A DNA stretch of 64,000 nucleotides from Nocardia exalbida NBRC 100660. GTDB lineage: Bacteria > Actinomycetota > Actinomycetes > Mycobacteriales > Mycobacteriaceae. The notes below the pieces were generated by a model. That model had not been told where the DNA came from, searched no databases, and was given only the letters and a program-made list of their open reading frames with translations. The translations under genes and the position numbers were made by a program. The DNA is taken from NCBI RefSeq assembly GCF_000308575.1, contig NZ_BAFZ01000001.1, positions 62,001 through 126,000 on the forward strand, written 5' to 3'. This document shows positions 1-64,000 of this stretch, in pieces. Each line of letters starts with the position of its first letter. The stretch's first letter is position 1.

Positions 1-772
1 ATACCAATGGCGCGAGGTCCGCCAACGGATCGCCGTGCACGAACGCGACGTGTTCGCGATCCAGTCCGTCGGTGAAGCCGATCGCACGGAACTCCCCCAT
101 CGGCAGCGGAATCCGGGCGACGCCGCGTCGGCGCACCCGGCACAGCTCGCGGCGGCGGTAGGCGACCAGGTCATCGATCGACACCACCGGCAACCCGTGT
201 TCGCGACCGAGGTCGAGCAGTTCGGTCCGCCCGGCCTGTTCGCCGTCGGCGCCGCAGACCTCGCACAGCACGCCCACGGGCGCCATTCCGGCCAGCTCGA
301 CCAAGTCGACCGCGGCCTCCGGGGATGCGGGCACCGACAGCACACCATCGGCGGCGCAGCCGAGCGGGAAGACGTGCCCGGGCCGGGTGAACGTGCTCGG
401 CGTGCTCGCCGGGTCGGCGAGCGCGCGAATCGTGTGTGCGCGGTGGGAGGCACGGACGCCGCCCGCCTCGGTTCCGGCCAGGCCCACCGACACCCGGAAC
501 AGCTCGCGGCCGGGCCCGGTGGAGGTCGGATCGGCCGGTGGTATCCCGAGCGCGTCCAGCGCCGCCGAGCGCATCGATACGTGGATGAGCCCGCATCCGA
601 TGACGGTCATGGCCTTGGCCGCTTCGGCTGTCATGCGTTGCGCCGCCATCACCAGGTCGCCCCGGCACCCACCGTCCGCCTCGCCGAGGACGAGGATCAT
701 CCGCCCGTCCCGGAGGGCGGCCGTCGCCTCGGCCACCCTGGTCCGGGCCGCCTGCCGGGGCGAGGTCGTCAT
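1..772 (-). CDS. RibBA-like protein (DHBP synthase / start of GTP cyclohydrolase II), partial
   Basis: Partial: the 3' end lies beyond position 1; 257 residues are visible. It aligns over its whole length with 3,4-dihydroxy-2-butanone-4-phosphate synthase: TRPGHVFPLG (residues 129-138), VDLVELAGMAPVGVLCEV (155-172) and a SIDDLVAYRRR block (198-208). From about residue 219 a GTP cyclohydrolase II domain begins (PMGEFRAIGF). The acidic metal/substrate loop, normally DDEDRENEGD, reads GEADGGCRGD (30-39), so the catalytic Arg and Glu are gone, and the GISAADRA block is also altered. The family makes riboflavin precursors; here synthase activity is doubtful. The ATG overlaps the upstream FMN reductase stop (ATGA), so the two are translationally coupled. 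A divergent RibA (ribA1, Rv1940) beside a flavin reductase and a luciferase-like monooxygenase is recalled from the mycobacterial mel2 locus. Confidence 0.8.
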   Translation of the reverse strand, partial: MTTSPRQAARTRVAEATAALRDGRMILVLGEADGGCRGDLVMAAQRMTAEAAKAMTVIGCGLIHVSMRSAALDALGIPPADPTSTGPGRELFRVSVGLAGTEAGGVRASHRAHTIRALADPASTPSTFTRPGHVFPLGCAADGVLSVPASPEAAVDLVELAGMAPVGVLCEVCGADGEQAGRTELLDLGREHGLPVVSIDDLVAYRRRELCRVRRRGVARIPLPMGEFRAIGFTDGLDREHVAFVHGDPLADLAPLV

Positions 773-1383
773 GCGCGGGCCCCGCCCGCCGGGGCGAAGG
801 TCAGCACCTGCGTGGCGAGCAGCTCGAGCTGAGCGCTGACCGTCTCGTCGGTCAGCCTGCCCTCGGCATCCCAGATCGGTTCCGCGGAATTGATCGCGAC
901 GCCGAGCGGAGTCGGCCACGCGCGCAACGCGTGACCGATCACCCGCAACTGTCCGAGCGTTCCCACGGCGGCCTGCCAGCCGTAGGCGCAGGTGATGCAG
1001 CCCCACGGTTTGTTGTCCAGGTACACCGTCGCGTCCCCGCGCAGATCCTCGATGTAGTCGAGGGCGTTCTTCACCAGGCCGGAGACGCCGCCGTGGTAGC
1101 CGGGCGAGCCGATCACCACCGCGTCCGCGCCGCGCAGCGCCTCCACCAGTGCGGTCGCCCGCTCGGTGCGGACCGGGTCGTGCGGGTTGTACATCGGCAG
1201 GTTGATCTCCTCGCCGCAGAACAGCGCGGTGCGCCCGCCGTGGCGTTCCACGGCCGCCAGGCAGTGCCGCAGCGCTTGCTCCGTCGACGAACCCGCCCGC
1301 AGCGTGCCGCCGATGCCGACGACGAACGGGCGCCCGTCACCGGCCACCTCGGGAGCGGTCGCACTTCTCGCGCCTGCGGTCAT
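769..1383 (-). CDS. NADPH-dependent FMN reductase (flavodoxin-like fold)
   Basis: A 204-residue flavodoxin-fold reductase of the SsuE/MsuE type. It shows the FMN phosphate loop GGTLRAGSSTEQ near residue 25 and the GSPGYHGGVSGLVKNALD segment near residue 93, both diagnostic of NAD(P)H-dependent FMN reductases. It probably supplies reduced FMN to the luciferase-like monooxygenase three genes upstream in the same operon. Its stop overlaps the start of the RibBA-like gene by four bases. It lies 30 bp downstream of the cyclase-family gene. The cellular location is cytoplasmic. Confidence 0.88.
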   Translation of the reverse strand: MTAGARSATAPEVAGDGRPFVVGIGGTLRAGSSTEQALRHCLAAVERHGGRTALFCGEEINLPMYNPHDPVRTERATALVEALRGADAVVIGSPGYHGGVSGLVKNALDYIEDLRGDATVYLDNKPWGCITCAYGWQAAVGTLGQLRVIGHALRAWPTPLGVAINSAEPIWDAEGRLTDETVSAQLELLATQVLTFAPAGGARA

Positions 1384-1413
1384 GACCGATACCTCGTGCT
1401 TTCCTCTGGATCC

Positions 1414-2403
1414 CTACTTGATGGCGATCGGATTGATGGGGGATCCGACGGCGCCGATCACGCGCAACGGCGGTGCGATGAGCTGGAATTCGTAGACGCC
1501 GTCCGCGGCGCAGTCGGCCGCGAGCGCGGTGAGATCCCAGTACTCGCCGAGCATCAGTCCGATGTCCCGCAGGCAGAGCATGTGCAGCGGCAGGAAGGTG
1601 CCGTCCACTCCGGACACCGGGTCCTCGACCATGAGGTTGTCCGCGGCCACGGCCGCGATCTCCCGTTCGTGCAGCCAGGTTGCGCACCGCCAGTCCAGGC
1701 CCGAGTACGGTTCCGTGCCGTCGCCCGCCTCGAGGAAGCGAGCCCACCAGCCGGTGCGGATCAGCACGATGTCGCCGCGTCCGACTTCGACGCCCTGCGC
1801 CTCGACGACCTCGTCCAGCTCGTCGGGGGTGATCGGGTCGCCCCCCGCGAGGAAGGTGTCGGCGCCGCGGTGGCGGACCAGATCCAGCAGCACGCCGCGG
1901 GTCGTGATGCCCTTGCCGTCGACTTTGTCGATCCCGCAGTGGTACGCGCCCAGACTGGTGACCGAGCTCGCCGGGAAACCGTTGTACAGGTGGTCGTCGT
2001 AGTAGACGTGCGAGAGCGCATCCCACTGCGTCGCCGCCTGTAGCGGCATGATGATCAGATCGTCGTTGAAGCGGAACGGGTTGTCCTCGAAGAAGCCGCT
2101 GAGTTCGCGTCCGACACTGTTGCGCAACCACTTCGGGCCGTACTCGGTCAGGGTTCGCGCGTCGCCGCCGTCCACCGTCATCACGTGCACGGGGTTGTGC
2201 CGGAACTTGAACGCGCCCTGCGGTCCGGACGAGCCGAAGTCGACGCCGAGCGGGAACACCCGTCCGTGCCGTACCAGGCGCGCCGCCTGGGTGACCTTGT
2301 CCGGGGTGATGAAATTGAGCGTGCCGAGTTCGTCGGCGGCGCCCCATCGGCCCCAATTGCGCACACCGTCGGCGACACGCCGGAATTCCGTCAGATCGGC
2401 CAC
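1414..2403 (-). CDS. cyclase family protein (kynurenine formamidase-like metal hydrolase)
   Basis: A 329-residue member of the putative cyclase family (PF04199), which includes kynurenine formamidase and related metal-dependent amide or lactone hydrolases. The metal-site region appears as ATQWDALSHVYYDDHLYNG, the variant common in actinobacterial members in place of HxGTHxD. The W-G-xxDExGTLN opening (NWGRWGAADELGTLNFI) is typical. I chose the GTG at 2403 because GGAGAAG lies just upstream; the open frame continues about 39 codons further 5' without coding character. In this operon it could open a lactone or cyclic intermediate, but the substrate is not readable from sequence. Confidence 0.85.
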   Translation of the reverse strand: MADLTEFRRVADGVRNWGRWGAADELGTLNFITPDKVTQAARLVRHGRVFPLGVDFGSSGPQGAFKFRHNPVHVMTVDGGDARTLTEYGPKWLRNSVGRELSGFFEDNPFRFNDDLIIMPLQAATQWDALSHVYYDDHLYNGFPASSVTSLGAYHCGIDKVDGKGITTRGVLLDLVRHRGADTFLAGGDPITPDELDEVVEAQGVEVGRGDIVLIRTGWWARFLEAGDGTEPYSGLDWRCATWLHEREIAAVAADNLMVEDPVSGVDGTFLPLHMLCLRDIGLMLGEYWDLTALAADCAADGVYEFQLIAPPLRVIGAVGSPINPIAIK

Positions 2404-2443
2404 GCTGCTTCTCCTTTCACGCTGAGTGCCGGCGTTCCGGCGG

Positions 2444-3265
2444 TCATGAGCCCGCGTCCACACCGGCGATCCGGGCGCCCACGTTCCCGCCGTCGACCCA
2501 GAGCACCTGGCCGGTGACATAACTCGCCGCCCGGCTGTTGAGGAACAGCAAGGCGGCCGCTTGTTCGGCCGGTTCGCAGACCCGGCCCAGCGGCTTGGGA
2601 ATGGTGTCGAGATACTCCTGGCCGTAGGCCGAGCGCAGTTGCTCCAGGATGGGCGTCTCCGTCACTCCCGGCCCCGTGCAATTGATCCGGATGCCGCGCG
2701 CCCCCAGGGCGACGGCGTTACGCATCGTGTAGTAGATGATCGCCTCCTTCGACAACCGGTAACCGCCGTCGGCCACGGCGTCGGGATGGGCTTCGCACCA
2801 GGCGATTCCGGCGTGCATGTCCGCGGTGTCCAGCAATCCGCCGACCTGTTCGCGGTGCTCGAGATAGCCGGCCGCCGCGAGCGAGGACACGCTCGCGATC
2901 GTGGCTCCCGGCGCCATCGACCGCGCCAGCGCATCGGTGAACTGCCGCAGGCCGAGGAAATTGATCGTGACCACGCGGATGGGGTCGCCGATGCCAGAGG
3001 AGACGCCCGCGACGTTGAACAGGGAGTCGACGCGGCCGCCGAGCGCGGCGACGGCGCGCTCGATCGACGCGGCGTCGGCCATGTCCACTCGATGGAATTC
3101 GTCGAGGTCACCGGCCGGCTCCGCCACGTCCAGACCGGTCACGCGGCCGCCGAGTGCCCTGACCTGACGGGCCACGCAGGCGCCGATCCCGGACGAGCAT
3201 CCGGTCACGACGACCCGCTTGCCGTCGTAGCGCCACAGCTCATCGGCTCGTTCGACCTCGGGCAT
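2444..3265 (-). CDS. short-chain dehydrogenase/reductase, 3-alpha-hydroxysteroid dehydrogenase (HsdA)-like
   Basis: A 273-residue classical SDR. The cofactor loop TGCSSGIG lies near residue 19, followed by an NVAG motif, a catalytic Ser (SVSSLAA) and the YRLSK Tyr/Lys pair. The C-terminal half, with RINCTGPGVTETPIL and an AASYVTGQVLWVDGG tail, resembles Comamonas 3-alpha-hydroxysteroid dehydrogenase as I recall it, including the long insert before the catalytic Tyr. It presumably oxidises or reduces a ring alcohol/ketone with NAD(H). The ATG at 3265 has GGGAG nine bases upstream. It sits between the luciferase-like monooxygenase and the cyclase-family gene. Exact substrate unknown. Confidence 0.85.
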   Translation of the reverse strand: MPEVERADELWRYDGKRVVVTGCSSGIGACVARQVRALGGRVTGLDVAEPAGDLDEFHRVDMADAASIERAVAALGGRVDSLFNVAGVSSGIGDPIRVVTINFLGLRQFTDALARSMAPGATIASVSSLAAAGYLEHREQVGGLLDTADMHAGIAWCEAHPDAVADGGYRLSKEAIIYYTMRNAVALGARGIRINCTGPGVTETPILEQLRSAYGQEYLDTIPKPLGRVCEPAEQAAALLFLNSRAASYVTGQVLWVDGGNVGARIAGVDAGS

Positions 3266-3360
3266 CTGCTCTGTCTCCCTCTCGTCCGGCTCGGCCGGGT
3301 GCGGCGACACCGCCCGTGCGGTCGCGGCGCGGAACGCGGCACGACCGCACGGGCCGGGGG

Positions 3361-4662
3361 TCACTGCGCTTCTTCCTTGGCGCGTTGCGCGGCTTGCACC
3401 CGGCCCTCGTTGATCTCGGCCATGGCTTCGGGGATCTCGCTGGCGGTGAAGGAGCCGCCTCGGCCGGTGGGCAGGCCGCCGAACGCGTAGTTCTCGTCGA
3501 ATGCCGGGGAGATCAACGGCTTACGCCGCGCCTCGACCTTCTCGATGACCGGCTCGAGGCGCTTGGCCTTCGCGGCGACGGCCTTCTCGTCGCGCTCGAT
3601 GAACTCCGGCAGCACGTGCTTGCCCATGAGTTCGATGGACTCCATGGTGGCCTCGTGGCTGCGCGGGTTCAGCAGCAGGATGATCTCGTCGACGCCGCTC
3701 TCCTCGTAACCGCGCAGGAATTCGCGTACGGTGTCCGGCGATCCGATGGCGCCCCGGCCCGGCCCGTAGGCCAGCGTCTCGTCCTCCTCGACGGCGTCGA
3801 GGTAGCGGTCCCACACACCCGTGCGACCGGGGGTGTGCTGGCCGGTCATGTAGTAGTGCATGATCCCGAAGGAGAAGAACCCGCCGCCGAGTCCCAGCCG
3901 CTGGAGAGCCTGCTCGTCGGTGGGCGCGACCATCATCGACAGATCCCCGCCGATGGCCAGGATGTTCGGGTTGAGCACCGGCAGCCACGGCTCGGCCTTG
4001 TCCTCGAACTCCTGGTAGTACCCGCGGACCCGATCCGCCAGCGGCCCTGGTCCGGTGTAGGCGAAGCTCAGCGCACCCGCGCCCAACCGCGCCGCCATCT
4101 GCACCGAGGAAGGCCGGGTACAGGCCACCCACACCGGGGGATGCGCGCGCTGGTGCGGCTTGGGAATCACATTGCGCGCGGGCATCTGGATGTGTTCGCC
4201 CTTGAAACCGGTGAACGGCTCCTCGATCATGCAGCGGATGGCGACCTCCAGGGCCTCCTCCCACTGCCCGCGCTTGTCGGCGGGATCGATGTTGAATCCG
4301 CCGAGTTCGCCCACCGACGACGATTCGCCGGTGCCGAACTCCACCCGTCCATCGGAGATCAGGTCGAGTGTGGCGACCCGTTCGGCGACCCGGGCCGGAT
4401 GGTTGATCGCCGGAGGCAGGTGCATGACGCCGAAACCGAGCCGGATGTTCTCGGTCCGCTGGCTGGCGGCGGCCAGGAAGATCTCCGGCGCGGTGGAATG
4501 GCAGTACTCCTCGAGGAAGTGGTGCTCGGTCAGCCAGACGGTGGAGAACCCCGCCTTGTCGGCGGCCTCCACCTCCGCGAGACCTTCCTTGAAGAGCAGT
4601 CGCTCGTCGTCCGGCACCCACGGCCGCGGCAGCGCGAATTCGTAGAACAGGGAAATCTTCAT
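3361..4662 (-). CDS. LLM-class flavin-dependent monooxygenase
   Basis: A 433-residue bacterial-luciferase-like protein, longer than the usual 330-380. The TIM-barrel features are clear: GFSTVWLTEHHF near residue 39, LGFGVMHLPPAINHPARVAE near 75, and SDGRVEFGTGESS near 103. Such enzymes use FMNH2 from a partner reductase plus O2 to hydroxylate, epoxidise or perform Baeyer-Villiger reactions. The FMN reductase at 769-1383 in the same operon is the natural partner. The start directly abuts the stop of the upstream KstD-like gene (TAA then ATG). About 60 C-terminal residues after the barrel are rich in Glu and Lys and match nothing I recognise. Confidence 0.88.
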   Translation of the reverse strand: MKISLFYEFALPRPWVPDDERLLFKEGLAEVEAADKAGFSTVWLTEHHFLEEYCHSTAPEIFLAAASQRTENIRLGFGVMHLPPAINHPARVAERVATLDLISDGRVEFGTGESSSVGELGGFNIDPADKRGQWEEALEVAIRCMIEEPFTGFKGEHIQMPARNVIPKPHQRAHPPVWVACTRPSSVQMAARLGAGALSFAYTGPGPLADRVRGYYQEFEDKAEPWLPVLNPNILAIGGDLSMMVAPTDEQALQRLGLGGGFFSFGIMHYYMTGQHTPGRTGVWDRYLDAVEEDETLAYGPGRGAIGSPDTVREFLRGYEESGVDEIILLLNPRSHEATMESIELMGKHVLPEFIERDEKAVAAKAKRLEPVIEKVEARRKPLISPAFDENYAFGGLPTGRGGSFTASEIPEAMAEINEGRVQAAQRAKEEAQ

Positions 4663-6486
4663 TTACTTACTTCCTCCGATGGAATCGAACGTCGAGTTGT
4701 CGCGGGCGGATTCGGTGTGGTCGGCCGTCGCGCTACCCGCCAGGTGCTCGACCGCGACATAGCCGAACGTCATCGCGGGCCCGATCGTGGCGCCCGCGCC
4801 CGCGTAACTGCGGCCCATGACCGCCGCGGAGGTGTTGCCCACGGCGTAGAGACCCGGGATGACGGTGCCGTCGGACCGCAGCACCCGGGCGTGCTCGTCG
4901 GTGCGCAGGCCGCCCGAGGTGCCGAGATCGCCGAGGATGATCCGGAACGCGTAGTACGGGGGCTTGCCCAGCGGATACAGGTTGGGGTTGGGCAGGGTGG
5001 GGTCGCCGTAGTAGTTGTCGTAGACGCTGTCGCCGCGCTGGAAGTCGTCGTCGTGGCCGTTGCGGGCGAGTTCGTCGAATCGCTTCGCGGTGGCGCGCAG
5101 GCGATCCTCGGGCACGCCGATCTTCGCCGCGAGTTCCGTCCAGGAGTTCGCCGCCACGACGACACCCGAGTCCAGCCAGGCCTGCGGGATCTTTCGGCCG
5201 GTCGGCACCGGTGCGAACGGGATCTTCGGCAACGGCAGGTGCCCGGCGACGACGTAGCGGCGCCAGGAGCGCACGTCGGTGATCAGCCAGCTCGGGATGT
5301 GCGTGGTCCCCGACCGCTGGCCCTCGATCATCGCGTGGCCGAAATCCATATACGGCGCGGCCTCGTTGATGTACCGCTCGCCCGCGCCGTTGACGATGAA
5401 CTGGGCAGGCATCATGCGCTCGTTGAGCATGAATTGCAGCCGGCCGTCCGGCCATTGGATGGCCGGGAACCACCACGCCTCGTCCATCAGGTCGGTGGCC
5501 GCGCCGACTTGCTGCCCGGCGCGGATGCCGTCGCCCATGGACTGCGGATTGCCGAAGCTCCAGTCCTGGTCCACGACCGGCTGGTGCTCCTTGCGCCAGG
5601 CCATGTCGTGATCGAAGCCGCCGGTGGCCAGGATCACGCCGCGTTCGGCCCGGATCCGCGACGGCTGCCCGTCGCGCTCGACCACCGCGCCGGCCACGCC
5701 GCCGTCGGCTCCGGTGATCAGGGAGGTCATCGGCGCGTTCAGCCAGAGCGGGATGTCGCGCTCCCGCAGTGCGAGCCGCAGCCGGGCCACCAGGGATTGG
5801 CCGATGGCGGCGATCCGGTCACCGAACACCCTGGCGCGGAACATCCGCCAGACCAGTTTCACCAGCACGGCTTTGCCGCGCCAGGACTGGCGCACCTGGT
5901 AGAACAGCCGCAAATCCTTGGGCCCCAGCCAGATTCCCTTCGGAGCCAGGGCCAGCGGACGCAGCAGGTTCTGCTCTTCGTCGCCGAGCATGCGCAGATC
6001 GATCGGCGGCACGTTGATGGTGCTGCCCTGCGTGGAGCCGCCGGGCAGTTCCGGGTAGTAGTCGGCGTAGCCGGGTTTCCACACGAACCGCAGCCACGGA
6101 CTGCGCTGTTCGAGGAATTCCATCATCCGCGGCGCCTTCGCGACATAGGCCCGCAGGCGCGCGTCGCCGACCAGGCCTTCGGTGATCGCGCGCAGGTACT
6201 CCACCACCCCGTCGGGATCGGGTGCGTAGCCGTCGCGCTTCTGCGCCGGGGCGCCGGGCACCCAGATGCCGCCGCCCGACAGCGCGGTCGATCCGCCGTA
6301 GTAGGCCGCCTTCTCGACCACCAGGACGGACAGTCCGGCCGCCTCGGCGGCGAGCGCGGCGGTCAGCCCGCCGCCACCGGAGCCGACGATCAGGACATCG
6401 ACGGAATGGTCGAACTCCGTTGACTGTCCGGGATTTCCGGACTTCGCGGTGCCGGACGCGGGTGCGTCGATCGGTTCGGATGTCAC
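4663..6486 (-). CDS. FAD-dependent 3-ketosteroid delta1-dehydrogenase-like flavoprotein (KstD-like 1)
   Basis: A 607-residue flavoprotein of the KstD / fumarate reductase family. The dinucleotide fold is [19 protein letters not shown] near residue 25 with [14 protein letters not shown] after it. Near residue 510-530 the segment [17 protein letters not shown] keeps the Tyr and Gly of the KstD oxyanion site, and the [14 protein letters not shown] tail binds FAD. KstD enzymes introduce a 1,2-double bond next to a ring ketone; repeated desaturation of a cyclohexenone gives a phenol, which fits the hydroxylase and extradiol dioxygenase genes beside it. The GTG start is preceded by AGGAGG and overlaps the mhpB-like stop (GTGA). 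The longer open frame upstream is rejected. Confidence 0.88.
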
Positions 6487-7460
6487 GCTCGCCTCCTGGC
6501 GGTCGAATCGTTGTCCCGGCCCACGTCCGCGAGGGCGGTTCGCACGGCGAATCCGGCGATCAGCGCGGGAGCGGATCGGTAGTAGCGCACCGTCGTCCGG
6601 TACGGCCCCTGGCTTGCCAGCGCGGCGAAGGCGGCGACCCAGGTGCGCACCTCGTGCGCGGAGTTGCCCGCCGCCTCGGTGATCGCCGCGTTGGCCCAGT
6701 CGTCGAACTCGCCGAGCCGCCCGTGGTCGAGGATCTCGAGGAAGCGCCCGTCCCACTCGGGGTTGAGCGGCCGGAGCCCGCCGCGCCCGGCGGCGAATTC
6801 GCGGGCGGCTTCGATCACCTTCTCCTGCCGGGCATTTCGCTGTTGCGAGGTCATGTTCCCGCCGTGCACGATCCGTTCCAGCACGGGTCCGGTGGCCGTG
6901 GCCAGCGCGGGCACCGGTGGGTCGTGGGACAGGCCGCCCGAACCCAGCACCAGCACCCGCTTGCCGAGTGTCGCCAGATACGCGCCGGCGGCCGCGCCCA
7001 GCGCTCTGGCGCGATGCAGCGGACCGAGCGGCACGGCCACCGAGTTGACGAAGATCGGGACGACCGGTCGCGCGGTCGCGGCGCCCAGCAGCCGCTGCAA
7101 CGGCTGGACCGTCCCGTGATCGACGTCCATCGTCATCGAGACGGCGACGTCGACACCGGCCGCGAGCACCGCCTCGGCCAGCTCGGCCGCCAGGTCGGCG
7201 GGGACGTCCAGCGGCCCGGCGTGCGTGCCGTAGTCGCCGACTCCGGTGGCCGCCGTGCCGATGCAGAACGGCGGCATGAGCTTGTAGAAGAACCCGTTGT
7301 AGTGGTCGGGCGCGAACACCACGACCAGTTCGGGGTCGAAGTCGCGCACGAACCGCGACGCCTCGTCGAGGGCCGACTCGATGTCCTCGAGCAGCTCCCG
7401 TTCCGGCCCGGGCAGGTCAAGAAGAGGGCTGTGCGAGACGCAGCACACGGCCAGCGGCAT
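6483..7460 (-). CDS. mhpB: MhpB-like class III extradiol ring-cleavage dioxygenase (2,3-dihydroxyphenylpropionate 1,2-dioxygenase family)
   Basis: 325 residues, near-collinear with E. coli MhpB as recalled. Motifs include VSHSPLLDL at the N-terminus, [11 protein letters not shown] near residue 49, VDHG with His115, LGSGGLSH with His179, and [14 protein letters not shown]-like text near residue 265. His115 and His179 fall at the same numbers as the catalytic histidines of MhpB. It should cleave a 3-substituted catechol meta to the hydroxyls, using Fe(II) and O2. It overlaps the hydroxylase upstream by 44 bases and the KstD-like gene downstream by four, so it is tightly coupled to both. The in vivo catechol need not be dihydroxyphenylpropionate. 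Confidence 0.93.
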
Positions 7461-9087
7461 CGTTTCCTCCTCGGAGCAGGTCGAGCGTGTCGAGCACGGC
7501 CGCGCTCAGTTCCGGCGCCTGTTGCGCGATGGACGCCCCCGCCACGCAGCGGTCCGGCCGCAGGAACAGCACCGAGTCGAGCTGGCCGTCGAACCAGCGT
7601 TTCAGCGCGCCGGTGCGGTCGCCCACGACGACGACGTCGGGGTCGTCGTGACCGGTCCAGCGCAATTGGGCGGACGGGCGGACCTCGAAGAACCGCGCTC
7701 CCAGGGCTTTCCATCGTTCGAACGCCGTCGCTCCGAGCACATCGCGGGGCCGGTTGTTCCAGCACAGCACGGCGAACCACGGTCCGAGCACCTCGTCGAG
7801 CAGGACGTCGGCACGGTCTCTGGTGTCCACCCGGGGCTGCACGAACAGGGTGCCGACCGAGGACTTCGGCGAACGGGACCAGTCGTGCACCACCGCCCCG
7901 TGCTCGTAGCGCGGCATCGGCTTGAACCGCATGCCCAGCACATAGCGTTTCACCGGGGGAATCGCGGCCGCGGCGCGAACCAGCGCGTCGCGGACCGCCG
8001 CCACCTTGCGATCGGTCGGCGAGATCACCCGGCCGACCATCGTCGAGAGATCGATCATCGCCCTGGCGTGCTTGCGGCGCTCCAGGTCGTAGCTGTCGAG
8101 CAGGGCGTCGCCCGCCTGCCCCCGGACGACGGCGGCGAGTTTCCACCCGAGGTTGGCCGCGTCCCTGATGCCGCTGTTGTAGCCCTGCCCCTGCCACACC
8201 GGCATCAGGTGCGCGGCGTCGCCTGCCAGCAGCAGGCGACCGCGCCGGAAGGCGCCCGCGATCCGGGAATGGTGCGTGTAGACCCGGCGCCGGATGACCT
8301 CGAGCCGCTCGGGATGCGGGACGAACGGCGCGACCAGCCGCGCCACGAACGCCGGATCCTCGGCCAGTTCGTCGGGTTCGTCGTCGTGGATCATGAACTC
8401 GAAGCGCCGGATGCCGTGCGCGATCGACACCGACACGTTCGGCCGCGCCGGATCGGCGGCGACCTCGATGTTGGGATGCCCCAGCGGATCCGAGGCGAGA
8501 TCGACCACCAGCCAGCGCGTCGGCGAGGTGGTGCCTTCGAAGGAGACCCCCATTTGCCGCCGGGTGGCGCTGCGCCCGCCGTCGCAGCCCACCACGTATC
8601 GCGCGGTCACGGTGGACGGCCCGCTGTCGGTGGCGAGTTCGACCGTCACCCGTCCGCCTGTCTCCGCGCACGAGGTCATGGCCGTCCCCCAGGCCACCTC
8701 GACGTGCGGGTAACGGGCCAGCCCGGCGAGCAGCTCGGCGTCGACCAGCGGCTGGACGAATCCGTTGCGTTTCGGCCAGCCGAACTGCTCGTCGGTGGGG
8801 GCGATCTCGGCGAGCAGCCTGCGCCGGGCGTCGACGAACCGCATGATCTGGTTGGGGGTGGTGTGCGGCAGAACGCGGTCGGCCAACCCGATCGCCTGGA
8901 ACGTCCGCAGCGATTCGTCGTCCAGGCCGACCCCGCGCGGGTAGTCGATGAGGCTCGGGCGTTCCTCGACCACCCGGGCGCGCACACCGTACATCCCGAG
9001 CATGTTGGCCAGCGTCAAGCCGACCGGGCCCGCGCCGACGACGAGCACGTCGACGTCGGGCGCGGTGGAGATCCTCCGCTCGGCCAT
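7417..9087 (-). CDS. mhpA: MhpA-like FAD-dependent aromatic hydroxylase (3-(3-hydroxyphenyl)propionate hydroxylase family)
   Basis: A 556-residue class A flavoprotein monooxygenase, the length of E. coli MhpA (about 554). It has GxGxxG ([15 protein letters not shown], near residue 16), the DG motif [16 protein letters not shown] and the GD motif [22 protein letters not shown] near residue 286. The C-terminal thioredoxin-like domain ends with [11 protein letters not shown]. It ortho-hydroxylates a phenol to the catechol cleaved by the MhpB-like enzyme, using NAD(P)H. Its 3' end overlaps mhpB by 44 bases; its 5' end is two bases from the hydrolase stop. The substrate side chain is not predictable. 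Confidence 0.92.
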
Positions 9088-9089
9088 GG

Positions 9090-9953
9090 TCAGCCGCCCA
9101 GCAGGAAGTCGAGGTGCAGGGCGTTGAAGGTCTCGGCGTCCTCGTACTGCGGCCAGTGCCCGCAGCCCGGCAGGACTTCGAAGCGCGCACCGGGGATCAT
9201 CGACGCGATCCGCTTGCCCTCACCGACGTCTGCGGTGGGGTCGTCACTGGTCCACAGCACGAGGGTCGGCGCGGTGATCCGGCCGTAGTCATCGGGCCCC
9301 AGCAGGTTTCGCCGCCGGATCTCCGGATCCTGCAAGGCCATGATGTCGCGCATGGCGGAGGCGAAGCCCGGTTGCCGGTAGATGCGCTGCCTGCTGGCGA
9401 CCACGTCGTCGTAGTCCTTCGACTTGTCGGCCATCAGCCACTTGATCCGGGCCTGCACCGTCTCCCAGGTGGGGTCGGTGGCCGCCGCCATCGACAGCGT
9501 CACGATGCGGCGCATGACCTCCGGGTCGGCCTGGGACCCGCCCGCGGTGTTGAGCACCAAGCGGTCGACGCGCTCGGGATGATCGATCGCCACGCGGGCG
9601 GCCACCCAGCCGCCCAGCGACTCGCCGCTGACGCGGGCGCGGCGCGCGCCCACCGCGTCGAGGAATCCGATGACGTGCTCGACGTAGTGCGAGATCTCCA
9701 GCGGATGCCCGGGTTTGCCGGTGTAGCCGTGCCCCAGCATGTCGATCGACCACGTCGAGAAGTGCGCGGAGTGGGACTCCAGATTGCGGACGTAGGCTTC
9801 GGCGTGCCCGCCGGACCCGTGCAGCAGGACGAGAGCCGGGTAGGTCGGATCGCCCGCGTGTAGGTAGCGGGTCCGGACGCCGCCGACGTCCAGGTATCCC
9901 TGGGTGAAGGGGACGCCTTGGAGATCGCTCCAGATGCTCTCGTATTCCGGCAA
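9090..9953 (-). CDS. mhpC: MhpC-like alpha/beta hydrolase (meta-cleavage product C-C hydrolase)
   Basis: An alpha/beta hydrolase of 287 residues from the TTG at 9953, matching the 288 of E. coli MhpC. It shows the oxyanion strand [14 protein letters not shown], the nucleophile elbow [11 protein letters not shown] with Ser about residue 112, and the catalytic His in [11 protein letters not shown] near the C-terminus. It should hydrolyse the 2-hydroxy-6-oxo-dienoate produced by ring cleavage. I prefer TTG 9953 because GGAGG lies eight bases upstream; an ATG at 9989 would give 299 residues but has no ribosome site. It lies two bases upstream of mhpA and about 70 bases downstream of the second KstD-like gene. 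Confidence 0.87.
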
Positions 9954-10025
9954 CTCGTTATCCTCCGTAGAACCCGGCCTGTTCGCCATCGCGGCGGGAC
10001 AGGCGCGATGCCTCTCGCTCCGTGC

Positions 10026-11669
10026 TCAGATCTCGACCGATTTGCCGGTCGCCGCGGCGTATCCGGCGCGAAAGCCCCACACCATCCCGGGGCCGATGGT
10101 TCCGCCCGCTCCGCCGTAGGCCCGGCCGGTCACCCCGGCCATCGCGTTGCCCGCGGCGAACAGCCCGGGGATGACCGTCCCGCTGACGTGCCGCACCCGT
10201 CCGTCCCGGTCGGTGCGCGGGCCGCCTTTGGTTCCCATCGCCCCGACGGTGACGGGCACGGCGTAGTAGGGAGCGGTATCGATCGGACCGAGGGTGCGGC
10301 CTGCGACGGTGGCGGCGCGCTCGTCGCCCCACCAGCCGTCGTAGGCGCTCGAACCGCGCCCGAAATCGGGGTCGACCTCGGCGGCGACGTGACGATTCCA
10401 CTCGGACACGGTCGCGGCGAGACCGTCCGGGTCTATGCCGGTCTTCTTCCCGAGCTCGGTGAGATCCGCGGATTCGCAGAACCATTCGGGGACCGGATCG
10501 CCGGGCGCGATACCGAGGAAGCCGTAGCGTCGCAGATGGACGGCGTCGAAGACGATCCAGCCGGGATCGTTGACGTAGCCGCCCTTGGGATCGAGATAGT
10601 GGAACGCGCCTGCCATCGAGTTGTACTCCGACGCCTCGTTGACGAACCGCCTGCCCGCGCGATTGACCATGATGCTGCGCGGGCGCGTCCGTTCGAGGCG
10701 CACACTGCGGCTGCGCGGCTTGCCCTCGATGGTGTCGCCGGGAATCCGGACGATCGGCACCCACCATGCCTCGCTCATCGTGCCGAGGTCCGCGCCGTGC
10801 GCCATCGCCATGCGCAGCCCGTCTCCGGTGTTGTTCGGCGGCGACACGGCGCCGTGCATCGGGCCGCGCAGGTAGGAGCGGATCAGGGTGGGGTCCCATT
10901 CGAATCCGCCGGTCGCCAGGACGACACCGCTGCGCGCCCGGATCGTCGATTCTCCTGCGGCCGTGACGATCCGGACACCGGTGACGGCGCCGTTCTCGGC
11001 GATCAGCTCCGTGGCCCTCGCCCCGGTTCGTGGGATCACTCCGGCGTCGAGCACGCCGGCGAGCAAGCCCGCGACGAGCGCGGTTCCGGCTACGCAGAGG
11101 TCGGCCGACTCGTCGGCGACCGTGGCGTGCAGCCGGGCGCGCGTCTCGGCGTCGAATCCGACGTTGCTCCAGTCCGCCGGGAAGGCGGTGATGCGGTCGC
11201 GCCACACTCCGATCCGGGCCAGGTCGAAGGCGACCGGGCTCAGCGAGCGGCCGCCGCCGGGCCTGCCGCCGGGCAGTTCCGGTTTGTAGTCCGGGAAGCC
11301 GTCGGCGATCTCGAAGCGCACACCGCTGTGCGCCTCGACGAAGTCGACCATCGCCGCACCGGTGCGCACGAAGACCTCGACCAGCTCGTCGTCCATCGAG
11401 TCCAGCGATTGGGCGTGCAGGTAACTCAGCGCGTCGGCCACGCTCAGCGGTCCGTCGGCGCAGCGGTCGTGGGCGGGAATCCACGCGATGCCGCCCGACA
11501 CCGCGCTCGTCCCGCCGACCGTCGACGCCTTCTCGAAGACCGCCACCGACGCGCCGTGCACCGCCGCACCGAGGGCGGCGGTCAGGCCGGCGGCGCCGGT
11601 CCCGAGGACCACGACGTCGACCTCGGTGTCCGCCGTCGTTGCGGACCGTTCCTGCTGCTGCGAAGGCAC
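10026..11669 (-). CDS. FAD-dependent 3-ketosteroid dehydrogenase-like flavoprotein (KstD-like 2)
   Basis: A 547-residue second KstD-family flavoprotein and the first gene of the minus operon. It has VVVLGTGAAGLTAALGAAVHG near the N-terminus, VGGTSAVSGGIAWIP, and a C-terminal PYYAVPVTVGAMGTKGG followed by GAGGTIGPGMVWGF. The Tyr and Gly of the KstD site are kept, but the GDLG of the first paralogue reads GAMG, suggesting a different substrate or regiochemistry. Start chosen at GTG 11669, with AAAGGAAG eight bases upstream; the frame stays open about 86 codons further 5', but that stretch has no coding character. The operator at 11933 lies about 265 bases upstream and is the likely control point for the whole operon. 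Confidence 0.88.
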   Translation of the reverse strand: MPSQQQERSATTADTEVDVVVLGTGAAGLTAALGAAVHGASVAVFEKASTVGGTSAVSGGIAWIPAHDRCADGPLSVADALSYLHAQSLDSMDDELVEVFVRTGAAMVDFVEAHSGVRFEIADGFPDYKPELPGGRPGGGRSLSPVAFDLARIGVWRDRITAFPADWSNVGFDAETRARLHATVADESADLCVAGTALVAGLLAGVLDAGVIPRTGARATELIAENGAVTGVRIVTAAGESTIRARSGVVLATGGFEWDPTLIRSYLRGPMHGAVSPPNNTGDGLRMAMAHGADLGTMSEAWWVPIVRIPGDTIEGKPRSRSVRLERTRPRSIMVNRAGRRFVNEASEYNSMAGAFHYLDPKGGYVNDPGWIVFDAVHLRRYGFLGIAPGDPVPEWFCESADLTELGKKTGIDPDGLAATVSEWNRHVAAEVDPDFGRGSSAYDGWWGDERAATVAGRTLGPIDTAPYYAVPVTVGAMGTKGGPRTDRDGRVRHVSGTVIPGLFAAGNAMAGVTGRAYGGAGGTIGPGMVWGFRAGYAAATGKSVEI

Positions 11670-11932
11670 TGCGCGACTTCCTTTCGGCTGCACGGGTGAG
11701 CCTCTGGCGTGCCGGACCCGCTCGTTGGAGCCGGACTCGGCGGGCGCTTCGAGGCCCCTGCCGAGCCGACGGATTCGAAGTCGAGATCGCGCGGGCGCCC
11801 GGAGCGGATCGGCACGGTCGACTCCGAGCCGGGGCCCGGAGGAATGCGTGTGGGGGAACCGCGAATCCGCCGGCCGGATGCTTCGAGGACCTGTGGTCGC
11901 CCGAAGTAGCGAGACCTCCATTTGCAACTGAG

Positions 11933-11947
11933 AAGAATGGTATTCTC
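11933..11947. promoter_or_regulatory. island operator, copy 1
   Basis: AAGAATGGTATTCTC, one mismatch from GAGAAT-n3-ATTCTC. It overlaps the stop codon of the CoA ligase gene and lies upstream of the minus operon that starts with KstD-like 2. Assigned by repetition of the motif across the island. Confidence 0.6.
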
Positions 11948-13484
11948 ATCTCGCGGATGTGGCAATCCCCGCCCGGACGAGATGTTTCTGCACCTTGCCG
12001 CTCGCCGTCCGCGGATAGTCCTCGACCTCGAACAACCGCTCCGGCCACTTCTGGCGCGCGATGCCCGCGGCGGCGAAGTGCGCGCGCACCTCCTCCGCGG
12101 ACGGCAGCACGCGGCCCGGCCGGATGCGCAGCACGGCGCCGACCGTCTCGCCGAAGCGCTCGTCCGGCACGGCCACGACCACCGCTTCGGCGACCGCGGG
12201 CAGTTCGGCGAGCACCTCCTCCACTTCCAGCGCGCTGATGTTCTCGCCACCGCGGATGATCACGTCGGATTTGCGGTCGGTGACCGTGAGGCAGCCGTCC
12301 GCGCCGAGGACGCCGATGTCACCGGTGTGATACCAGCCGTCCGCGTCGAAGGCGCGGCCGGTGAGCAGGTCATCGGTATAGCCGAGGCACAGATCGGGTC
12401 CGCGGCTGAGGATTTCGCCGTCCTCGGCCAGCCGGATCTCCACGCCCGGCATCGGCCTGCCGTCGGTGTAGAGCCGTTCCTCCTCGGGCGCCGTGTACCG
12501 CGACCCGGTGATCGACGGATGCTCGGTACTGCCGTAGGCGCGGAACGGGAGGAGGCCGAGATCGGCGAGCCTGCGGGTCACCGAGACCGGGACAGCGGAT
12601 CCGCCGAGTCCGACGTATCGGACGTGCCGCAGATGCTCGGGGGTGAAGTCCGGGTGGTCGAGCAAGCTGGTGACGAAGTAGGGCGGACCGCCACCGATCG
12701 AGATGCCGTCGCTGCGCATCAGCGCCAGCGCGCGGCCGGGGTCCCAGACGTCGGCCAGGTGCACCGGCTCGGCGTGCAACACCGGAATCAGGAAGGCGCC
12801 GACCATGCCGATGAAGTGCCCCACCGGGGTGGCCGTGAGCTGCTTGCCCCGATCCGACGCGGTCCGCTCGGCGAGCTGCCTGGCTTCACAGCCCAGTGTC
12901 TGATGACTGTGCACGACGCCCTTCGGCGCGCTGGTGGTTCCCGAGGTGAAGGCGATCAGGGCGGGACTCGCCGGATCCACGGCGGCCACCCCCGCCATGG
13001 GCTCGTCGGCAAGCAGGTGATCGAAGTCGATCTCCACCAGCCCGACCAGCGGAACCCCGGCGCTCACCTCGGGGTCGAAACTCAGCCTGCCGAACCGGTG
13101 GGCCGTGATGAACACGGCGGGCCGGACGACCCCGAGGATGTGCCCGACTTCCTTGCGGCCGTAGAAGTGGACGATCGGCACCACCACCGTCCCGAGGATC
13201 GCGGAGGCCCAGAAGGTCGCGGCGGCCTCCATCCAGTTCGGCAACTGGAACGCGATCGCGTCACCCGGACCGACGCCGCGTGCCCGCAGGCCCGCCGCGA
13301 GCCTGCGGGCGACGCGTTCGACATCGGCGAAAGTGCCCGACCACGGGCGGACATCGGAATGCACCCGGAACTCGGTGCCGGGGGCGGCGGCGAGACCACG
13401 AACCAGCAGCTCACCCAGCGTCTCCCGGCGCCACCATCCTTCCCGCTCGTAGCGGACTCGCAATTCCTCGGGAACCGTTCGCAT
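11946..13484 (-). CDS. AMP-dependent acyl-CoA synthetase/ligase
   Basis: A 512-residue ANL-superfamily ligase. It has the P-loop FTSGTTSAPKGVVHSHQ near residue 170, YGSTEHPSITGSRY in the adenylate site, WYHTGDIG with the hinge region after it, RKSDVIIRGGENIS and the catalytic Lys in TASGKVQKHL near the C-terminus. It should convert a carboxylic acid to its CoA thioester via an acyl adenylate. Closest in style to cyclohexanecarboxylate or short-chain fatty-acid CoA ligases. The ATG at 13484 has GAGAG seven bases upstream. It has its own dual operator at 13615 and precedes the minus operon, so it may activate the island's substrate or a ring-opened acid. Confidence 0.88.
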   Translation of the reverse strand: MRTVPEELRVRYEREGWWRRETLGELLVRGLAAAPGTEFRVHSDVRPWSGTFADVERVARRLAAGLRARGVGPGDAIAFQLPNWMEAAATFWASAILGTVVVPIVHFYGRKEVGHILGVVRPAVFITAHRFGRLSFDPEVSAGVPLVGLVEIDFDHLLADEPMAGVAAVDPASPALIAFTSGTTSAPKGVVHSHQTLGCEARQLAERTASDRGKQLTATPVGHFIGMVGAFLIPVLHAEPVHLADVWDPGRALALMRSDGISIGGGPPYFVTSLLDHPDFTPEHLRHVRYVGLGGSAVPVSVTRRLADLGLLPFRAYGSTEHPSITGSRYTAPEEERLYTDGRPMPGVEIRLAEDGEILSRGPDLCLGYTDDLLTGRAFDADGWYHTGDIGVLGADGCLTVTDRKSDVIIRGGENISALEVEEVLAELPAVAEAVVVAVPDERFGETVGAVLRIRPGRVLPSAEEVRAHFAAAGIARQKWPERLFEVEDYPRTASGKVQKHLVRAGIATSAR

Positions 13485-13614
13485 GTCGGCACTCTCACTC
13501 ACTTCTCGGGACCGGCGCGCCGTCGTGCGCGGCCGTTCGGCATCGGCGGGCAACGACCCGGCCGCACGGCCGCCGTCGGCCGACACGTCCGGGCAAACCG
13601 CTTCCCACCACGAC

Positions 13615-13651
13615 GGAAACATTATTCTCCTAAAACGAGATCAATTCATCC
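13615..13651. promoter_or_regulatory. island operator, copy 2 (two 15-bp units, 7-bp spacer)
   Basis: Units are GGAAAC-ATT-ATTCTC and GAGATC-AAT-TCATCC separated by CTAAAAC. The inner half-sites match the consensus best. It lies about 130 bases upstream of the CoA ligase start on the minus strand. Confidence 0.5.
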
Positions 13652-13767
13652 GATCATGCGTCGGCGGTGTCGCCTCAGACATCCAGCCGATCCGCAGACC
13701 CGCACCCGGATGTCACTCGAGCAGGTGAAACCCATTGACCCGGCGCGGCTTGCGGCGAAACTTTTGG

Positions 13768-13806
13768 TAGAGTACCGTTCTCATTGACGGCGAGGATGAT
13801 TCTTTT
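13768..13806. promoter_or_regulatory. island operator, copy 3 (weaker, 9-bp spacer)
   Basis: Units are TAGAGT-ACC-GTTCTC and GAGGAT-GAT-TCTTTT. The match is weaker and the spacer is nine bases. It faces the plus-strand P450 operon. The whole gap 13485-14100 contains only this site, copy 2 and the short SDR remnant at 14002. Confidence 0.4.
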
Positions 13807-14001
13807 ATCGAGACGGTTGGTGCGTACCCGATCCGGCGAGCCGTGCGCCAGGACCCCCGGCTGCGCGAGCGTCGGCCGCCCCGCGGACGCACCACCAGTG
13901 CGGGCACACCGCATCGGGTTCGCCCGGGCGTACCGGCCGATGCGTGATCGGTCGTCATGGCGTGGCCGTCGTGGCCATCGAAGAGAACGGAAGGTTCAGC
14001 T

Positions 14002-14046
14002 GTGGGGCGTGCCGAAGGCGTGGCCGCGTTCATCACCGGCGCCTAG
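14002..14046 (+). pseudogene. remnant of an SDR gene (N-terminal 14 codons)
   Basis: A GTG with GGAAGG seven bases upstream opens a 14-codon frame reading VGRAEGVAAFITGA before TAG. This matches the N-terminus of mycofactocin-coupled-type SDRs (MGR-x-EGKVAFITGAARGQG). Nothing of the rest of the gene is visible; the ferredoxin leader follows at once. I infer that an SDR once headed the P450 operon and was deleted, leaving its ribosome site and first strand. The match is short, so chance cannot be excluded. Confidence 0.5.
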
Positions 14047-14100
14047 TTGATCGACGCGCCGGGCGCGTGGCACCCCACGACGATTGCGGAGGAACGAACG

Positions 14101-14292
14101 ATGAAGGTCCGAGTCGATCCGGATCGCTGCCAGGGACACACCCTGTGCTCGATCAACGCACCGGCGGCATTCGAGCTGAGCGACGTCGACGGACACGCGA
14201 CGGCCATCGCGGGCGAAGTCCCCGCCGACCAGCAGGAGCAGGTGCGGGAAGCGGTGCGATCGTGCCCCGAACGGGCCATCTCCCTCGCCTGA
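14101..14292 (+). CDS. 3Fe-4S-type ferredoxin (P450 partner)
   Basis: 63 residues. The cluster motif is CQGHTLC at residues 10-16 and CP at about residue 55, the C-x2-[H]-x2-C...CP pattern of single-cluster ferredoxins that serve actinobacterial cytochromes P450. The His in place of the fourth Cys is usual for this group. GGAGG stands nine bases before the ATG. It is the first intact gene of the operon and precedes the P450 by about 50 bases, so it is the obvious electron donor to it. Confidence 0.9.
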   Translation: MKVRVDPDRCQGHTLCSINAPAAFELSDVDGHATAIAGEVPADQQEQVREAVRSCPERAISLA

Positions 14293-14344
14293 GACGCTCG
14301 GGCGTCGGGCGCGCCGCATTCCGTGAGCAGCAGAGGAACACATT

Positions 14345-15709
14345 GTGAGCATTGACGACGCAGTCGCCGGCGAGGACCGCAAGAAGAACCGGTACCAGTT
14401 CGACCGGCACACACCGGAATACCGGCACCGGTTCCAGGAGATCACCGAGGAACTGCACGCCAAGTGCCCGATCGCGTGGAGCGACACCTACGACGGTCAC
14501 TGGGTGGCCGGCGGTGGCAACGCGGTCTTCGAACTCGCCCGGTGCCCGTACGTCTCCAACGACCACGATCTGCACGGCGAACGCAAGGGCTACAAAGGGA
14601 TCTCCATCCCATCCGCCCGGCGCGCGCAGGTGGTGCGCGGCGGCATGCTGGAGATGGACGATCCGGAGCACCGCCTCTACCGCCAGGTGCTCAATCCCTA
14701 CCTCTCCCCTGCCGCGGTCCGCCGCTGGGAGCCGGTCATCGACGAGATCGTGCGGGCGAGCCTGGACGAGAGGATCGAGAGCGGGCACATCGATTTCGTC
14801 GACGACCTCGCCAATGTCGTCCCGGCCGTGCTGACCCTGGCCATGCTCGGAATCCCGTTGCGGCAGTGGTCCATCTACAGCGAGCCGGTGCACGCCTCGG
14901 TGTACACGCCGGAGGATTCGCCCGACGCCGCACGGGTCGCCGAGATGCACCGCGCGATGGGCATCGATCTGCTGACCAACCTGGCCGAGATCAAGCAGAA
15001 CCCGCGGCCCGGCCTGGTGCACGCCCTCACCGAGCTGCGGATCGACGGCGAGCCCGCGCCGGACCTCGAACTGCTGGGCATGCTCGGCCTGCTCATCGGC
15101 GGCGGATTCGACACCACCACCGCGCTCACCGCGCACTCGCTGGAATGGCTGTCGGATCACCCCGACCAGCGCGAGCTGCTCAGCCGCGAACGCGACACCC
15201 TGCTGGCCCCGGCGACCGAGGAGTTCCTGCGCTTCTTCACCCCCGCGCCGGGTGATGGGCGCACCATCTCGGCCGACTGCGTCGTCGAGGACACCCGGTT
15301 CGAAGAGGGCGACCGCCTGTGGCTCTCCTGGGCGATGGCCAACCGCGATCCCGCGATCTTCCCCGATCCGAACGAGGTCGTCCTGGATCGCAAGGGCAAC
15401 CGGCACTTCAGTTTCGGCCTCGGCGTGCATCGCTGCATCGGGTCGAACGTCGCGCGCACCGTGTTCAAGTCCATGCTCACCGCCGTGCTCGACCGGATGC
15501 CCGACTACCGCTGCGATCCCGAGGGCACCGTGCACTACGAGACCATCGGGGTGATCCAGGGCATGCGGCATCTGCCCGCCACCTTCACACCGGGGCCGCG
15601 CCTGGGCGCCGGATTGGAGGAGACCTTGGAGAGATTGCAGCGGATCTGCGACGAGCAGCGACTGGCGGCGCCGGTGACCGAGCGCCCCGACGTCGCGCGG
15701 ATCGACTGA
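14345..15709 (+). CDS. cytochrome P450
   Basis: 454 residues from a GTG start. The heme loop is FSFGLGVHRCIG with ligand Cys at residue 364, the ExxR pair is in EEFLRFF, and the I-helix oxygen-binding motif is GGGFDTTTA. It contains an unusually explicit N-terminal RYQFDRHTPEYRHRF segment shared by CYPs that act on terpenoid or steroid-like acids in related clusters. It is soluble, with no N-terminal membrane anchor. It hydroxylates a substrate with electrons from the adjacent ferredoxin and possibly the NuoF-like or FprB reductases encoded nearby. The CYP family cannot be assigned by eye. Confidence 0.92.
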   Translation: MSIDDAVAGEDRKKNRYQFDRHTPEYRHRFQEITEELHAKCPIAWSDTYDGHWVAGGGNAVFELARCPYVSNDHDLHGERKGYKGISIPSARRAQVVRGGMLEMDDPEHRLYRQVLNPYLSPAAVRRWEPVIDEIVRASLDERIESGHIDFVDDLANVVPAVLTLAMLGIPLRQWSIYSEPVHASVYTPEDSPDAARVAEMHRAMGIDLLTNLAEIKQNPRPGLVHALTELRIDGEPAPDLELLGMLGLLIGGGFDTTTALTAHSLEWLSDHPDQRELLSRERDTLLAPATEEFLRFFTPAPGDGRTISADCVVEDTRFEEGDRLWLSWAMANRDPAIFPDPNEVVLDRKGNRHFSFGLGVHRCIGSNVARTVFKSMLTAVLDRMPDYRCDPEGTVHYETIGVIQGMRHLPATFTPGPRLGAGLEETLERLQRICDEQRLAAPVTERPDVARID

Positions 15710-15728
15710 CGCCACCGGGAGATATCGG

Positions 15729-16820
15729 ATGATTACGCTTTCCGACGGCACCGGCACGCCCGTCATCGACGCCAGCGTGCACATCTTCTTCGCCTCGAAC
15801 GACGATATGCGCGGTTTCCTGCGCGAGCCGTACAAGAGCCGTGGCATCCCGGATGCCGAGCTGGACTGGTACGGCGCTCCCGGCGGGGAGTACGCCGAGG
15901 GCACCAGGGGACCCTCCCGCGGATACCCGGGTTCCGATCCGGACGTGGTCGGCGAGCACCTGTTCCAGACCCGAGGCGTCGACGTCGCGATCCTGCATCC
16001 CATGACCCGGGGCATCCTGCCCGACCGGCACCTGACCACGGCGATGCTGGCCGCGCACAACGAGATGATGGTGGGCCGGTGGCTGGATTCCGGGGCGTAC
16101 GCGTCCCGCTATCGCGGCACCATCCGGGTGAACCCCGAGGACATCCCCGGCGCGCTGCGCGAGATCCGCAGGTGGGCGGACCATCCCGGCGTCGTCCAGG
16201 TCGGTGTCCCGTTGCAGTCGCGCGAACTGTACGGCAAGCCGCAGTTCTGGCCGTTGTGGGAGGCGGCGGCCGAAGCCGGGCTGCCGGTGGCCGCGCACAT
16301 CGAGACCGGCGAGAGCATCGCCTTCCCGCCCACGCCGTCGGGGCATACCCGCACCTACGAGCAGTACCTCGGGTTCATGTCGCTGAACTACGTCTACCAC
16401 CTGATGAACATGATCGCCGAAGGAGTGTTCGAGCGGCTGCCTCGGTTGCGGTTCGTCTGGGCCGACGGCGCGGCCGATCTGCTCACCCCCTTCACCTGGC
16501 GGATGGACACCTTCGGCAGGCCGCATCTGGAGCAGACGCCCTGGGCGCCACGGATGCCCAGCGACTACCTGCCCGGTCACGTGTTCTTCGTCCACGGCAG
16601 CCTCGACGGGCCGGGCGACACCGAATGGGCCTCCGAATGGCTCGGTTTCACCGGCAAGGAGGACATGGTGATGTTCGGCTCCAGTTATCCGCACTGGCAC
16701 TGCGCGAATGTCGATGTGCTGCCGTCCACGCTCACCACCCAGCAGCGCGAAAAGATCTGCTGGCGCAACGCCGCCCAGCTCTACGGGATCGATGTCCCGG
16801 CCGGGCTGGTCACCGAGTAG
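15729..16820 (+). CDS. amidohydrolase-family protein lacking metal ligands (probable pseudoenzyme partner)
   Basis: A 363-residue PF04909-type amidohydrolase fold that aligns with the next gene. Compared with that neighbour, the N-terminal D-x-H metal motif is SVH (DASVHIFF against DSDVHPVP), the EH pair after strand 6 is DG (VWADGAADLL), and the catalytic Asp of SSDYPHW is Ser (GSSYPHW). Only the strand-5 His (AAHIETGES) remains. This pattern suggests a non-catalytic subunit or a changed chemistry. It begins 19 bases after the P450 stop and ends 21 bases before the second amidohydrolase, so a heteromer of the two is plausible. Confidence 0.85.
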   Translation: MITLSDGTGTPVIDASVHIFFASNDDMRGFLREPYKSRGIPDAELDWYGAPGGEYAEGTRGPSRGYPGSDPDVVGEHLFQTRGVDVAILHPMTRGILPDRHLTTAMLAAHNEMMVGRWLDSGAYASRYRGTIRVNPEDIPGALREIRRWADHPGVVQVGVPLQSRELYGKPQFWPLWEAAAEAGLPVAAHIETGESIAFPPTPSGHTRTYEQYLGFMSLNYVYHLMNMIAEGVFERLPRLRFVWADGAADLLTPFTWRMDTFGRPHLEQTPWAPRMPSDYLPGHVFFVHGSLDGPGDTEWASEWLGFTGKEDMVMFGSSYPHWHCANVDVLPSTLTTQQREKICWRNAAQLYGIDVPAGLVTE

Positions 16821-16841
16821 TCGCGAACAAGGGAGACGACC

Positions 16842-17987
16842 ATGACGCTGTCCCACCAGCAGCACCGCGCCCCGGCGCCCGATCAGGTCGACGTCCGGGT
16901 TGTCGACTCGGACGTGCACCCCGTGCCACGGCGCCGGGAACTCGTGGAGTACATCCCGGAGCCGTATCGCACCTCGTACTTTCTCAGCCACCGGGTCGGC
17001 GAGACGATCATCTACGACGCTCCCGACTACGCGCATTCCTTCGCGATGCGGGTGGACACCTTTCCCGCCGACGGCGACTTCCCCGGCAGCGACCCGGAAC
17101 TGGCCTTCCGGCAGTTGATCGTGGAAGCCGGCTCGGACATCGCGATCCTCGAGCCCACGGTCAAGGCCACCCGCCTTCCCGAGGCCACCCAGGCGCTGGC
17201 GACGGGAGTCAACCACTGGCTGGCCAACCACTGGCTGGGCCCGGAGAACAATTGGCACCAGCGGTGGCGCGGCTCGATCTGCGCGGCGATCGACGACCCG
17301 CAGGGCGCGGTCCGCGAGATCGAGCACTGGGCCGGGCACCCGTACATGGCGCAGATCCTCATCAAGGCCGAACCACGCCCGGCCTGGGGCGATCCGAGGT
17401 ACGACCCGATCTGGGCGGCGGCAACCAAGCACGATCTGGTGGTCAGCTGCCATCTCGGCCGCGGCGCCTACGAGACGATGCCCATGCCGCCGGTCGGTTT
17501 CCCCAGCTACAACCACGACTTCATGGTCACCTACTCGTTGCTGGCGGCGAACCAGATCATGAGCCTGATCTTCGACGGCGTGTTCGACCGTTTCCCGACG
17601 CTGCGAATCGTGTTCGTGGAGCATGCCTTCACCTGGATCCTGCCCCTGATGTGGCGGATGGACGCGATCTACGCAGCGCGCAAGTCCTGGACCGGAATTC
17701 GGCGCAAGCCGTCGGAATACGTCAAGCAGCACATCAGATTCACCACCCAGCCGCTGGACTATCCCGAGGACAAGACCGAACTCACCCGGGCGTTCGAATG
17801 GATGGAGGCGGACAAGATCCTGCTGTATTCCTCGGACTATCCGCACTGGACCTTCGACGACCCCCGCTGGCTGGTCAAACACCTCCCGGCATACGCCCGC
17901 GACCGGGTGATGTACCGCAACGGCATCGAGACCTATCACCTTCCGGAGACGGTGCCCGCCATCGACGGCCAGAGGCGGGTGTTCTGA
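16842..17987 (+). CDS. amidohydrolase family protein (PF04909, decarboxylase/hydrolase)
   Basis: 381 residues with an intact set of metal ligands: VVDSDVHPVP near residue 21, SCHLGRGAYE, FVEHAFTWILPLMWRMD and the catalytic Asp in YSSDYPHWTFDDP. The family includes gamma-resorcylate decarboxylase, ACMSD and cyclic-1,3-diketone or lactone hydrolases; which one applies is not readable. It lies between the degenerate amidohydrolase and the Rieske protein in the P450 operon. A role in decarboxylating or hydrolysing a ring intermediate is an inference from context. Confidence 0.87.
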   Translation: MTLSHQQHRAPAPDQVDVRVVDSDVHPVPRRRELVEYIPEPYRTSYFLSHRVGETIIYDAPDYAHSFAMRVDTFPADGDFPGSDPELAFRQLIVEAGSDIAILEPTVKATRLPEATQALATGVNHWLANHWLGPENNWHQRWRGSICAAIDDPQGAVREIEHWAGHPYMAQILIKAEPRPAWGDPRYDPIWAAATKHDLVVSCHLGRGAYETMPMPPVGFPSYNHDFMVTYSLLAANQIMSLIFDGVFDRFPTLRIVFVEHAFTWILPLMWRMDAIYAARKSWTGIRRKPSEYVKQHIRFTTQPLDYPEDKTELTRAFEWMEADKILLYSSDYPHWTFDDPRWLVKHLPAYARDRVMYRNGIETYHLPETVPAIDGQRRVF

Positions 17988-18380
17988 GTGCCGGACGAAT
18001 CCGAGACGCCACGGCTGGCACAAGGGCGCGAGCACGTCGTCGCGACCGTCGACGAGATCCCCCCGGGCTCGTCCAAGGTGGTGCCGATCGGCCGGCACGG
18101 GGTCGGCGTGTACAACGTCGACGGGACCTTCTACGCCATCGCGAACTACTGTCCGCACGAGGGCGGCCCGCTGTGCGCGGGCCGCGCCCGCGGACGCACT
18201 GTCGTCGACGAGTCCGTTCCCGGTGACGCGGTCATGGTGCGCGACAAGGAATACATCTACTGCCCCTGGCACCAGTGGGGTTTCGAACTGGCGACCGGCA
18301 CCACCGCGGTGAAACCCGAGTGGAGCATTCGCACCTATCCCGTCCGGATCGTCGGCGACGACGTCGTGGTCATGGCCTGA
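17988..18380 (+). CDS. Rieske [2Fe-2S] ferredoxin
   Basis: 130 residues, starting at a GTG directly after the preceding stop. The Rieske ligands are clear: NYCPHEGGPLC and, about 45 residues on, YCPWHQWGFEL. The protein consists of the Rieske domain alone, as in ferredoxin components of ring-hydroxylating dioxygenases and in small Rieske proteins linked to P450 or amidohydrolase operons. No dioxygenase alpha subunit is encoded in the window. It could donate electrons to the P450 or another oxygenase elsewhere. Confidence 0.9.
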   Translation: MPDESETPRLAQGREHVVATVDEIPPGSSKVVPIGRHGVGVYNVDGTFYAIANYCPHEGGPLCAGRARGRTVVDESVPGDAVMVRDKEYIYCPWHQWGFELATGTTAVKPEWSIRTYPVRIVGDDVVVMA

Positions 18381-18388
18381 GGCGCCGC

Positions 18389-19282
18389 ATGCACAGCGAA
18401 ATCGGCGCCGCGGGCGTGTCCTCGGTGGAGATCAACGGCGGCAAGGTGGTGTACGAGGTCCTCGGTGACCGCGGCGAACTCGTCGTCCTGACGCCGGGCG
18501 GCCGGTTCGGCATGGACGTGCCGGGGTTGCGCCCGCTGGCCGAAGCCATCGTCGCCGGCGGCTACACGGTGCTGCTGTGGGACCGCCCCAACTGCGGCGG
18601 CTCCGATGTGCAGTTCTACGGGCAGACGGAGTCGCACATGCGGGCGGAGACGCTCGACGGCCTGCTCGCCGCGCTGGGCGCGGGCCCGTGCGTGCTCGCG
18701 GGCGGATCCGGCGGCGCCCGCGACTCGATGCTCACGGCCATGCGCTACCCCGACCGGGTGAGCAAACTGGTGCTCTGGAACATCGTGGGCGGCATCTACG
18801 GGGTGTTCAACCTGGGCGCGTATTACGTGCTGCCCAGCCTGCAGGTCGTGCGCGGAAGCGGCGTCGCGGGCTTGCCGCGGCTGCGGGAGTGGCGCGAGCG
18901 CATCGCCGCGAACCCCGCCAACGAGCAACGCCTGCTGAACCTGGACCGCGACGAGTTCGTGAAACTGTCGTTGCGCTGGCTGGGCGCCTATGTCCCGAAG
19001 CCGGGACAGACGATCCCCGGCGTGGACGACGAGATGTTCGACCGCATCCGCGTCCCCACGTTGATCATCCGTGGCGGGGCGGGGGATCTCGACCATCCCA
19101 AACGTACGTCACTCGAGGTGAGCTGCCTGATCGAGGGCTCGACGCTGATCGATCCGCCGTGGCCGGAGGATGCCTGGGAGCGCGCGATCGAGGAACGCGC
19201 CGCCGGGAAGGCCGGCCACTACAACATGTTCGACACCTGGGTGCTTGCCGCGCCCGCGATCCTGAAGTTCCTGGACGGCTGA
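18389..19282 (+). CDS. alpha/beta hydrolase
   Basis: 297 residues. VVLTPGGRFGMDVPG supplies the oxyanion strand, WDRPNCGGSD follows, and the nucleophile elbow is AGGSGGARDS with Ser near residue 110. The His is probably in KAGHYNMF near the C-terminus. It is the last gene of the P450 operon, starting eight bases after the Rieske stop. It is distinct from the MhpC-like enzyme and could hydrolyse an ester, lactone or C-C bond; the substrate is unknown. Confidence 0.83.
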   Translation: MHSEIGAAGVSSVEINGGKVVYEVLGDRGELVVLTPGGRFGMDVPGLRPLAEAIVAGGYTVLLWDRPNCGGSDVQFYGQTESHMRAETLDGLLAALGAGPCVLAGGSGGARDSMLTAMRYPDRVSKLVLWNIVGGIYGVFNLGAYYVLPSLQVVRGSGVAGLPRLREWRERIAANPANEQRLLNLDRDEFVKLSLRWLGAYVPKPGQTIPGVDDEMFDRIRVPTLIIRGGAGDLDHPKRTSLEVSCLIEGSTLIDPPWPEDAWERAIEERAAGKAGHYNMFDTWVLAAPAILKFLDG

Positions 19283-19323
19283 TGGCCGGGCCCCCACCGT
19301 TGCCCGGCGCCCGCCCGCCCCGT

Positions 19324-19797
19324 TCACCGGGTGAGGATTCGTACCTCGCAGTTCAACGACGCCTCCAGGGCGGTGTGGATCCGGCTCTCCGGCACCCGTT
19401 CCAGGTCGGACTCGAGCAGCGTCACCGACACCACGTCGAAGCCGTCGGCGTCCGGCGCCCGGGTGATCTCACCGGTCACGCCGAAACCGGCCAGGACGCC
19501 GTGGGCGTCGTCATCGGTCCCTCGGCTGACGAAGGTGACCACACCCGCCACCGGGGCGGTGCCGAACGCCGCGGCGCACAGCCGCACCGCCTCGCCCATC
19601 GCGGCGTCGGGATCGTCTGTCTCCACCAGCAATCGGACTTCACGTCCTCCCGCGGGCCGCGCCGCCGGATCGTCGTCCATCAGCTGGGCCGGAATCGAGG
19701 CGGCATGGGCGCGCAGCTCGGCCGACCCGTCCGCCATCTGCGCCGCGGTGAGCTGCCCGGCCGGGTCGACATTGATACGCAGCACCGCGGTTCTCAT
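19324..19797 (-). CDS. conserved protein of unknown function
   Basis: 157 residues, read on the minus strand and convergent with the alpha/beta hydrolase. I do not recognise a family. The N-terminal LRINVDPAGQLTAAQMADG looks like a beta strand and helix, and the rest is an acidic alpha/beta protein with no signal peptide or membrane segment. The ATG at 19797 lies head to head with the NuoF-like gene at 19870, so a 72-base shared promoter region is likely. High GC at third positions supports this strand over the overlapping plus-strand frame. Confidence 0.55.
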   Translation of the reverse strand: MRTAVLRINVDPAGQLTAAQMADGSAELRAHAASIPAQLMDDDPAARPAGGREVRLLVETDDPDAAMGEAVRLCAAAFGTAPVAGVVTFVSRGTDDDAHGVLAGFGVTGEITRAPDADGFDVVSVTLLESDLERVPESRIHTALEASLNCEVRILTR

Positions 19798-19869
19798 GGC
19801 GGAAAGCGTAACCGCCGCATCCGGACGACGGGGCGTCCCTCGCTCGGAATCCAGCCAGAAGAGGTTGCC

Positions 19870-21171
19870 ATGCAAGAAACTGTCGAGCCGGTCGCGGGGC
19901 TCACCGTGGCCCCCGCGCCCGGCTGCGTGCCGCGCCTGCTGCGGATGAGCGACAGCGCCGAAGATCTCGCCGCGTACCGGGAGGCCGGAGGCTACCTGCC
20001 GCTCGGCTCGGTCGAGGCGGTGCTGGAAGAGGTACGGCGCAGCGGGCTGCTCGGCCGTGGCGGCGCGGCATTCCCGATCGCGATCAAACTCACCGGGGTC
20101 CGGGACGCCGCGCGGCGCGGGCGCGAGACCGTGGTCGTGGCCAACGGCGAGGAGGGCGAACCCGCCTCCGTCAAGGACAAGTGGCTGATGCGTCACCGCC
20201 CGCACCTGGTGCTGGACGGAGTGCGCCTGGCAGCGGCCACCGTCGGCGCACGTCGGGCCTATGTCTACGTCTCGGATCCGGCGTCCGCGCGCCGTATCGA
20301 CGCCGCGCTGTCCGAACTCGACGCCGCCGGAATCGGCGAGGTCGCCATCGAATTGGTCACCGTCGACCCGGCCTATGTCGCCGGTGAGGAGACCGCGGCG
20401 ATCCGGGCGATCAACGGCGGCCCCGCCAAGCCCTCCGACAAGCCGCCGCGCCCGTTCGAACAAGGGGTCGACGGGCTGCCGACGATGGTCGGCAATGTGG
20501 AGACCCTGGCGCATCTGCCGTTCATCCAGCGGCACGGCGCCGCCGCGTTCCGTGCGGTGGGCACCGAGCAATCCCCGGGAACCTTCCTGGCCACCGTCAC
20601 CGGAGGCGGCCGCCCGCCCGCACTGTACGAACTGCCGCACGGCACGAGATTCACCGATGTCCTCGCCCTGCACGGCGTGCCGTCCGAGAACGTGCGCGGC
20701 GCACTGATGGGCGGCTATTTCGCGGGCATGCTCGACCGCGCGGTGCTGACGGCCACCCTGGACCACGAGTCGATCCGAGCCCTCGGCAGCGGGCTCGGGT
20801 GCGGGGCGATCTCGGTGCTCACCGACGAGTGCCCCGTCGCCGTGGCCGCGGCGGTGCTGAGCTACTTCGACCGCGAGAACGCGGGCCAGTGCGGGTCCTG
20901 CTTCAACGGGACCGCCGCGATGGCGGCGGCGGCCACCGCGCTGCGGGACGGGCAGGCCACCGCCGCGGACATCGAACGATTGCGGCGATGGTCGGTGGCG
21001 CTGCGCGGCCGCGGCGCGTGCGGAACCCTCGACGGCGCGGCCAACGCGGCGGCCACACTGCTGGCGCGGTTCGGCGCGGAGGTCAGCGCACATCTCGACG
21101 GCCGGTGCCCCCTCTGCGCCCGCGGCGTCCGGGTGGCCGAGCGGCCCTTCGACGTGGAAGGGGTGGCCTGA
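19870..21171 (+). CDS. NuoF-like NADH-binding flavoprotein (51-kDa family)
   Basis: A 433-residue homologue of the complex I 51-kDa subunit. FMN/NADH motifs are LLGRGGAAFPIAIKLTGV, NGEEGEPASVKDKWLM and YVAGEETAAI. The C-terminal iron-sulphur domain has CGSC and later GACGTLDGAAN, but the third ligand of the usual CxxCxxC is Gly (CGSCFNG), so a standard 4Fe-4S site looks incomplete; a CPLC pair lies near the C-terminus. No other complex I genes are nearby. It is coupled by ATGA to a ferredoxin gene, so it probably passes NADH electrons to that ferredoxin and on to the P450. Confidence 0.87.
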   Translation: MQETVEPVAGLTVAPAPGCVPRLLRMSDSAEDLAAYREAGGYLPLGSVEAVLEEVRRSGLLGRGGAAFPIAIKLTGVRDAARRGRETVVVANGEEGEPASVKDKWLMRHRPHLVLDGVRLAAATVGARRAYVYVSDPASARRIDAALSELDAAGIGEVAIELVTVDPAYVAGEETAAIRAINGGPAKPSDKPPRPFEQGVDGLPTMVGNVETLAHLPFIQRHGAAAFRAVGTEQSPGTFLATVTGGGRPPALYELPHGTRFTDVLALHGVPSENVRGALMGGYFAGMLDRAVLTATLDHESIRALGSGLGCGAISVLTDECPVAVAAAVLSYFDRENAGQCGSCFNGTAAMAAAATALRDGQATAADIERLRRWSVALRGRGACGTLDGAANAAATLLARFGAEVSAHLDGRCPLCARGVRVAERPFDVEGVA

Positions 21172-21443
21172 TGAGGATTCGTCTCGACCGCACGCTGTGT
21201 GACGGCTTCGGCCTGTGCGCCAAGCACGCGCCCGCGCACTTCTCGCTCGACGACTGGGGCTACGCCTCGCTGGAGGGAACCGGTGTCGTGGCGGCGGCCG
21301 ACCAGGACGCGGTGCTGCGCGCGCTGCTGGATTGCCCCGTGCACGCCATCATCGCAATGCCTGAACCCGGAACCCAAACTCTCCCACCGGTTTCGACGTC
21401 GGTTCCAGCGGCCGACGGGGCGGGTCAGGAGCCGCTTCGATGA
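21171..21443 (+). CDS. ferredoxin (CDGFGLC type)
   Basis: 90 residues. Cluster ligands CDGFGLC at residues 10-16 and CP near residue 58 form a 3Fe-4S or 4Fe-4S site like that of the ferredoxin at 14101. After the domain there is a roughly 25-residue Pro/Ala-rich tail ending in EPLR. The ATG overlaps the NuoF-like stop, so the two are translationally coupled. A likely immediate electron acceptor of the NuoF-like flavoprotein. Confidence 0.87.
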   Translation: MRIRLDRTLCDGFGLCAKHAPAHFSLDDWGYASLEGTGVVAAADQDAVLRALLDCPVHAIIAMPEPGTQTLPPVSTSVPAADGAGQEPLR

Positions 21444-21517
21444 ATGAGCAGCGGGGCGGCGCACATCGGCCCACCGCGGCGGCGATCCGCCGGGCAGACC
21501 CGGAGCCGCTTCGATGA
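21440..21517 (+). CDS. tiny ORF coupled between two ferredoxin genes (25 codons)
   Basis: An ATG overlapping the preceding ferredoxin stop (ATGA) opens a 25-codon frame that ends DPEPLR and itself overlaps the next tiny ORF by ATGA. The 3' end, GGAGCCGCTTCGATGA, repeats the 3' end of the ferredoxin gene, so the segment looks like a small tandem duplication. It may only serve to carry ribosomes along. Whether a peptide accumulates is unknown. Confidence 0.35.
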   Translation: MNEQRGGAHRPTAAAIRRADPEPLR

Positions 21518-21612
21518 GCGAACACGGCACGCGGGCGGCGCACACCGCAACCACGGCATCGGCGGCTCGCGCGGCGGGCCGGTCACCCTGCGAGACGAAG
21601 GCGGCGCGATGA
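21514..21612 (+). CDS. tiny ORF coupled to the third ferredoxin (32 codons)
   Basis: Begins in an ATGA overlap with the tiny ORF before it and ends in an ATGA overlap with the ferredoxin at 21609. The 32 residues are Ala/Arg-rich and match no family I know. The GGCGGCGCACA segment repeats one in the previous ORF. The unbroken chain of four ATGA junctions from 21169 to 21612 is the main evidence that it is translated. Confidence 0.35.
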   Translation: MSEHGTRAAHTATTASAARAAGRSPCETKAAR

Positions 21613-21800
21613 GGATCCGGGTCGATTACCGGGCCTGCGAGAGCAACGGCATCTGCATGGGCATCGTCCCCGAGGTGTTCGAACTGGACGACGAAGACGA
21701 ACTGCACGTGCGGCGGCCGGAGGTGACCCCGGACGTCGAATCCCCCGTGCGTGACGCGGTGGCGCAATGCCCGCGCGCCGCCATCTCGCTCATCGAGTGA
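21609..21800 (+). CDS. ferredoxin (CESNGIC type)
   Basis: 63 residues with CESNGIC at residues 10-16, an acidic FELDDEDEL segment and CP near residue 55. Same compact single-cluster class as the other two ferredoxins in the island. It is the last gene of the NuoF-like operon and is joined to it by the two tiny overlapping ORFs. With three such ferredoxins, the island may serve several oxygenases, or the copies may be redundant. Confidence 0.87.
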   Translation: MRIRVDYRACESNGICMGIVPEVFELDDEDELHVRRPEVTPDVESPVRDAVAQCPRAAISLIE

Positions 21801-21909
21801 TCCGGGCGACCGGCCCCGACCATCGGCCGGTCGATTCGAAATGCGCGGGTGCGCAACGGGTTCACCGGTCGGCGGCCGAGGCGTGAGCCGATGCCGACCG
21901 GCGGGCCCG

Positions 21910-23085
21910 TCACTGCCGGGGCAGGCCGAGGATCCGCTCGGCGATGATGTTGCGCTGGATCTCCGAGGTGCCGCCCGCGATGGTGCCCGCGAAACTGCGC
22001 ACGAACCGCTCGAACCAGCCCGGCGCGGTCTCTTCCAGGTTGAACACGCTGTGCCGCGCGGTGACATCGGGATGCGGCAGACCGTTCGGCCCCGCGGCCG
22101 CCAAGGCGTGTTCGGCCCCGCGTTGCACCGCTTCGGATCCCAGCAATTTGAGCACCGAGAGCGCGGCCCCGTCGTCTTCGCCGCGGGCGGCCTTGGCAAG
22201 CGCATCGGATCCGAGCAGGCGCAGCGCGTGCGCGTCGAGCACGAGACCGGCGTAGCGATCGGCGGCCACGGCCGTGTCCGGCCGGAAGTCGGCCAGCAGG
22301 CCGTCGAGCCGGTCGGCGAAACTGAGCCACAGCAGCGTGCGCTCGTGCCCGAGCGATCCGTTGGCCACCCGCCAGCCCTTGTTCAGCTCGCCGACCAGGT
22401 TCTCGGCGGGCACCTCCACCTCGGTGAAGAACACCTCGTTGAAATCCAGGTCGTCCGGATCGCACACCGAGGCGAACGGACGGCAGCGCACTCCGGGCAG
22501 ATCGGTCGGAACGAGCAGGGCCGAGATGCCCCGGTGTTTCGGCGCCTCGGGATCGGTCCGCACGAACGCGAGCACGACGTCGGCATCGTGCGCGCCCGAG
22601 GTCCAGATCTTGTGCCCGTCCACGACGAACCGGTCCCCGCGCAGGACCGCCCTGGTACGCAACCCGGCCAGATCCGAGCCCGCCTCCGGCTCGCTCATTC
22701 CGAGCGAGGCGGTGAGATCGCCGCGCAGGATCGGCACCGCCCAGCGCCGCTGCTGCTCCGCCGTCCCGAAGGTGATCAGCGAGGCGGCGACGATACCGAC
22801 GCCCTGCGGATTGAAGTTCTCGTAGATGCCGCGCCGGGCCAGTTCCTCGCGGTGCACGTACTGCTGGAGGATTCCCGCGTCGCGGCCGCCGAACTCCGGC
22901 GGGTAGCCCGGCACCAGCCAGCCGTGCTCGAACAGCAACCGCTGCCACTGCCGCGCCCAGTCGGGGATATGGGAGGTCGATCGCGGACGTTCGCCCGCCG
23001 CGGCCTGCGGCGGCAGATACCGGTCGAGGAATTCGACGAATTCGGCGCGGAACGCTTCCACATCGTCATCGAAGCTCAGCTGCAC
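21910..23085 (-). CDS. acyl-CoA dehydrogenase, large subunit of pair A
   Basis: 391 residues. Typical ACAD features are a GWLVPGYPPEFGG segment, the FAD-binding SLGMSEPEAGSDLAGLRT near residue 130, IWTSGAHDADVVL, and the C-terminal AGTIAGGTSEIQRNIIAERILGLPR. The GTG at 23085, five bases after GAGGGA, is chosen because the paralogue at 38379 begins in the same way; a start at 23100 is possible. It overlaps the stop of its partner subunit by 20 bases. Steroid-degrading actinobacteria use such paired genes as alpha2beta2 dehydrogenases acting on CoA thioesters with bulky ring substituents. Confidence 0.9.
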   Translation of the reverse strand: MQLSFDDDVEAFRAEFVEFLDRYLPPQAAAGERPRSTSHIPDWARQWQRLLFEHGWLVPGYPPEFGGRDAGILQQYVHREELARRGIYENFNPQGVGIVAASLITFGTAEQQRRWAVPILRGDLTASLGMSEPEAGSDLAGLRTRAVLRGDRFVVDGHKIWTSGAHDADVVLAFVRTDPEAPKHRGISALLVPTDLPGVRCRPFASVCDPDDLDFNEVFFTEVEVPAENLVGELNKGWRVANGSLGHERTLLWLSFADRLDGLLADFRPDTAVAADRYAGLVLDAHALRLLGSDALAKAARGEDDGAALSVLKLLGSEAVQRGAEHALAAAGPNGLPHPDVTARHSVFNLEETAPGWFERFVRSFAGTIAGGTSEIQRNIIAERILGLPRQ

Positions 23086-24061
23086 GGTATTCCCTCGCAA
23101 TCGTGGCGCGATGCTCGTCGGCGCCGCCGAGGAGCAGTTCCCCGGCCTTGGCCCGTTTCAGCGCGAACTGCACATCGTTCTCCCAGGTGTAGCCCATGGC
23201 GCCGAAGAGCTGCAGGCCGTGCCGGAAGACCACCGCCTGGCACTCGCCCGCGGCCGCCTTGGCCATCACGGCGGCCAGATGCCGCCGCGGATCGCCCGCG
23301 GAGACGGTCAGCGCGGCCCAATAGGTCAGCGCGCGCGCACGCTGTACGGCGACGTGCATATCGGCGGCTTTGTGCGCGACCGCTTGGAACGCGCCGATCG
23401 GCTTCCCGAACTGGCGGCGCACGCCGACATGCTCGACGACCAGGTCCAGCACCCGCTGACACGCTCCCACCATGGTGGCCGCCAGGCCGGTGAGCGCGAC
23501 CTCCCTGGCGTGCCGCACATCGCGGTCGAGCCGGTCGCCCGCGTCGACGCGTACCTGTTCCAGCGTCACCTGGGCGACGTGCAGCAGCGGGTCGAAGACC
23601 GTGATCCGGCGCGCGGCGACTCGATCCGCGGGAAGTACGAACACCCCGGCCGGGGTAGCGACCGCCACCCGTTCGGCCCGGTCGCCGTCGAGCACCTGGG
23701 CGGTGCCGTTCAAGATCCATGTCGCACCGTCGCGATGCGCCGAGATGCCGTCGAACACCGCGGTTCCCGCCGTCGCGGGGTCGGGCTCACCGGTCAGGGG
23801 CGCGTAGTGGGTCATCGTGGCCAGGTACGGGGTCGGATCGGTGGCACGCCCCAGTTCTTCCAGCAGGATCGTCAGCTCGACCACGTCACCCGGGTCGGTC
23901 AGCGAGGTCCACCCCTGGTCGCGATAGACCTTCCACAGGGGCGCGGCATCCGCGCCACGATCGGCGATGTCCCTGATCAGCGCGGCGGGACAGTGCCGCG
24001 CGAGCACCTCGCGCGCGGTGTCCTGCCACAAACGCTGATCGGAGTCGAACTCCAGCAACAT
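23066..24061 (-). CDS. acyl-CoA dehydrogenase, small subunit of pair A
   Basis: 331 residues, shorter than a classical ACAD. The N-terminal LLEFDSDQRLWQDTAREVL, GRATDPTPYLATM and C-terminal GLQLFGAMGYTWENDVQFALKRAKAGELLLGG are typical of the FadE28-like partner of alpha2beta2 enzymes. ATG 24061 is chosen by alignment with the paralogue at 39361; an open extension to 24136 looks non-coding. It is cotranscribed with the large subunit and diverges from the TetR gene, with a dual operator in the gap. Confidence 0.88.
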   Translation of the reverse strand: MLLEFDSDQRLWQDTAREVLARHCPAALIRDIADRGADAAPLWKVYRDQGWTSLTDPGDVVELTILLEELGRATDPTPYLATMTHYAPLTGEPDPATAGTAVFDGISAHRDGATWILNGTAQVLDGDRAERVAVATPAGVFVLPADRVAARRITVFDPLLHVAQVTLEQVRVDAGDRLDRDVRHAREVALTGLAATMVGACQRVLDLVVEHVGVRRQFGKPIGAFQAVAHKAADMHVAVQRARALTYWAALTVSAGDPRRHLAAVMAKAAAGECQAVVFRHGLQLFGAMGYTWENDVQFALKRAKAGELLLGGADEHRATIAREYRAAELR

Positions 24062-24114
24062 CCGATCGTCCTCCTCCACGACTGTCCGGGAAACCAGTTC
24101 CCTCGCATCGTATT

Positions 24115-24151
24115 GAGAATATGGTTCTTCATTCAAGATAATAGTAGTTTC
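24115..24151. promoter_or_regulatory. island operator, copy 4 (dual)
   Basis: GAGAAT-ATG-GTTCTT and GATAAT-AGT-AGTTTC separated by CATTCAA. It lies in the divergent region between acyl-CoA dehydrogenase pair A and the TetR gene, the expected place for an autoregulated operator. Confidence 0.55.
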
Positions 24152-24265
24152 ACTTCTCAGATATTAAGCCCCGGAGGCGAAGAATGAGGGTTCCGAACGA
24201 GTATCATGCGGTGATGCGTGGTTCGCGGCGAGTGCGGGCGAGTCGGCGCGCGGGACGCGGCGACC

Positions 24266-24928
24266 ATGACTGACGTGGAGGGGCGGCGCGAGCCTGCCTG
24301 GAAGCAGCGCGCGGTGGAGCGGTCGCTGCGAACAGCGAAGCTGCGGGCGGGGCAGCGAGTGCAACGGTTCCTGGACGCGGCGCAGGCGATCATCACCGAG
24401 AAGGGCAGTACGGATTTCACCGTCCAGGAGGTCGTCGACCGGTCGCGCCAATCGTTGCGCAGCTTCTATCTACAGTTCGACGGCAAGCACGAACTGTTGC
24501 TCGCGCTCTACGAGGACGCGCTGGGCCGCACCGTGGAGCAGATCCGGGCGGCCACCATCAACAGCGGCGAACCCCTGGACCGATTGCGGACGGCGGTGGA
24601 ATTGCTGTTCCAGTTGTGCCGGCCGGATCCGGACGCACGGCGGCCGCTGTTCACCGAATTCTCGCCGCAGCTGCTCAGCTCCCATCCCACGGAGGTCAGG
24701 ATGGCGCACGCGTCGCTGTTCGCACTGTTCGCCGAGCTGATGACGGAAGCGCAGGCGGCGGGCAGGCTCACCGCCGCCGCCAATCCGCGCCGTCTGGCCG
24801 CGATGATCATGCATACGGTGATGTTCACCTCGCAGCCGGCGAACGCGGATCCCGACGCGAAACCGCTCACGCCCGAGGAGGTCTGGACCTTCTGCGCCCA
24901 CGGCATCACGGGCCGACGCACGCCCTGA
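24266..24928 (+). CDS. TetR-family transcriptional regulator
   Basis: 220 residues from ATG 24266. The N-terminal domain is a classical TetR helix-turn-helix: FLDAAQAIITEKGSTDFTVQEVV followed by RSRQSLRSFYLQFDGKHELL. The rest is a helical ligand-binding domain. It is divergent from acyl-CoA dehydrogenase pair A and flanked on both sides by copies of the GAGAAT-n3-ATTCTC operator, which makes it the leading candidate for the repressor of the island. The ligand is probably a CoA thioester or acid intermediate of the pathway. This is inferred from position, not shown. Confidence 0.9.
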   Translation: MTDVEGRREPAWKQRAVERSLRTAKLRAGQRVQRFLDAAQAIITEKGSTDFTVQEVVDRSRQSLRSFYLQFDGKHELLLALYEDALGRTVEQIRAATINSGEPLDRLRTAVELLFQLCRPDPDARRPLFTEFSPQLLSSHPTEVRMAHASLFALFAELMTEAQAAGRLTAAANPRRLAAMIMHTVMFTSQPANADPDAKPLTPEEVWTFCAHGITGRRTP

Positions 24929-24930
24929 GC

Positions 24931-24967
24931 GAGAATACCATTCTCTTACAGAGATAATTTGACTTAC
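24931..24967. promoter_or_regulatory. island operator, copy 5 (perfect first unit, dual)
   Basis: GAGAAT-ACC-ATTCTC is a perfect inverted repeat; after TTACAGA a second, weaker unit GATAAT-TTG-ACTTAC follows. It lies between the TetR stop and the FprB-like gene. Confidence 0.7.
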
Positions 24968-25017
24968 ACTTCCGGTGGGCCCTGGCGGTTCGCGCCATAC
25001 TTCGAGGAGGTCAGCCG

Positions 25018-26652
25018 GTGGCTTACGTCATCACCCAGAACTGCTGCAAAGACGCCAGTTGCGTGGCGGCATGCCCGGTCGATTGCATCCGTCCCACCGA
25101 GGGGGCCGACGCACCCGGCACCCAGATGCTGTTCATCGATCCGGAGACCTGCATCGATTGCGGGGCCTGTGTCGATGAGTGCCCGGTCGACGCGATCTAC
25201 TCCGAGTACGACCTTCCGCCCGAATCGGAACGGTTCAGGGAGATCAACGCGGCGTACTTCCGCCGCCACCCCTTGGAGCCGGGGGTGATCGAGCCGCCGA
25301 GCACACGCGCGCCGATCGCTCAGGGCACGCTACGCGTGGCGGTCGTCGGCGCGGGGCCCGCGGCCTGCTACGCCGCGGCCGAACTCCTCGACAGCGGCGT
25401 CGAGGTCGACCTCTTCGAGCGGCTGCCAACGCCGTTCGGCCTGATCCGGGCCGGAGTGGCGCCCGACCACCAGCGCACGAAGTCGGTGGTGCGAATCTTC
25501 GATGCCGCCTTCGCCGACAATCGCTTCGGCTGCCATCTCAATGTGGAGATCGGACGGACGCTGACCCATGCCGATCTGCTCGCCCACCACCACGCGGTGA
25601 TCTACGCGGTCGGCGCCTCCGCCAGCCGCGATCTCGGTATCCCCGGCGAGCACCTGCCCGGCCACCACGCGGCCGCCGATTTCGTCGGCTGGTATAACGG
25701 CCACCCCGACCATGCCGCGCACCGATTCGACCTGTCGTCGCGCCGGGCGGTGATCGTAGGAAACGGGAACGTCGCACTGGACGTGGCCCGGGTACTGCTG
25801 ATGACGCCGGAGGACCTCGCCGCCACCGATATCGCCGAATACGCCTTGGAAGCCCTGGCGCACAGCCGCATCGAGGAGGTCGTCGTCCTCGGGCGCCGCG
25901 GTCCGCGTGACGCCGCGTTCTCGGTGGGCGAATTCCACGCGCTCGGACACCTCACCGGTGTCGACGTGATCATCGAGGGCGGCGACCTCGCCGCGCACCC
26001 GGACGACGACGTGGAGACGGCGATCGAATTGGAGATCGCGCGCGAATTCGCCGCGCGGCCCGCCACTTCCGGCAACAAGCGGATCGTGTTCCGGTTCCTC
26101 ACTTCGCCGGTCGAGATCGTCGGCGGCGAACGGGTGGAGCACTTGCGTACCGTCCGCAACCACCTCACCGCCGAGGGAGCTTTCGTCGCGGCCTCTCCCG
26201 ACGGCGACACCGACTCGATCGAGACCGCACTGGTGCTGCGGTCGATCGGCTACACGGGAAGTCCGGTCGACGGCCTGCCGTACGACACGCGCACCGGCAC
26301 CGTGCCCAACGAGCGGGGCCGTGTCATCGACGACACCGGCGCCGCGCTGCCCGGCGTCTACGTCACCGGATGGATCAAACGCGGGCCGCGCGGTGTGATC
26401 GGCACCAACCGCGGTTGCGCCGCGGAAACCGTCGCGGCGCTGCTGGCCGACTTCCACAGCGGAGCCCTGTCCCGGGAGGTGGCCGACCGGGCGGCTTTGC
26501 GCGCACGGCTGGCCGAGCGGGGCGCCGACGCGGTCGGCTGGCCAGGGTGGCGTGCCATCGACGCCGCGGAGCGCGAGCGCGGCGTCGCGGCCGCTCGGCC
26601 CCGGGTCAAGTTCTTCTCCGTCGAGGAGATGCTGGCGGTGGCACGGCGATGA
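25018..26652 (+). CDS. fprB: FprB-type NADPH:ferredoxin (adrenodoxin-type) reductase with N-terminal 7Fe ferredoxin domain
   Basis: 544 residues from a GTG after GAGGAGG. The N-terminal 75 residues are a two-cluster ferredoxin with CCKDASCVAACPVDCI and CIDCGACVDECPVDAI. From about residue 105 an adrenodoxin-reductase domain follows: VAVVGAGPAACYAAAELL, FGLIRAGVAPDH, VIVGNGNVALDVARVLL and GWIKRGPRGVIGTNRGCA. The architecture is that of mycobacterial FprB. It transfers electrons from NADPH to iron-sulphur carriers and probably feeds the P450 and its ferredoxins. A perfect operator sits about 80 bases upstream. Confidence 0.93.
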   Translation: MAYVITQNCCKDASCVAACPVDCIRPTEGADAPGTQMLFIDPETCIDCGACVDECPVDAIYSEYDLPPESERFREINAAYFRRHPLEPGVIEPPSTRAPIAQGTLRVAVVGAGPAACYAAAELLDSGVEVDLFERLPTPFGLIRAGVAPDHQRTKSVVRIFDAAFADNRFGCHLNVEIGRTLTHADLLAHHHAVIYAVGASASRDLGIPGEHLPGHHAAADFVGWYNGHPDHAAHRFDLSSRRAVIVGNGNVALDVARVLLMTPEDLAATDIAEYALEALAHSRIEEVVVLGRRGPRDAAFSVGEFHALGHLTGVDVIIEGGDLAAHPDDDVETAIELEIAREFAARPATSGNKRIVFRFLTSPVEIVGGERVEHLRTVRNHLTAEGAFVAASPDGDTDSIETALVLRSIGYTGSPVDGLPYDTRTGTVPNERGRVIDDTGAALPGVYVTGWIKRGPRGVIGTNRGCAAETVAALLADFHSGALSREVADRAALRARLAERGADAVGWPGWRAIDAAERERGVAAARPRVKFFSVEEMLAVARR

Positions 26653-26694
26653 GTCACCGGGGGCGACGCCTTCGACGCGCCCCCGGTGGATCCG

Positions 26695-27042
26695 TCAGTC
26701 CGCCGCGGGCCCGTCGCCGCGGGCGCGCCACACCGACACGGCGAGCGTCGACGCATCCAGCGCCTTGCTGAGCCGGATCTCCCCGTTGGCCGCCCGGGCC
26801 AGGAACGCTTGCACGACCGTGTCCGGATCGTCGCTCAGCTCGTACACCGCCAGGTACCGGTGCGCGGGCACCTCGCCGTTTCCGCCGGGCAGGGCGGCGG
26901 GCACGATCTCGAACCGTTGCCCGCTCGACACGCCCGGCACGTCGACCACCTCGGCGAGATGCTGATTGTCGTACCAGTCGTTGAACGCATCGTCCTGGCC
27001 CTCCACGGCATTGGAGAACACCAGCATCTTCGATTCCGCCAC
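26695..27042 (-). CDS. small EthD/dimeric alpha-beta barrel-like protein
   Basis: 115 residues from a GTG with GGAAGGA eight bases upstream. The MLVFSNAVEGQDDAFNDWYDNQHLAEVV opening, with the W-Y-x-x-x-H pattern, is typical of small ferredoxin-like dimeric barrel proteins often annotated DUF4286 or EthD-like. Such proteins occur in aromatic and steroid catabolic clusters, where some act as isomerases, cyclases or P450 accessories. It is the last gene of the minus-strand unit headed by the second CoA ligase. Confidence 0.7.
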   Translation of the reverse strand: MAESKMLVFSNAVEGQDDAFNDWYDNQHLAEVVDVPGVSSGQRFEIVPAALPGGNGEVPAHRYLAVYELSDDPDTVVQAFLARAANGEIRLSKALDASTLAVSVWRARGDGPAAD

Positions 27043-27115
27043 GTTTCGCGTCCTTCCGCTCCACCTTTACACCGGCCACGCGCCGCAGCCGTGAGGCTAT
27101 GAGAAGCCGGTCAGG

Positions 27116-27418
27116 TCAGTCGCTGGCCGGGAGAGGCTTTGCTTCCTTCAGCGCCAACGGTGTGGCGCCTACGCTGAGCGTGCCGATCCCGGCCTTCGTC
27201 ACGAGGATCTCCGCGCCGGAATCGTCGACATAGCGCTTGCCCATCAGATTGCCGTCGGTGCAGCCCGGGGCGGGCTCGGCGCCCGCAGCGCGTTCCGCGC
27301 CGATCGGGATCATCGGAACGCCCCCGGCGCGCAGGTCCGCGAGGCTGTCCGCCGCCTTCACCACGATCACCTCGGTGTCGCACACCTGGCTGCGCAGGCG
27401 AGTGCCGTTCTTGACCAT
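27116..27418 (-). CDS. conserved small protein of unknown function
   Basis: 100 residues from ATG 27418, with AAAGGA upstream. It begins NGTRLRSQVCDTEVIVVKA and contains GCTDGNLMGKRYVDDSG and a final TPLALKEAKPLPASD. The two Cys and the compact beta-rich look suggest a small metal- or ligand-binding fold, and I recall similar small proteins beside CoA ligases and amidohydrolases in actinobacteria. No function can be assigned. It lies 22 bases downstream of the CoA ligase in the same unit. Confidence 0.65.
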   Translation of the reverse strand: MVKNGTRLRSQVCDTEVIVVKAADSLADLRAGGVPMIPIGAERAAGAEPAPGCTDGNLMGKRYVDDSGAEILVTKAGIGTLSVGATPLALKEAKPLPASD

Positions 27419-27440
27419 TGTCGTCCTTTCCTGACGGTGA

Positions 27441-28961
27441 CTACGTATTGACGGCGGCATCCGCCGCGGGCTGCGGGCCGTACTCGTCGACGAGCGCGCG
27501 GCGCAACACCTTCCCGGTCGGTGTCGCGGGCAGCGAATCCCGGAAGACGACCCGGTCGGGCGTGCGGGAGCCGCGCAGCCCGGCCCTGACGTAGTCGCGC
27601 AGTTGCTCCGGGTCCGGCGCGGCGCCGTCGGCGGGCACCACCACCGCCACGATGATCTGGCCCCACTGCGCGTCCTCCACGCCGATCACCGCCACCTCGC
27701 GCACCGCCGGGTGCTCCACCAGTACATCCTCGATCTCGGCAGGCGCGATGTTCTCGCCGCCGCGGATGATCGTGTCGTCGGAGCGGCCGCCGATGAACAG
27801 GTAACCGTCCGCGTCGAGCATCGCCACGTCCTTGGTCGGGAACCACCCTTCGTCGTCCAGCACCGAGCCGATCCCGGTGTACCGGCCGGACACCTGAGGC
27901 CCTCGGACGAACAGTTCCCCGGTCGCGCAGGCGGGCAGCACCCGCCCGTGATCGTCCCGGATCTGCACCTCGATGCCGGGCACCGGCTGCCCCACCGAGC
28001 CGAGCCGCCGCGCGACCGCCGGGTCGGCGCAGCGGTGCGCGGCCCGGTGGTCCTCCGGTCCGAGCACCGCGATCGTGGAACTGGTCTCGGTCAGGCCGTA
28101 GGCGTTGACGAAACCCACTTCGGGCAGCAGGTCGAGCGCTTTGCGAACCAGCGGCAGCGCGACTTTGGATCCGCCGTAGGCGAGGGTCCGCAGGGTGGGC
28201 AACCTCGCCCCCGAGCGCTCCAATTCGGTCACGATGCGATCGAGCATGGTCGGCACCACGGTCGCGGTGGTGACCGACGCACCGGCGACCAGCTCGATCC
28301 ACCGCGCGGCGTCGAAGTTGCGCAGGTACACCATCGTTCGACCCGCGTACAGGTTGGACAGCGCCGCGCCGATACCGGCGATGTGGTAGGGCGGCACGCA
28401 GATCAGCGCCGCGTCCGCGGGTTCGGCCGAGTCGAATTCGACCGTCCCGGTGATGTAGCTGACCAGGTTGTTGTGCGAGAGTTCGACCGCCTTGGGCTTG
28501 GAGGTGGTCCCGGAGGTGAACAGCACGACGGCCACCTGATCCGGATCGGGCGGCTCGGCGTCGGTGACCGGATCGACGGCGTCCGCCGCCTCGACCAACG
28601 CGGACGAGCGCATGATCCTGGCGCCGGAGGCCGCCACGATGTCGTGGTACTCCTCGTCGCAGACCACCAGCGGATCCTCCAGCCGAGCGATCAGTTCGGC
28701 CAAGGAGTCGGCGGCGAGCCGATAGTTCAAGGGCGTGAACGGAATTCCCGCGCCCGCCGATCCGAAGATCGACAACGGCAGCAGGTGTCCGCCGGTACCG
28801 ACGTAGGCCACGCTCCGCGCGCCGGAGTTCGCGATCACCGCGGCCGCCCCCTGGACGCGCGCGCTCAGCTCGGACGTGGTCCAGCGCACCTCGTCGCACA
28901 CCACCGCGAGCCGGTCCGGGTGGCTCGAGGCAGCCATGTCCAGCAAGAGCGAAACGCTCAT
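27441..28961 (-). CDS. AMP-dependent acyl-CoA synthetase/ligase (second)
   Basis: 506 residues from ATG 28961 after GGAGGG. ANL motifs are VVLFTSGTTSKPKAVELSHNN near residue 165, NAYGLTETSSTIAVLG in the adenylate site, GWFPTKDVAMLD in place of the usual YxTGD, SDDTIIRGGENIAPAEIE and the catalytic Lys in TPTGKVLRRALV. It activates a carboxylic acid to the CoA thioester. FPTKD is a known variant in actinobacterial FadD-like ligases. It is divergent from the crotonase gene and shares with it the best dual operator in the window, at 28981. Confidence 0.88.
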   Translation of the reverse strand: MSVSLLLDMAASSHPDRLAVVCDEVRWTTSELSARVQGAAAVIANSGARSVAYVGTGGHLLPLSIFGSAGAGIPFTPLNYRLAADSLAELIARLEDPLVVCDEEYHDIVAASGARIMRSSALVEAADAVDPVTDAEPPDPDQVAVVLFTSGTTSKPKAVELSHNNLVSYITGTVEFDSAEPADAALICVPPYHIAGIGAALSNLYAGRTMVYLRNFDAARWIELVAGASVTTATVVPTMLDRIVTELERSGARLPTLRTLAYGGSKVALPLVRKALDLLPEVGFVNAYGLTETSSTIAVLGPEDHRAAHRCADPAVARRLGSVGQPVPGIEVQIRDDHGRVLPACATGELFVRGPQVSGRYTGIGSVLDDEGWFPTKDVAMLDADGYLFIGGRSDDTIIRGGENIAPAEIEDVLVEHPAVREVAVIGVEDAQWGQIIVAVVVPADGAAPDPEQLRDYVRAGLRGSRTPDRVVFRDSLPATPTGKVLRRALVDEYGPQPAADAAVNT

Positions 28962-28980
28962 TCCGCACCCTCCGCACGAC

Positions 28981-29017
28981 GATATTGTCATTCTCGAATT
29001 CGGAGAATAGCATATTC
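28981..29017. promoter_or_regulatory. island operator, copy 6 (dual, best example)
   Basis: GATATT-GTC-ATTCTC and GAGAAT-AGC-ATATTC separated by GAATTCG, a near-symmetric 37-bp element. It lies in the 139-base gap between the divergent CoA ligase and crotonase genes and can control both. Confidence 0.65.
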
Positions 29018-29100
29018 ACGATGGATGAAAGGTCGGCCGAGGAACCCTTTCGCGACCGCCACCGGCGAGGACGCCGACGCACGAGGAAGGCCGAAAACTG

Positions 29101-30072
29101 GTGTTCCGAGTGATCGAGGCGACCTCCGCACCGGACGCGGGAATCGACGCGGCGCCACCGGGAGTCGTCGTGGCGGTCGGCACGAACCTCACCGGGCCCG
29201 CGGCCGAGCACTGGCTGGAACAGGCCAGTTTCACCCTGACCGAAGCGGAGAGCGACGATCCGCGGGTCGTCACCGTCGCTTCGGTCGAGGAGACCGTGGC
29301 CGAACTGCGCGAACGCTTCGAGCGCCGCCCCATCGCCGCCACGATCTGCGACGACGTCCTGCGCGCCGCGCAGACGACGGACGCGCGGACCGGCCTGCTC
29401 ACCGAGTCGCTGGCGTACTCGACCCTGCAAGGCGGACCGGAGTTCCGCACCTGGCTGCGCGAACGCGGACCGGCGGCGATCCCGCCGGAGGAGTCCGGCC
29501 CGCTGGAAGTCGTCCGCAGCGGCCACACGGTGACGATCCGTTTCGACCGGCCGCAGCGGCACAACGCGTTCGACAACCGCACCCGGGCCGCCCTGCTCGA
29601 CGCACTCGCGATCGCCCGGCTCGACCCTTCGGTGCGGGTGGTCGAACTCGGCGGCAACGGTCCGTCGTTCTGTAGCGGCGGCGATCTCGCCGAGTTCGGC
29701 GCCTTCACCGACGTGGCCGACGCGCATCTGGCGCGCACCCGCCACAGCCCGGCGCTCGCGTTGCACGAGGTGACCGAACGCCTCGGCCGCGACTGCCGCG
29801 CCGTCGTCCACGGACGGGTCCTGGGCAGCGGATTGGAAATGGCCGCCGCCTGCGGCACCGTCATCGCCGACCCCGGCACCGAATTCGGCCTGCCCGAACT
29901 GAACCTGGGGCTCCTGCCCGGGGCGGGCGGGACGGTCAGCGTCACCCGCCGCATCGGCCGCTGGCGGACCGGCTACCTGGTGCTCAGCGGCCGCACCATC
30001 CCGGCATCGACCGCGCTGGTGTGGGGGCTCGTGGACGCCGTCGCGCCGCATCGGCACACTCGACGACCGTGA
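29101..30072 (+). CDS. enoyl-CoA hydratase/isomerase (crotonase) family protein with N-terminal extension
   Basis: 323 residues from a GTG after GAGGAAGG. Residues about 135-320 are a crotonase domain: VTIRFDRPQRHNAFDN, the oxyanion-hole GNGPSFCSGGDLAEF, HGRVLGSGLEMAAAC and the Glu-bearing PELNLGLLPGAGGTVSVTRRIG. The first ~130 residues are a separate alpha/beta extension I do not recognise. The crotonase domain stops soon after the last core helix, so the usual C-terminal helices are short or missing. It may hydrate, isomerise or cleave a ring-derived enoyl-CoA. GTGA overlap joins it to the CoA-transferase. Confidence 0.85.
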   Translation: MFRVIEATSAPDAGIDAAPPGVVVAVGTNLTGPAAEHWLEQASFTLTEAESDDPRVVTVASVEETVAELRERFERRPIAATICDDVLRAAQTTDARTGLLTESLAYSTLQGGPEFRTWLRERGPAAIPPEESGPLEVVRSGHTVTIRFDRPQRHNAFDNRTRAALLDALAIARLDPSVRVVELGGNGPSFCSGGDLAEFGAFTDVADAHLARTRHSPALALHEVTERLGRDCRAVVHGRVLGSGLEMAAACGTVIADPGTEFGLPELNLGLLPGAGGTVSVTRRIGRWRTGYLVLSGRTIPASTALVWGLVDAVAPHRHTRRP

Positions 30073-31289
30073 GCACCCTCTCCCCCGAGGCCGCGTGGGC
30101 GGCAGGCGGGCTGGCTCGGCTGACCGGGTTGCGCGACGGTCCACCCGATTTCACGCGCGCCGGGATTCTGTCCCGGGCCGCCGCCGTCGCCGGCGGATTC
30201 ACCGCGCGCACCGGCGTCCGGATCGACGTTCCCGTCGAACTGAGTGGGCGGGCCGCGCTGTCGGGAGCATCGCGGCGCGGACGTGTTTCGGTGGGTGGCG
30301 CGAGCCGCCTGCTCGCCACCCGCGACGGCTGGTGCGCGCTCACTTTGTCACGTACCGCCGACCTCGAAGCCATCCCGGCGTTGCTGGAGACGGCGGCGCC
30401 GCCGGAAGACCCGTGGGCCGCGGTGGCGGCGTGGGCCGCGCACCGCCCGTCGGCGGCGGTCACCGAACGGGCGAGACTGCTCGACATTCCCGCCGCGACA
30501 CTCGGCGAAGCAGACGCGGCGCCCCCACGCGTCCGCCCGCTGGGTGAGCGCAGCCACCCGCGCCCCGTAGCCGAATGCCTGGTGGCCGACCTCACCTCGA
30601 TGTGGGCGGGTCCACTGTGCGGCAGGTTGCTGGCCGCGGCGGGCGCCACGGTGGTCAAGGTCGAGAGCCCGCGGCGGCCCGACGGCCCACGCCGCGGCTC
30701 GCCCGCGTTCTTCGACTGGATCAACGCCGGAAAGCTCTGTTACGCGGCGGATTTCGACGCCGACGGCGCGGCATTGCGGGAGCTGCTCGAGGTCGCGGAC
30801 GTGGTGCTGGAGGGTTCCCGCCCGGCCGCCCTGATGCGCAGGGGGCTCGGTCCCGATCGCATCGCGCACCGCCCCGGCCGGGTATGGCTGCGCGTCACCG
30901 CCTACGGCATCGACGGCCAGGACGCCGACCGCCCCGGATTCGGGGACGACACCGCGGTGGCCGGTGGGCTGGTCGGCGTCGGCGGTGCGGGCCCGGTCTT
31001 CTGCGCCGACGCGATCGCCGATCCGCTCACCGGGTTGGAGTCCGCACGCGCGGTCGCCGAGTCGCTCGCGCGCGGCGGAGGCGAAATGATCGAGGTGTCC
31101 ATGGCCGCCGTCGCCGCGACGTACGCGGCGATGCCACCGTGCCCGGCCGACGCGCCGTACGCCGCCCTCGCACCGACGCCGCCACCCCGCCCCGCTTCGC
31201 GCGCCTCCGCGCTCGGCGCGGACACCACGGCGGTCCGGCAGGTCGTCGCCGCGCGACGCTCGCTCGAGGGCCGCGCGACGCTCACATGA
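30069..31289 (+). CDS. CaiB/BaiF (class III) CoA-transferase family protein
   Basis: 406 residues from a GTG overlapping the crotonase stop. The CaiB signature lies in the second half: VADLTSMWAGPLCGRLLAAAGATVVKVESPRRPDG and FFDWINAGKLCYAADF. The first ~165 residues resemble a degenerate copy of the same fold (a GWCALTL strand), giving a two-part protein. Class III transferases move CoA between acids or act as alpha-methylacyl-CoA racemases. With the crotonase it forms a two-gene unit. Racemisation of a methyl-branched side chain is one option, not shown. Confidence 0.85.
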   Translation: MSTLSPEAAWAAGGLARLTGLRDGPPDFTRAGILSRAAAVAGGFTARTGVRIDVPVELSGRAALSGASRRGRVSVGGASRLLATRDGWCALTLSRTADLEAIPALLETAAPPEDPWAAVAAWAAHRPSAAVTERARLLDIPAATLGEADAAPPRVRPLGERSHPRPVAECLVADLTSMWAGPLCGRLLAAAGATVVKVESPRRPDGPRRGSPAFFDWINAGKLCYAADFDADGAALRELLEVADVVLEGSRPAALMRRGLGPDRIAHRPGRVWLRVTAYGIDGQDADRPGFGDDTAVAGGLVGVGGAGPVFCADAIADPLTGLESARAVAESLARGGGEMIEVSMAAVAATYAAMPPCPADAPYAALAPTPPPRPASRASALGADTTAVRQVVAARRSLEGRATLT

Positions 31290-31432
31290 GGATTGATCCG
31301 CATGCGCGGATCTGTGCACCGACCGAAGTGGCACGGCCTCATCCGAATCGGCCGAAAATGCCATTTCCGCTAGCAAATCGACCTTTATCGGTGGAAACAG
31401 CGGCCGAACCCGGCTCGTATCCACATTGTTGT

Positions 31433-31447
31433 GATAACGTCATTCTC
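31433..31447. promoter_or_regulatory. island operator, copy 7
   Basis: GATAAC-GTC-ATTCTC, with one good half. It lies 75 bases upstream of the Mce-associated genes, in a gap (31290-31521) that otherwise holds nothing I recognise. Confidence 0.45.
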
Positions 31448-31521
31448 GTCAAAGTCGACGCAATCGGAGTCGTGACGACCAGTCCCGCTCGACGATCCGT
31501 TGCGACACCGCGGAGGTGGTG

Positions 31522-32454
31522 ATGAGCCCGAGCACCGGACGCACCGTCGAATCGCCACCCCTGTCGGACGGTGATGAACAGGCCCCGGCCGGCAGCCCGC
31601 TCGACGAGGCCGACGCCGAAGAACTCACGCTGGCCGCCGAGGCCGCGGAGGCGGAGGCACAGGCAGCCGAGGCGCGCGCCGAGGCAGCCCGCGCCCGGGT
31701 TCGGGCGGCCGAGTCGCGCCGCCGAGCGCGCACCGCCCCGCGGCGGCCCGTCGCCGCGGAAACGAAGATCGCGCAAGCGCCTTCACGGCAGGCGACCGCA
31801 GGGGACGAACCCGGTGCCGAGCAGACGACGGGCCACCTCCCGGAAACGCACTCGGCCGATCCGGCGCAGCCGATCACGTCGACGGACGACGACCCCGGTG
31901 ACGTCACGCATCCGGCCGGGGCCGAATCGCTTCCGCGCAGCGCCCGCCTCCGCGGCACTCTCCTTCGCCGCCTCCACAGTCGTTCCACGATGGTCGCCGC
32001 CGCCCTCGTCGTGATCGCCCTGACACTGGCAGGCAGCGGATACTCGATCCGGCACCATCACGACATCACCGAGAACGACCGGCGCGCGGCGGAATTCACC
32101 GCCGCCGCCCGGCAAGGCGTCGTCGCTTTGACAACTCTCGACTTCAAACGGGCGAACGCGGACGTGCAGCGGGTCCTGGACAATTCCACCGGATCCTTCC
32201 GCGGCGACTTCCAAGCGCGGGCCACGGATTTCACGACTGTGATCCAGCAATCGCAGGTCGCCACCGAGGGCAAGGTGAACGCCACCGCGATCGAGTCGAT
32301 GACGAAGGATTCCGCGGTCGTCCTCGTCGCCGCGACCTCGCAGGTCACCAATTCCGCCGGGGCACGCCAAGAACCTCGCGCCTGGCGGCTGAGCGTGACC
32401 GTGACCCGGGACGGAGATCAGCTCAAGATGTCGAAAGTCGAGTTCGTACCGTGA
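31522..32454 (+). CDS. Mce-associated membrane protein (first of pair)
   Basis: 310 residues from ATG 31522 with CGGAGG upstream. An Ala/Glu/Arg-rich N-terminal region (residues ~30-75, probably coiled coil) and an acidic linker lead to one transmembrane segment, [20 protein letters not shown], near residue 153. The outside domain of about 130 residues ([29 protein letters not shown]) is typical of Mce-associated proteins, which stabilise or complete Mce lipid importers. No mce genes lie in the window. GTGA overlap couples it to the next gene. Confidence 0.85.
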
Positions 32455-33068
32455 CCACCGACAGCGCATCGGTCGCCGCGCGTGAGACCGGAACCGAGCA
32501 GGACGCGCACGCGCCGACGGACACGAAATCTCCCGGAACGAAGCGCATCCGGAAGGCGGGCTCAGCGCGCGGTTTCTCCCGCACGCTGCGGAACGAGTAC
32601 GTCCCTGCCCTGCTCGCCGTACTCGTAGTCGCCTCGGTCGCCACCGCAGCATGCTTGTTCTTCCTGCAATACCGGCCCGACAGTCGGACCGACGACGACG
32701 CCGCGGCGGCGCTGGACGCCGCCTCGCGCGGCACGGTGGCGCTGCTGTCCTACGCACCCGACACCCTCGACCGGGATCTGGATTCCGCGAAGTCCTTTCT
32801 CACCGGCGACTTCCTGTCGTATTACAGCCAGTTCACCCAGCAGGTCGTCGCGCCCGCCGCCAAGCAGAAGTCGGTCCGGACCACCGCGACCGTCGTGCGC
32901 GCCGCGGTGTCGGAACAGCGGCGGGACGAGGCGGTGGTCCTGGTGTTCATCAACCAGAGCACCACGAGCGCGGAGAAACCCGACCCGGCCCTCGCCGCGA
33001 GCAGCGTCCGGGTCACCATGCGCAAGGCCGACAGCGCATGGCGGATCTCGGCGTTCGACCCGGTCTAG
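32451..33068 (+). CDS. Mce-associated membrane protein (second of pair)
   Basis: 205 residues from a GTG overlapping the preceding stop. A short basic N-terminus is followed by one transmembrane segment, [23 protein letters not shown], near residue 50, then a domain with [20 protein letters not shown] and [18 protein letters not shown], matching the Mce-associated family. Pairs of this type usually end mce operons. Placement under the island operator suggests that substrate import through an Mce system is co-regulated with breakdown. Confidence 0.85.
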
Positions 33069-33086
33069 CCGGTCGCGGCCGCTTCG

Positions 33087-33122
33087 GGAAATTTAATTCT
33101 CGTCTACGAGAATCGACGTACA
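33087..33122 (+). promoter_or_regulatory. island operator, copy 8, overlapping a leaderless promoter
   Basis: GGAAAT-TTA-ATTCTC and GAGAAT-CGA-CGTACA with a 6-base spacer; the inner halves form the perfect repeat ATTCTCG-n4-CGAGAAT. The end of the site overlaps a -10-like TACACT at 33118-33123, seven bases before the GTG of the thioesterase gene, so a repressor here would cover the promoter. Confidence 0.6.
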
Positions 33123-33130
33123 CTTTAGGT

Positions 33131-33991
33131 GTGCATGACCTCTGGAGTGAGCTGCTCACCTGCCTCGACCTACGCCAGCGGCCGACTTCACCGGCGTCCG
33201 GAGCGGCGGAAACCCGGCCCGCGACCGATGGCCGCCGCCGGGAGACGTTGACCGTGTACGAGGGTCCCAGCCAGCGGCTGGACCACGGTTGGCTGTACGG
33301 CGGGCAGCTACTGGCGCAGATCGTGCGCGCGGCCATGTGCGCCTGCCCCGCCAAGGCGGTCAAATCCCTGCACGTGGTGTTCGCCCACGAGGGAAAGGGC
33401 GACTCGCCGGTCTTCTACATCGTGCAGCGCCGGCACGAAGGCCGCTCGTTCGCCGCGCTCACCGTCACGGCCCGGCAGAAGCGGGACGTCGTCGCCACCG
33501 CGGTCGTCTCGATGCATGCCCATGAGGACGGTCCGGAGCACCAGACCGCCGCGGGCATCCCGCCCGTGCCCGGCCCGCGGCACCGCACCGACGTGCCGAT
33601 CCTGCCTTGGGAGACCCGATCGACCACCGACCTCGATTCGACCGACGCGCATCCGCCCGACTACGAGCTGTGGATGCGGACCCCGCGGGTACCCGAGGAC
33701 TTACACGCCGCTCTGACCGCCTACGCGACCGACCTGAGCCCCATCGGAACCGCGTTGCGCCCGTTGGAAGGAATCGGCCAGAGCGGCAACGGCACCGCGT
33801 TCACCTCGGCGACGATCACCCATTCGATCTGGTTCCACCGCGCGTTCCGCACCGATGAGTGGTTGCTGTTGCGCCACCACAGTCCACTCGTCGCGCACGG
33901 CCGCTGTTTCGGCAAGGGCGACGTCTTCGGCCGAGACGGGACGCTCGTCGCCTCGTTCGCGCAGGAGGGCCTGCTCAGGTTCCGGCCGTAA
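33131..33991 (+). CDS. acyl-CoA thioesterase II (TesB-like)
   Basis: 286 residues from GTG 33131. Double hot-dog TesB features are the WLYGGQLLAQIV segment near residue 56, SLHVVFAHEGKGDSPVFY, GRSFAALTVTARQ, and a second domain with THSIWFHRAFRTDEWLLL and ARGRCF-like text near residue 255. It hydrolyses acyl-CoA to free acid and CoA, perhaps to release CoA from a dead-end pathway intermediate. There is no ribosome site; a -10-like TACACT seven bases upstream suggests a leaderless transcript. Confidence 0.88.
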   Translation: MHDLWSELLTCLDLRQRPTSPASGAAETRPATDGRRRETLTVYEGPSQRLDHGWLYGGQLLAQIVRAAMCACPAKAVKSLHVVFAHEGKGDSPVFYIVQRRHEGRSFAALTVTARQKRDVVATAVVSMHAHEDGPEHQTAAGIPPVPGPRHRTDVPILPWETRSTTDLDSTDAHPPDYELWMRTPRVPEDLHAALTAYATDLSPIGTALRPLEGIGQSGNGTAFTSATITHSIWFHRAFRTDEWLLLRHHSPLVAHGRCFGKGDVFGRDGTLVASFAQEGLLRFRP

Positions 33992-34025
33992 CTCCTTCCT
34001 CCCCGACTACGGAACGGACGCCCCC

Positions 34026-35099
34026 ATGGACCCGAATCGCCGGCCGCACGGTCACGACGCCACGCGAGGCCCCTATCGGGTCATCCAGTGGGCAACCGGC
34101 GGCGTAGGGGCGCACGCGTTGCGCGCCGTGCTCGAACATCCCGACCTCGTGCTCGCGGGTGTTCGGGTGCACGATCCCGCCAAGGCAGGCGTCGACGCCG
34201 GCGTCCTGTGCGGATCCGGCAGCACCACCGGCGTCGCCGCGACCACGGACGTCGACGAGATCCTGGCATTGGGCGCCGACTGCGTGCTGTACATGCCGCG
34301 CTTTTTCGACGTGGACGACGTCTGCCGTCTCTTGGTCGCCGGCGTCAACGTGGTCACCACACACGGCGACCTGCGGCACCCCGACACCGTGGACCCCGAG
34401 GTATGCGCGCGGATCGAGGCGGCGTGCTGGTTCGGCGGGGCCTCGATCCTGAGCACGGGCATCGCGCCGGGTTTCGTGACCGAAACGCTTCCCGTCGCAC
34501 TCAGCTCGATCCAGCGCAGGATCGACCGGCTGACGATCGAGGAGAGTGTCGACCTCGCCCGCCCGGGTACGTCGCGATTGCTCGTGGAGACGATGGGTTT
34601 CGGTACCGCGCCGGCACCGTTCGACGAACAGCGCCTTGCCCACGCCACCCATACCTTCGGTCCGTCGTTGCGGCTCGTCGCCGACGCCGTCCGCCTGCCC
34701 CTCGACGCGTTCGAAGTGGTCGGCGAGGTCGCGCTCGCCGAGCACGACGTACCGCTGGAGTTCACCACACTGGCGGCGGGAACCGTGGCCGCACAGCGCA
34801 TCACGGTCTCCGGACGGGGCGGCGGCCGTGTCCTGCTGCGCTTGCGGTCCACCTGGTACTGCACCTGCGCACTGCGACCGGGCTGGCCGGTGCGCGAGAC
34901 CGGATGGCATGTGGCCATCGACGGCGAGACACCGATCGAGATGGATCTGCGCTACCCGGTGGACCCGAGCCGGATGAGCGCCATGTCCCCGCGATACGCG
35001 GCCAACCGCGCCGTCAACGCCGTGACCTACCTCTGCGCCGCACCGCCCGGGATCCGCACCACCCTCGATCTGCCCCCGTTGACCGCGAATCTCGGCTGA
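34026..35099 (+). CDS. DapB-like NAD(P)-dependent oxidoreductase (dihydrodipicolinate reductase N-terminal family)
   Basis: 357 residues from ATG 34026. The N-terminal Rossmann fold is RVIQWATGGVGAHALRAVL, followed by LAGVRVHDPAKAGVDAG and VNVVTTHGDLRHPD. This domain pattern is shared by DapB-like proteins and amine dehydrogenases such as 2,4-diaminopentanoate dehydrogenase; mycobacterial relatives are common in lipid-catabolic clusters and of unknown substrate. It follows the thioesterase by about 35 bases and is probably cotranscribed with it. Confidence 0.82.
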   Translation: MDPNRRPHGHDATRGPYRVIQWATGGVGAHALRAVLEHPDLVLAGVRVHDPAKAGVDAGVLCGSGSTTGVAATTDVDEILALGADCVLYMPRFFDVDDVCRLLVAGVNVVTTHGDLRHPDTVDPEVCARIEAACWFGGASILSTGIAPGFVTETLPVALSSIQRRIDRLTIEESVDLARPGTSRLLVETMGFGTAPAPFDEQRLAHATHTFGPSLRLVADAVRLPLDAFEVVGEVALAEHDVPLEFTTLAAGTVAAQRITVSGRGGGRVLLRLRSTWYCTCALRPGWPVRETGWHVAIDGETPIEMDLRYPVDPSRMSAMSPRYAANRAVNAVTYLCAAPPGIRTTLDLPPLTANLG

Positions 35100-35171
35100 T
35101 TGCGGCTCGGGGCCGCGCACGGCCCGAACCGGCGACGCGCGATCCGGCGGCCGGGTTCGCACTTCCATGCT

Positions 35172-35210
35172 CGGAACACTACTTTCCAAATACGAGAATG
35201 CTATTCTCGT
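35172..35210 (+). promoter_or_regulatory. island operator, copy 9 (perfect core), with leaderless promoter
   Basis: The core ACGAGAAT-GCT-ATTCTCGT (35192-35210) is a perfect inverted repeat; a weak second unit CGGAAC-ACT-ACTTTC lies seven bases before GAGAAT. TATTCT at 35202-35207, seven bases before the ATG at 35215, can serve as the -10 box, so the operator and promoter coincide. Confidence 0.7.
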
Positions 35211-35214
35211 ATAT

Positions 35215-35646
35215 ATGGACGAAGGCAGCGCGCCGACTGCGCACAGCGAAACCGGTTTCGCACGAGGCCATTCCGTGCCTTTCGGGCACACCGAGCAGAG
35301 CCTGCCCGCACCTGGTTCACCGCGTTGCCCCGAGAGCACCCGGGCGGGTGCACCGCGCGCCCGCGAAATCCGCGCACGCTTGTGGCGACACGACCGGCCG
35401 AGGAAGGCCACGCCGGACGCCGACGCTCCGCTGCGCGTGACGGTGCGGGAGGTGCTCGACTACTTCGCGAAATGCCCCGAGTGCGGATACCCCGCCCAGG
35501 CGTCGGCGACCGTGCGGGAACTGCGCGACGGACGGGTCGAGACCGAGGTCAGGCCCAGTTGCGGGCTTCCATGCGGCTGGCAGGGGAACCCTCAGATCTC
35601 CACGAGCCCCGCCGGTCCGACTCCGGCGCGGTCCCGATCCGAGTAG
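35215..35646 (+). CDS. small zinc-ribbon-like protein of unknown function
   Basis: 143 residues from ATG 35215. The N-terminal 75 residues look disordered, rich in Pro, Ala, Arg and Ser. Then come LRVTVREVLDYFAKCPECGYPAQA and, about 30 residues on, SCGLPCGW, a CxxC...CxxxC set that suggests a zinc ribbon. The tail is short and disordered. No family is recognised. The perfect operator and -10 box immediately before the ATG, and convergence with the next gene, support it as a real, regulated, leaderless gene. Confidence 0.55.
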   Translation: MDEGSAPTAHSETGFARGHSVPFGHTEQSLPAPGSPRCPESTRAGAPRAREIRARLWRHDRPRKATPDADAPLRVTVREVLDYFAKCPECGYPAQASATVRELRDGRVETEVRPSCGLPCGWQGNPQISTSPAGPTPARSRSE

Positions 35647-35689
35647 CGGGCCGGCGGGCGAATCCGTTCCCGGCCCGCACTTTTCGCGT

Positions 35690-36292
35690 TCAGCCCGCCG
35701 TGACGAGGTCGGTGCCGCCCCACAGTCCGGTCAGTAGCAGTTCTCCGCTGCGGAACACCTCGGCGGCGCCGACGTCGGAGGCGGGCACACCCGCCGCGGT
35801 CAGCGCACAGCTCTTGAATGCCTGCGCCGCGACGCTCAGCGGGTGATGCACCGCACCGAGCCTGCGGTCGAGTTCCTCCGGTAACCCCTCGCCCCACAGC
35901 GCGACTTCGATCAGCCCGTGGTCCAGGCAGTCCAGCACACCCTGCCGGACCCGGGCATCGGCGGCGAACAGCTCCGGGGCCACCGCCACCGCATGCGGCC
36001 AGGTGTCGTGCACGGGCGTGGCCAGCGAGCGCTCGAGATCCAGGACGGTGGCGCCGAGGATTTGCAGCGCCCGCGCGTCGGAGCAGTCGGCGAGCAGCAC
36101 GGTCACCTCCCAGCCCGCCATCGTCCGGTCGCACAGCCAGCCGCCGGCATGGCGCACCACATCGACGGCGTTCGCCGCGACCACCGCCAGCCGGTATCGC
36201 AGCAGATGCTTGCGCGCGTGGGCGCGCCACCCCGTGACCGAATGCGCTCCACCGAAGCCCCGGTCGACGGATTCGAAGTCTCGAGCAGCCAT
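35690..36292 (-). CDS. conserved hypothetical protein
   Basis: 200 residues from ATG 36292, with AGGGAGGGTGAGC upstream. I do not recognise a family. It looks like a soluble alpha/beta protein: HARKHLLRYRLAVVAANAVDVV, WEVTVLLADCSDARALQILGATVLDLE and a C-terminal half rich in short helices. It has no signal peptide. It is transcribed away from a 316-base gap carrying two dual operators, so it is probably a member of the regulon. Function unknown. Confidence 0.65.
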   Translation of the reverse strand: MAARDFESVDRGFGGAHSVTGWRAHARKHLLRYRLAVVAANAVDVVRHAGGWLCDRTMAGWEVTVLLADCSDARALQILGATVLDLERSLATPVHDTWPHAVAVAPELFAADARVRQGVLDCLDHGLIEVALWGEGLPEELDRRLGAVHHPLSVAAQAFKSCALTAAGVPASDVGAAEVFRSGELLLTGLWGGTDLVTAG

Positions 36293-36392
36293 GCTCACCC
36301 TCCCTGCACTGGGCCATCGGCCGATCTCCGAGCGGCGGGGTGGTGCCCCGCGGAGGCGGCCGACCACCTTCGGTAACACACTCTCGCCAAAT

Positions 36393-36429
36393 GAAAGGTA
36401 GCTTCTCTTCAAGAGAGAATCAATACTCG
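36393..36429. promoter_or_regulatory. island operator, copy 10 (dual)
   Basis: GAAAGG-TAG-CTTCTC and GAGAAT-CAA-TACTCG separated by TTCAAGA. It lies on the left side of the divergent gap 36293-36608, nearer the minus-strand gene at 36292. Apart from this and copy 11 the gap holds nothing else recognised. Confidence 0.5.
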
Positions 36430-36552
36430 AGAGCGCTCAGAGCGACAGGCCGAACGGAGGCGGAGGCAGCCCAAGAGACACCCGTGCGTCCTTCACGACG
36501 CCCGGCGTCGAACGGCCGCGTCCCTCTCGCATTGACTGGGGTCATGGAGTTT

Positions 36553-36588
36553 GAAAATGTAGTACTCGAATAAGAGAGTTACATTCTC
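36553..36588. promoter_or_regulatory. island operator, copy 11 (dual)
   Basis: GAAAAT-GTA-GTACTC and GAGAGT-TAC-ATTCTC separated by GAATAA. It lies 20 bases upstream of the AhpD-like gene at 36609. Confidence 0.6.
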
Positions 36589-36608
36589 ACAAAGGATAGG
36601 AGAAGGCG

Positions 36609-37136
36609 ATGAAGGTGAGCCCACTGCCGGAGGACCAGTGGGACGACACGGTGAACGCCGCGTTGTCCCGCATGCTGCCCGCCGACCGCCGCAACCCCAC
36701 GGCGGCGGGAAACGCCCTCGCGACCCTGGTCCGTCATCCGGCCCTGACGAAGGCCTTCCTCGGCTTCAATGTCCATCTGTTGTTCGGGTCAACGCTGGAG
36801 CCCCGGCTGCGCGAACTGGCCATCCTGCGGGTAGCCCATCAGCGCGGGTGCGAGTACGAGTGGCATCACCACGCCCGAATGGGCGCCGCGGCCGGACTCA
36901 CCGAAGGTGATATCGCCGCGGCCCGGGGCGAGGCGGCCGCCGACGACGATTTCGACCGCTCGCTGCTGCGGGCCGTGGACGAACTCGGCGAGAAGTCGGC
37001 GCTGTCCGACGAAACCTGGGCCGCCTTGGGCGAACGTCTCGACGAGCGGCAACGCATGGATCTCGTCTTCACGGTGGGCGGCTACACGACGCTGGCCATG
37101 GCCTTCAACACCTTCGGTGTCCAAGTCGAACACTAG
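36609..37136 (+). CDS. carboxymuconolactone decarboxylase/AhpD-like family protein
   Basis: 175 residues with AGGAGAAGGCG before the ATG. The CMD core reads LRELAILRVAHQRGCEYEWHHHARMG near residue 75-100, where the usual CxxC is absent and E-x-E-W-x-H takes its place, as in non-peroxidase members. Such proteins may be lactone decarboxylases or isomerases or simply structural relatives of AhpD. It probably belongs to the pathway, because it sits directly under a dual operator. Its exact reaction is unknown. Confidence 0.83.
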   Translation: MKVSPLPEDQWDDTVNAALSRMLPADRRNPTAAGNALATLVRHPALTKAFLGFNVHLLFGSTLEPRLRELAILRVAHQRGCEYEWHHHARMGAAAGLTEGDIAAARGEAAADDDFDRSLLRAVDELGEKSALSDETWAALGERLDERQRMDLVFTVGGYTTLAMAFNTFGVQVEH

Positions 37137-37203
37137 TGCTCACCGTCGTTGCCGACCCGGCACTTCCGCGTGGAAGGATCGGGTGGGCAACGGCTTTCGC
37201 AGG

Positions 37204-38379
37204 TCAGCCGCGCGGCAGGCCGAGCACGCGCTCGGCGATGATCGTCCGCTGGATCTCCGAGGTGCCGCCGGCGATGGTGCCCGCGAAACTCCGGATGTAG
37301 CGCTCGAACCAACCGGCGGAGAAGTGGTCCAGATTCAGGAAATTCGGGCGGGAGCTCATCGCGGGGTGAGCCAGCCCGTCCACCCCGACGGCGTTCAGCG
37401 CTTGTTCCGACGCCGATTGCACGGCTTCCGAACCCAGCACTTTGAGAATCGAGAGGGCGGGCACGTCCTGCTCCCCGCGTGCCTCCCGCGCCAGGGCCGC
37501 CGACCCGAGCAATCGCAGGGCGTGCGCGTCCATGACCAGCTTCGCGTACGCGTCGCGGTCGAACACGGTGCGGGGCCGGAAGTCCCCGAGCAGATCCTCC
37601 AGCCGGTCGGCGTATCCCAGCCACAGCAGCGTGCGTTCGTGACCGAGCGACCCGGTGGCCACCGACCAGCCCTGGTTCGGCGCGCCGATCAGGTTCGCCG
37701 CGGGCACCCGGACACCCTCGAAGTAGACCTCGTTGAAATCCAGATCGTCCGGCGAGCACACCGAGGGGAACGGGCGTCGCGTCACTCCGGGCGAGTCGGT
37801 CGGAATCAGCAGGACACTGATGCCCCGGTGCTTCGACGCCGTGGGATCGGTGCGCACGAAGGTCAGCAGCACGTCGGCCGCATGGGCGCCGGAGGTCCAC
37901 ACCTTCTGGCCGTCGACGACGTACTCGTCCCCGTCTCGCACCGCCCTGGTGCGCAGCGAGGCCAGGTCCGAACCGGCTCCCGGCTCGCTCATGCCCAACG
38001 CGGCGGTGATCTCGGCCCGCAGGATCGGCACCGCCCAGCGCCGCTTCTGCTCCTCGGTGCCGAACGACAGCAGCGAAGCCGCGACGATCCCGACACCCTG
38101 CGGATTGAAGCTGTGGTAGATCCGCCGCTTGGACAGCTCCTCCAGATGCACGTACTGCTGTAGCACCGTGGCGTTGCGCCCGCCGAACTCCGACGGATTC
38201 GCCGGAAGCAGCCAGCCGTTGTCGAACAGCAGGCGTTGCCAGCGCCGCGCCCATTCCGGCACGTGCGCGCTGGAGAGGGAGCGCTCCGTGGCCTCGGCTT
38301 CGCTCGGCAGATGGGCGGTGAGGAACGCGACGAATTCGGCGCGGAACGCCTCGACGTCGGGATCAAAGGTGAGCTGCAC
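37204..38379 (-). CDS. acyl-CoA dehydrogenase, large subunit of pair B
   Basis: 391 residues from a GTG after GAGGAG. It matches the large subunit of pair A almost motif for motif: GWLLPANPSEFGG, ALGMSEPGAGSDLASLRT, VWTSGAHAADVLL and AGTIAGGTSEIQRTIIAERVLGLPR. It overlaps its partner by 17 bases in the same arrangement as pair A, so the two modules arose by duplication. Small changes (PEAG to PPGAG-type at the FAD site) fit different chain or ring substrates. It acts on CoA thioesters and passes electrons to ETF. Confidence 0.9.
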   Translation of the reverse strand: MQLTFDPDVEAFRAEFVAFLTAHLPSEAEATERSLSSAHVPEWARRWQRLLFDNGWLLPANPSEFGGRNATVLQQYVHLEELSKRRIYHSFNPQGVGIVAASLLSFGTEEQKRRWAVPILRAEITAALGMSEPGAGSDLASLRTRAVRDGDEYVVDGQKVWTSGAHAADVLLTFVRTDPTASKHRGISVLLIPTDSPGVTRRPFPSVCSPDDLDFNEVYFEGVRVPAANLIGAPNQGWSVATGSLGHERTLLWLGYADRLEDLLGDFRPRTVFDRDAYAKLVMDAHALRLLGSAALAREARGEQDVPALSILKVLGSEAVQSASEQALNAVGVDGLAHPAMSSRPNFLNLDHFSAGWFERYIRSFAGTIAGGTSEIQRTIIAERVLGLPRG

Positions 38380-39361
38380 GGTACTCCTCGGCGATGAGCG
38401 CCCGGTGTTCGGCCGCGCCGCCGAGCATCAGCTCGCCGGCCTTGGCCCGCTTGAGCGCGAACTGTAGGTCGTTCTCCCAGGTGAATCCCATGGCGCCGAA
38501 CAGCTGGAGACCATGGCGGAAGACCAGCGCCTGGCACTCCCCCGCGGACGCCTTGGCCATGGACGCCGCCATCCGCCGCCGCGGGTCGTCCGCGGCAAGG
38601 CACAACGCGGCGAAGAACCCCAGCGCGCGGGCGCGCTCGATCGCGATGTGCATATCGGCCGCCTTGTGCTGCACCGCCTGGAACGATCCGATCGGCCTGT
38701 CGAACTGGCGACGGCCGCGCACGTGCTCCAAGGCGAGATCGAGAATGCGCTGACAGGCGCCGACGGTGGTCAGCGCGAGCCCGGTGAGCGCGTGCTGCCG
38801 GGCGCGTTCGGTATCCGCCCCGCTGCGGTCCGCGTCGGTGACCCGCACGCCGGCGAACCGGACCTCCGCGACGTGCAGCACCGGGTCGAAGACCGACGTG
38901 CGGTCGGCGGTCACCGCCTCGGCGGGCACCACGAACACACCGGCGTCGGTGACCACGGCGAAACGCTCCGCCCGGTCGCCGTCGAGCACGGTGCGCGCGG
39001 TGCCGTCCAACCGCCATCCCGAGCCGTCGCGCCGGACGGCCACGCCGGAATACACCGCCGTGCACGGTCGTTCGATCCGTCCCCCACCCGGGACGAGCGG
39101 GGCGAACTGGGTCATCGACGCCAGGAAAGGAGTGGGGTCGGTGGCGCGTCCGAGTTCTTCGAGCACGATGGCCAATTCGACGCCGAGGGCCGGATCGGTC
39201 AGTTCGGTCCAGCCGACGTCGACGTAGGTCTGCCACAACGAGCCGGGTTCGAGGTCCTTGTCCACGATGTCCCGGATCAGGGCGGGCGGACACTGCTTCG
39301 CCGTGACCTCACGCGCCGTCTCGCGCAATAGTCGCTGGTCGGCGTCGAACTCGAACAGCAT
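38363..39361 (-). CDS. acyl-CoA dehydrogenase, small subunit of pair B
   Basis: 332 residues. LFEFDADQRLLRETAREV, GRATDPTPFLASM, GACQRILDLALEHVRGRRQFDRP (shown in part) and GAMGFTWENDLQFALKRAK mirror the small subunit of pair A. With the next gene it should form an alpha2beta2 dehydrogenase. A perfect 17-bp operator lies about 40 bases upstream of the ATG at 39361. Confidence 0.88.
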   Translation of the reverse strand: MLFEFDADQRLLRETAREVTAKQCPPALIRDIVDKDLEPGSLWQTYVDVGWTELTDPALGVELAIVLEELGRATDPTPFLASMTQFAPLVPGGGRIERPCTAVYSGVAVRRDGSGWRLDGTARTVLDGDRAERFAVVTDAGVFVVPAEAVTADRTSVFDPVLHVAEVRFAGVRVTDADRSGADTERARQHALTGLALTTVGACQRILDLALEHVRGRRQFDRPIGSFQAVQHKAADMHIAIERARALGFFAALCLAADDPRRRMAASMAKASAGECQALVFRHGLQLFGAMGFTWENDLQFALKRAKAGELMLGGAAEHRALIAEEYRAAHL

Positions 39362-39401
39362 CTCGACCCTCTTCCCTCTCGCAGCATCGCGTGCACCGGT
39401 C

Positions 39402-39418
39402 TGAGAATAGCATTCTCA
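39402..39418 (-). promoter_or_regulatory. island operator, copy 12 (perfect single unit)
   Basis: TGAGAAT-AGC-ATTCTCA, a perfect 17-bp inverted repeat, 41 bases upstream of acyl-CoA dehydrogenase pair B. A TATTCT -10-like box is embedded in it on the minus strand. Confidence 0.7.
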
Positions 39419-39457
39419 TTTTGGAAAGCGACACTCCGGGACGGAGTCGACGCGCGG

Positions 39458-39934
39458 TCAGACCGCGCGTGCCTCGGAGACCCGGCCGGTCGCGCGGACG
39501 AGTGCCGAGTTGACGTCGCGCACGAAAGTCAGCAGGGTCAGCAGGGTCGCGTCATCGTCCGGCAGGCCTCCGTCGAGCGCGGCGAGTTCACCGAACAGCG
39601 GGGCCACCGCCACCTCCGCCCGCACCGCGACGAGCTCCACCCGCACCCGCCGCCGGTCCTCCGAATCCCGGCTCCTTCGCACGTATCCCGCGCGCTCCAG
39701 CCGGTCGACGACGGTGGTGATCGCGCCGCCACGGGTGATGCCGAGCCGATCCGCCAACTGCCCCGGGGTGAGCGGCCCCAGCATGCTCAGCAGGTTCAGC
39801 GCACTGAGATCGGTGACCGTGATGCCGAGCCGTGCGGCGACGGCCGAATGGAACACCACCGTCTGGGTCGCATGCCTGCGCAACTCCTCACGCAGCGCAC
39901 CCAGTGCCTCCTCGCGGGTGCTCGGTGCCGACAT
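39458..39934 (-). CDS. MarR-family transcriptional regulator
   Basis: 158 residues from ATG 39934 (a GTG one codon upstream is equally possible). The winged helix is LSALNLLSMLGPLTPGQLADRLGITRGGAITTVVDRLERAGYVRR followed by the wing SRDSEDRRRVRVEL; shown in pieces this is an unmistakable MarR pattern. A dual operator of the island type lies directly upstream, so it is either a member of the regulon or a second regulator using the same sites. The ligand is probably aromatic, as for many MarR proteins. Confidence 0.88.
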   Translation of the reverse strand: MSAPSTREEALGALREELRRHATQTVVFHSAVAARLGITVTDLSALNLLSMLGPLTPGQLADRLGITRGGAITTVVDRLERAGYVRRSRDSEDRRRVRVELVAVRAEVAVAPLFGELAALDGGLPDDDATLLTLLTFVRDVNSALVRATGRVSEARAV

Positions 39935-39959
39935 CACGTCTCCCTCCTCCGGATTCTCT

Positions 39960-39996
39960 GATATCGAGATTCTCTCATAGCGAGAATAGCGTTACA
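39960..39996 (-). promoter_or_regulatory. island operator, copy 13 (dual)
   Basis: GATATC-GAG-ATTCTC and GAGAAT-AGC-GTTACA separated by TCATAGC; a further ATTCTC half lies at 39953-39958. It is 26 bases upstream of the MarR start and has the same geometry as copy 6. Confidence 0.65.
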
Positions 39997-40181
39997 TGCG
40001 ACGATGCGGTTCGCCGAGCGGCCTTGCGGATTACCTCGAAGAGCGAGGTAATCGATCAGAGCGGGTGAGCACCGAATCCGCTCTGTCGCCGGGTCCAGCC
40101 ACCCGGCGGCCCGAGCATCCATCGACCAGCCGAATTCGCCGGGGAGGGAGGAGCCCGGCACCGACCACAGCGAGGTTCGTC

Positions 40182-40382
40182 ATGCACAAGAAGTTGCGCG
40201 CCGGGGCGACAGCCCTGGTGCTCGCCCCCGCCATCGCAGCCGCTTCGGCCACGGCCACCGCCGAACCCGGGCCCGCACCGCAGCGACAAGAAGTCATGGC
40301 CGGGTTCTCGGCACCGCCGTGCTTACCCTTGATCCTTCCGCCGGCCGTGAACGTCAACGCGTTCCTGATCTGCCTCGCGTGA
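40182..40382 (+). CDS. small secreted protein
   Basis: 66 residues from ATG 40182. A Sec signal peptide is evident: MHKKLRAGATALVLAPAIAA with probable cleavage after ATATA near residue 27. The mature part is about 39 residues with two Cys, ending PAVNVNAFLICLA. GGGAGG sits upstream but far off, so the start is set by the signal peptide. Short exported proteins of this type are frequent in Nocardia; function unknown. Confidence 0.6.
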   Translation: MHKKLRAGATALVLAPAIAAASATATAEPGPAPQRQEVMAGFSAPPCLPLILPPAVNVNAFLICLA

Positions 40383-40416
40383 GGTTCGGTGATTCCCGGC
40401 CCGGCGCCCAGCGATA

Positions 40417-41388
40417 TCAGCTGGGCGGCGTGTCCGCGCTCGCACGCCGTGCACGGGCGCGGCGCTTGCCTTCGTGCATCGCCTGCACCCTGGCTACCGG
40501 AATCGTGTGTCCCTCCTCGACCAGGTCTCGCGGAAGCTCCTGTGGGGCAGGCATTTCCGTTGCCCAGGGATCGTCGTCGCCGATCAGGCCCGGCACCGTC
40601 CGCACCGTGAAATCGGCCGGCGTCACCTCATCGAGGTCCGACCAGCGCAGCGGGAAGGACACGGTGACGCCCGGCCGGATACGCGGGCTGTAGGCCGCGG
40701 CCACGGTAGCACCGCCCGCACGGGTGGCGTCCAGAAAAACTTTGCCGCCGCGATCTTCCCTGATGAACGCTGTCGTGCCGACCGAAGGATCGATCCGCTC
40801 GGCTCGCGCCGCCACGGCCCGCGTCGCCGCGGCCGCATCCTCGACGTCGATCCCCGGGACCACCGGCACGAACACATGCAATCCCCTGGAACCGCTCGTC
40901 TTCACCGCTCCGGACAGCCCGTCCGCAGTCAGCGCTTCCCGGATCAGCCGGGCGCCTGCCACGGCGTCGGCGAAGACCTGCCCCGGTGAGGGATCGAGAT
41001 CGAGCACCAGATGCGTGGGTTGCGGTGCGGATTCCACGAGGAACAAGGTGGGGTGGTATTCGACCGCCCGTTGATTACCGAACCAGATCAGGGTCCGCAG
41101 GTCGTCACAGAGCGCGTAGGTGATCTCCCGCCGCGAACTCTCCGCCCAGACCTTCGTCCGCGCCACCCACTCCGGCGTGTACTTCGGAAGGTTTTTCTGG
41201 GTGAACGGCTTCTGTCCCGGCCGCACCCGTACCACCGAGAGCGGCCGTCCGCGCAGCACTCCTAGCAACCGTTCCCCGACGAACTCCAGATAGTCCACCA
41301 GATCGCGTTTGCTCGCCTCGGCCTCTTCGAACAACGGCTGATCGAGATTGGACAGTTCGACCCCGTGACGCAGCTCGCCTCCCGCCAT
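40417..41388 (-). CDS. LigD-type primase-polymerase domain protein (stand-alone PolDom)
   Basis: 323 residues from ATG 41388 after GGAGGGTGGAGCG. It consists of the archaeo-eukaryotic primase-like polymerase domain only: FTQKNLPKYTPEWV, the metal-binding THLVLDLDPSPG near residue 137, KTSGSRGLHVFVPV and a third acidic site before LDATRAGG. Ligase and nuclease domains of LigD are absent. Mycobacterial counterparts are PolD1 and PolD2, which fill gaps during end joining or excision repair. It stands alone and ends 34 bases from the secreted peptide gene. Confidence 0.9.
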   Translation of the reverse strand: MAGGELRHGVELSNLDQPLFEEAEASKRDLVDYLEFVGERLLGVLRGRPLSVVRVRPGQKPFTQKNLPKYTPEWVARTKVWAESSRREITYALCDDLRTLIWFGNQRAVEYHPTLFLVESAPQPTHLVLDLDPSPGQVFADAVAGARLIREALTADGLSGAVKTSGSRGLHVFVPVVPGIDVEDAAAATRAVAARAERIDPSVGTTAFIREDRGGKVFLDATRAGGATVAAAYSPRIRPGVTVSFPLRWSDLDEVTPADFTVRTVPGLIGDDDPWATEMPAPQELPRDLVEEGHTIPVARVQAMHEGKRRARARRASADTPPS

Positions 41389-41739
41389 CGCTCCACCCTC
41401 CACCACCCACCGGCCGCCGGTCAATCACCGGAGTCGTCGTGCCCAGCCGCAGGGCACCTCGGTGTATAGCCGCTATCGCAACGCCTGCCGACACCGCGTC
41501 GCCGGCCGGGAGATCGCGATCGCCCGGCCGTGCTGCGCCGGCCCCGAGCGCAGACGGTGACGCTGGGGCAGGTGCCGTGCTCGGCTAGGCGTTCTCGATG
41601 ACGACCAGCACCTAGCGAATCGGTCGGACTCTCCTGCACGAGGATTCACGTTCGATCGGGTCGATCCAGCAGAGCGGCTACGCCTTCACGGGCCTGACCG
41701 ACGTCGAGGAAGATCGAAGCGCGGCTCTGATCGCGGTGC
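41389..41739. other. intergenic region without recognised features
   Basis: 351 bases between the polymerase and LysE genes. Short open frames exist on both strands but none has a ribosome site or a family resemblance. The promoter of the polymerase gene should lie in its left part. Confidence 0.5.
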
Positions 41740-42363
41740 TCATCCGCCGCACAACAGTCCCATTCCGAGGCCGAGCAGCACCGCCGCGATCAGCGAGTCC
41801 AGCACCCGCCAAGCCAGCGGACGGGTGAACAGCGGACCGAGCAGGCGCGCACCGAAGCCCAGAGCGGTGAACCACAGCACGCTGGCCAGCATCGCCCCCG
41901 CGCCGAGAAACCATCGATCCGGGCTCGCATAAGTGCTGGCGAAGGAACCCAACAACACCACGGTGTCCAGGTAGACGTGCGGATTGAGCCAGGTCAGGGC
42001 CAGGGTGGTCGCCACCGTCGCGCCCAGTGCCGCGCCGGCCCGCCCCGCCTCGGTGCGCAGCACCGCGGCGCCGAACGCCCGCCGGACCGCCAGGACCGCA
42101 TAGCCGATCAGAAACGCCGCGCCCGCGTAGCGCGCCACCCCGAGCACCGCGGGAGCCGACTCGACGAGCACGCCGAAGCCGGCGACCCCGGCCGCGATCA
42201 GCACCATGTCCGACACCGCGCACACCGCCACCACCGCGTGCACATGGCTGCCGCTGATCCCTTGACGCAGCACGAACGCGTTCTGCGCGCCGATCGCCAC
42301 GATCAGCGACAAACCGAAGCCCAAACCGGAGGCGGCGGCCAGCGCCGCGGATGAAACGCTCAC
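41740..42363 (-). CDS. lysE: LysE/ArgO family amino-acid exporter
   Basis: 207 residues with about six hydrophobic segments. The signature GLSLIVAIGAQNAFVLRQG lies near residue 16 and WLNPHVYLDTVVLLG near residue 125. The family exports lysine and arginine. It is divergent from a LysG/ArgP-type activator, the standard arrangement, so it is expected to be induced when basic amino acids accumulate. Confidence 0.92.
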   Translation of the reverse strand: MSVSSAALAAASGLGFGLSLIVAIGAQNAFVLRQGISGSHVHAVVAVCAVSDMVLIAAGVAGFGVLVESAPAVLGVARYAGAAFLIGYAVLAVRRAFGAAVLRTEAGRAGAALGATVATTLALTWLNPHVYLDTVVLLGSFASTYASPDRWFLGAGAMLASVLWFTALGFGARLLGPLFTRPLAWRVLDSLIAAVLLGLGMGLLCGG

Positions 42364-42437
42364 GTCCAGCGACGCTAAGCGTGCGGATCATACCCAGGCA
42401 AGCTAAAGATTCTTAAGTATCATTAGCATCTCTTGAT

Positions 42438-43319
42438 ATGGATCTGCAACTCGACCAGCTTCGCGCACTCGACGCCGTGATCAGCGAGGGGACGTTCGAC
42501 GCCGCGGCGCGGCGCTTGAGCGTGACGGCGTCGGCGGTCAGCCAGCGCATCAAGGCACTGGAGGACGCCGCGGGCCGGATCCTCGTGCAACGCACGAAAC
42601 CGGTGCGCGCCACCGAATCCGGGCTGGCGGTGCTCCGGTTGGCCAGGCAGATCCAGCTGCTGTCGGCAGACACCGCGCGCGAACTCGGCGCCGAGCCCGC
42701 CGACGGTCCGATCCGGGTGCCGATCGCGGTCAACGCCGACTCACTGGAAACCTGGGTGCTGCCCGCGCTCGGCCGCGCGCCACGGGGCGTGAGTTTCGAG
42801 ATCCACCGCGAGGACGAGGAACACACCACGCGCCTGCTGCGCGACGGCACCGTGATGGCGGCGATCACCTCGACCGCGCAACCGGTGCAGGGATGCAAGG
42901 TCGAGCGGCTCGGCGCGATCCGCTACCGGCCGATGGCCAGCCCGGAATTCGCCGCCACCTGGTTCGCCGACGGCGCGACCGCGAAAGGCTATGCCGCCGC
43001 TCCGGTCGTACTGTTCGACCGCAAAGACGATCTACAGGATCGCCTGTTGCGCAAACGCGGTCGCAAACCACTGGATCCGCCGCGCCATTACGTACCGTCC
43101 TCCACAGGATTCGCCGAGGCGGTCCGGCTGGGGCTCGGCTGGGGCATGCTGCCCGACCTGCAGACCCGAGACGACCAGGCCACCGGCCGTTTGGTCCCGA
43201 TCGACCCCCGCGTCGTCATCGATGTCCCGCTGTACTGGCAACAGTGGCGGCTGGACTCCCCCGCCCTCGCCGCCGTCGCCGCCGCCATCGCGGCCGAAGC
43301 GGCGGACGTGCTGCGCTGA
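42438..43319 (+). CDS. lysG: LysR-family activator of lysE (LysG/ArgP)
   Basis: 293 residues. The winged helix is at the N-terminus (LDQLRALDAVISEGTFDAAARRLSVTASAVSQRIKALE in part), and the effector domain has IAVNADSLETWVLPAL and QGCKVERLGAIRYRPMASP as in ArgP/LysG. It activates the divergent exporter in response to Lys or Arg. The 74-base shared gap contains an AT-rich stretch around 42405-42430 (AAGATTCTTAAGTATCATTA) suited to a LysR site and both promoters. Confidence 0.92.
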   Translation: MDLQLDQLRALDAVISEGTFDAAARRLSVTASAVSQRIKALEDAAGRILVQRTKPVRATESGLAVLRLARQIQLLSADTARELGAEPADGPIRVPIAVNADSLETWVLPALGRAPRGVSFEIHREDEEHTTRLLRDGTVMAAITSTAQPVQGCKVERLGAIRYRPMASPEFAATWFADGATAKGYAAAPVVLFDRKDDLQDRLLRKRGRKPLDPPRHYVPSSTGFAEAVRLGLGWGMLPDLQTRDDQATGRLVPIDPRVVIDVPLYWQQWRLDSPALAAVAAAIAAEAADVLR

Positions 43320-43495
43320 ACACGAGTTGCACTGCCCGGCATCGTGTTCCGTTTCCCGAACCATTGCGGGCAAGGCCGTGCTGATGCCGGCCTGTTCGGC
43401 CGCCCACCACCGCAACGACGCGGAGCTGTCACGGTGAAAGATGAGTCCGGGCTCGCGGCCGCTCGCCCGCTTCTGGACCAACTCGGCATCCGCCC

Positions 43496-43772
43496 TTGTA
43501 CGCCGCCGGGGTCGTCGCGGCACCGATTCTGTTCGGCCGGTGGTCGGACGTGCTCGGACGTCGACCACCGCTCATGGCCGGGCTGGCCTTTTCCGCAGCC
43601 AGTTCGCTGGTGTTCCTCACCGCGGGGCCGCTGTGGCAGTTGCTGCTCGGACGAGCGCTGTCGGGTTCGCCGCCCAGCACTGGAACCTGTCCCACATCGG
43701 CATCGTCTTCGGAGCCATCATCGGCGCTGTAGCCGCGGTGTCACTACTCGGTACCGTTTGCGCCGGAGTACC
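43496..43772 (+). pseudogene. MFS transporter remnant with deletion and frameshift
   Basis: The frame from TTG 43496 reads LYAAGVVAAPILFGRWSDVLG, then RRPPLMAGLAF and LWQLLLGRALSG, the helix 2-3 region of an MFS transporter with the GRxSDxxGRR loop. Near 43664 the reading shifts by one frame into AAQHWNLSHIGIVFGAIIGA, a late transmembrane helix. Most of the transporter is missing, so this is a decayed gene. The start and end of the original gene cannot be found. Confidence 0.65.
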
Positions 43773-44120
43773 GGATTCTACGCCCGCGCCCGCCGCGGCG
43801 GCGCGGCGTCACATATCCGCCACGTCGGCACCGCAGCGCAGTAATGGCCAGCTATCTGCGGTAACACATGCCGCCGGACGCCGCTCGGTGATATCGGAAC
43901 CGCTTGACGTGACTATCAGCGATTCTGGTCCCATCTGCCTAGCCGTCGTGGCGGCTGCGGGCATCGCCAGATTCACCCGCAATGAGTGAATCCGCGACCG
44001 GTGTGTAGTTGGGAATCTGGTTGAGTCAGTGATTTCGGTTTCAGCGTCAGCGCAGTGTTACCCGGCAGCAGAGCAACTCGGTGGCCTGCGCTCACAGTCG
44101 ATCGAAGGAGGGACAGGACA
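43773..44120. other. degraded, composition-shifted intergenic stretch
   Basis: 348 bases after the MFS remnant with visibly more A/T than the surroundings and frequent stops in all frames. No gene is recognised; the ribosome site of the TIG-domain gene (GGAGGG) lies at the right end. Confidence 0.45.
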
Positions 44121-44483
44121 ATGGCTGTAATCACAGGACTGAGTCCCAGCGATGCCAAGAAGTGGGGTGGCACTGAGATCACCGTGACCGGGTCGGGCCT
44201 GGCAGGTGCCAGCGAGCTGTACTTCAGGGATATGAACGGCAAACGGTATGACGTGGTGGACTACGCGGTGCACAGCGATAGCCGGATCACCCTGATTACT
44301 CCTGCGACGGGGCAGATCGGAAGATTCGACCTGTATGTCATCGTCGGCGGACGAGCGGCGACGACCCCGCTGGAGAACACCACGGTCTGGGACGGAGATC
44401 GCTTGGGCGCCACTGGAACGGCTGGGGGCAGCGTGGTGCAGGTCCAAAACAACGCCAACCGGATTTGGGTGGCGGATCGTTGA
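44121..44483 (+). CDS. IPT/TIG-domain protein
   Basis: 120 residues from ATG 44121 with GAAGGAGGGACAGGACA upstream. The protein is one IPT/TIG immunoglobulin-like fold: VITGLSPSDAKKWGGTEITVTGSGL, ASELYFRDMNGKRYD and ITLITPATGQIG. No signal peptide is seen. Third codon positions carry clearly more A/T than the neighbours, suggesting transfer or relaxed selection. Such single-domain proteins occur next to phage-tail-like or surface systems, but none is visible here. Function unknown. Confidence 0.75.
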   Translation: MAVITGLSPSDAKKWGGTEITVTGSGLAGASELYFRDMNGKRYDVVDYAVHSDSRITLITPATGQIGRFDLYVIVGGRAATTPLENTTVWDGDRLGATGTAGGSVVQVQNNANRIWVADR

Positions 44484-44885
44484 CGCCCGCTTCTGGCGCA
44501 GCCCAACTGTTCGGGCCGGGTCCGCGCCCGCTGCCCGCGAGCAAGTACGGGGACGACACCCAACCTCGGCCGGACGCCGCTTCCCAGCGCCTTGCACCCA
44601 AACCACTACTGAGACACGGCCTAGCAGCGTTCATACCGACGCGCGTAGGGCTGCGACCACCCTGGACGTCGCGATAATGGCGGGCAACCGCCGACGCAGA
44701 CCGCGAACCCCGGGCAGTTGCGTGTTATGGGAGTTGCGCGGCCCCCGCAGGCCCGCTGTCCGTAGAGCGCGTTCTACCGCCGTCAGCGGTGTTGCCCACT
44801 GGGCGTGACAGCTCGTTCAAGGTTTCGCTGTGGTCGGCCGCCTGTGCCGGCCGCCGTCGGTCGGCCGCGCCTACAAGTTTGTCGG
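44484..44885. other. intergenic region without recognised features
   Basis: 402 bases between the TIG-domain gene and the sigma factor gene. Several short frames exist on both strands; none has coding character or a ribosome site that I would trust. Confidence 0.45.
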
Positions 44886-45824
44886 CTACCAGGATTCGAT
44901 CAGCGGGGCATCCTGCCGGCGCCGCTGCCATTGTTCGGTGAGGCGGCCCAGGCGGCTCGGGGCGGCGATACCGCGTATGCCCGCGATCTTGTCGTCGCGG
45001 ATCTCCAGGATCGTGACGCCCAGGACCCGGGCCTCGAGTGTGAAGAGCACGGCCGGGCAGCCGTTGATCACGGCGGCATGGACAGCGGGAGAGCCGCCGG
45101 CGAGTTTGTGTTTGGCCGCGGACGGTTTGAAGCCGGCTCGCACCGCACGGGCGATCTGCCCCGGGTTCAGGTAGCGGATCAGCTTCTCGGCCATGCCCGC
45201 GGCGCCGTCGGAGACGCCGGTCGCGTCGTCGGTCAGCAGCGCCACCAGCCGTTCGGTCCGGCCCGAGGAGGCGGCGGCAACGAACGCCTCGACGATGCGG
45301 CGCGCGGAGGCCTGATCGACCTCGGTGCGTTTGCCTGCGGCGGCGATTCGACGCCGGGCTCGGTGCGCGTGTTGCTGACTCCCGGCCTCGGTGATGCCGA
45401 GGATCTCGGCGATCTCGGCGTGGCTGTACGCGAAAGCTTCGCGCAGAACGTAGACAGCTCGCTCGGTCGGCGACAGGCGTTCCATGAGGGTCAGCACCGC
45501 CAGGGTCACCGATTCGCGCTGCTCGGCGGTCTCCGCGGGGCCCAGCATCGGGTCGCCGTCGAGCAGCGGTTCGGGCATCCAGGCGCCGACGGCGCGTTCG
45601 CGCCGCACCTGCGCCGAACGAAGGCGATCGAGGGCCAGATTGGTGACGATCTTGGTCAGCCAAGCTTCGGGGACCTCGACGTACTCCAGGTCGGCGGCCT
45701 GCCACCGCAGGAACGCGTCCTGCACCGTGTCCTCGGCGTCGGCGGCCGAGCCGAGTAGCCGGTAGGCGAGCGAGGCCAGCCGGTTCCGGCTGGCCTCGAA
45801 ACGCGTCACGGTGGCGGTGTTCAT
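44886..45824 (-). CDS. ECF sigma factor, ECF41/SigJ-like with C-terminal SnoaL-like domain
   Basis: 312 residues from ATG 45824. Sigma region 2 is FEASRNRLASLAYRLLGSAADAEDTVQDAFLRW (quoted in part: AYRLLGSAADAEDTVQDAF), region 4 is LSPTERAVYVLREAFAYSHAEIAEILGITEAGSQQ, followed by about 110 residues with a SnoaL-like fold ending in SRLGRLTEQW. This long form is the ECF41 group, where the extension replaces an anti-sigma factor. It lies 10 bases downstream of an FAD oxidoreductase gene, the partner class expected for ECF41. Confidence 0.88.
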   Translation of the reverse strand: MNTATVTRFEASRNRLASLAYRLLGSAADAEDTVQDAFLRWQAADLEYVEVPEAWLTKIVTNLALDRLRSAQVRRERAVGAWMPEPLLDGDPMLGPAETAEQRESVTLAVLTLMERLSPTERAVYVLREAFAYSHAEIAEILGITEAGSQQHAHRARRRIAAAGKRTEVDQASARRIVEAFVAAASSGRTERLVALLTDDATGVSDGAAGMAEKLIRYLNPGQIARAVRAGFKPSAAKHKLAGGSPAVHAAVINGCPAVLFTLEARVLGVTILEIRDDKIAGIRGIAAPSRLGRLTEQWQRRRQDAPLIESW

Positions 45825-45834
45825 GCGCCCGACC

Positions 45835-47025
45835 CTATGCGGTGAGCACTTCGGGCGAGCGCTCTCGCGCGGTCGCCGAGCGGTGCCGGCGACTCGGCAT
45901 TCCGTAGGTCGGTCGGCTGATGGCCCAAGCGCTGGTCGCCACGATCGCCGACTTGACTCGCGCCGCGGGCCTGCCGCACAGGGCCCCGGCCTTCGCGCGC
46001 CCGGCACCGTCGACAAGCTGGAAGATCCCGTCCTCACGTCCGAGGCTGATGTGGTTGCCGACATAGCGCAGCGCGGTCGCCTTGATCTTGCGGCCGGTCA
46101 GATCCCCGACGATCGCGGCCGCCGCCTGCGTGCCGGTGAATCCCGCCGAAGCACACGACATCGGCAACGGCCGACCGTTCGCACCGATGACGAAGACGCT
46201 GTCACCGGCGACGTAGACATCCGGGTGCGAGACCGACCGCATCTGACGGTCTACCGTGATCCGCCCGTCGGCTTCCACCGCGAGACCGCTGGCGGCGGCG
46301 ATCGGGTGGACGGCGAAGCCCGCGGTCCACACGGTCGCATCCGCGGCGAACACGCTGCCGTCGGCGGCGACGGCCTTCGTCTCCTCGACACGCTCGATCT
46401 CGGTGTGCTCGTGGACCGCGATGCCGAACCGCTCGAAGGAACCCAGCAAGTGACGGCGCGCCTTCGGACCCAGCCAACCCCCCAGTTCGCCGCTGGTGAC
46501 CAGGATGACCCGAAGACCGGGACGGGCCTCGGCGATTTCGGCGGCGGCCTCGATCGCGGTCAGGTTACCGCCGACGACCAGCACCTTCCCGTTCTCGCCC
46601 AGCTCATCCAGGCGGGCGCGCAGGCGCAGCGCGGACGGCCGTGCGGCCACGTGGAAGGCGTGCTCGGCGACGCCGGGCACGCCATGGTCGGCGGCGGTGC
46701 TGCCGAGCGCGTAGAGGAGGGTGTCGTATCCGATCCGGTCGATGCCCTCGCCATCGGCCACCGTGACGGTCCGCCGCGCGACGTCGACGTCGGCGACCCG
46801 CGCGACGCGGAGCCGAATTCCGGTGCCCGCGAACACCTCCGCCAGCGGTCGGTGGGGAAGATCGTGCCCCGCGGCGAGCTGGTGCAGGCGCAGCCGCTCG
46901 ACGAAATCGGATTCGGCATTGACGACGGCGATCTCGAAATCGTCGGAGTGCAGCGTGCGGGCCAGATATCCGGCGGTGAAGGCTCCGGCGTATCCGGCTC
47001 CGAGAACGACGATGCGGTGCTTCAT
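45835..47025 (-). CDS. NAD(P)/FAD-dependent oxidoreductase (NDH-2-like), ECF41 partner
   Basis: 396 residues. HRIVVLGAGYAGAFTAGYLA at the N-terminus, a second nucleotide fold VLVVGGNLTAIEAAAEIAEA near residue 150 and a DVYVAGDSVFV motif near residue 270 identify a type II NADH dehydrogenase-like flavoprotein. No C-terminal membrane anchor is obvious. ECF41 sigma factors are typically linked to a carboxymuconolactone decarboxylase, oxidoreductase or epimerase gene that they transcribe. A matching promoter lies at 47058-47084. Confidence 0.88.
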   Translation of the reverse strand: MKHRIVVLGAGYAGAFTAGYLARTLHSDDFEIAVVNAESDFVERLRLHQLAAGHDLPHRPLAEVFAGTGIRLRVARVADVDVARRTVTVADGEGIDRIGYDTLLYALGSTAADHGVPGVAEHAFHVAARPSALRLRARLDELGENGKVLVVGGNLTAIEAAAEIAEARPGLRVILVTSGELGGWLGPKARRHLLGSFERFGIAVHEHTEIERVEETKAVAADGSVFAADATVWTAGFAVHPIAAASGLAVEADGRITVDRQMRSVSHPDVYVAGDSVFVIGANGRPLPMSCASAGFTGTQAAAAIVGDLTGRKIKATALRYVGNHISLGREDGIFQLVDGAGRAKAGALCGRPAARVKSAIVATSAWAISRPTYGMPSRRHRSATARERSPEVLTA

Positions 47026-47057
47026 GATTCGCTCCTGTCTGGTTCACGTGTTTCCTG

Positions 47058-47084
47058 AACGCGACAGCCCCTGAATTCCTGACA
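47058..47084 (-). promoter_or_regulatory. candidate ECF41 promoter toward the oxidoreductase/sigma operon
   Basis: On the minus strand, TGTCAGG, 16 bases, then CGTT, against the described ECF41 pattern TGTCACA-n16-CGTC. It starts about 33 bases upstream of the oxidoreductase ATG. Confidence 0.55.
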
Positions 47085-47111
47085 ACCACCAAAGTGATCT
47101 GCGTCACCAGT

Positions 47112-47138
47112 TGTCAGGAAATTCGTTGCCATGCCATC
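47112..47138 (+). promoter_or_regulatory. candidate second ECF41-type promoter, plus strand
   Basis: TGTCAGG, 16 bases, then CATC, pointing at the small membrane ORF at 47176. The two -35 elements are arms of an inverted repeat GAATTCCTGACAAC / GTTGTCAGGAAATTC (47073-47086 and 47110-47124). Confidence 0.4.
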
Positions 47139-48540
47139 AGGTCGATGAACCCTCTGTAGCGAAGGAGCGGACATCATGATCCCCACCCTGCGCATCGGCT
47201 TCGGCCGCGAGGGCGGAATCCTCCAGCTGCGCTCCACCGCCTTCTTCGAGGGCCACGGCGCCACCCACGCCCTCACCGTCCTTGCCGTCTGGATCGCACT
47301 CGGTGCGGCCCTCTGCCTGACCGGCAGCCCATACTCCCAGCGTCGTCGTCTGCACAGGTCGTGATCCGACGTGCCGGCTTCTGGTCGGCCCGGTATCCGT
47401 CGATCGGGAGACCGACACCGCCATGAGCGTGACGAGGACGGCCAGCACAACAGCGAATGCCACGCCGATCAATCTGCGCGGAATCGGATCCGTGTTCGGA
47501 GTAGGCGGTGGTAGGCCACCGAAGCCGCCGTAGGGTCTGTAGCGCTTCACCGATTCCAATACATATTCGCTCCCACCCGAATATCGGTCGGTGGTGAAGG
47601 AGAAGGTTCCGCCGTCTTTACCCCCGGTGTTGCGGTAGGCTTCGACTTTCAGATCGCAAATGAGGAGTTGGCGTGTACTCGCGTCCCAGCGGGGCCAACC
47701 GCCGGTTTGCTTGTACTTCTCTTGCACCTGGGGATCGACCATGCGCGCGACGAGGAAGACACTTTTGCCGGTGGGATAAATCGCCAATCGGTCGATTTCG
47801 CGCCACGAGAAGCGGTGGACGACGCCGACTTTCCGGACCTCGACTCCGCCCGCATCGATCGCCAGTTTGTCGCCGCGGCTGAGCATGTAGAAGTGTCCGG
47901 CGACGACGGAGACACCGAAGAGCACCGACAGCAGATCGCGCAGTTCGCCGTGCACCCGGAATACGAACCAGACGAACAAGGGGATCGCTGTGCCCGCGAT
48001 CGCCACGTTGAGATAATGACTGGCGTTCTCTCCGGTATCGGGAAAGACGGTACCGCTCTCGACCCTGCGATCCGGGACCGATTGGGCGACCAGACCGTCG
48101 ACGATGCGGATGAGCCTGTCGGTGTCGTCGTCGTAGACCTCCGACCTGATCCTTGCCGTGTTGTGCTCGAGCAGATTCCGGATACTCGGCGGCAATTCGC
48201 CCGGGTGGGGCAATCGGGCGTCATCCACCAGAAGAGGGAGTATCACCTTCCCCAGACGCAGTGCGGTCTCGATTTCCATGCGTACCGGGTCATCGGGGGC
48301 GTGCAACCGGCTCCTGTTGTGGGCGCTGAGCCACTCCGATCCGATGACCACGATGACCACGGCCGACCCGGCGATGGCTTGCACGATCGCCTCACGGAAG
48401 GGCACCCCGACATCGATCGAGTCCCTGTCGAAGAAGGTCAGATCGTCCGGAAGCTCCTTTTCGAAGGTGGCTCGAAGCCGGCCGACGAAGTGGTGTGTGC
48501 CATCTCTGCGATAGCTGAGAAATATCCGATAGCGATTCAC
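47137..48540 (-). CDS. TIR-domain protein with transmembrane and PH-like regions
   Basis: 467 residues from GTG 48540; a start at 48615 is also possible. The TIR domain is RIFLSYRRDGTHHFVGRLRATF, TFFDRDSIDVG, VIVVIGSEWL and RMEIETALRLGKVILPLL, with a Glu in the helix where TIR NADases carry the catalytic one. Two membrane segments follow (YLNVAIAGTAIPLFVWFVF; LLSVLFGVSVVAGHFYML), then a PH-like domain (LAIDAGGVEVRKVG, WREIDRLAIYP) and a third membrane segment (GVAFAVVLAVLVTLMAVSV). The last ~70 residues lie antisense to the small ORF at 47176 and look non-native. Role unknown; NAD cleavage or signalling is possible. Confidence 0.8.
   Translation of the reverse strand: MNRYRIFLSYRRDGTHHFVGRLRATFEKELPDDLTFFDRDSIDVGVPFREAIVQAIAGSAVVIVVIGSEWLSAHNRSRLHAPDDPVRMEIETALRLGKVILPLLVDDARLPHPGELPPSIRNLLEHNTARIRSEVYDDDTDRLIRIVDGLVAQSVPDRRVESGTVFPDTGENASHYLNVAIAGTAIPLFVWFVFRVHGELRDLLSVLFGVSVVAGHFYMLSRGDKLAIDAGGVEVRKVGVVHRFSWREIDRLAIYPTGKSVFLVARMVDPQVQEKYKQTGGWPRWDASTRQLLICDLKVEAYRNTGGKDGGTFSFTTDRYSGGSEYVLESVKRYRPYGGFGGLPPPTPNTDPIPRRLIGVAFAVVLAVLVTLMAVSVSRSTDTGPTRSRHVGSRPVQTTTLGVWAAGQAEGRTECDPDGKDGEGVGGAVALEEGGGAQLEDSALAAEADAQGGDHDVRSFATEGSST
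47176..47364 (+). CDS. small membrane protein, candidate ECF41-regulated
   Basis: 62 residues with GAAGGAG upstream of the ATG. The N-terminal 28 residues are amphipathic (LRIGFGREGGILQL) and one hydrophobic segment follows, ALTVLAVWIALGAALCLTG, with a basic C-terminus. Third positions are almost all G or C, stronger than in the overlapping minus-strand frame, which argues for this strand. It lies about 37 bases downstream of a TGTCAGG-n16-CATC promoter-like element. No family is recognised. Confidence 0.55.
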   Translation: MIPTLRIGFGREGGILQLRSTAFFEGHGATHALTVLAVWIALGAALCLTGSPYSQRRRLHRS

Positions 48541-48773
48541 GTACCCCCGGCCTTCCCCCGCAGGAGAGCTGCTACCGAGCCCTCGACACATGGCGAGATC
48601 TTGAACGGCCATCATTATGGCGTAGCCGAACAGAGAATGTCGGCCGGTGGCGATTTTTCCGCCATTTTTCGGATGCCCGAAACTACATCTGCGTCCCGAC
48701 CGCGGCGGCGGTGAAGTTACGCCGATCGTCGCTTCTTCACCCGGGTGTGACCGTCCGGCGAGAGGATGGGCCG

Positions 48774-49832
48774 GTGTGGCGGATATGCGTGGCAGGGGTT
48801 CTGGCGGCCGGTGTCCTGACGGTCGGCGTGGCCCCGGGAGCGGCCGATGGTCCGGCCGCGTTCGACCTGCAAGCCCATCGGGGCGGTTTGGGGCTGGTGG
48901 CAGAGAATACGTTGCCCGCGTTCGCGAACGCGCTGGAGCTCGGGGTGAGCACGCTGGAGTTGGACGTGCAGATCACCGCGGACGGGTACGCGGTGGTCAC
49001 GCACGATCGCGATCCGAATCCGGCGAAGTGCGTGGACACCACACCCGCCGTTCCCGGCGACCCGAAATTCCCCTATGTCCCGGGAACCACCTACATCCGG
49101 GATCTGACCCTGGCTCAGGTCCGGACGATCGACTGCGGCTCGGTGCCGTCGGCCGAGCAACCCGAGCAGCGGAGGGCGCCGGGAGCGCGAATACCGTTGC
49201 TCGCGGAGGTTTTCGACCTGGTGCGCGCGTATCGCGCCGATCAGGTGAAGCTGAACATCGAGACCAAGGTCGAGGCAGCCGCCCCCGAGCAGACCGCGCC
49301 GCGTGACCAGTTCGTGGACGTCGTGGTGGCGGAAATCCGCCGGGCGGGAATCGAGCGGCAGGTCACCATCCAGAGTTTCGACTTCGGCACCCTCATACGG
49401 CTGCGGGAAATGGCGCCCGACCTGCCGATCATCGTCTTGACCGATGGTCAGCCGAAGTTGCGTCCGGGCGAACCCGGCGGCTCCCCGTGGCTGGGCGGCA
49501 TGGATATCGACGACTTCCCTGGATCGTTGCAGGAGAAGTACGTCGCGGCGGCGGCCGCCATCGGCGCCGCCGCGGTCTCACCAGTGCACGGCACTCCGCA
49601 GAACGCCGGCGTCACCGCCCCCGACTACCGGCCTTTCACCACGATGGATCTCGTTCGCGCCGCTCACCGCCGCGGCATGCGGGTGGTGCCTTGGACGGTG
49701 GACGATCGGCCCACCATGACCGCCCTGCTCGACCTCGGCGTGGACGGCTTGATCACCGATCGGCCGGACGTTCTGCGTGCGCTGCTGTCCGACCGCGGGT
49801 ATCGCCTGCCACCGGCCTGGCACCGCCCCTGA
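48774..49832 (+). CDS. secreted glycerophosphodiester phosphodiesterase
   Basis: 352 residues from GTG 48774, with GAGAGGA seven bases upstream; the frame extends to 48711. A signal peptide (ICVAGVLAAGVLTVGVAPG) is followed by the GDPD TIM-barrel motifs LQAHRGGLGLVAENTLPAF, LELDVQITADGYAVVTHD and KLNIETK, holding the catalytic His pair and the metal-binding Glu/Asp. It hydrolyses glycerophosphodiesters to glycerol-3-phosphate outside the membrane, possibly for phosphate or phospholipid salvage. C-terminal VVPWTVDD and GLITDRPDVLRALL complete the family pattern. Confidence 0.92.
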   Translation: MWRICVAGVLAAGVLTVGVAPGAADGPAAFDLQAHRGGLGLVAENTLPAFANALELGVSTLELDVQITADGYAVVTHDRDPNPAKCVDTTPAVPGDPKFPYVPGTTYIRDLTLAQVRTIDCGSVPSAEQPEQRRAPGARIPLLAEVFDLVRAYRADQVKLNIETKVEAAAPEQTAPRDQFVDVVVAEIRRAGIERQVTIQSFDFGTLIRLREMAPDLPIIVLTDGQPKLRPGEPGGSPWLGGMDIDDFPGSLQEKYVAAAAAIGAAAVSPVHGTPQNAGVTAPDYRPFTTMDLVRAAHRRGMRVVPWTVDDRPTMTALLDLGVDGLITDRPDVLRALLSDRGYRLPPAWHRP

Positions 49833-49924
49833 CAGGTACGTGGACCGGACCACGGGCGCGGCGTCGATGCCGTCGCATTCGCACGCCGCGCCCGCTCACC
49901 GGCCGGACCGACAGTCGGCTGTGG

Positions 49925-50620
49925 TCAAGAAAGCGCCTTCAGCAACTCGTCGGCCACACCGCCGGAGGATGCCGGATTCTGGCCGGTGATCAGAGTGCGG
50001 TCCACGACGACCTTCGGAGCCCACGGTTCGCCCTCGCGGAAGTCGGCTCCGATCGCGACCAGCCGATCCTGCAACAACCACTCGGCCCTGTCCGCGAAGC
50101 CCGCCTGGGTCTCTTCGGCGTTGGTGAAGCCGGTCAGGGCGTAGCCCGCGAAGATGTTCGCTCCGTCTTCTCCCTCGGCGGCGAGTAGAGCCGCAGGCGC
50201 ATGACACACCACCGCCAGCGGCTTGCCGGACGCCAGGATGTCGGCGAGCAACCGACCGGAGTCGGCGTCGACGGCGAGGTCTTCCATCGGGCCGTGCCCA
50301 CCGGGGTAGAACACCGCCGCGTAGTCGGCGAGGTCCACCCCCGCCAAGTCCACGGGGTTGTTCAGTTCGGTGCTCGTGCCGATCACATGCGCTCGATGGT
50401 CGGCGTTCTCCTGACCGCCGTTGGCCTCGGGCGCGAGGCTGCTCTTGTCCACGGTCGGTACGACGCCACCCGGGGTGGCCACCACGATCTCGTAACCCGC
50501 CGCTTTCAGTTTCTCGAAGGGCACCACGAATTCCTCGGCCCAGAAGCCGGTCGGGTGCTGGGTCCCGTCGGCCAGCGTCCAGTGATCGGCCCCGGTCATC
50601 ACGAAAAGGATTTTCGGCAT
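49925..50620 (-). CDS. DJ-1/PfpI (type 1 glutamine amidotransferase-like) protein
   Basis: 231 residues. The nucleophile elbow VVCHAPAALL carries the conserved Cys near residue 135, and YPGGHGPMEDL and FWAEEFVVPFEKL (metal/partner Glu) are typical of the Hsp31-like branch with glyoxalase III or chaperone activity. It has no signal peptide. It stands alone between the phosphodiesterase and the PAS-ANTAR gene. A stress-protective role against aldehydes is the usual assignment. Confidence 0.9.
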   Translation of the reverse strand: MPKILFVMTGADHWTLADGTQHPTGFWAEEFVVPFEKLKAAGYEIVVATPGGVVPTVDKSSLAPEANGGQENADHRAHVIGTSTELNNPVDLAGVDLADYAAVFYPGGHGPMEDLAVDADSGRLLADILASGKPLAVVCHAPAALLAAEGEDGANIFAGYALTGFTNAEETQAGFADRAEWLLQDRLVAIGADFREGEPWAPKVVVDRTLITGQNPASSGGVADELLKALS

Positions 50621-50912
50621 GGTCTGTAGTCTCCTCGTCCTGAACCCGGCCGGCCGGGTTCGGTCATCGAGTCCTGTCTCGCTGGTCCGAGCGCTGCCGG
50701 ACGCCGACCCCGCACGCCGGGATCGTCAGCGACGACACTGTCGACGCTAGCCTTCCCGATCTTCGGGATACCAAAAGACCGGGTTCGCGGCCATTCCTGT
50801 TTCACTTTTCGCGCCTACCCGGCGATGCGGCGGCCCCGGTCCGGGAGGTGCGCGCCACACAACGCCACACCTCCCGCCTGACCTGGGGTTGTCTTCGGGC
50901 CATACTGGACCG

Positions 50913-51596
50913 GTGACTGAGATGGGACAACGCGAGCGGGAGACTGCACGCAGGATGCTCGGCGGTTGCCCCGATATCGGCAACTTCAGATTCTGGTTCG
51001 CAGACCAGCGGTGGGAATGGTCCGAGGAAGCCGCCGGGATCTTCGGGTACGCACCGGGCGAGGTCGAGCCGTCCACCGAACTCTTGCAGAGCCACCAGCA
51101 CCCCGACGACCGCCAGCGGGTCGCCGAGGCTCTCGCCGACGCCATCGAGACCGCGACTCCGTTCTGCACCCGCCACCGGATCATCGACACCGAGGGCGAG
51201 ACGCACGACGTGATCGTCATCGGCGACCAACTGTTCGACGAGCAAGGCACCGTGGTCGGCTCCGCCGGTTACTTCATCGACGTCACCGAGACGCTCGAGG
51301 GCAACCTCCAGGAAGCCCTCGACGACCTGCTGCCCGACGTGATCGACGCCCGCGCGGTGATCGAACAGGCCAAGGGCGTCTTGATGTTCGTCTACGGCGT
51401 CAACGCCGATCAGGCGTTCCGGGTGCTGCGCTGGCGCTCGCAGGAGACCAATGTCAAGATTCGCACGCTGGCCGAGCAGCTCGTCGCCGACGTCGTCGCG
51501 ATGGGCGGTGCGCTGGTCCAGCAACGCACCCGCTTCGATCATCTGCTGCTGACCATCCACCAGCGGGTGGCGCCCCCGGAACCCGTCGCGGACTAG
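50913..51596 (+). CDS. PAS and ANTAR domain regulator
   Basis: 227 residues from GTG 50913 (ATG 50922 is possible). Residues ~30-125 form a PAS domain (FWFADQRWEWSEEAAGIFGYAPGEVEPS in part, HPDDRQRV). Residues ~150-205 form the ANTAR RNA-binding domain: DARAVIEQAKGVLMFVYGVN and QETNVKIRTLAEQLV. Such proteins bind paired hairpins in nascent RNA and prevent termination in response to a sensed signal. A CATACT seven bases before the GTG suggests a leaderless transcript. No target hairpin is obvious nearby. Confidence 0.9.
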   Translation: MTEMGQRERETARRMLGGCPDIGNFRFWFADQRWEWSEEAAGIFGYAPGEVEPSTELLQSHQHPDDRQRVAEALADAIETATPFCTRHRIIDTEGETHDVIVIGDQLFDEQGTVVGSAGYFIDVTETLEGNLQEALDDLLPDVIDARAVIEQAKGVLMFVYGVNADQAFRVLRWRSQETNVKIRTLAEQLVADVVAMGGALVQQRTRFDHLLLTIHQRVAPPEPVAD

Positions 51597-51824
51597 CCGA
51601 CCATCGCTACGGCCCCGCCGAGCGGATTCGCGCATCCTCGGGACCAGCGCCGATTGGGGGGCGAATCCAGCGCGGCCGGCGTCCGAGCCCGTGCCGCCCC
51701 TCATCCCGCGATCAGCCGAATCGGGAAAAACAGGTATGCCCCCGGGTCATTCCACCGTCGCTCGGCGTGGCTCCCCGGGGGAGTCTGGAACGGAAGTTGC
51801 CAGCATCGTTCCGGAGAAGCTCGT

Positions 51825-52274
51825 ATGCACACCAACCACGTGAAGCACAGTCCGAATGCCGTCGGGAGCGGCAGCGCACTGGGCACGGATGACAGGCTGA
51901 TGATCTACCGCTGCGTGCGGTGCGCCAAGCTGCTCGCGCCGATAGCGTCCGGATGTTCGTCCTGCGGATCCGGCGAACTGGAGCGTGTGCCCTCGTCGGG
52001 TACCGGATCGGTCGTGTCGTGGCGGGTGGTGGATCGCGCCCCGACCGACAGGCAGGGCGGGTTGGTGCCGCTGACGATCGCCATCGTGGAACTCGACGAA
52101 GGTCCGTGGGTCTATACATCGCTCGAAGGGGAGATCCCCTCGTCTTCGGGCCGGACGGTACGCGTGCGATTCCAGCCCCATCCCCCGGAAGGCAGGTTCC
52201 CGGTCTTCGAGGTCAGTACCGATTCGCGAGGCCCATCGTGCGCGGCTCCGCCGCACCTTTCCGCGCAGGAGTAG
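51825..52274 (+). CDS. Zn-ribbon / OB-fold DUF35-type protein
   Basis: 149 residues from ATG 51825. The zinc ribbon is YRCVRCAKLLAPIASGCSSCG near residue 30, followed by an OB-like domain with VVSWRVVDRAP, LVPLTIAIVELDEGPWVYTSL and VRVRFQPHPPEG. DUF35 proteins are acyl-CoA-binding partners of thiolases in lipid and steroid degradation, though stand-alone copies occur. Here no thiolase is adjacent, so the partner may lie elsewhere. Confidence 0.8.
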   Translation: MHTNHVKHSPNAVGSGSALGTDDRLMIYRCVRCAKLLAPIASGCSSCGSGELERVPSSGTGSVVSWRVVDRAPTDRQGGLVPLTIAIVELDEGPWVYTSLEGEIPSSSGRTVRVRFQPHPPEGRFPVFEVSTDSRGPSCAAPPHLSAQE

Positions 52275-52433
52275 TACCGGTGCACCGCTCATAGGCGTCC
52301 AGGCCCACCGCATCCGTCCGGTGGCGGCCGGATTCACGGTGCCGTCGTCCCGCCGACAACGCGCTACCGGCCCTCGCTTCCAGCCTCTATCGTGTACTAC
52401 TCTTACCGATCGGAATAATTGAGGAGAACCGGC

Positions 52434-52778
52434 ATGGGACGTTTTGTCCCTCGCGCGTTGACCGCGGCGGTGTGTGTGGGATGGGGCGGCATCTGTATGG
52501 CCGGCCTCGCGCCGGCCGCCGCGGCCGCGCCCTCGATCTACGAACCGAGCATCACCCCGTGCAGTCACCTGTTCACCACCCCGCTCGAACCCGGCCGCCC
52601 CGGTACGAGCACCTATTGGAGCCCGTTCGGCACCGCCGATATCGTCTGCTACGACGTCGGTTCGCTGCCGGTGAGCTACTACCAGCGCGACCCGGCGGGA
52701 CAGTGGCACGCGATGAACCAACTGATCCCCGGCAACTACTTCATCAACATCTTCGGCTACGGCCACCTGCCCGCATAA
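52434..52778 (+). CDS. small secreted protein of unknown function
   Basis: 114 residues with GAGGAGAACCGGC before the ATG. The signal peptide runs through AVCVGWGGICMAGLAPAAAAA, cleaved near residue 33. The mature domain of ~80 residues has two Cys (TPCSHLF and IVCYDVGS), suggesting one disulphide, and a conserved-looking SYYQRDPAGQWHAMNQL. Exported small proteins of this sort are common in Nocardia and Mycobacterium. No function known. Confidence 0.75.
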   Translation: MGRFVPRALTAAVCVGWGGICMAGLAPAAAAAPSIYEPSITPCSHLFTTPLEPGRPGTSTYWSPFGTADIVCYDVGSLPVSYYQRDPAGQWHAMNQLIPGNYFINIFGYGHLPA

Positions 52779-53068
52779 CGGTGCACGCGACCGGCACCAC
52801 ACCCCCTGTGCCGGGCCCGGGTCGCTGATCGGCACCGCGAGTCCGGCAGCTCGGTGCACAAATCGGTACGACCCGATCGCTTTCGCGTCCTGCACGCCGG
52901 CTGAGAGCCCCGAATGTCCAGATCCCCGTACTCCGGATCATCGGAACGGACCGTCGAGCGGCATCGACCGGACGGCCTCGTTCGAGTTCCGTCGAGGCAC
53001 AGAGTCTTTCGCCGTGTGGCTGATGGTGGGCGTTCGGTCGAGGCGCCGGGCCCGGTAGCGTCGGTGAC

Positions 53069-54142
53069 GTGCAGGATCAGTGCGAGATGCGGCTGTCGCG
53101 GCGTTGGCGTGTACTGCTGGTCGTCTGCTCCGTCACCACGTTGTTGCCGGTAGTGCTGTTCGTTGCGCCCACGGCCGCCGAGCGCGTCCTCGTGATCGGG
53201 CTGGTGGTGTGCCAGGCAGGCGCCGTCTGGTGGATGGACCGCCGACCGGTTTTCGTCACGATTGTCTCCCTGTTCACGGGAGCGTCGTTGGAACTGCTGC
53301 ACGTTCGAATGGGGCCGGGCATCGCCCTCATCGTGCTGACGACCTTTTCCTGGCTGCGCCCGGCCCGCACGTCGTTGTGGGGCCTTGCCGCGGCGGTGTT
53401 GCTCTTCGCGCTCGCGGCGGGGACCACCGGGCAGTGGTCGCACGCCGTGCTGTGGTCCGGCGCCGCGCTGCTGGCCTGGAGCTGGGGCGCGCTGGGACGC
53501 GCCAGATCCGCCCAGCGCGACGCCGAAGCCCGGCGTCTGGTCCAGCAGGAGCGTGCCCGCATCACGCGCGAACTGCACGACGTGCTCGCTCATACGGTGT
53601 CGCTGATGGTGCTCCAAGCCGCGGCGGCCAACGACGTTTTCGACACCCACCCGGACAAAGCGCGAGAGGCCGTCGCCGCCCTGGAGTCCGTCGGCCGACA
53701 AGCCCTCGGCGAAGTACGCCGTTTGCTCGAGGTGATCGACCGGGAACCGGCCGTTTCCGCGCCTGGACTGGAGGATCTGGACAGACTGGTGGAGTCGATG
53801 TCGCGGGCGGGAATCGAGGTGGTGGTGAACCGGCACGGGACGGACGGCACCGCTGTCGCGCCGATGGTCACCGAAACCGCCTACCGGATCGTGCAGGAGT
53901 CCCTGACCAACGTCCTGCGCCACGCGAGAGCCGATCGAGCCGAGGTCGACGTCCGGATCGTCGCCGGGCAACTCATGGTGGCGATCACCGACAACGGCGG
54001 CGGTAGCCGGCTCGAGCACGGCAGCGGTCGGGGACTCGACGGCATGCGCCGACGCGCCGCAGAGCTGGGCGGACGATTCGAGGCAGGCCCTCGCACTGCT
54101 GGCGGCTTCCGCGTCGCGGCATGGCTTCCGGTCCGGTCGTAA
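53069..54142 (+). CDS. NarL-type sensor histidine kinase
   Basis: 357 residues from a GTG. Four or five hydrophobic segments occupy the first ~135 residues, followed by the HisKA_3 dimerisation helix ERARITRELHDVLAHTVSLMVLQA with the phospho-His near residue 170, and an HATPase domain with RIVQESLTNVLRHARADRAEV and AITDNGGGS. A TAGCGT seven bases before the GTG suggests a leaderless transcript. Its response regulator is encoded at 54684, with a small ORF in between. Confidence 0.92.
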   Translation: MQDQCEMRLSRRWRVLLVVCSVTTLLPVVLFVAPTAAERVLVIGLVVCQAGAVWWMDRRPVFVTIVSLFTGASLELLHVRMGPGIALIVLTTFSWLRPARTSLWGLAAAVLLFALAAGTTGQWSHAVLWSGAALLAWSWGALGRARSAQRDAEARRLVQQERARITRELHDVLAHTVSLMVLQAAAANDVFDTHPDKAREAVAALESVGRQALGEVRRLLEVIDREPAVSAPGLEDLDRLVESMSRAGIEVVVNRHGTDGTAVAPMVTETAYRIVQESLTNVLRHARADRAEVDVRIVAGQLMVAITDNGGGSRLEHGSGRGLDGMRRRAAELGGRFEAGPRTAGGFRVAAWLPVRS

Positions 54143-54382
54143 CCGAGAGGAGCAGGTTTCGGATCGGACCGCACGCCCCCCGAGGTGAGATCCGGCGCAG
54201 CATCGATCAGGCCGACGCCATCACCCGCTGACCGGTAGTCCTTTCGACAGTGGTCTCCGACTTTCGGCAGAGGCGAATACACCCCTGCAAGGGGATGTTC
54301 CCGCCGCGGCGACAGGAAACACTGGAATTCACGTCATACGGGATCCCGCGGCGTGAACGCTCAGCGAAACAAGGAGTCGACG

Positions 54383-54583
54383 ATGCAACAGCAGGAATGG
54401 CGGGGGACGGTTGTCGAGAAGTCGCGCGGGTTGTTCGATGGGGCGAACCTGTACCGGCGCTTGACCGTCCGGCTATCGGACGGCAGTACCGTGAAGGTCC
54501 GGGTCGACCGGAAACTGTGGAAAACAGTGCAAGCCGGTGATTCGGTGACCAAGCACGCGGGAGCCGATCCGGTGAAGGACTGA
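54383..54583 (+). CDS. small conserved protein (DUF7489-like)
   Basis: 66 residues with AAGGAG before the ATG. EWRGTVVEKSRGLFDGANLYRRL and DGSTVKVRVDRKLWKTVQAGD suggest a small beta-barrel, as in short actinobacterial proteins annotated DUF7489 (from memory). It lies between the sensor kinase and its regulator, so it may belong to the same unit. Function unknown. Confidence 0.7.
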   Translation: MQQQEWRGTVVEKSRGLFDGANLYRRLTVRLSDGSTVKVRVDRKLWKTVQAGDSVTKHAGADPVKD

Positions 54584-54683
54584 CGCGCCCGCAGGCCGGA
54601 TCAGCACACTCGGAGGATTGGATGCTCGCCATGAACCGGCCGCCGCGACAGGCGGGCACCCGGCAGACCGGACGGCGGCGGGG

Positions 54684-55355
54684 ATGACCGTCACCGTACT
54701 GGTCGCCGATGATCAGGCTCTGGTCCGCACCGGGCTCCGGATGATTCTGCAAGCACGCGAGGACATCCGGGTCGTCGGCGAGGCCCGGGACGGGGAGGAA
54801 GCGGTACACCTGGCCGCGCAGACACTGCCCGACGTCGTGCTGATGGATCTGCGGATGCCGCGCGTCGACGGAGTGCAGGCGACGCAACGCCTTTCCGCGT
54901 CCCGGCACAGGCCCGCGGTCATCGTGCTGACCACCTTCGACGAAGACGAGCTGATGTACGCCGCGCTGCGCGCCGGTGCGGGCGGGTTTCTACTGAAGGA
55001 CGCCCGGCCCGCCGAACTGGTCGAGGCGATACGGGTGGTGGCCTGCGGCGAGGCACTGCTCGCGCCGCGGGTGACGCGCAGGCTGCTGGATCGGTTCGTC
55101 GCCGATATTCGCCCACAAGCAGCGGCGATACCGGATCTCGCCGATCTCACCCAGCGCGAGGTCGAGGTCCTCACCCTCATCGCGCAAGCGGCCTCCAACG
55201 CCGAGATAGCGGCGAAACTGGTTGTCACCGAAGGCACGGTGAAGACCCACGTCTCGGCGATCCTGCGCAAACTCGGCCTGCGGGATCGAGTGCAGGCGGT
55301 GGTGCTCGCCTATGACATCGGCCTGGTCCGGCCCCGGCGTTCCTCGAGTCCGTAA
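54684..55355 (+). CDS. NarL/LuxR-family response regulator
   Basis: 223 residues from ATG 54684. The receiver domain has VLVADDQALVRTGLRMIL, the phospho-Asp in VVLMDLRMPRVDGVQA near residue 54 and the Lys in GFLLKDARPAELVEAI. The LuxR helix-turn-helix is LTQREVEVLTLIAQAASNAEIA with TEGTVKTHVSAILRKLGLRDR. It is the partner of the kinase at 53069. The target genes are unknown. Confidence 0.93.
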   Translation: MTVTVLVADDQALVRTGLRMILQAREDIRVVGEARDGEEAVHLAAQTLPDVVLMDLRMPRVDGVQATQRLSASRHRPAVIVLTTFDEDELMYAALRAGAGGFLLKDARPAELVEAIRVVACGEALLAPRVTRRLLDRFVADIRPQAAAIPDLADLTQREVEVLTLIAQAASNAEIAAKLVVTEGTVKTHVSAILRKLGLRDRVQAVVLAYDIGLVRPRRSSSP

Positions 55356-55383
55356 CGCCGGGGCAGTGGGCGCTTCCCCGGCG
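55331..55383 (+). terminator. three-armed GC-rich hairpin at the response regulator 3' end
   Basis: GCCCCGGCGTT (55331-55341) pairs perfectly with AACGCCGGGGC (55354-55364) across the stop codon, and CGCCGGGG of the second arm also pairs with CCCCGGCG at 55376-55383. The two hairpins exclude each other. No U-run follows, so intrinsic termination is uncertain. Confidence 0.45.
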
Positions 55384-55692
55384 CCGTCTTTCCGGCCCCG
55401 CACACCGATATCCGCGCGGCACACCTCGACGGACCGCTCGTGCGGCGTGTCCCCCTACAGCCCGCGATCTCAACCGAACGTTGTGACCGAACCTACCGTC
55501 CGACCGGCATGGCCGCCGTCGCCCTTCGCGGTATCGAAACGTGGTTGGCGAACCGTCTGGCCAGGGCGTGACTTGCCGCCGACCTACACCGGATCCCGCC
55601 GTTGACAAGTCGTTACGGGGACGCCTTTCGTCGCAGCGCCGACACATAGGGCGGCGCATGGCGCGAGACGACGTCGCTGCGGACCGCGTTGC
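55384..55692. other. intergenic region without recognised features
   Basis: 309 bases between the response regulator hairpin and the convergent epimerase gene. A TTGACA occurs near 55603 without a convincing -10 box. Nothing else is recognised. Confidence 0.4.
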
Positions 55693-56634
55693 TCAGCCTA
55701 TGCTCGCCGATTCTTCCGCGCGAAGCGCGGCGATCGTCGCGCGCAGGGACTCCGCGGTGGGTGTCGGTTCGATGCCGAAGGCCGCGGTCGCGGCGGAGGA
55801 ATCGATCACGAACGGGCGATCGAACTGGTAGCGCATCTCGCGCATCTCGCGGGCGTTGGGATCGAACAGCCCTGCGGCCCACAGCAGCGCGGTGGGCAAC
55901 CGGCTCACGCGCGCGGGCGGCGCGTCCGCCACCGTCGCGGCCAGTCCGGCCAGTTCACGGATGGACATGGGCGGCGCGGTCGGCGTGTGCCATGCTCGGC
56001 CCCACGCATTTTCGTCGGCGGCGACCGCGACCAGCGTGCGAGCGGTGTCACCGACGTCGGTCCAGCTGTGCGCGGCGTCCGGATCGGCGGGGAACTGCGC
56101 CCGGCGCCCCGAGAGCACGGCGGGCAGCGCCACCATGGTGAACGCCGATTTCGCTCCCGCGCCGAGGTAGTCCGATCCGCGCACCTCGGCGGCGCGGACG
56201 CGGCCCGCCTCGTGCGCGGCCAGCGCCTCTGCCCATATTTCCGCCCGAACCCGCCCCTTCACGCTGTTGGGGCGCAGTGCGTGCCGCTCGCTGATCGGGC
56301 CGTCGACCGGTCCGTAGCCGTACAGGTTTCCGACGCTGAGAAGTGCGGCGCCGGTCGCTTCCGCCGCCCGCAACGCGGCGGCGGCCAGCGGCGGAAAGTC
56401 GTCCGCCCAGCGATGATACGGCGGCTGAGCGCACTGGAAGACGACCTCCGCACCCTCGCAGTGCGGGTTCAATGCCCCGGAATCGGTGGCGTCGGCGGCG
56501 ACGCGCTCGATCAGCGGGTGGTCCGGACCGCTACCGCGCCGGGTGATCACGCGCACCCGGCTGCCGCGTGCGGCGAGCAACTGGGCCGTGGCCGTTCCAA
56601 CCGGACCGGCTCCGATGACGACGTGCAGGGACAT
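55693..56634 (-). CDS. NAD-dependent epimerase/dehydratase family protein
   Basis: 313 residues. An extended SDR: HVVIGAGPVGTATAQLLAARG at the N-terminus (GxxGxxG), VFQCAQPPYHRW near residue 66, and GNLYGYG where the catalytic Tyr would be expected, followed by PNSVKGRVRAEIWAEAL in which the usual YxxxK is not clear (V-K present). It is divergent from a TetR gene with which it shares two palindromes, so it is probably the repressor's target. Substrate unknown. Confidence 0.85.
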   Translation of the reverse strand: MSLHVVIGAGPVGTATAQLLAARGSRVRVITRRGSGPDHPLIERVAADATDSGALNPHCEGAEVVFQCAQPPYHRWADDFPPLAAAALRAAEATGAALLSVGNLYGYGPVDGPISERHALRPNSVKGRVRAEIWAEALAAHEAGRVRAAEVRGSDYLGAGAKSAFTMVALPAVLSGRRAQFPADPDAAHSWTDVGDTARTLVAVAADENAWGRAWHTPTAPPMSIRELAGLAATVADAPPARVSRLPTALLWAAGLFDPNAREMREMRYQFDRPFVIDSSAATAAFGIEPTPTAESLRATIAALRAEESASIG

Positions 56635-56663
56635 GACGTTCCAACCTGTCTGACGTTCTTGAT

Positions 56664-56680
56664 AGAGAACACTGCTCTCT
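56664..56680. promoter_or_regulatory. TetR operator candidate, copy 1
   Basis: AGAGAACACTGCTCTCT, an imperfect inverted repeat around GAACACTG(C/T)TC, between the epimerase and TetR genes and upstream of the epimerase. Confidence 0.5.
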
Positions 56681-56722
56681 CATTGACAACTCGAGCCTAA
56701 GGCAGAACACCCGTCCGAGTCA

Positions 56723-56735
56723 AGAACACTGTTCA
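56723..56735. promoter_or_regulatory. TetR operator candidate, copy 2
   Basis: AGAACACTGTTCA, containing the perfect repeat GAAC-ACT-GTTC (56724-56734). Second copy of the same motif, nearer the TetR gene. Confidence 0.5.
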
Positions 56736-56787
56736 CACTTCGAGCAGACGTTCTCCTATCCGTTCTTTGTTCCCTACACTGGGAGGA

Positions 56788-57474
56788 ATGTCCGCCCAGT
56801 CACTGCGCGCCCGCGTCCGCTCCGAGATGATCGAGGAGATCAAGGCGGCCGCGCGCAAACGGTTGGCGGTGGACGGCGCGAACTTGTCCCTGCGCGGGGT
56901 CGCCCGGGACATGGGCATCGTCGCCTCGGCGCTCTACCGGTACTTCCCCAGCCGCGACGACCTGCTGACCGTATTGATCATGGAGGCCTACCAAGCGCTC
57001 GCCGCCGAAGCCGAAGCCGCGGACACGAGGCTGCCTGCCGCCGATCTGCGCGGCCGGTGGATGGCGGTGTGCTCGTCCGTGCGGGACTGGGCACAGGCTC
57101 ATCCGGCCGAATACGGCCTGCTCTACGGCAGTCCGGTGCCCGGATACGACGCCCCGGACGACACCGTGGCCCCCGCCGCGGCCGTGGTCTTCCGGCTTGT
57201 CGCCATCGCGCAGGCGGGTGCGGAAGAACTGACGCCGCCGCCGCTTTCGTCCGCGCTGCCCGCACCCGTGCACGCCGGCCTGCGCCGGCTGATCGAGCAG
57301 CAGTCCTCCGACTTGCCCGAGGACGTGCTCGACCGGGTCTTCGTGGCGTGGACCCAGCTGTTCGGCCTGCTCAACTTCGAAGTCTTCGGCCGGTTGAACG
57401 GCATCATCGATGCCCGCGCCGACTACTTCGCCCACCACATGAACGTGATGGCCGATCTGGTCGGCCTGCCGTAA
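56788..57474 (+). CDS. TetR-family transcriptional regulator
   Basis: 228 residues from ATG 56788. The TetR helix-turn-helix is DGANLSLRGVARDMGIVASALYRYFPSRDDLLTVLI (near residues 30-65), and the C-terminal domain is of the WHG type (AQAHPAEYGLLYGSPVPGYDAP). TACACT nine bases before the ATG suggests a near-leaderless transcript. It shares two GAACACTGTTC-like palindromes with the divergent epimerase gene and probably represses both. Confidence 0.9.
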   Translation: MSAQSLRARVRSEMIEEIKAAARKRLAVDGANLSLRGVARDMGIVASALYRYFPSRDDLLTVLIMEAYQALAAEAEAADTRLPAADLRGRWMAVCSSVRDWAQAHPAEYGLLYGSPVPGYDAPDDTVAPAAAVVFRLVAIAQAGAEELTPPPLSSALPAPVHAGLRRLIEQQSSDLPEDVLDRVFVAWTQLFGLLNFEVFGRLNGIIDARADYFAHHMNVMADLVGLP

Positions 57475-57695
57475 CCCCGGATTCCGGCTGGCGCGACGTA
57501 CTGCGCACCGTCGCAAGCGTCCCGGCCCCAACGGAACGGGCTCCACCCTCCTCGACCGGCTCACCTGCGGCGATCACCTGGCGGCGTGTCCGCACCGGAG
57601 TGCGGCTACCGCGAGCCGGGCAGCGCTACGGTGACAGCACCGAGATTCTCCGCGTTCCATTCGCCCGACGAAAATCACTCATTCGTGGAGGAACA

Positions 57696-59360
57696 TTGCC
57701 GAGCTCGTTCACTCGCAGGGGTTTTCTCTCCAGTGCGGCCACCTCGGCGACGGCCGCGGCCGCCGTCTCGACCGGAGCCGCTCCGGGCAGAGCGCGTGCC
57801 GACACCGATCCGGACAAGCCCAACATCCTGGTGATCATCGTGGATGAGATGCGGACGCCCGTGTGGTTTCCCGATCAGCAGACGTTGGACACCGTCCTGC
57901 CGAACATCGCCCGGATCCGCCGGGGCAGTGTGTCGTTCGAGAATCACTACACGGCGGCCAACGACTGCACGCCCGCTCGCGGCTGCCTGCTGACCGGCCT
58001 CTACGCGCAGCAGACCGGGGTCATGGTCGTGTCGGAGTCGACCTTGTCGCCCCTGTTCCCCACGTGGGGATCCATGCTGCGCGACCACGGCTACGACACC
58101 ACGTACTGGGGCAAGTGGCATCTCGGCAGCTACCCGGATCGCACGCCGGGCGCGCTGGAAGCCTACGGTTTCCACGGCGGCACCTATCCCTCCCCGAACG
58201 GCGCGCCGGGGCAAGGGCTGCAAGCGGACCCGAAGATCGTCGACCAGTTCGCCGACTGGTTCCACAACGACTCCGGCGCCGCGCCATGGTGTACGACGGT
58301 GTCGCTGGTCAACCCGCACGACATCCAGTGGTGGCCGCGCTGGACCCGGCGCGACCAATTCAACGCCGACATCCCGCGGTGGATGAACGATCTGCCGCCC
58401 AATTTCGAATCCCTCGAACAGCTCTCGCGCAAGCCGCGCCTGCAGATGGCGCTGGTCGAGGTCTCGGCGGTGGCGTTCGGGGTGGCGCCCTACGGGACAC
58501 CGGAAGCCATGCAGGCCTGGATCGAGATGCGCAACCTGTATCTGTGGGCGCAGCAGCAGGTCGACATCCAGATCGGGCGCGTGCTCGACACCTTGCAGTC
58601 CCGTCCCGATGTCGCCGCCAACACGGTCGTCGTGTTCACCTCCGACCACGGCGATTACGCCGGTTCGCACGGCCTGCACGGCAAAGGCGGCGCCGCCTAC
58701 GACGAGGCGCTGCGGGTGCCGCTCTACGTCCACGACCCGCGCGGATACCTGAGCCCGGTGGACGGCACGACCACCAGAGACCAGCTCACCTCCAGCGTCG
58801 ACTTCACTCCCCTGCTGCTCACCATCGGCACGGGCGGCAACGAATGGCGCGGCGACGGACGCTACGAACATCTCAGCGGGCGCTTCGACATCGCCGCGCT
58901 GTGCCGCGACGCGGGCGCGGCGGGCCGCCCGTGGGTCGCGCACACGACCGACGAGGCGTCGATCGAGGAAGCCGCGATCCTGTTCAACCAGGACGCCCCC
59001 GGCCATGTCGCGATGGTGCGCACCGCCGAGGCGAAGTTCGCGTCCTATTCCCAGTGGGTGCACGGCCGGATCCAGATCGATCCGACGCGAGAGCAGGAGT
59101 TCGAGCTCTACGACTACAGCACCGACGGCGGCCGGCTCGAACTCGACAACCAGGCGGCGACCGGGAACCCGCTGCGCGGCGACATGGAGCCGCTGCTCGA
59201 CAACGTCATCCGCACCGAGATCCAGCAACCGCTGCCGCCGTATCTGCGGGCCGCCCAGGACGAAGGCATCGGCGACTACATCTCGGCGCAGACGAACATC
59301 TTGGTGCAAGCCGAACGGATCGGCAACGCCCTGCTGGATGCCGTGCCGAGGCCGTCCTGA
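57696..59360 (+). CDS. Tat-exported sulfatase
   Basis: 554 residues from TTG 57696, with GGAGGAACA upstream. A twin-arginine signal, TRRGFLSSAATSATAAAAV, opens the protein. The sulfatase domain begins KPNILVIIVDEMRTPVW; the formylglycine motif is CTPARGC near residue 92, followed by GKWHLG. TSDHGDYAGSHGLHGKGGAAYDEALRVPL carries further metal ligands (shown in part: TSDHGDYAGSHG). It hydrolyses sulfate or phosphonate esters outside the membrane after Cys-to-formylglycine maturation. It converges on the CAR gene with only three bases between stops. Confidence 0.9.
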   Translation: MPSSFTRRGFLSSAATSATAAAAVSTGAAPGRARADTDPDKPNILVIIVDEMRTPVWFPDQQTLDTVLPNIARIRRGSVSFENHYTAANDCTPARGCLLTGLYAQQTGVMVVSESTLSPLFPTWGSMLRDHGYDTTYWGKWHLGSYPDRTPGALEAYGFHGGTYPSPNGAPGQGLQADPKIVDQFADWFHNDSGAAPWCTTVSLVNPHDIQWWPRWTRRDQFNADIPRWMNDLPPNFESLEQLSRKPRLQMALVEVSAVAFGVAPYGTPEAMQAWIEMRNLYLWAQQQVDIQIGRVLDTLQSRPDVAANTVVVFTSDHGDYAGSHGLHGKGGAAYDEALRVPLYVHDPRGYLSPVDGTTTRDQLTSSVDFTPLLLTIGTGGNEWRGDGRYEHLSGRFDIAALCRDAGAAGRPWVAHTTDEASIEEAAILFNQDAPGHVAMVRTAEAKFASYSQWVHGRIQIDPTREQEFELYDYSTDGGRLELDNQAATGNPLRGDMEPLLDNVIRTEIQQPLPPYLRAAQDEGIGDYISAQTNILVQAERIGNALLDAVPRPS

Positions 59361-59363
59361 CTC

Positions 59364-62300
59364 CTAGAGCAGGCCCCGTAATTGCAGGTCCGTCGCGTAT
59401 TTCTCGATGAGTTCCCGCGATATCTGCGGAATATCGTGCTCGGCGCCGATTTTCGCGGCTCGGACGGCGGAGCGGAACCTCTCCGCGGGAAGTGCCGAGC
59501 CGCGAACGGCCGGGGCCGGTCGCCGATACGCGTGCAGCAAGGGCAGGACGGAGGCCTGGCGCTGCCATTCCGGCAGCGCCCGCAGGGCGGTCTCGAACCG
59601 GGTGAACCACTCCTGGTAGTCGGCGATCCGCTCGATCCGGTGGCCCGCGGCGATCAGCCAATCGACGAACTCGTCGAGCGAGCGGCCGTCGTCGTGCGGG
59701 TTGAGCACATCGAAACTCTGGAAGCCGGTGCCGGCCGTCGCGCCGAGGGCGGTGATCGCGTCCGCGGTGAAATCGGCGGGCAGGCCGTCGTAGTGGGCGC
59801 GCGAGCGGTTGCCGTCGGCGTCGGTGCGGTAGAAGGAGAAGGGCGCGATCCCCGTGACGATCAGGCTCAGCAGCAGCCGGGTGAAGATATCCGGCACGTT
59901 GAGCTGGCCCGCGTAGCGCCGGTCGGCGAGGATCATGTCCGACCGGAACACCGCCACCGGCAGTCCGCACAGATCGTTGGCCTCACGCAGCAGCACCTCA
60001 CCCGCCCACTTGCTGTTGCCGTAGCCGTTGGCGTAGCTGTCGTCCACCGCGCGGACCGGGCTGATCTCGCGGATGTCCCCGTCCTCGGCGAAGACGGCCG
60101 GATCGATCTGCGCGGCCACGGCGACCGTGGACAGATAGGTGAACGGCTTGAGCCGCGTGGTGAGGGCGAGGCGGATCAACTCGGCGGTGCCGACCACGTT
60201 CGGGCCGAACAGTTGCCGGTACGGCAGCACGTGATTGACCAGCGCGGCGGGATGCACGATCAGGTCGACGCGGTCGGCCAGCCGATCCCACGTCCGATCG
60301 TCCAGGCCGAGGTTCGGCTCCCCGATATCGCCGGGGATCACCTCGAGATGCGCGGCGGCCAGCTCGCGGAATTCCCGGACCAGCGTGGGATCTCCGGAAT
60401 CGAAAGCGCTGTCGAGGCGTCGGCGCGCCGCGGCGGCGTCGGAGCCACGGACCAGGCAGACGAGTGTGCCTGCGGTGTCGTGCATCCGCCGCAGCCACTC
60501 CAGGCACAGGAAACGCCCGAGATAGCCGTTCGCGCCGGTGAGCAGCACCGTCCGCGCGGTCTCCGTGGGGCGCGGCAGCGACGGCGCCGCGGCGAGCGTG
60601 CGGGCGTCGAGGAACTTGTCGAGCGTCAGATCGGCGGCACGCACCTGCGGCCCGCCGCCGTGCACCGTGGTGTACGTGGCGCCTCGTCCACCCGAGACAC
60701 GCACGGCCGCGATGTAATTCGCCACCTCGCGCAGATTGTTGGCCGGGCTGATCACCACCGACACCGGCACCTCGACATCGAAGATCTCGTGCAGCAGGTT
60801 CGACAGCGACAGCGCCGACAGCGAATCGCCGCCGAGATCGGTGAAGTGCGCGTCGGGACGCAGATCGGTGTCCGCGCAGCCCAGCACGGCCTTCGCCGCG
60901 CGGCCCACCGTCTGGAGCACGGGCAGATCGACCGCGCTGCGGCGCAGATCGAGCAGTTCGTTCGCCTGCCCGGCGTCCAGGTCGGCGTACAGCTGCCGCA
61001 AGCGCGGCTCGTACCGCTCTCTCAGCTTGGGGCGAAGCAACTTTCCGATGCCCGACAGCAAGCCGTTGGCGGTGGTGAACGGCTCGGGCTCGATCAGGAA
61101 ATCGCGTGGGATCTCATAGGACTGCAGTTCGGCGTCCTTGGCGAGCTGTCGCAGCGATTCGCTCAGCGCCGTCTTCATCTTCTCGACGTCGCCCCAGCCG
61201 AGCACGTCCTCGGTGGGCACGATCACGGCCAGGAGATACGCGCGTTCGCTGCTGCCGTACACGAATATCTGCTGGATCAGCGGACTGGTCGCGTAGACCG
61301 CCTCCAGGTGCGAGACCGCGACGAATTCGCCCTGGGACAGCTTCAGCACGTTGTTGCGCCGATCGACGTAGACCAGGCGATCCGGGGCGAGTTCGGCGAC
61401 GATGTCGCCGGTCTTGTAGAAGCCCTCGTCGTCGAAGATCTCGGCGGTGAGCTCCGGCCGCTTGTAGTAGCCGGAGATCAGGGTGGCGCTCTTCAGCAGC
61501 AGCTCACCGCGCGGATGCGGTTTGTCGGTCCGGAAGTAGCCCAGCTCGGGGACGTCGGCGAGCTTGTAATCGAGCACCGGCGGCCGCTGCACCCGTTCGT
61601 CGATGACGACGACGCCGCCCGCCTCGGTGGACCCGTACCCGTCGTGCAGTTCCAGCTCGAGCACCGACTCGACGAACGATTTCATCTCCGCCGACACCGG
61701 CGCGCTTCCGCAGATCGCCATGACCATGCGTCCACCGAGGAAGTGCTCGCGCAGTTCGGTTTTCACTTGCGCTTCCAGCGCGGCCCGGTCGACGCCCGGC
61801 CCGTCGCGCCGGTCCACCTCGCCCCGGAAGCGCTGGAAGATCATGTCGCACACCCGTGGAACGAAGAACAGCTCGGTGGGCCGCGCCAGCGCGATGTCGT
61901 CGAAGAGCGTGGACATATCGCTCTCGGCGGTGAAATAGGCGGTGCCGCCGCGGGCCAGCACGCCGGTCAGCGACCCGCGACCGGCCACGTGGCTCATCGG
62001 CATGTAGTTGAGGTTGATCGCGGCGACATCGCGCCGGTTCACCCATCCCCCTGGCGACCAGCCGCTGGGAGTACATCGCCCCCTTGGGGGTTCCGGTGCT
62101 GCCCGAGGTGTAGATCAGCAGCGCCAGCGGGTCCGCACCCGGCTCGGCGGCGAACAGCGGCGCGGGCGGCAGCGACCTGCCTCGCGCGAGCACCTCGTCG
62201 AGCGGTTCCACGGGCACGGAGCTGCCCGCCTCGGCCAGGCGGGCGCGGGCCGCTTCGAACGCCGAGCGCTGGTCGTCGTCTCCGGGGTGGTAGTCGAAGA

Positions 62301-62868
62301 CGATCAGCCGTTGCGGCCCGGCCTGCGACAGCGCGCACGTCACCGCGGCGTCGAGCAGCTCCGGCGTCGCGGCGAGCACCCGCGGCGCGGTCTCCTCGAC
62401 GATCGCCGACAGCTGGGCGACCGGCGCACTGGATTGCAGCGGAACCGCGACCAGCCCCAAGTGGATGCAGGCCAGGTCGAGAGCGGTGTAGTCGCTGCTG
62501 GTGAAACCGAGAATGCCCACGAAATCGCCCGCTCGGAGCGGCTCGCGCGCATCACCGTGCCATGCGGCGGCAACGGCGCGCACGCGCTCCCACAGCTCGC
62601 CGTAGGTGATCGTGTCGAACTCCGGCAGCAGGCTCAGCGTCGTGCGGCCGGTCTCGTCGGTGCGCAGTTCGGTCGCGCGCGTGCCGAGGGCGGGCCGGTC
62701 GGCGTAGCCGGCCATGACCGTCTCGACGATCTGGGCGAGCCCCGCGCCGGGCTCGCGGAGCTTCTCGGCGACCTCCGCACGCGGGGCGGCGTTGCGAATG
62801 TCGTCGTTTTCGGCGTACAGCCGGGTGATGCGGCGCATGAGCCGCTCCCCTTGTGTTTCGAGTGCCAC
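59364..62868 (-). pseudogene. car: carboxylic acid reductase (CAR), interrupted by a +1 frameshift
   Basis: Read through the break the product would be about 1167 residues, the length of Nocardia CAR (~1174). Domains in order: adenylation ([49 protein letters not shown]), carrier with phosphopantetheine Ser in [15 protein letters not shown], and reductase with [18 protein letters not shown]. It reduces carboxylic acids to aldehydes with ATP and NADPH. In the G5 run at 62047-62051 one extra G shifts the frame; four Gs would give [14 protein letters not shown] as expected. GTG 62868 follows GAAGGAGG. Either a real mutation or a homopolymer error. Confidence 0.85.
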
Positions 62869-63093
62869 GACGACCTCCTTCGTCCGGGAACGCGCGTTCA
62901 CCAAACACGTTAGCTCGCCTAAATACTTCGGGTGGGCGATAGCGGAGGTAAGCGTCTGTGACACCGGACACGGTATCCGATATGTCCCAAAATTCTCCGG
63001 TATTCCCTTGCGGCACACGCCCAGCCTGGTGCTGCCGGTACCAGTGTCAACGGGCTCCTGTTACCGGTGCACGGCGCACCGCATGCTCGGAGC

Positions 63094-64000
63094 ATGACAC
63101 AGACCATATCGCCGGGTCCGGCGGCGGCAACGACGCCCGCCGCCGCTCCGGCCGCCCCGCCCGCCGCGCTGGGAGCGCGGCGCTCGCTCGCCGTCCTGGC
63201 CGTCATCCTCACCGGCCAGTTCATGGCGGTGCTCGATTCCTCCATCGTCAACGTCGCGATCCCCTCCATCCGGGGTTCGCTGCACACCAGCGGCGCGGCC
63301 CTACAGCTGATCGTCGCCGGCTACGTCATCGCGTACGCCGTCCTGCTGGTCACCGGCGCACGGCTCGGCGACCGGTTCACCCAGCGCCGCACATTCGTCG
63401 CCGGACTGGCGCTGTTCACCCTCGCCTCGCTGGCTTGCGGACTGGCCTGGAACGAGACCTCGCTGATCGTCTTCCGGTTCGCCCAGGGCGTCGGCGCGGC
63501 CGCGATGGTGCCGCAGATCATGACGCTCATCCAGCGCACCTTCACCGGTCATGCCCGCGCGCGGGCGCTGAGCGTCTACTCGGCCATCATCTCCGGCGGC
63601 ATGGTCGCCGGGCAGGTGCTGGGCGGGCTGATCGTCAACGCGGACCTGTTCGGCAGCGGCTGGCGCGGAGTGTTCCTGGTGAACGTGCCGATCGGCGTCG
63701 CGCTGCTGGTCGCGGCGCCGCGCATACTGCCGCCCTCGGCCCGGCGTCTGGAGCGGCGGCTCGACCTGCCCGGGCTGGCCACGCTCACCGCCTCGGTGCT
63801 GTTGCTGGTGTTGCCCCTGGTGCTCGGGCGCGAGCTGGATTGGCCGATGTGGTCGTGGATCGCCTTGATCACCAGTGCGATCGGCTTCGCGCTGTTCGTG
63901 GTGATCGAGCGCATCGTCGCATCCCGTGGCGGCGAACCCCTGTTCGCGCGGGCGGTGCTCACCGCGCCGGGCCTGGTCTCCGCCGCGGTCGCGTTGTTCG
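63094..64000 (+). CDS. DHA2-family MFS efflux transporter, partial
   Basis: The first 302 codons; the gene runs past the window. After a Pro/Ala-rich N-terminus come hydrophobic helices typical of 14-helix DHA2 exporters: LAVILTGQFMAVLDSSIVNVAIPSI (the LDxTIVNVALP motif, in part), GARLGDRFTQRRTF in the loop after helix 2, FRFAQGVGAAAMVP and GPILGGLI-like SGGMVAGQVLGGLIV. Such proteins export drugs or lipids using the proton gradient. It is divergent from CAR with a 225-base gap. Confidence 0.9.
   Translation, partial: MTQTISPGPAAATTPAAAPAAPPAALGARRSLAVLAVILTGQFMAVLDSSIVNVAIPSIRGSLHTSGAALQLIVAGYVIAYAVLLVTGARLGDRFTQRRTFVAGLALFTLASLACGLAWNETSLIVFRFAQGVGAAAMVPQIMTLIQRTFTGHARARALSVYSAIISGGMVAGQVLGGLIVNADLFGSGWRGVFLVNVPIGVALLVAAPRILPPSARRLERRLDLPGLATLTASVLLLVLPLVLGRELDWPMWSWIALITSAIGFALFVVIERIVASRGGEPLFARAVLTAPGLVSAAVALF

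What the first reader, a model, noticed from the sequence alone, without database searches (positions are those of the whole stretch)
47058..47364. Candidate bidirectional ECF41 promoter and a new small membrane protein in its control
An inverted repeat supplies two TGTCAGG -35 elements facing outward, each with a plausible -10 at exactly 16 bases (CGTT toward the oxidoreductase, CATC toward the 62-residue ORF) and similar leader lengths (about 30 bases). ECF41 units are usually described with one target promoter, so a divergent small membrane protein would be new.
Basis: partly seen in the sequence, partly recalled or inferred. Interest (0 to 1): 0.5.

Follow-up and report, generated by a model that had tools for sequence, protein, structure and literature searches.

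The report
Divergent ECF41 promoters, one gene decayed
The DNA does contain two back-to-back promoters of a known kind of sigma factor, but the supposed new small membrane protein on one side is the leftover stump of a larger membrane protein gene that a close relative still carries whole.

Summary
Both outward TGTCAGG boxes with 16-base spacers are real, and relatives show what they are. In this genus (Nocardia by named matches) the oxidoreductase gene oxA (here followed by the ECF41-like sigma gene sigA) sometimes faces a second ECF41 unit, oxB-sigB-mem; mem is a 331-residue, weakly ABC-2-like membrane protein. Each side has an ECF41-type promoter; the plus box is the second unit's. The 62-residue ORF is no new small protein: its last 44 residues are the C-terminus of mem and its first 18 a relic of oxB. 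N. gamkensis keeps mem whole behind the same promoter; a 923-base deletion fused the ends here. The plus -10 (CATC) departs from the [CT]GTC of the 8 other divergent boxes found in 51 distinct oxA upstream regions. So a two-way ECF41 promoter region is well supported in relatives, while its plus arm looks like a decaying relic here. Unexpected: a CRP-like dyad stands at fixed spacing upstream of the -35 in 43 of 51 oxA and 19 of 21 oxB regions; here both promoters share one. No transcription was measured; that one sigma reads both arms, that Crp binds, and that the relic is inert are inferences.

The parts
47058..47084 (-). ECF41-type promoter of oxA (-35 TGTCAGG 47084-47078, 16-base spacer, -10 CGTT 47061-47058)
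   Evidence: TGTCAG with [CT]GT[CT] at 16 bases in 50 of 51 distinct oxA upstream regions, window included
47094..47107 (.). CRP/FNR-type dyad GTGATCTGCGTCAC, 4 bases from the plus -35 and 9 bases from the minus -35
   Evidence: unchanged from N. gamkensis (0 of 14 differences); exact dyad at gap 9-10 in 43 of 51 oxA regions and at gap 4 in 19 of 21 oxB regions
47112..47138 (+). decaying ECF41-type promoter of the lost second unit (-35 TGTCAGG 47112-47118, 16-base spacer, -10 CATC 47135-47138)
   Evidence: N. gamkensis has CGTC at the same place
47176..47225 (+). leader of the 62-aa ORF: relic of the C-terminal part of a second oxidoreductase (oxB)
   Evidence: matches oxB residues 314-329, score 45, 0 of 300 shuffles reach it (the same piece scores 38 against oxA, 1 of 300); the N. 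gamkensis counterpart scores 64 against oxB, 0 of 1000 shuffles
47226..47364 (+). relic of mem: last 44 codons and stop of a ~331-aa ABC-2-like membrane protein; junction at 47225/47226 with 3 bases of microhomology (GCT)
45835..47025 (-). oxA: FAD/NAD(P)-dependent pyridine nucleotide-disulphide oxidoreductase, 396 aa, intact
   Evidence: Pfam PF07992 E 3.7e-36
44886..45824 (-). sigA: ECF41/SigJ-like ECF sigma factor with C-terminal extension, 312 aa, intact
   Evidence: TIGR02957 270 bits, PRK09636 (SigJ) 262 bits, both below the curated cut-offs of 323 and 271
47137..48615 (-). convergent TIR-domain gene; its 3' end runs antisense across the whole relic ORF because the deletion removed the stop used in N. 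gamkensis
   Evidence: TIR_2 E 8.7e-10; 492 aa here, 471 aa in N. gamkensis

Best explanation
The site is the divergent control region between the oxA-sigA unit and what is left of a second ECF41 unit. On the minus side an ECF41-type promoter drives oxA and then sigA. On the plus side an equivalent promoter once drove a unit of the oxB-sigB-mem kind. That unit eroded: oxB was deleted down to a short leader and sigB is gone, leaving mem directly behind the promoter (the state still seen in N. gamkensis); then a 923-base deletion removed most of mem and joined the leader to its last 44 codons. The 62-residue ORF is that scar, and the plus-strand -10 has drifted. Most likely mechanism in relatives with an intact plus side: one ECF41 sigma factor, released by an unknown signal, reads both divergent promoters, helped by a CRP-like activator at the dyad between them. 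Shown: the anatomy, the homology of both ORF halves, the intact counterpart, the deletion, the conserved motifs and spacings. Inferred: that sigB once stood at this site (no relic of it was found), that SigA reads the plus box, that Crp binds the dyad, and that the relic is without function.
For: In 148 same-genus genomes 69 (own included) match the ORF; the matches outside the own copy lie within residues 8-61 and inside longer frames of 199-692 aa, of which those read through are mem proteins with the match at the C-terminal end. In G117 (= L161, Nocardia gamkensis NBRC 108242) the full 331-aa gene stands behind the same plus promoter and leader; alignment shows one 923-base gap, with blastn identity of 95.0 and 96.4% on its two sides. 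Leader relic of oxB. oxA faces a complete oxB-sigB-mem in L073, L074, L076; the plus side has lost oxB in L075, L077, L107 and keeps only mem in L079 and L040. All 8 other divergent boxes keep [CT]GTC at 16 bases; only the window has CATC. Own promoters: 50 of 51 oxA and 20 of 21 oxB regions have TGTCAG with [CT]GT[CT] at exactly 16. In 8 of the 9 divergent loci only one of sigA/sigB lies beside the pair (sigB only in L073, L074, L075, L076, L107, with 2.5-5.1 kb beyond oxA held; sigA only in L040, L079 and the window); L077 has both. Divergence from N. gamkensis is high in the plus-side leader (6 of 37), leader ORF (6 of 50) and ORF tail (6 of 36) against 39 of 1188 in oxA.
Against: The -35 box, the dyad, the Shine-Dalgarno and the open frame are intact, and the transmembrane part of the relic has few changes (5 of 100 bases). 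The 44 C-terminal codons alone do not differ significantly from flanking genes in nonsynonymous share (Fisher P 0.33; whole ORF P 0.034). So a translated stump cannot be excluded. The mem of N. gamkensis does not group with those of the complete head-to-head loci L073/L074/L193 (the divergent label needs 5 changes, at least 4 forced), so the arrangement formed, or was lost, more than once. No locus examined has both complete units, oxA-sigA and oxB-sigB-mem, head to head. L107 has no TGTCAG on the oxA side and a further ECF41-like gene about 5 kb away. Only one close relative was available.
Confidence: 0.85

Rival explanations
1. One reading: an active bidirectional ECF41 promoter makes a functional small membrane protein of 62 residues, now a microprotein derived from mem.
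For: Box, spacer, Shine-Dalgarno and frame are intact; one clear transmembrane stretch; the membrane segment has changed little from N. gamkensis mem.
Against: Among the matches listed for 150 same-genus genomes (a list that was cut) none at high identity spans the joint: the closest, G117, matches in two separate pieces, and two weak ones (G004 76%, G042 73%) that run about 30 bases across it lie inside full-length mem genes. Plus -10 is CATC. The ORF as a whole has a raised nonsynonymous share (11 N: 6 S against about 50: 88 in four flanking genes, P 0.034). The deletion of 923 bases is not a multiple of three, so the joined open frame had about a one-in-three chance of arising by accident.
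Confidence: 0.08
2. The plus box is still a working ECF41 promoter, but its product is only an RNA that runs antisense into the convergent TIR gene (47137-48615, minus), not a protein of use.
For: TGTCAGG, 16-base spacer and dyad are kept (0 of 14 differences from N. gamkensis in the dyad, 2 of 31 in 47108-47138); the TIR frame overlaps the whole ORF.
Against: CATC lacks the GT core found in 70 of 70 own promoters with a box and in 8 of 8 other divergent boxes; the leader after it is diverging fast.
Confidence: 0.2
3. The inverted repeat is an operator for one DNA-binding protein, not a pair of promoters.
For: The arms CCTGACAAC / GTTGTCAGG are symmetrical, and a second dyad lies between them.
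Against: The distance between the two boxes varies widely in the 8 loci that have both (27, 27, 33, 33, 34, 70, 119, 127 bases), while each box keeps its exact 16-base distance to a -10 and its own distance to a dyad; 42 of 51 oxA regions have no divergent TGTCAG box at all.
Confidence: 0.05

Closest known systems
ECF41 loci of Wecke et al. 2012 (PMC3426412; abstract and sections 20, 21, 24, 25 read)
   Same: ECF sigma with C-terminal extension, next to an oxidoreductase; TGTCA -35, 16 +/- 1 spacer, CGTC or TGTT -10; order oxidoreductase then sigma with the promoter before the oxidoreductase; divergent promoters known for <ECF< >COE>.
   Different: -35 here is TGTCAGG, not TGTCACA; oxA faces a second ECF41 unit or its relic; that unit has a third gene, mem, which is not among the three named target classes (carboxymuconolactone decarboxylases, oxidoreductases, epimerases), though the survey also lists unnamed hypothetical neighbours in a supplement I could not see; a CRP-like dyad lies at fixed spacing (CRP: 0 occurrences in that paper).
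SigJ/SigI of Mycobacterium tuberculosis (ECF41 group; passages of PMC8999054 read)
   Same: Best NCBIfam relatives of sigA after SigX4 are PRK09636 SigJ and PRK09635 SigI.
   Different: sigA scores just below the SigJ cut-off (261.9 against 271) and has WMPEP where ECF41 has WLPEP (seen).
N. gamkensis and N. veterana loci (L161/L040, L205/L079) and Kribbella sp. ALI-6-A (L167)
   Same: sigA and oxA on one strand and, divergently, an ECF41-type promoter followed by mem.
   Different: mem is full length there; in the window it is reduced to its last 44 codons.
ABC-2 type membrane proteins (Pfam PF12698)
   Same: mem: one N-terminal helix, an outer domain of about 100 residues, then further helices in the AlphaFold model (mean pLDDT 71.5); PF12698 E 6.9e-7 in the L073 copy, 0.012 in N. 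gamkensis.
   Different: Both scores are below the curated cut-off; Foldseek against PDB gives nothing at E <= 0.001 (best ABCA7, 0.011); no ATPase partner was looked for.

Membership tests
ECF41 sigma factor (sigA, 44886-45824) | sigma2 and sigma4 regions of an ECF sigma factor | tested here: met
   PF04542 E 9.8e-15 and PF08281 E 2.1e-15
ECF41 sigma factor (sigA, 44886-45824) | C-terminal extension of about 100 residues with conserved motifs | tested here: inconclusive
   About 150 residues follow sigma4 and align to near the end of TIGR02957 and the SigJ model, but no SnoaL Pfam match at E <= 0.001
ECF41 sigma factor (sigA, 44886-45824) | WLPEP motif between sigma2 and sigma4 (Wecke et al.) | tested here: inconclusive
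   sigA reads WMPEP; the sigB of L073 reads WLPEP
ECF41 sigma factor (sigA, 44886-45824) | curated family score | tested here: not met
   270.1 bits against 323.25 (TIGR02957) and 261.9 against 271 (PRK09636); hence called ECF41-like
ECF41 locus | oxidoreductase, decarboxylase or epimerase gene next to the sigma gene | tested here: met
   oxA has PF07992, E 3.7e-36, and ends next to sigA
ECF41-dependent promoter, minus arm | TGTCA -35, 16 +/- 1 spacer, [CT]GT[CT] -10 | tested here: met
   TGTCAGG-N16-CGTT
ECF41-dependent promoter, plus arm | TGTCA -35, 16 +/- 1 spacer, [CT]GT[CT] -10 | tested here: not met
   -35 and spacer met, -10 is CATC; it resembles a decayed ECF41 promoter
ECF41-dependent promoter | transcription depends on the sigma factor | not testable with these tools
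   needs 5' end mapping or reporter fusions
CRP binding site (47094-47107) | TGTGA-N6-TCACA palindrome (PMC4117774, passages read) | tested here: inconclusive
   Inner GTGA-N6-TCAC exact; the outer T and A are absent here (AGTGA...TCACC) but present in other loci such as L073
CRP binding site (47094-47107) | a Crp protein with a matching recognition helix in the genome | tested here: met
   G000:C161 ORF ...GASRETVNKALADF...; that RETV is the recognition helix is recalled, not from a call
functional small membrane protein | independent conservation as a short ORF | tested here: not met
   In one search (148 same-genus genomes) only the own genome matches residues 1-62; the other matches lie in longer frames. 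In one search (150 genomes, listing cut) no high-identity match spans the joint

The most novel reading that the evidence does not exclude
A single ECF41 sigma factor serves two divergent transcription units at once: an oxidoreductase on one side and an ABC-2-like membrane protein (with or without a second oxidoreductase) on the other, and in compact loci the two promoters share one CRP-type activator site, so that the unknown signal sensed by the sigma factor and a cAMP (nutritional) signal are combined. The oxA promoter with its dyad is old in Actinobacteria (same box, spacer and dyad in Streptomyces and Microbispora, weaker dyad in Kribbella), and sigB has been lost in at least three loci (N. 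gamkensis, N. veterana, Kribbella) while mem stayed behind its ECF41-type promoter; the window shows the next step of decay.
Probability: 0.4. Interest if true: 0.55.

Novelty: new variant of a known kind. Interest (0 to 1): 0.36.

Why it matters
Wecke et al. [quoted passage not shown] a wider ECF41 regulon has since been reported in Azospirillum (title seen only in reference lists). Loci in which one ECF41 gene sits beside two divergent ECF41-type promoters, with a membrane protein as the recurring extra gene and a CRP-like site at fixed spacing, give a concrete set of targets and two inputs to test. The correction matters too: small ORFs behind good-looking promoters can be deletion scars, and only comparison with relatives shows it.

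Tried and rejected
A motif search of the own genome for TGTCAGG-N16-CRT was no better than its reversed control (8 against 10), so motif matches alone were given no weight. The idea that the ORF is an orphan microprotein was dropped. Pfam and NCBIfam gave nothing for the 62-aa ORF at E <= 0.001. My first codon comparison of the leader with N. gamkensis ('leader' row) and the first shuffle test of the gamkensis leader used a start one base off; both were thrown out and redone. A first look at the Crp ORF read the wrong strand; redone. The overlapping TIR frame shows 11 nonsynonymous to 1 synonymous change in its antisense tail, so it does not explain conservation of the ORF. A relic of sigB in the gamkensis leader was looked for and not found (score 24, 375 of 1000 shuffles reach it). 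Fold search of mem gave no significant PDB match. A story of one ancestral head-to-head pair was not upheld by the mem tree, so I do not claim a single origin. PF13545 hits below the best one were not followed. The third oxA-like unit on G000:C42 (L143) was fetched but not analysed beyond a motif scan that printed no match.

Counts and their limits: the 51 oxA and 21 oxB upstream regions are the distinct ones among loci I held then (matches of at least 65% identity starting at residue 1 or 2; identical upstream regions counted once), not all genomes, and several loci were fetched because oxA and mem lay close together, so 9 of 51 is not a frequency in the genus. One oxA region (L107) and one oxB region (L082) have no TGTCAG in the expected place. 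Of 19 non-Nocardia loci with an oxA-like match I examined 14. The 80 mem loci are the best 80 of 148 found. The background rate of the dyad was taken over all loci held, promoters included.

Full report
What is there. The window lies in a 7.37-Mb draft genome at C164:62001-126000; its relatives are Nocardia species by the record titles of the best matches. Two TGTCAGG boxes face outward, 27 bases apart. The minus one (47084-47078) has CGTT at 16 bases and leads to oxA (45835-47025, FAD/NAD(P) oxidoreductase) and then sigA (44886-45824, ECF41/SigJ-like). The plus one (47112-47118) has CATC at 16 bases and leads to the 62-codon ORF 47176-47364. The local pairing is more than chance (0.13 such sites expected per 64 kb, 2 seen), although the motif by itself is no more frequent in the genome than its reversed control.

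What the ORF is. A search of 148 same-genus genomes found matches in 69, the own genome included. Apart from the own copy the matches lie within residues 8-61 of the ORF and inside longer frames (199-692 aa). Frames read through on the right strand showed a membrane protein of about 331 residues, here called mem, whose last part is the matching piece. Many of the weaker matches (E 1e-5 to 1e-3) come from a more distant family, such as L112, 39.5% identical to mem. In G117, identified as Nocardia gamkensis NBRC 108242 by the identical locus L161, the same promoter region and leader are followed by an intact mem (L040 6422-7417). Alignment shows one 923-base gap in the window with 3 bases of microhomology (GCT) at the junction. 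Because 923 is not a multiple of three, the deletion brought the mem tail into the frame of the leader. The leader itself is a relic: in N. gamkensis MIPPLRTGFGRDAGIFQLGRK... matches the C-terminal part of a second oxidoreductase, oxB (score 64, 0 of 1000 shuffles reach it), and the window's leader does too (score 45, 0 of 300). So the ORF is a scar made of two gene ends.

Where the second unit comes from. The own genome has, on contig C77 (L039), an ECF41-type promoter followed by oxB, an ECF41 sigma gene (sigB, split by a frameshift) and mem on one strand. In relatives oxA and such a unit sometimes face each other. The plus side is complete (oxB-sigB-mem) in L073, L074 and L076; oxB is missing in L075, L077 and L107; only mem is left in L079 (N. 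veterana) and L040 (N. gamkensis); and only the stump is left in the window. In the five loci L073, L074, L075, L076 and L107 oxA has no sigA behind it (2.5-5.1 kb held), so no locus examined has both complete units face to face. Tandem (for example L078, L080, L094) and convergent (L081) pairs also occur. Outside the genus, Kribbella sp. ALI-6-A (L167) has sigA and oxA facing away from mem, an ECF41-type promoter before mem, and a piece of a sigB C-terminus left in between (score 62, 0 of 300 shuffles). No such sigB piece was found at the N. gamkensis site. A tree of 92 mem proteins puts the 9 oxA-divergent rows in several places (5 changes needed, at least 4 forced by well-supported branches), so the arrangement arose or was lost more than once.

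The promoters. Of 51 distinct oxA upstream regions in hand, 50 have TGTCAG in the expected place and all 50 have [CT]GT[CT] exactly 16 bases after the 7-base box; for oxB it is 20 of 21 and 20 of 20. A divergent TGTCAG box is found in 9 of the 51 oxA regions, each of them a locus with a second-unit gene or relic on the other side; 8 have CGTC or TGTC at 16, the window alone has CATC. In L107 the oxA side itself lacks TGTCAG. In 8 of these 9 loci only one of the two sigma genes lies beside the pair (sigB only in L073, L074, L075, L076, L107; sigA only in L040, L079 and the window), L077 has both. This is the best comparative sign that one ECF41 factor reads both directions. It is not proof: the own genome has 11 other matches above 150 bits to the SigX4 model besides sigA and sigB, and L107 has a further ECF41-like gene about 5 kb away. 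Wecke et al. (PMC3426412; outline and abstract, sections 20, 21, 24, 25) give TGTCACA, 16 +/- 1, CGTC as the ECF41 motif, with TGTT also found by 5' mapping, and describe divergent sigma/target pairs with the motif before both genes; so a two-way ECF41 promoter is not new as a kind.

Decay of the plus side. Against N. gamkensis, oxA differs at 39 of 1188 bases; the dyad at 0 of 14; the plus promoter at 2 of 31, one of them in the -10; the plus leader at 6 of 37; the leader ORF at 6 of 50; the mem tail at 11 of 139, six of these in the last 36 coding bases; the stretch after the ORF at 1 of 136. Nei-Gojobori ratios are 0.14 (sigA), 0.30 (oxA), 0.13 (TIR gene), 0.25 (GDPD) and 0.43 for the mem tail. 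The leader has 5 nonsynonymous and 1 synonymous change, the mem tail 6 and 5; together 11 to 6 against about 50 to 88 in the four flanking genes (Fisher P 0.034), while the mem tail alone is not significant (P 0.33). The data favour relaxed constraint but are few.

An unexpected conserved element. GTGA-N6-TCAC stands 9 or 10 bases upstream of the -35 in 43 of 51 oxA regions and 4 bases upstream in 19 of 21 oxB regions, against 0.00013 per base over all loci held. In 14 examined oxA regions of Streptomyces, Microbispora, Micromonospora and Kribbella (14 of 19 non-Nocardia ones), all 14 have TGTCAG with CGCT at 16; at a gap of 10 or 11 bases the dyad is exact in 8, has one mismatch in 5 and two in 1, Kribbella. 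Divergent loci with widely spaced boxes L073, L076 and L079 have two exact dyads; the compressed ones (window, L040, L074, L077) share one; L107 has one exact dyad and L075 none. The pattern is that of CRP (TGTGAN6TCACA; passage of PMC4117774), and the genome encodes a Crp with GASRETVNKALADF. Binding is not shown. In the library held no paper contains both ECF41 and 'cAMP receptor protein'; a looser search listed one paper with ECF41 and CRP, PMC11837500, whose passages are unrelated; a search for ECF sigma factor with CRP, cAMP and TGTGA showed no title on such a combination among 15 of 44 listed.

What mem is. It is weakly ABC-2-like (PF12698 E 6.9e-7 and 0.012, below cut-off); the model has an N-terminal helix, an outer domain and a further helix bundle (mean pLDDT 71.5) without a significant PDB match. 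Of the best 80 of 148 mem loci found in one scan of species genomes, 42 have an ECF41-like sigma gene within 3.5 kb, 2 have only an oxidoreductase and 36 neither; 12 loci, all Streptomyces or Microbispora, have oxA-mem-sigA in one row. So mem is a recurring but not constant partner of ECF41 units. It is not one of the three target classes named in the 2012 survey; whether it is among that survey's unnamed hypothetical neighbours I could not check.

Verdict. The divergent promoter pair is real and worth testing in relatives with an intact mem; the small membrane protein of the finding is a deletion scar, and the plus arm in this genome is probably failing. No expression data were available. On checking, the odds of the best explanation were moved from 0.86 to 0.85, because two complete units are never seen head to head and no sigB relic was found at this site.

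Noticed in passing
L039 8585-9420 (G000:C77): The own genome's second ECF41 gene, sigB, is split: TIGR02957 positions 1-212 and 206-280 match in different frames, so the end of its regulatory C-terminal extension is out of frame (or the draft has an error).
   Followed up: partly
L039 10964-10989 (+): An oxA-type promoter (TGTCAGGAAATCGGGGGCTGTCTCGTTC) faces away from oxB on C77 with no oxA behind it, next to an ORF that looks like a transposase fragment (by eye). With the window this suggests mirror-image loss, C77 keeping the oxB unit and C164 the oxA unit.
   Followed up: partly
window 44727-44765: The last 39 bases of a 977-aa gene of N. gamkensis (L040 962-3895; TIR-like start by eye, no family search) remain here at 100% identity; no other part of that gene aligns anywhere in the window, so a second deletion lies beside sigA.
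   Followed up: partly
L182 5875-6003 (N. vermiculata): mem stands directly behind an oxA-type ECF41 promoter with no oxidoreductase or sigma match in the fetched 13 kb: an orphan target.
   Followed up: no
L041 6070-8230 (G120): oxA is followed by the first 33 codons of sigA, then mem, then a complete sigA, as if mem had been inserted with a partial duplication of the sigma gene.
   Followed up: no
L174, L180, L198, L213 upstream of mem: In Actinoplanes and relatives mem has no ECF41-like gene nearby but inverted GAACG-CGTTC repeats before it and, by eye, in some a divergent TetR-like gene.
   Followed up: no
window 47137-48615 (-): TIR-domain protein gene whose reading frame gained a longer, unconstrained tail because the mem deletion removed its former stop.
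   Followed up: partly
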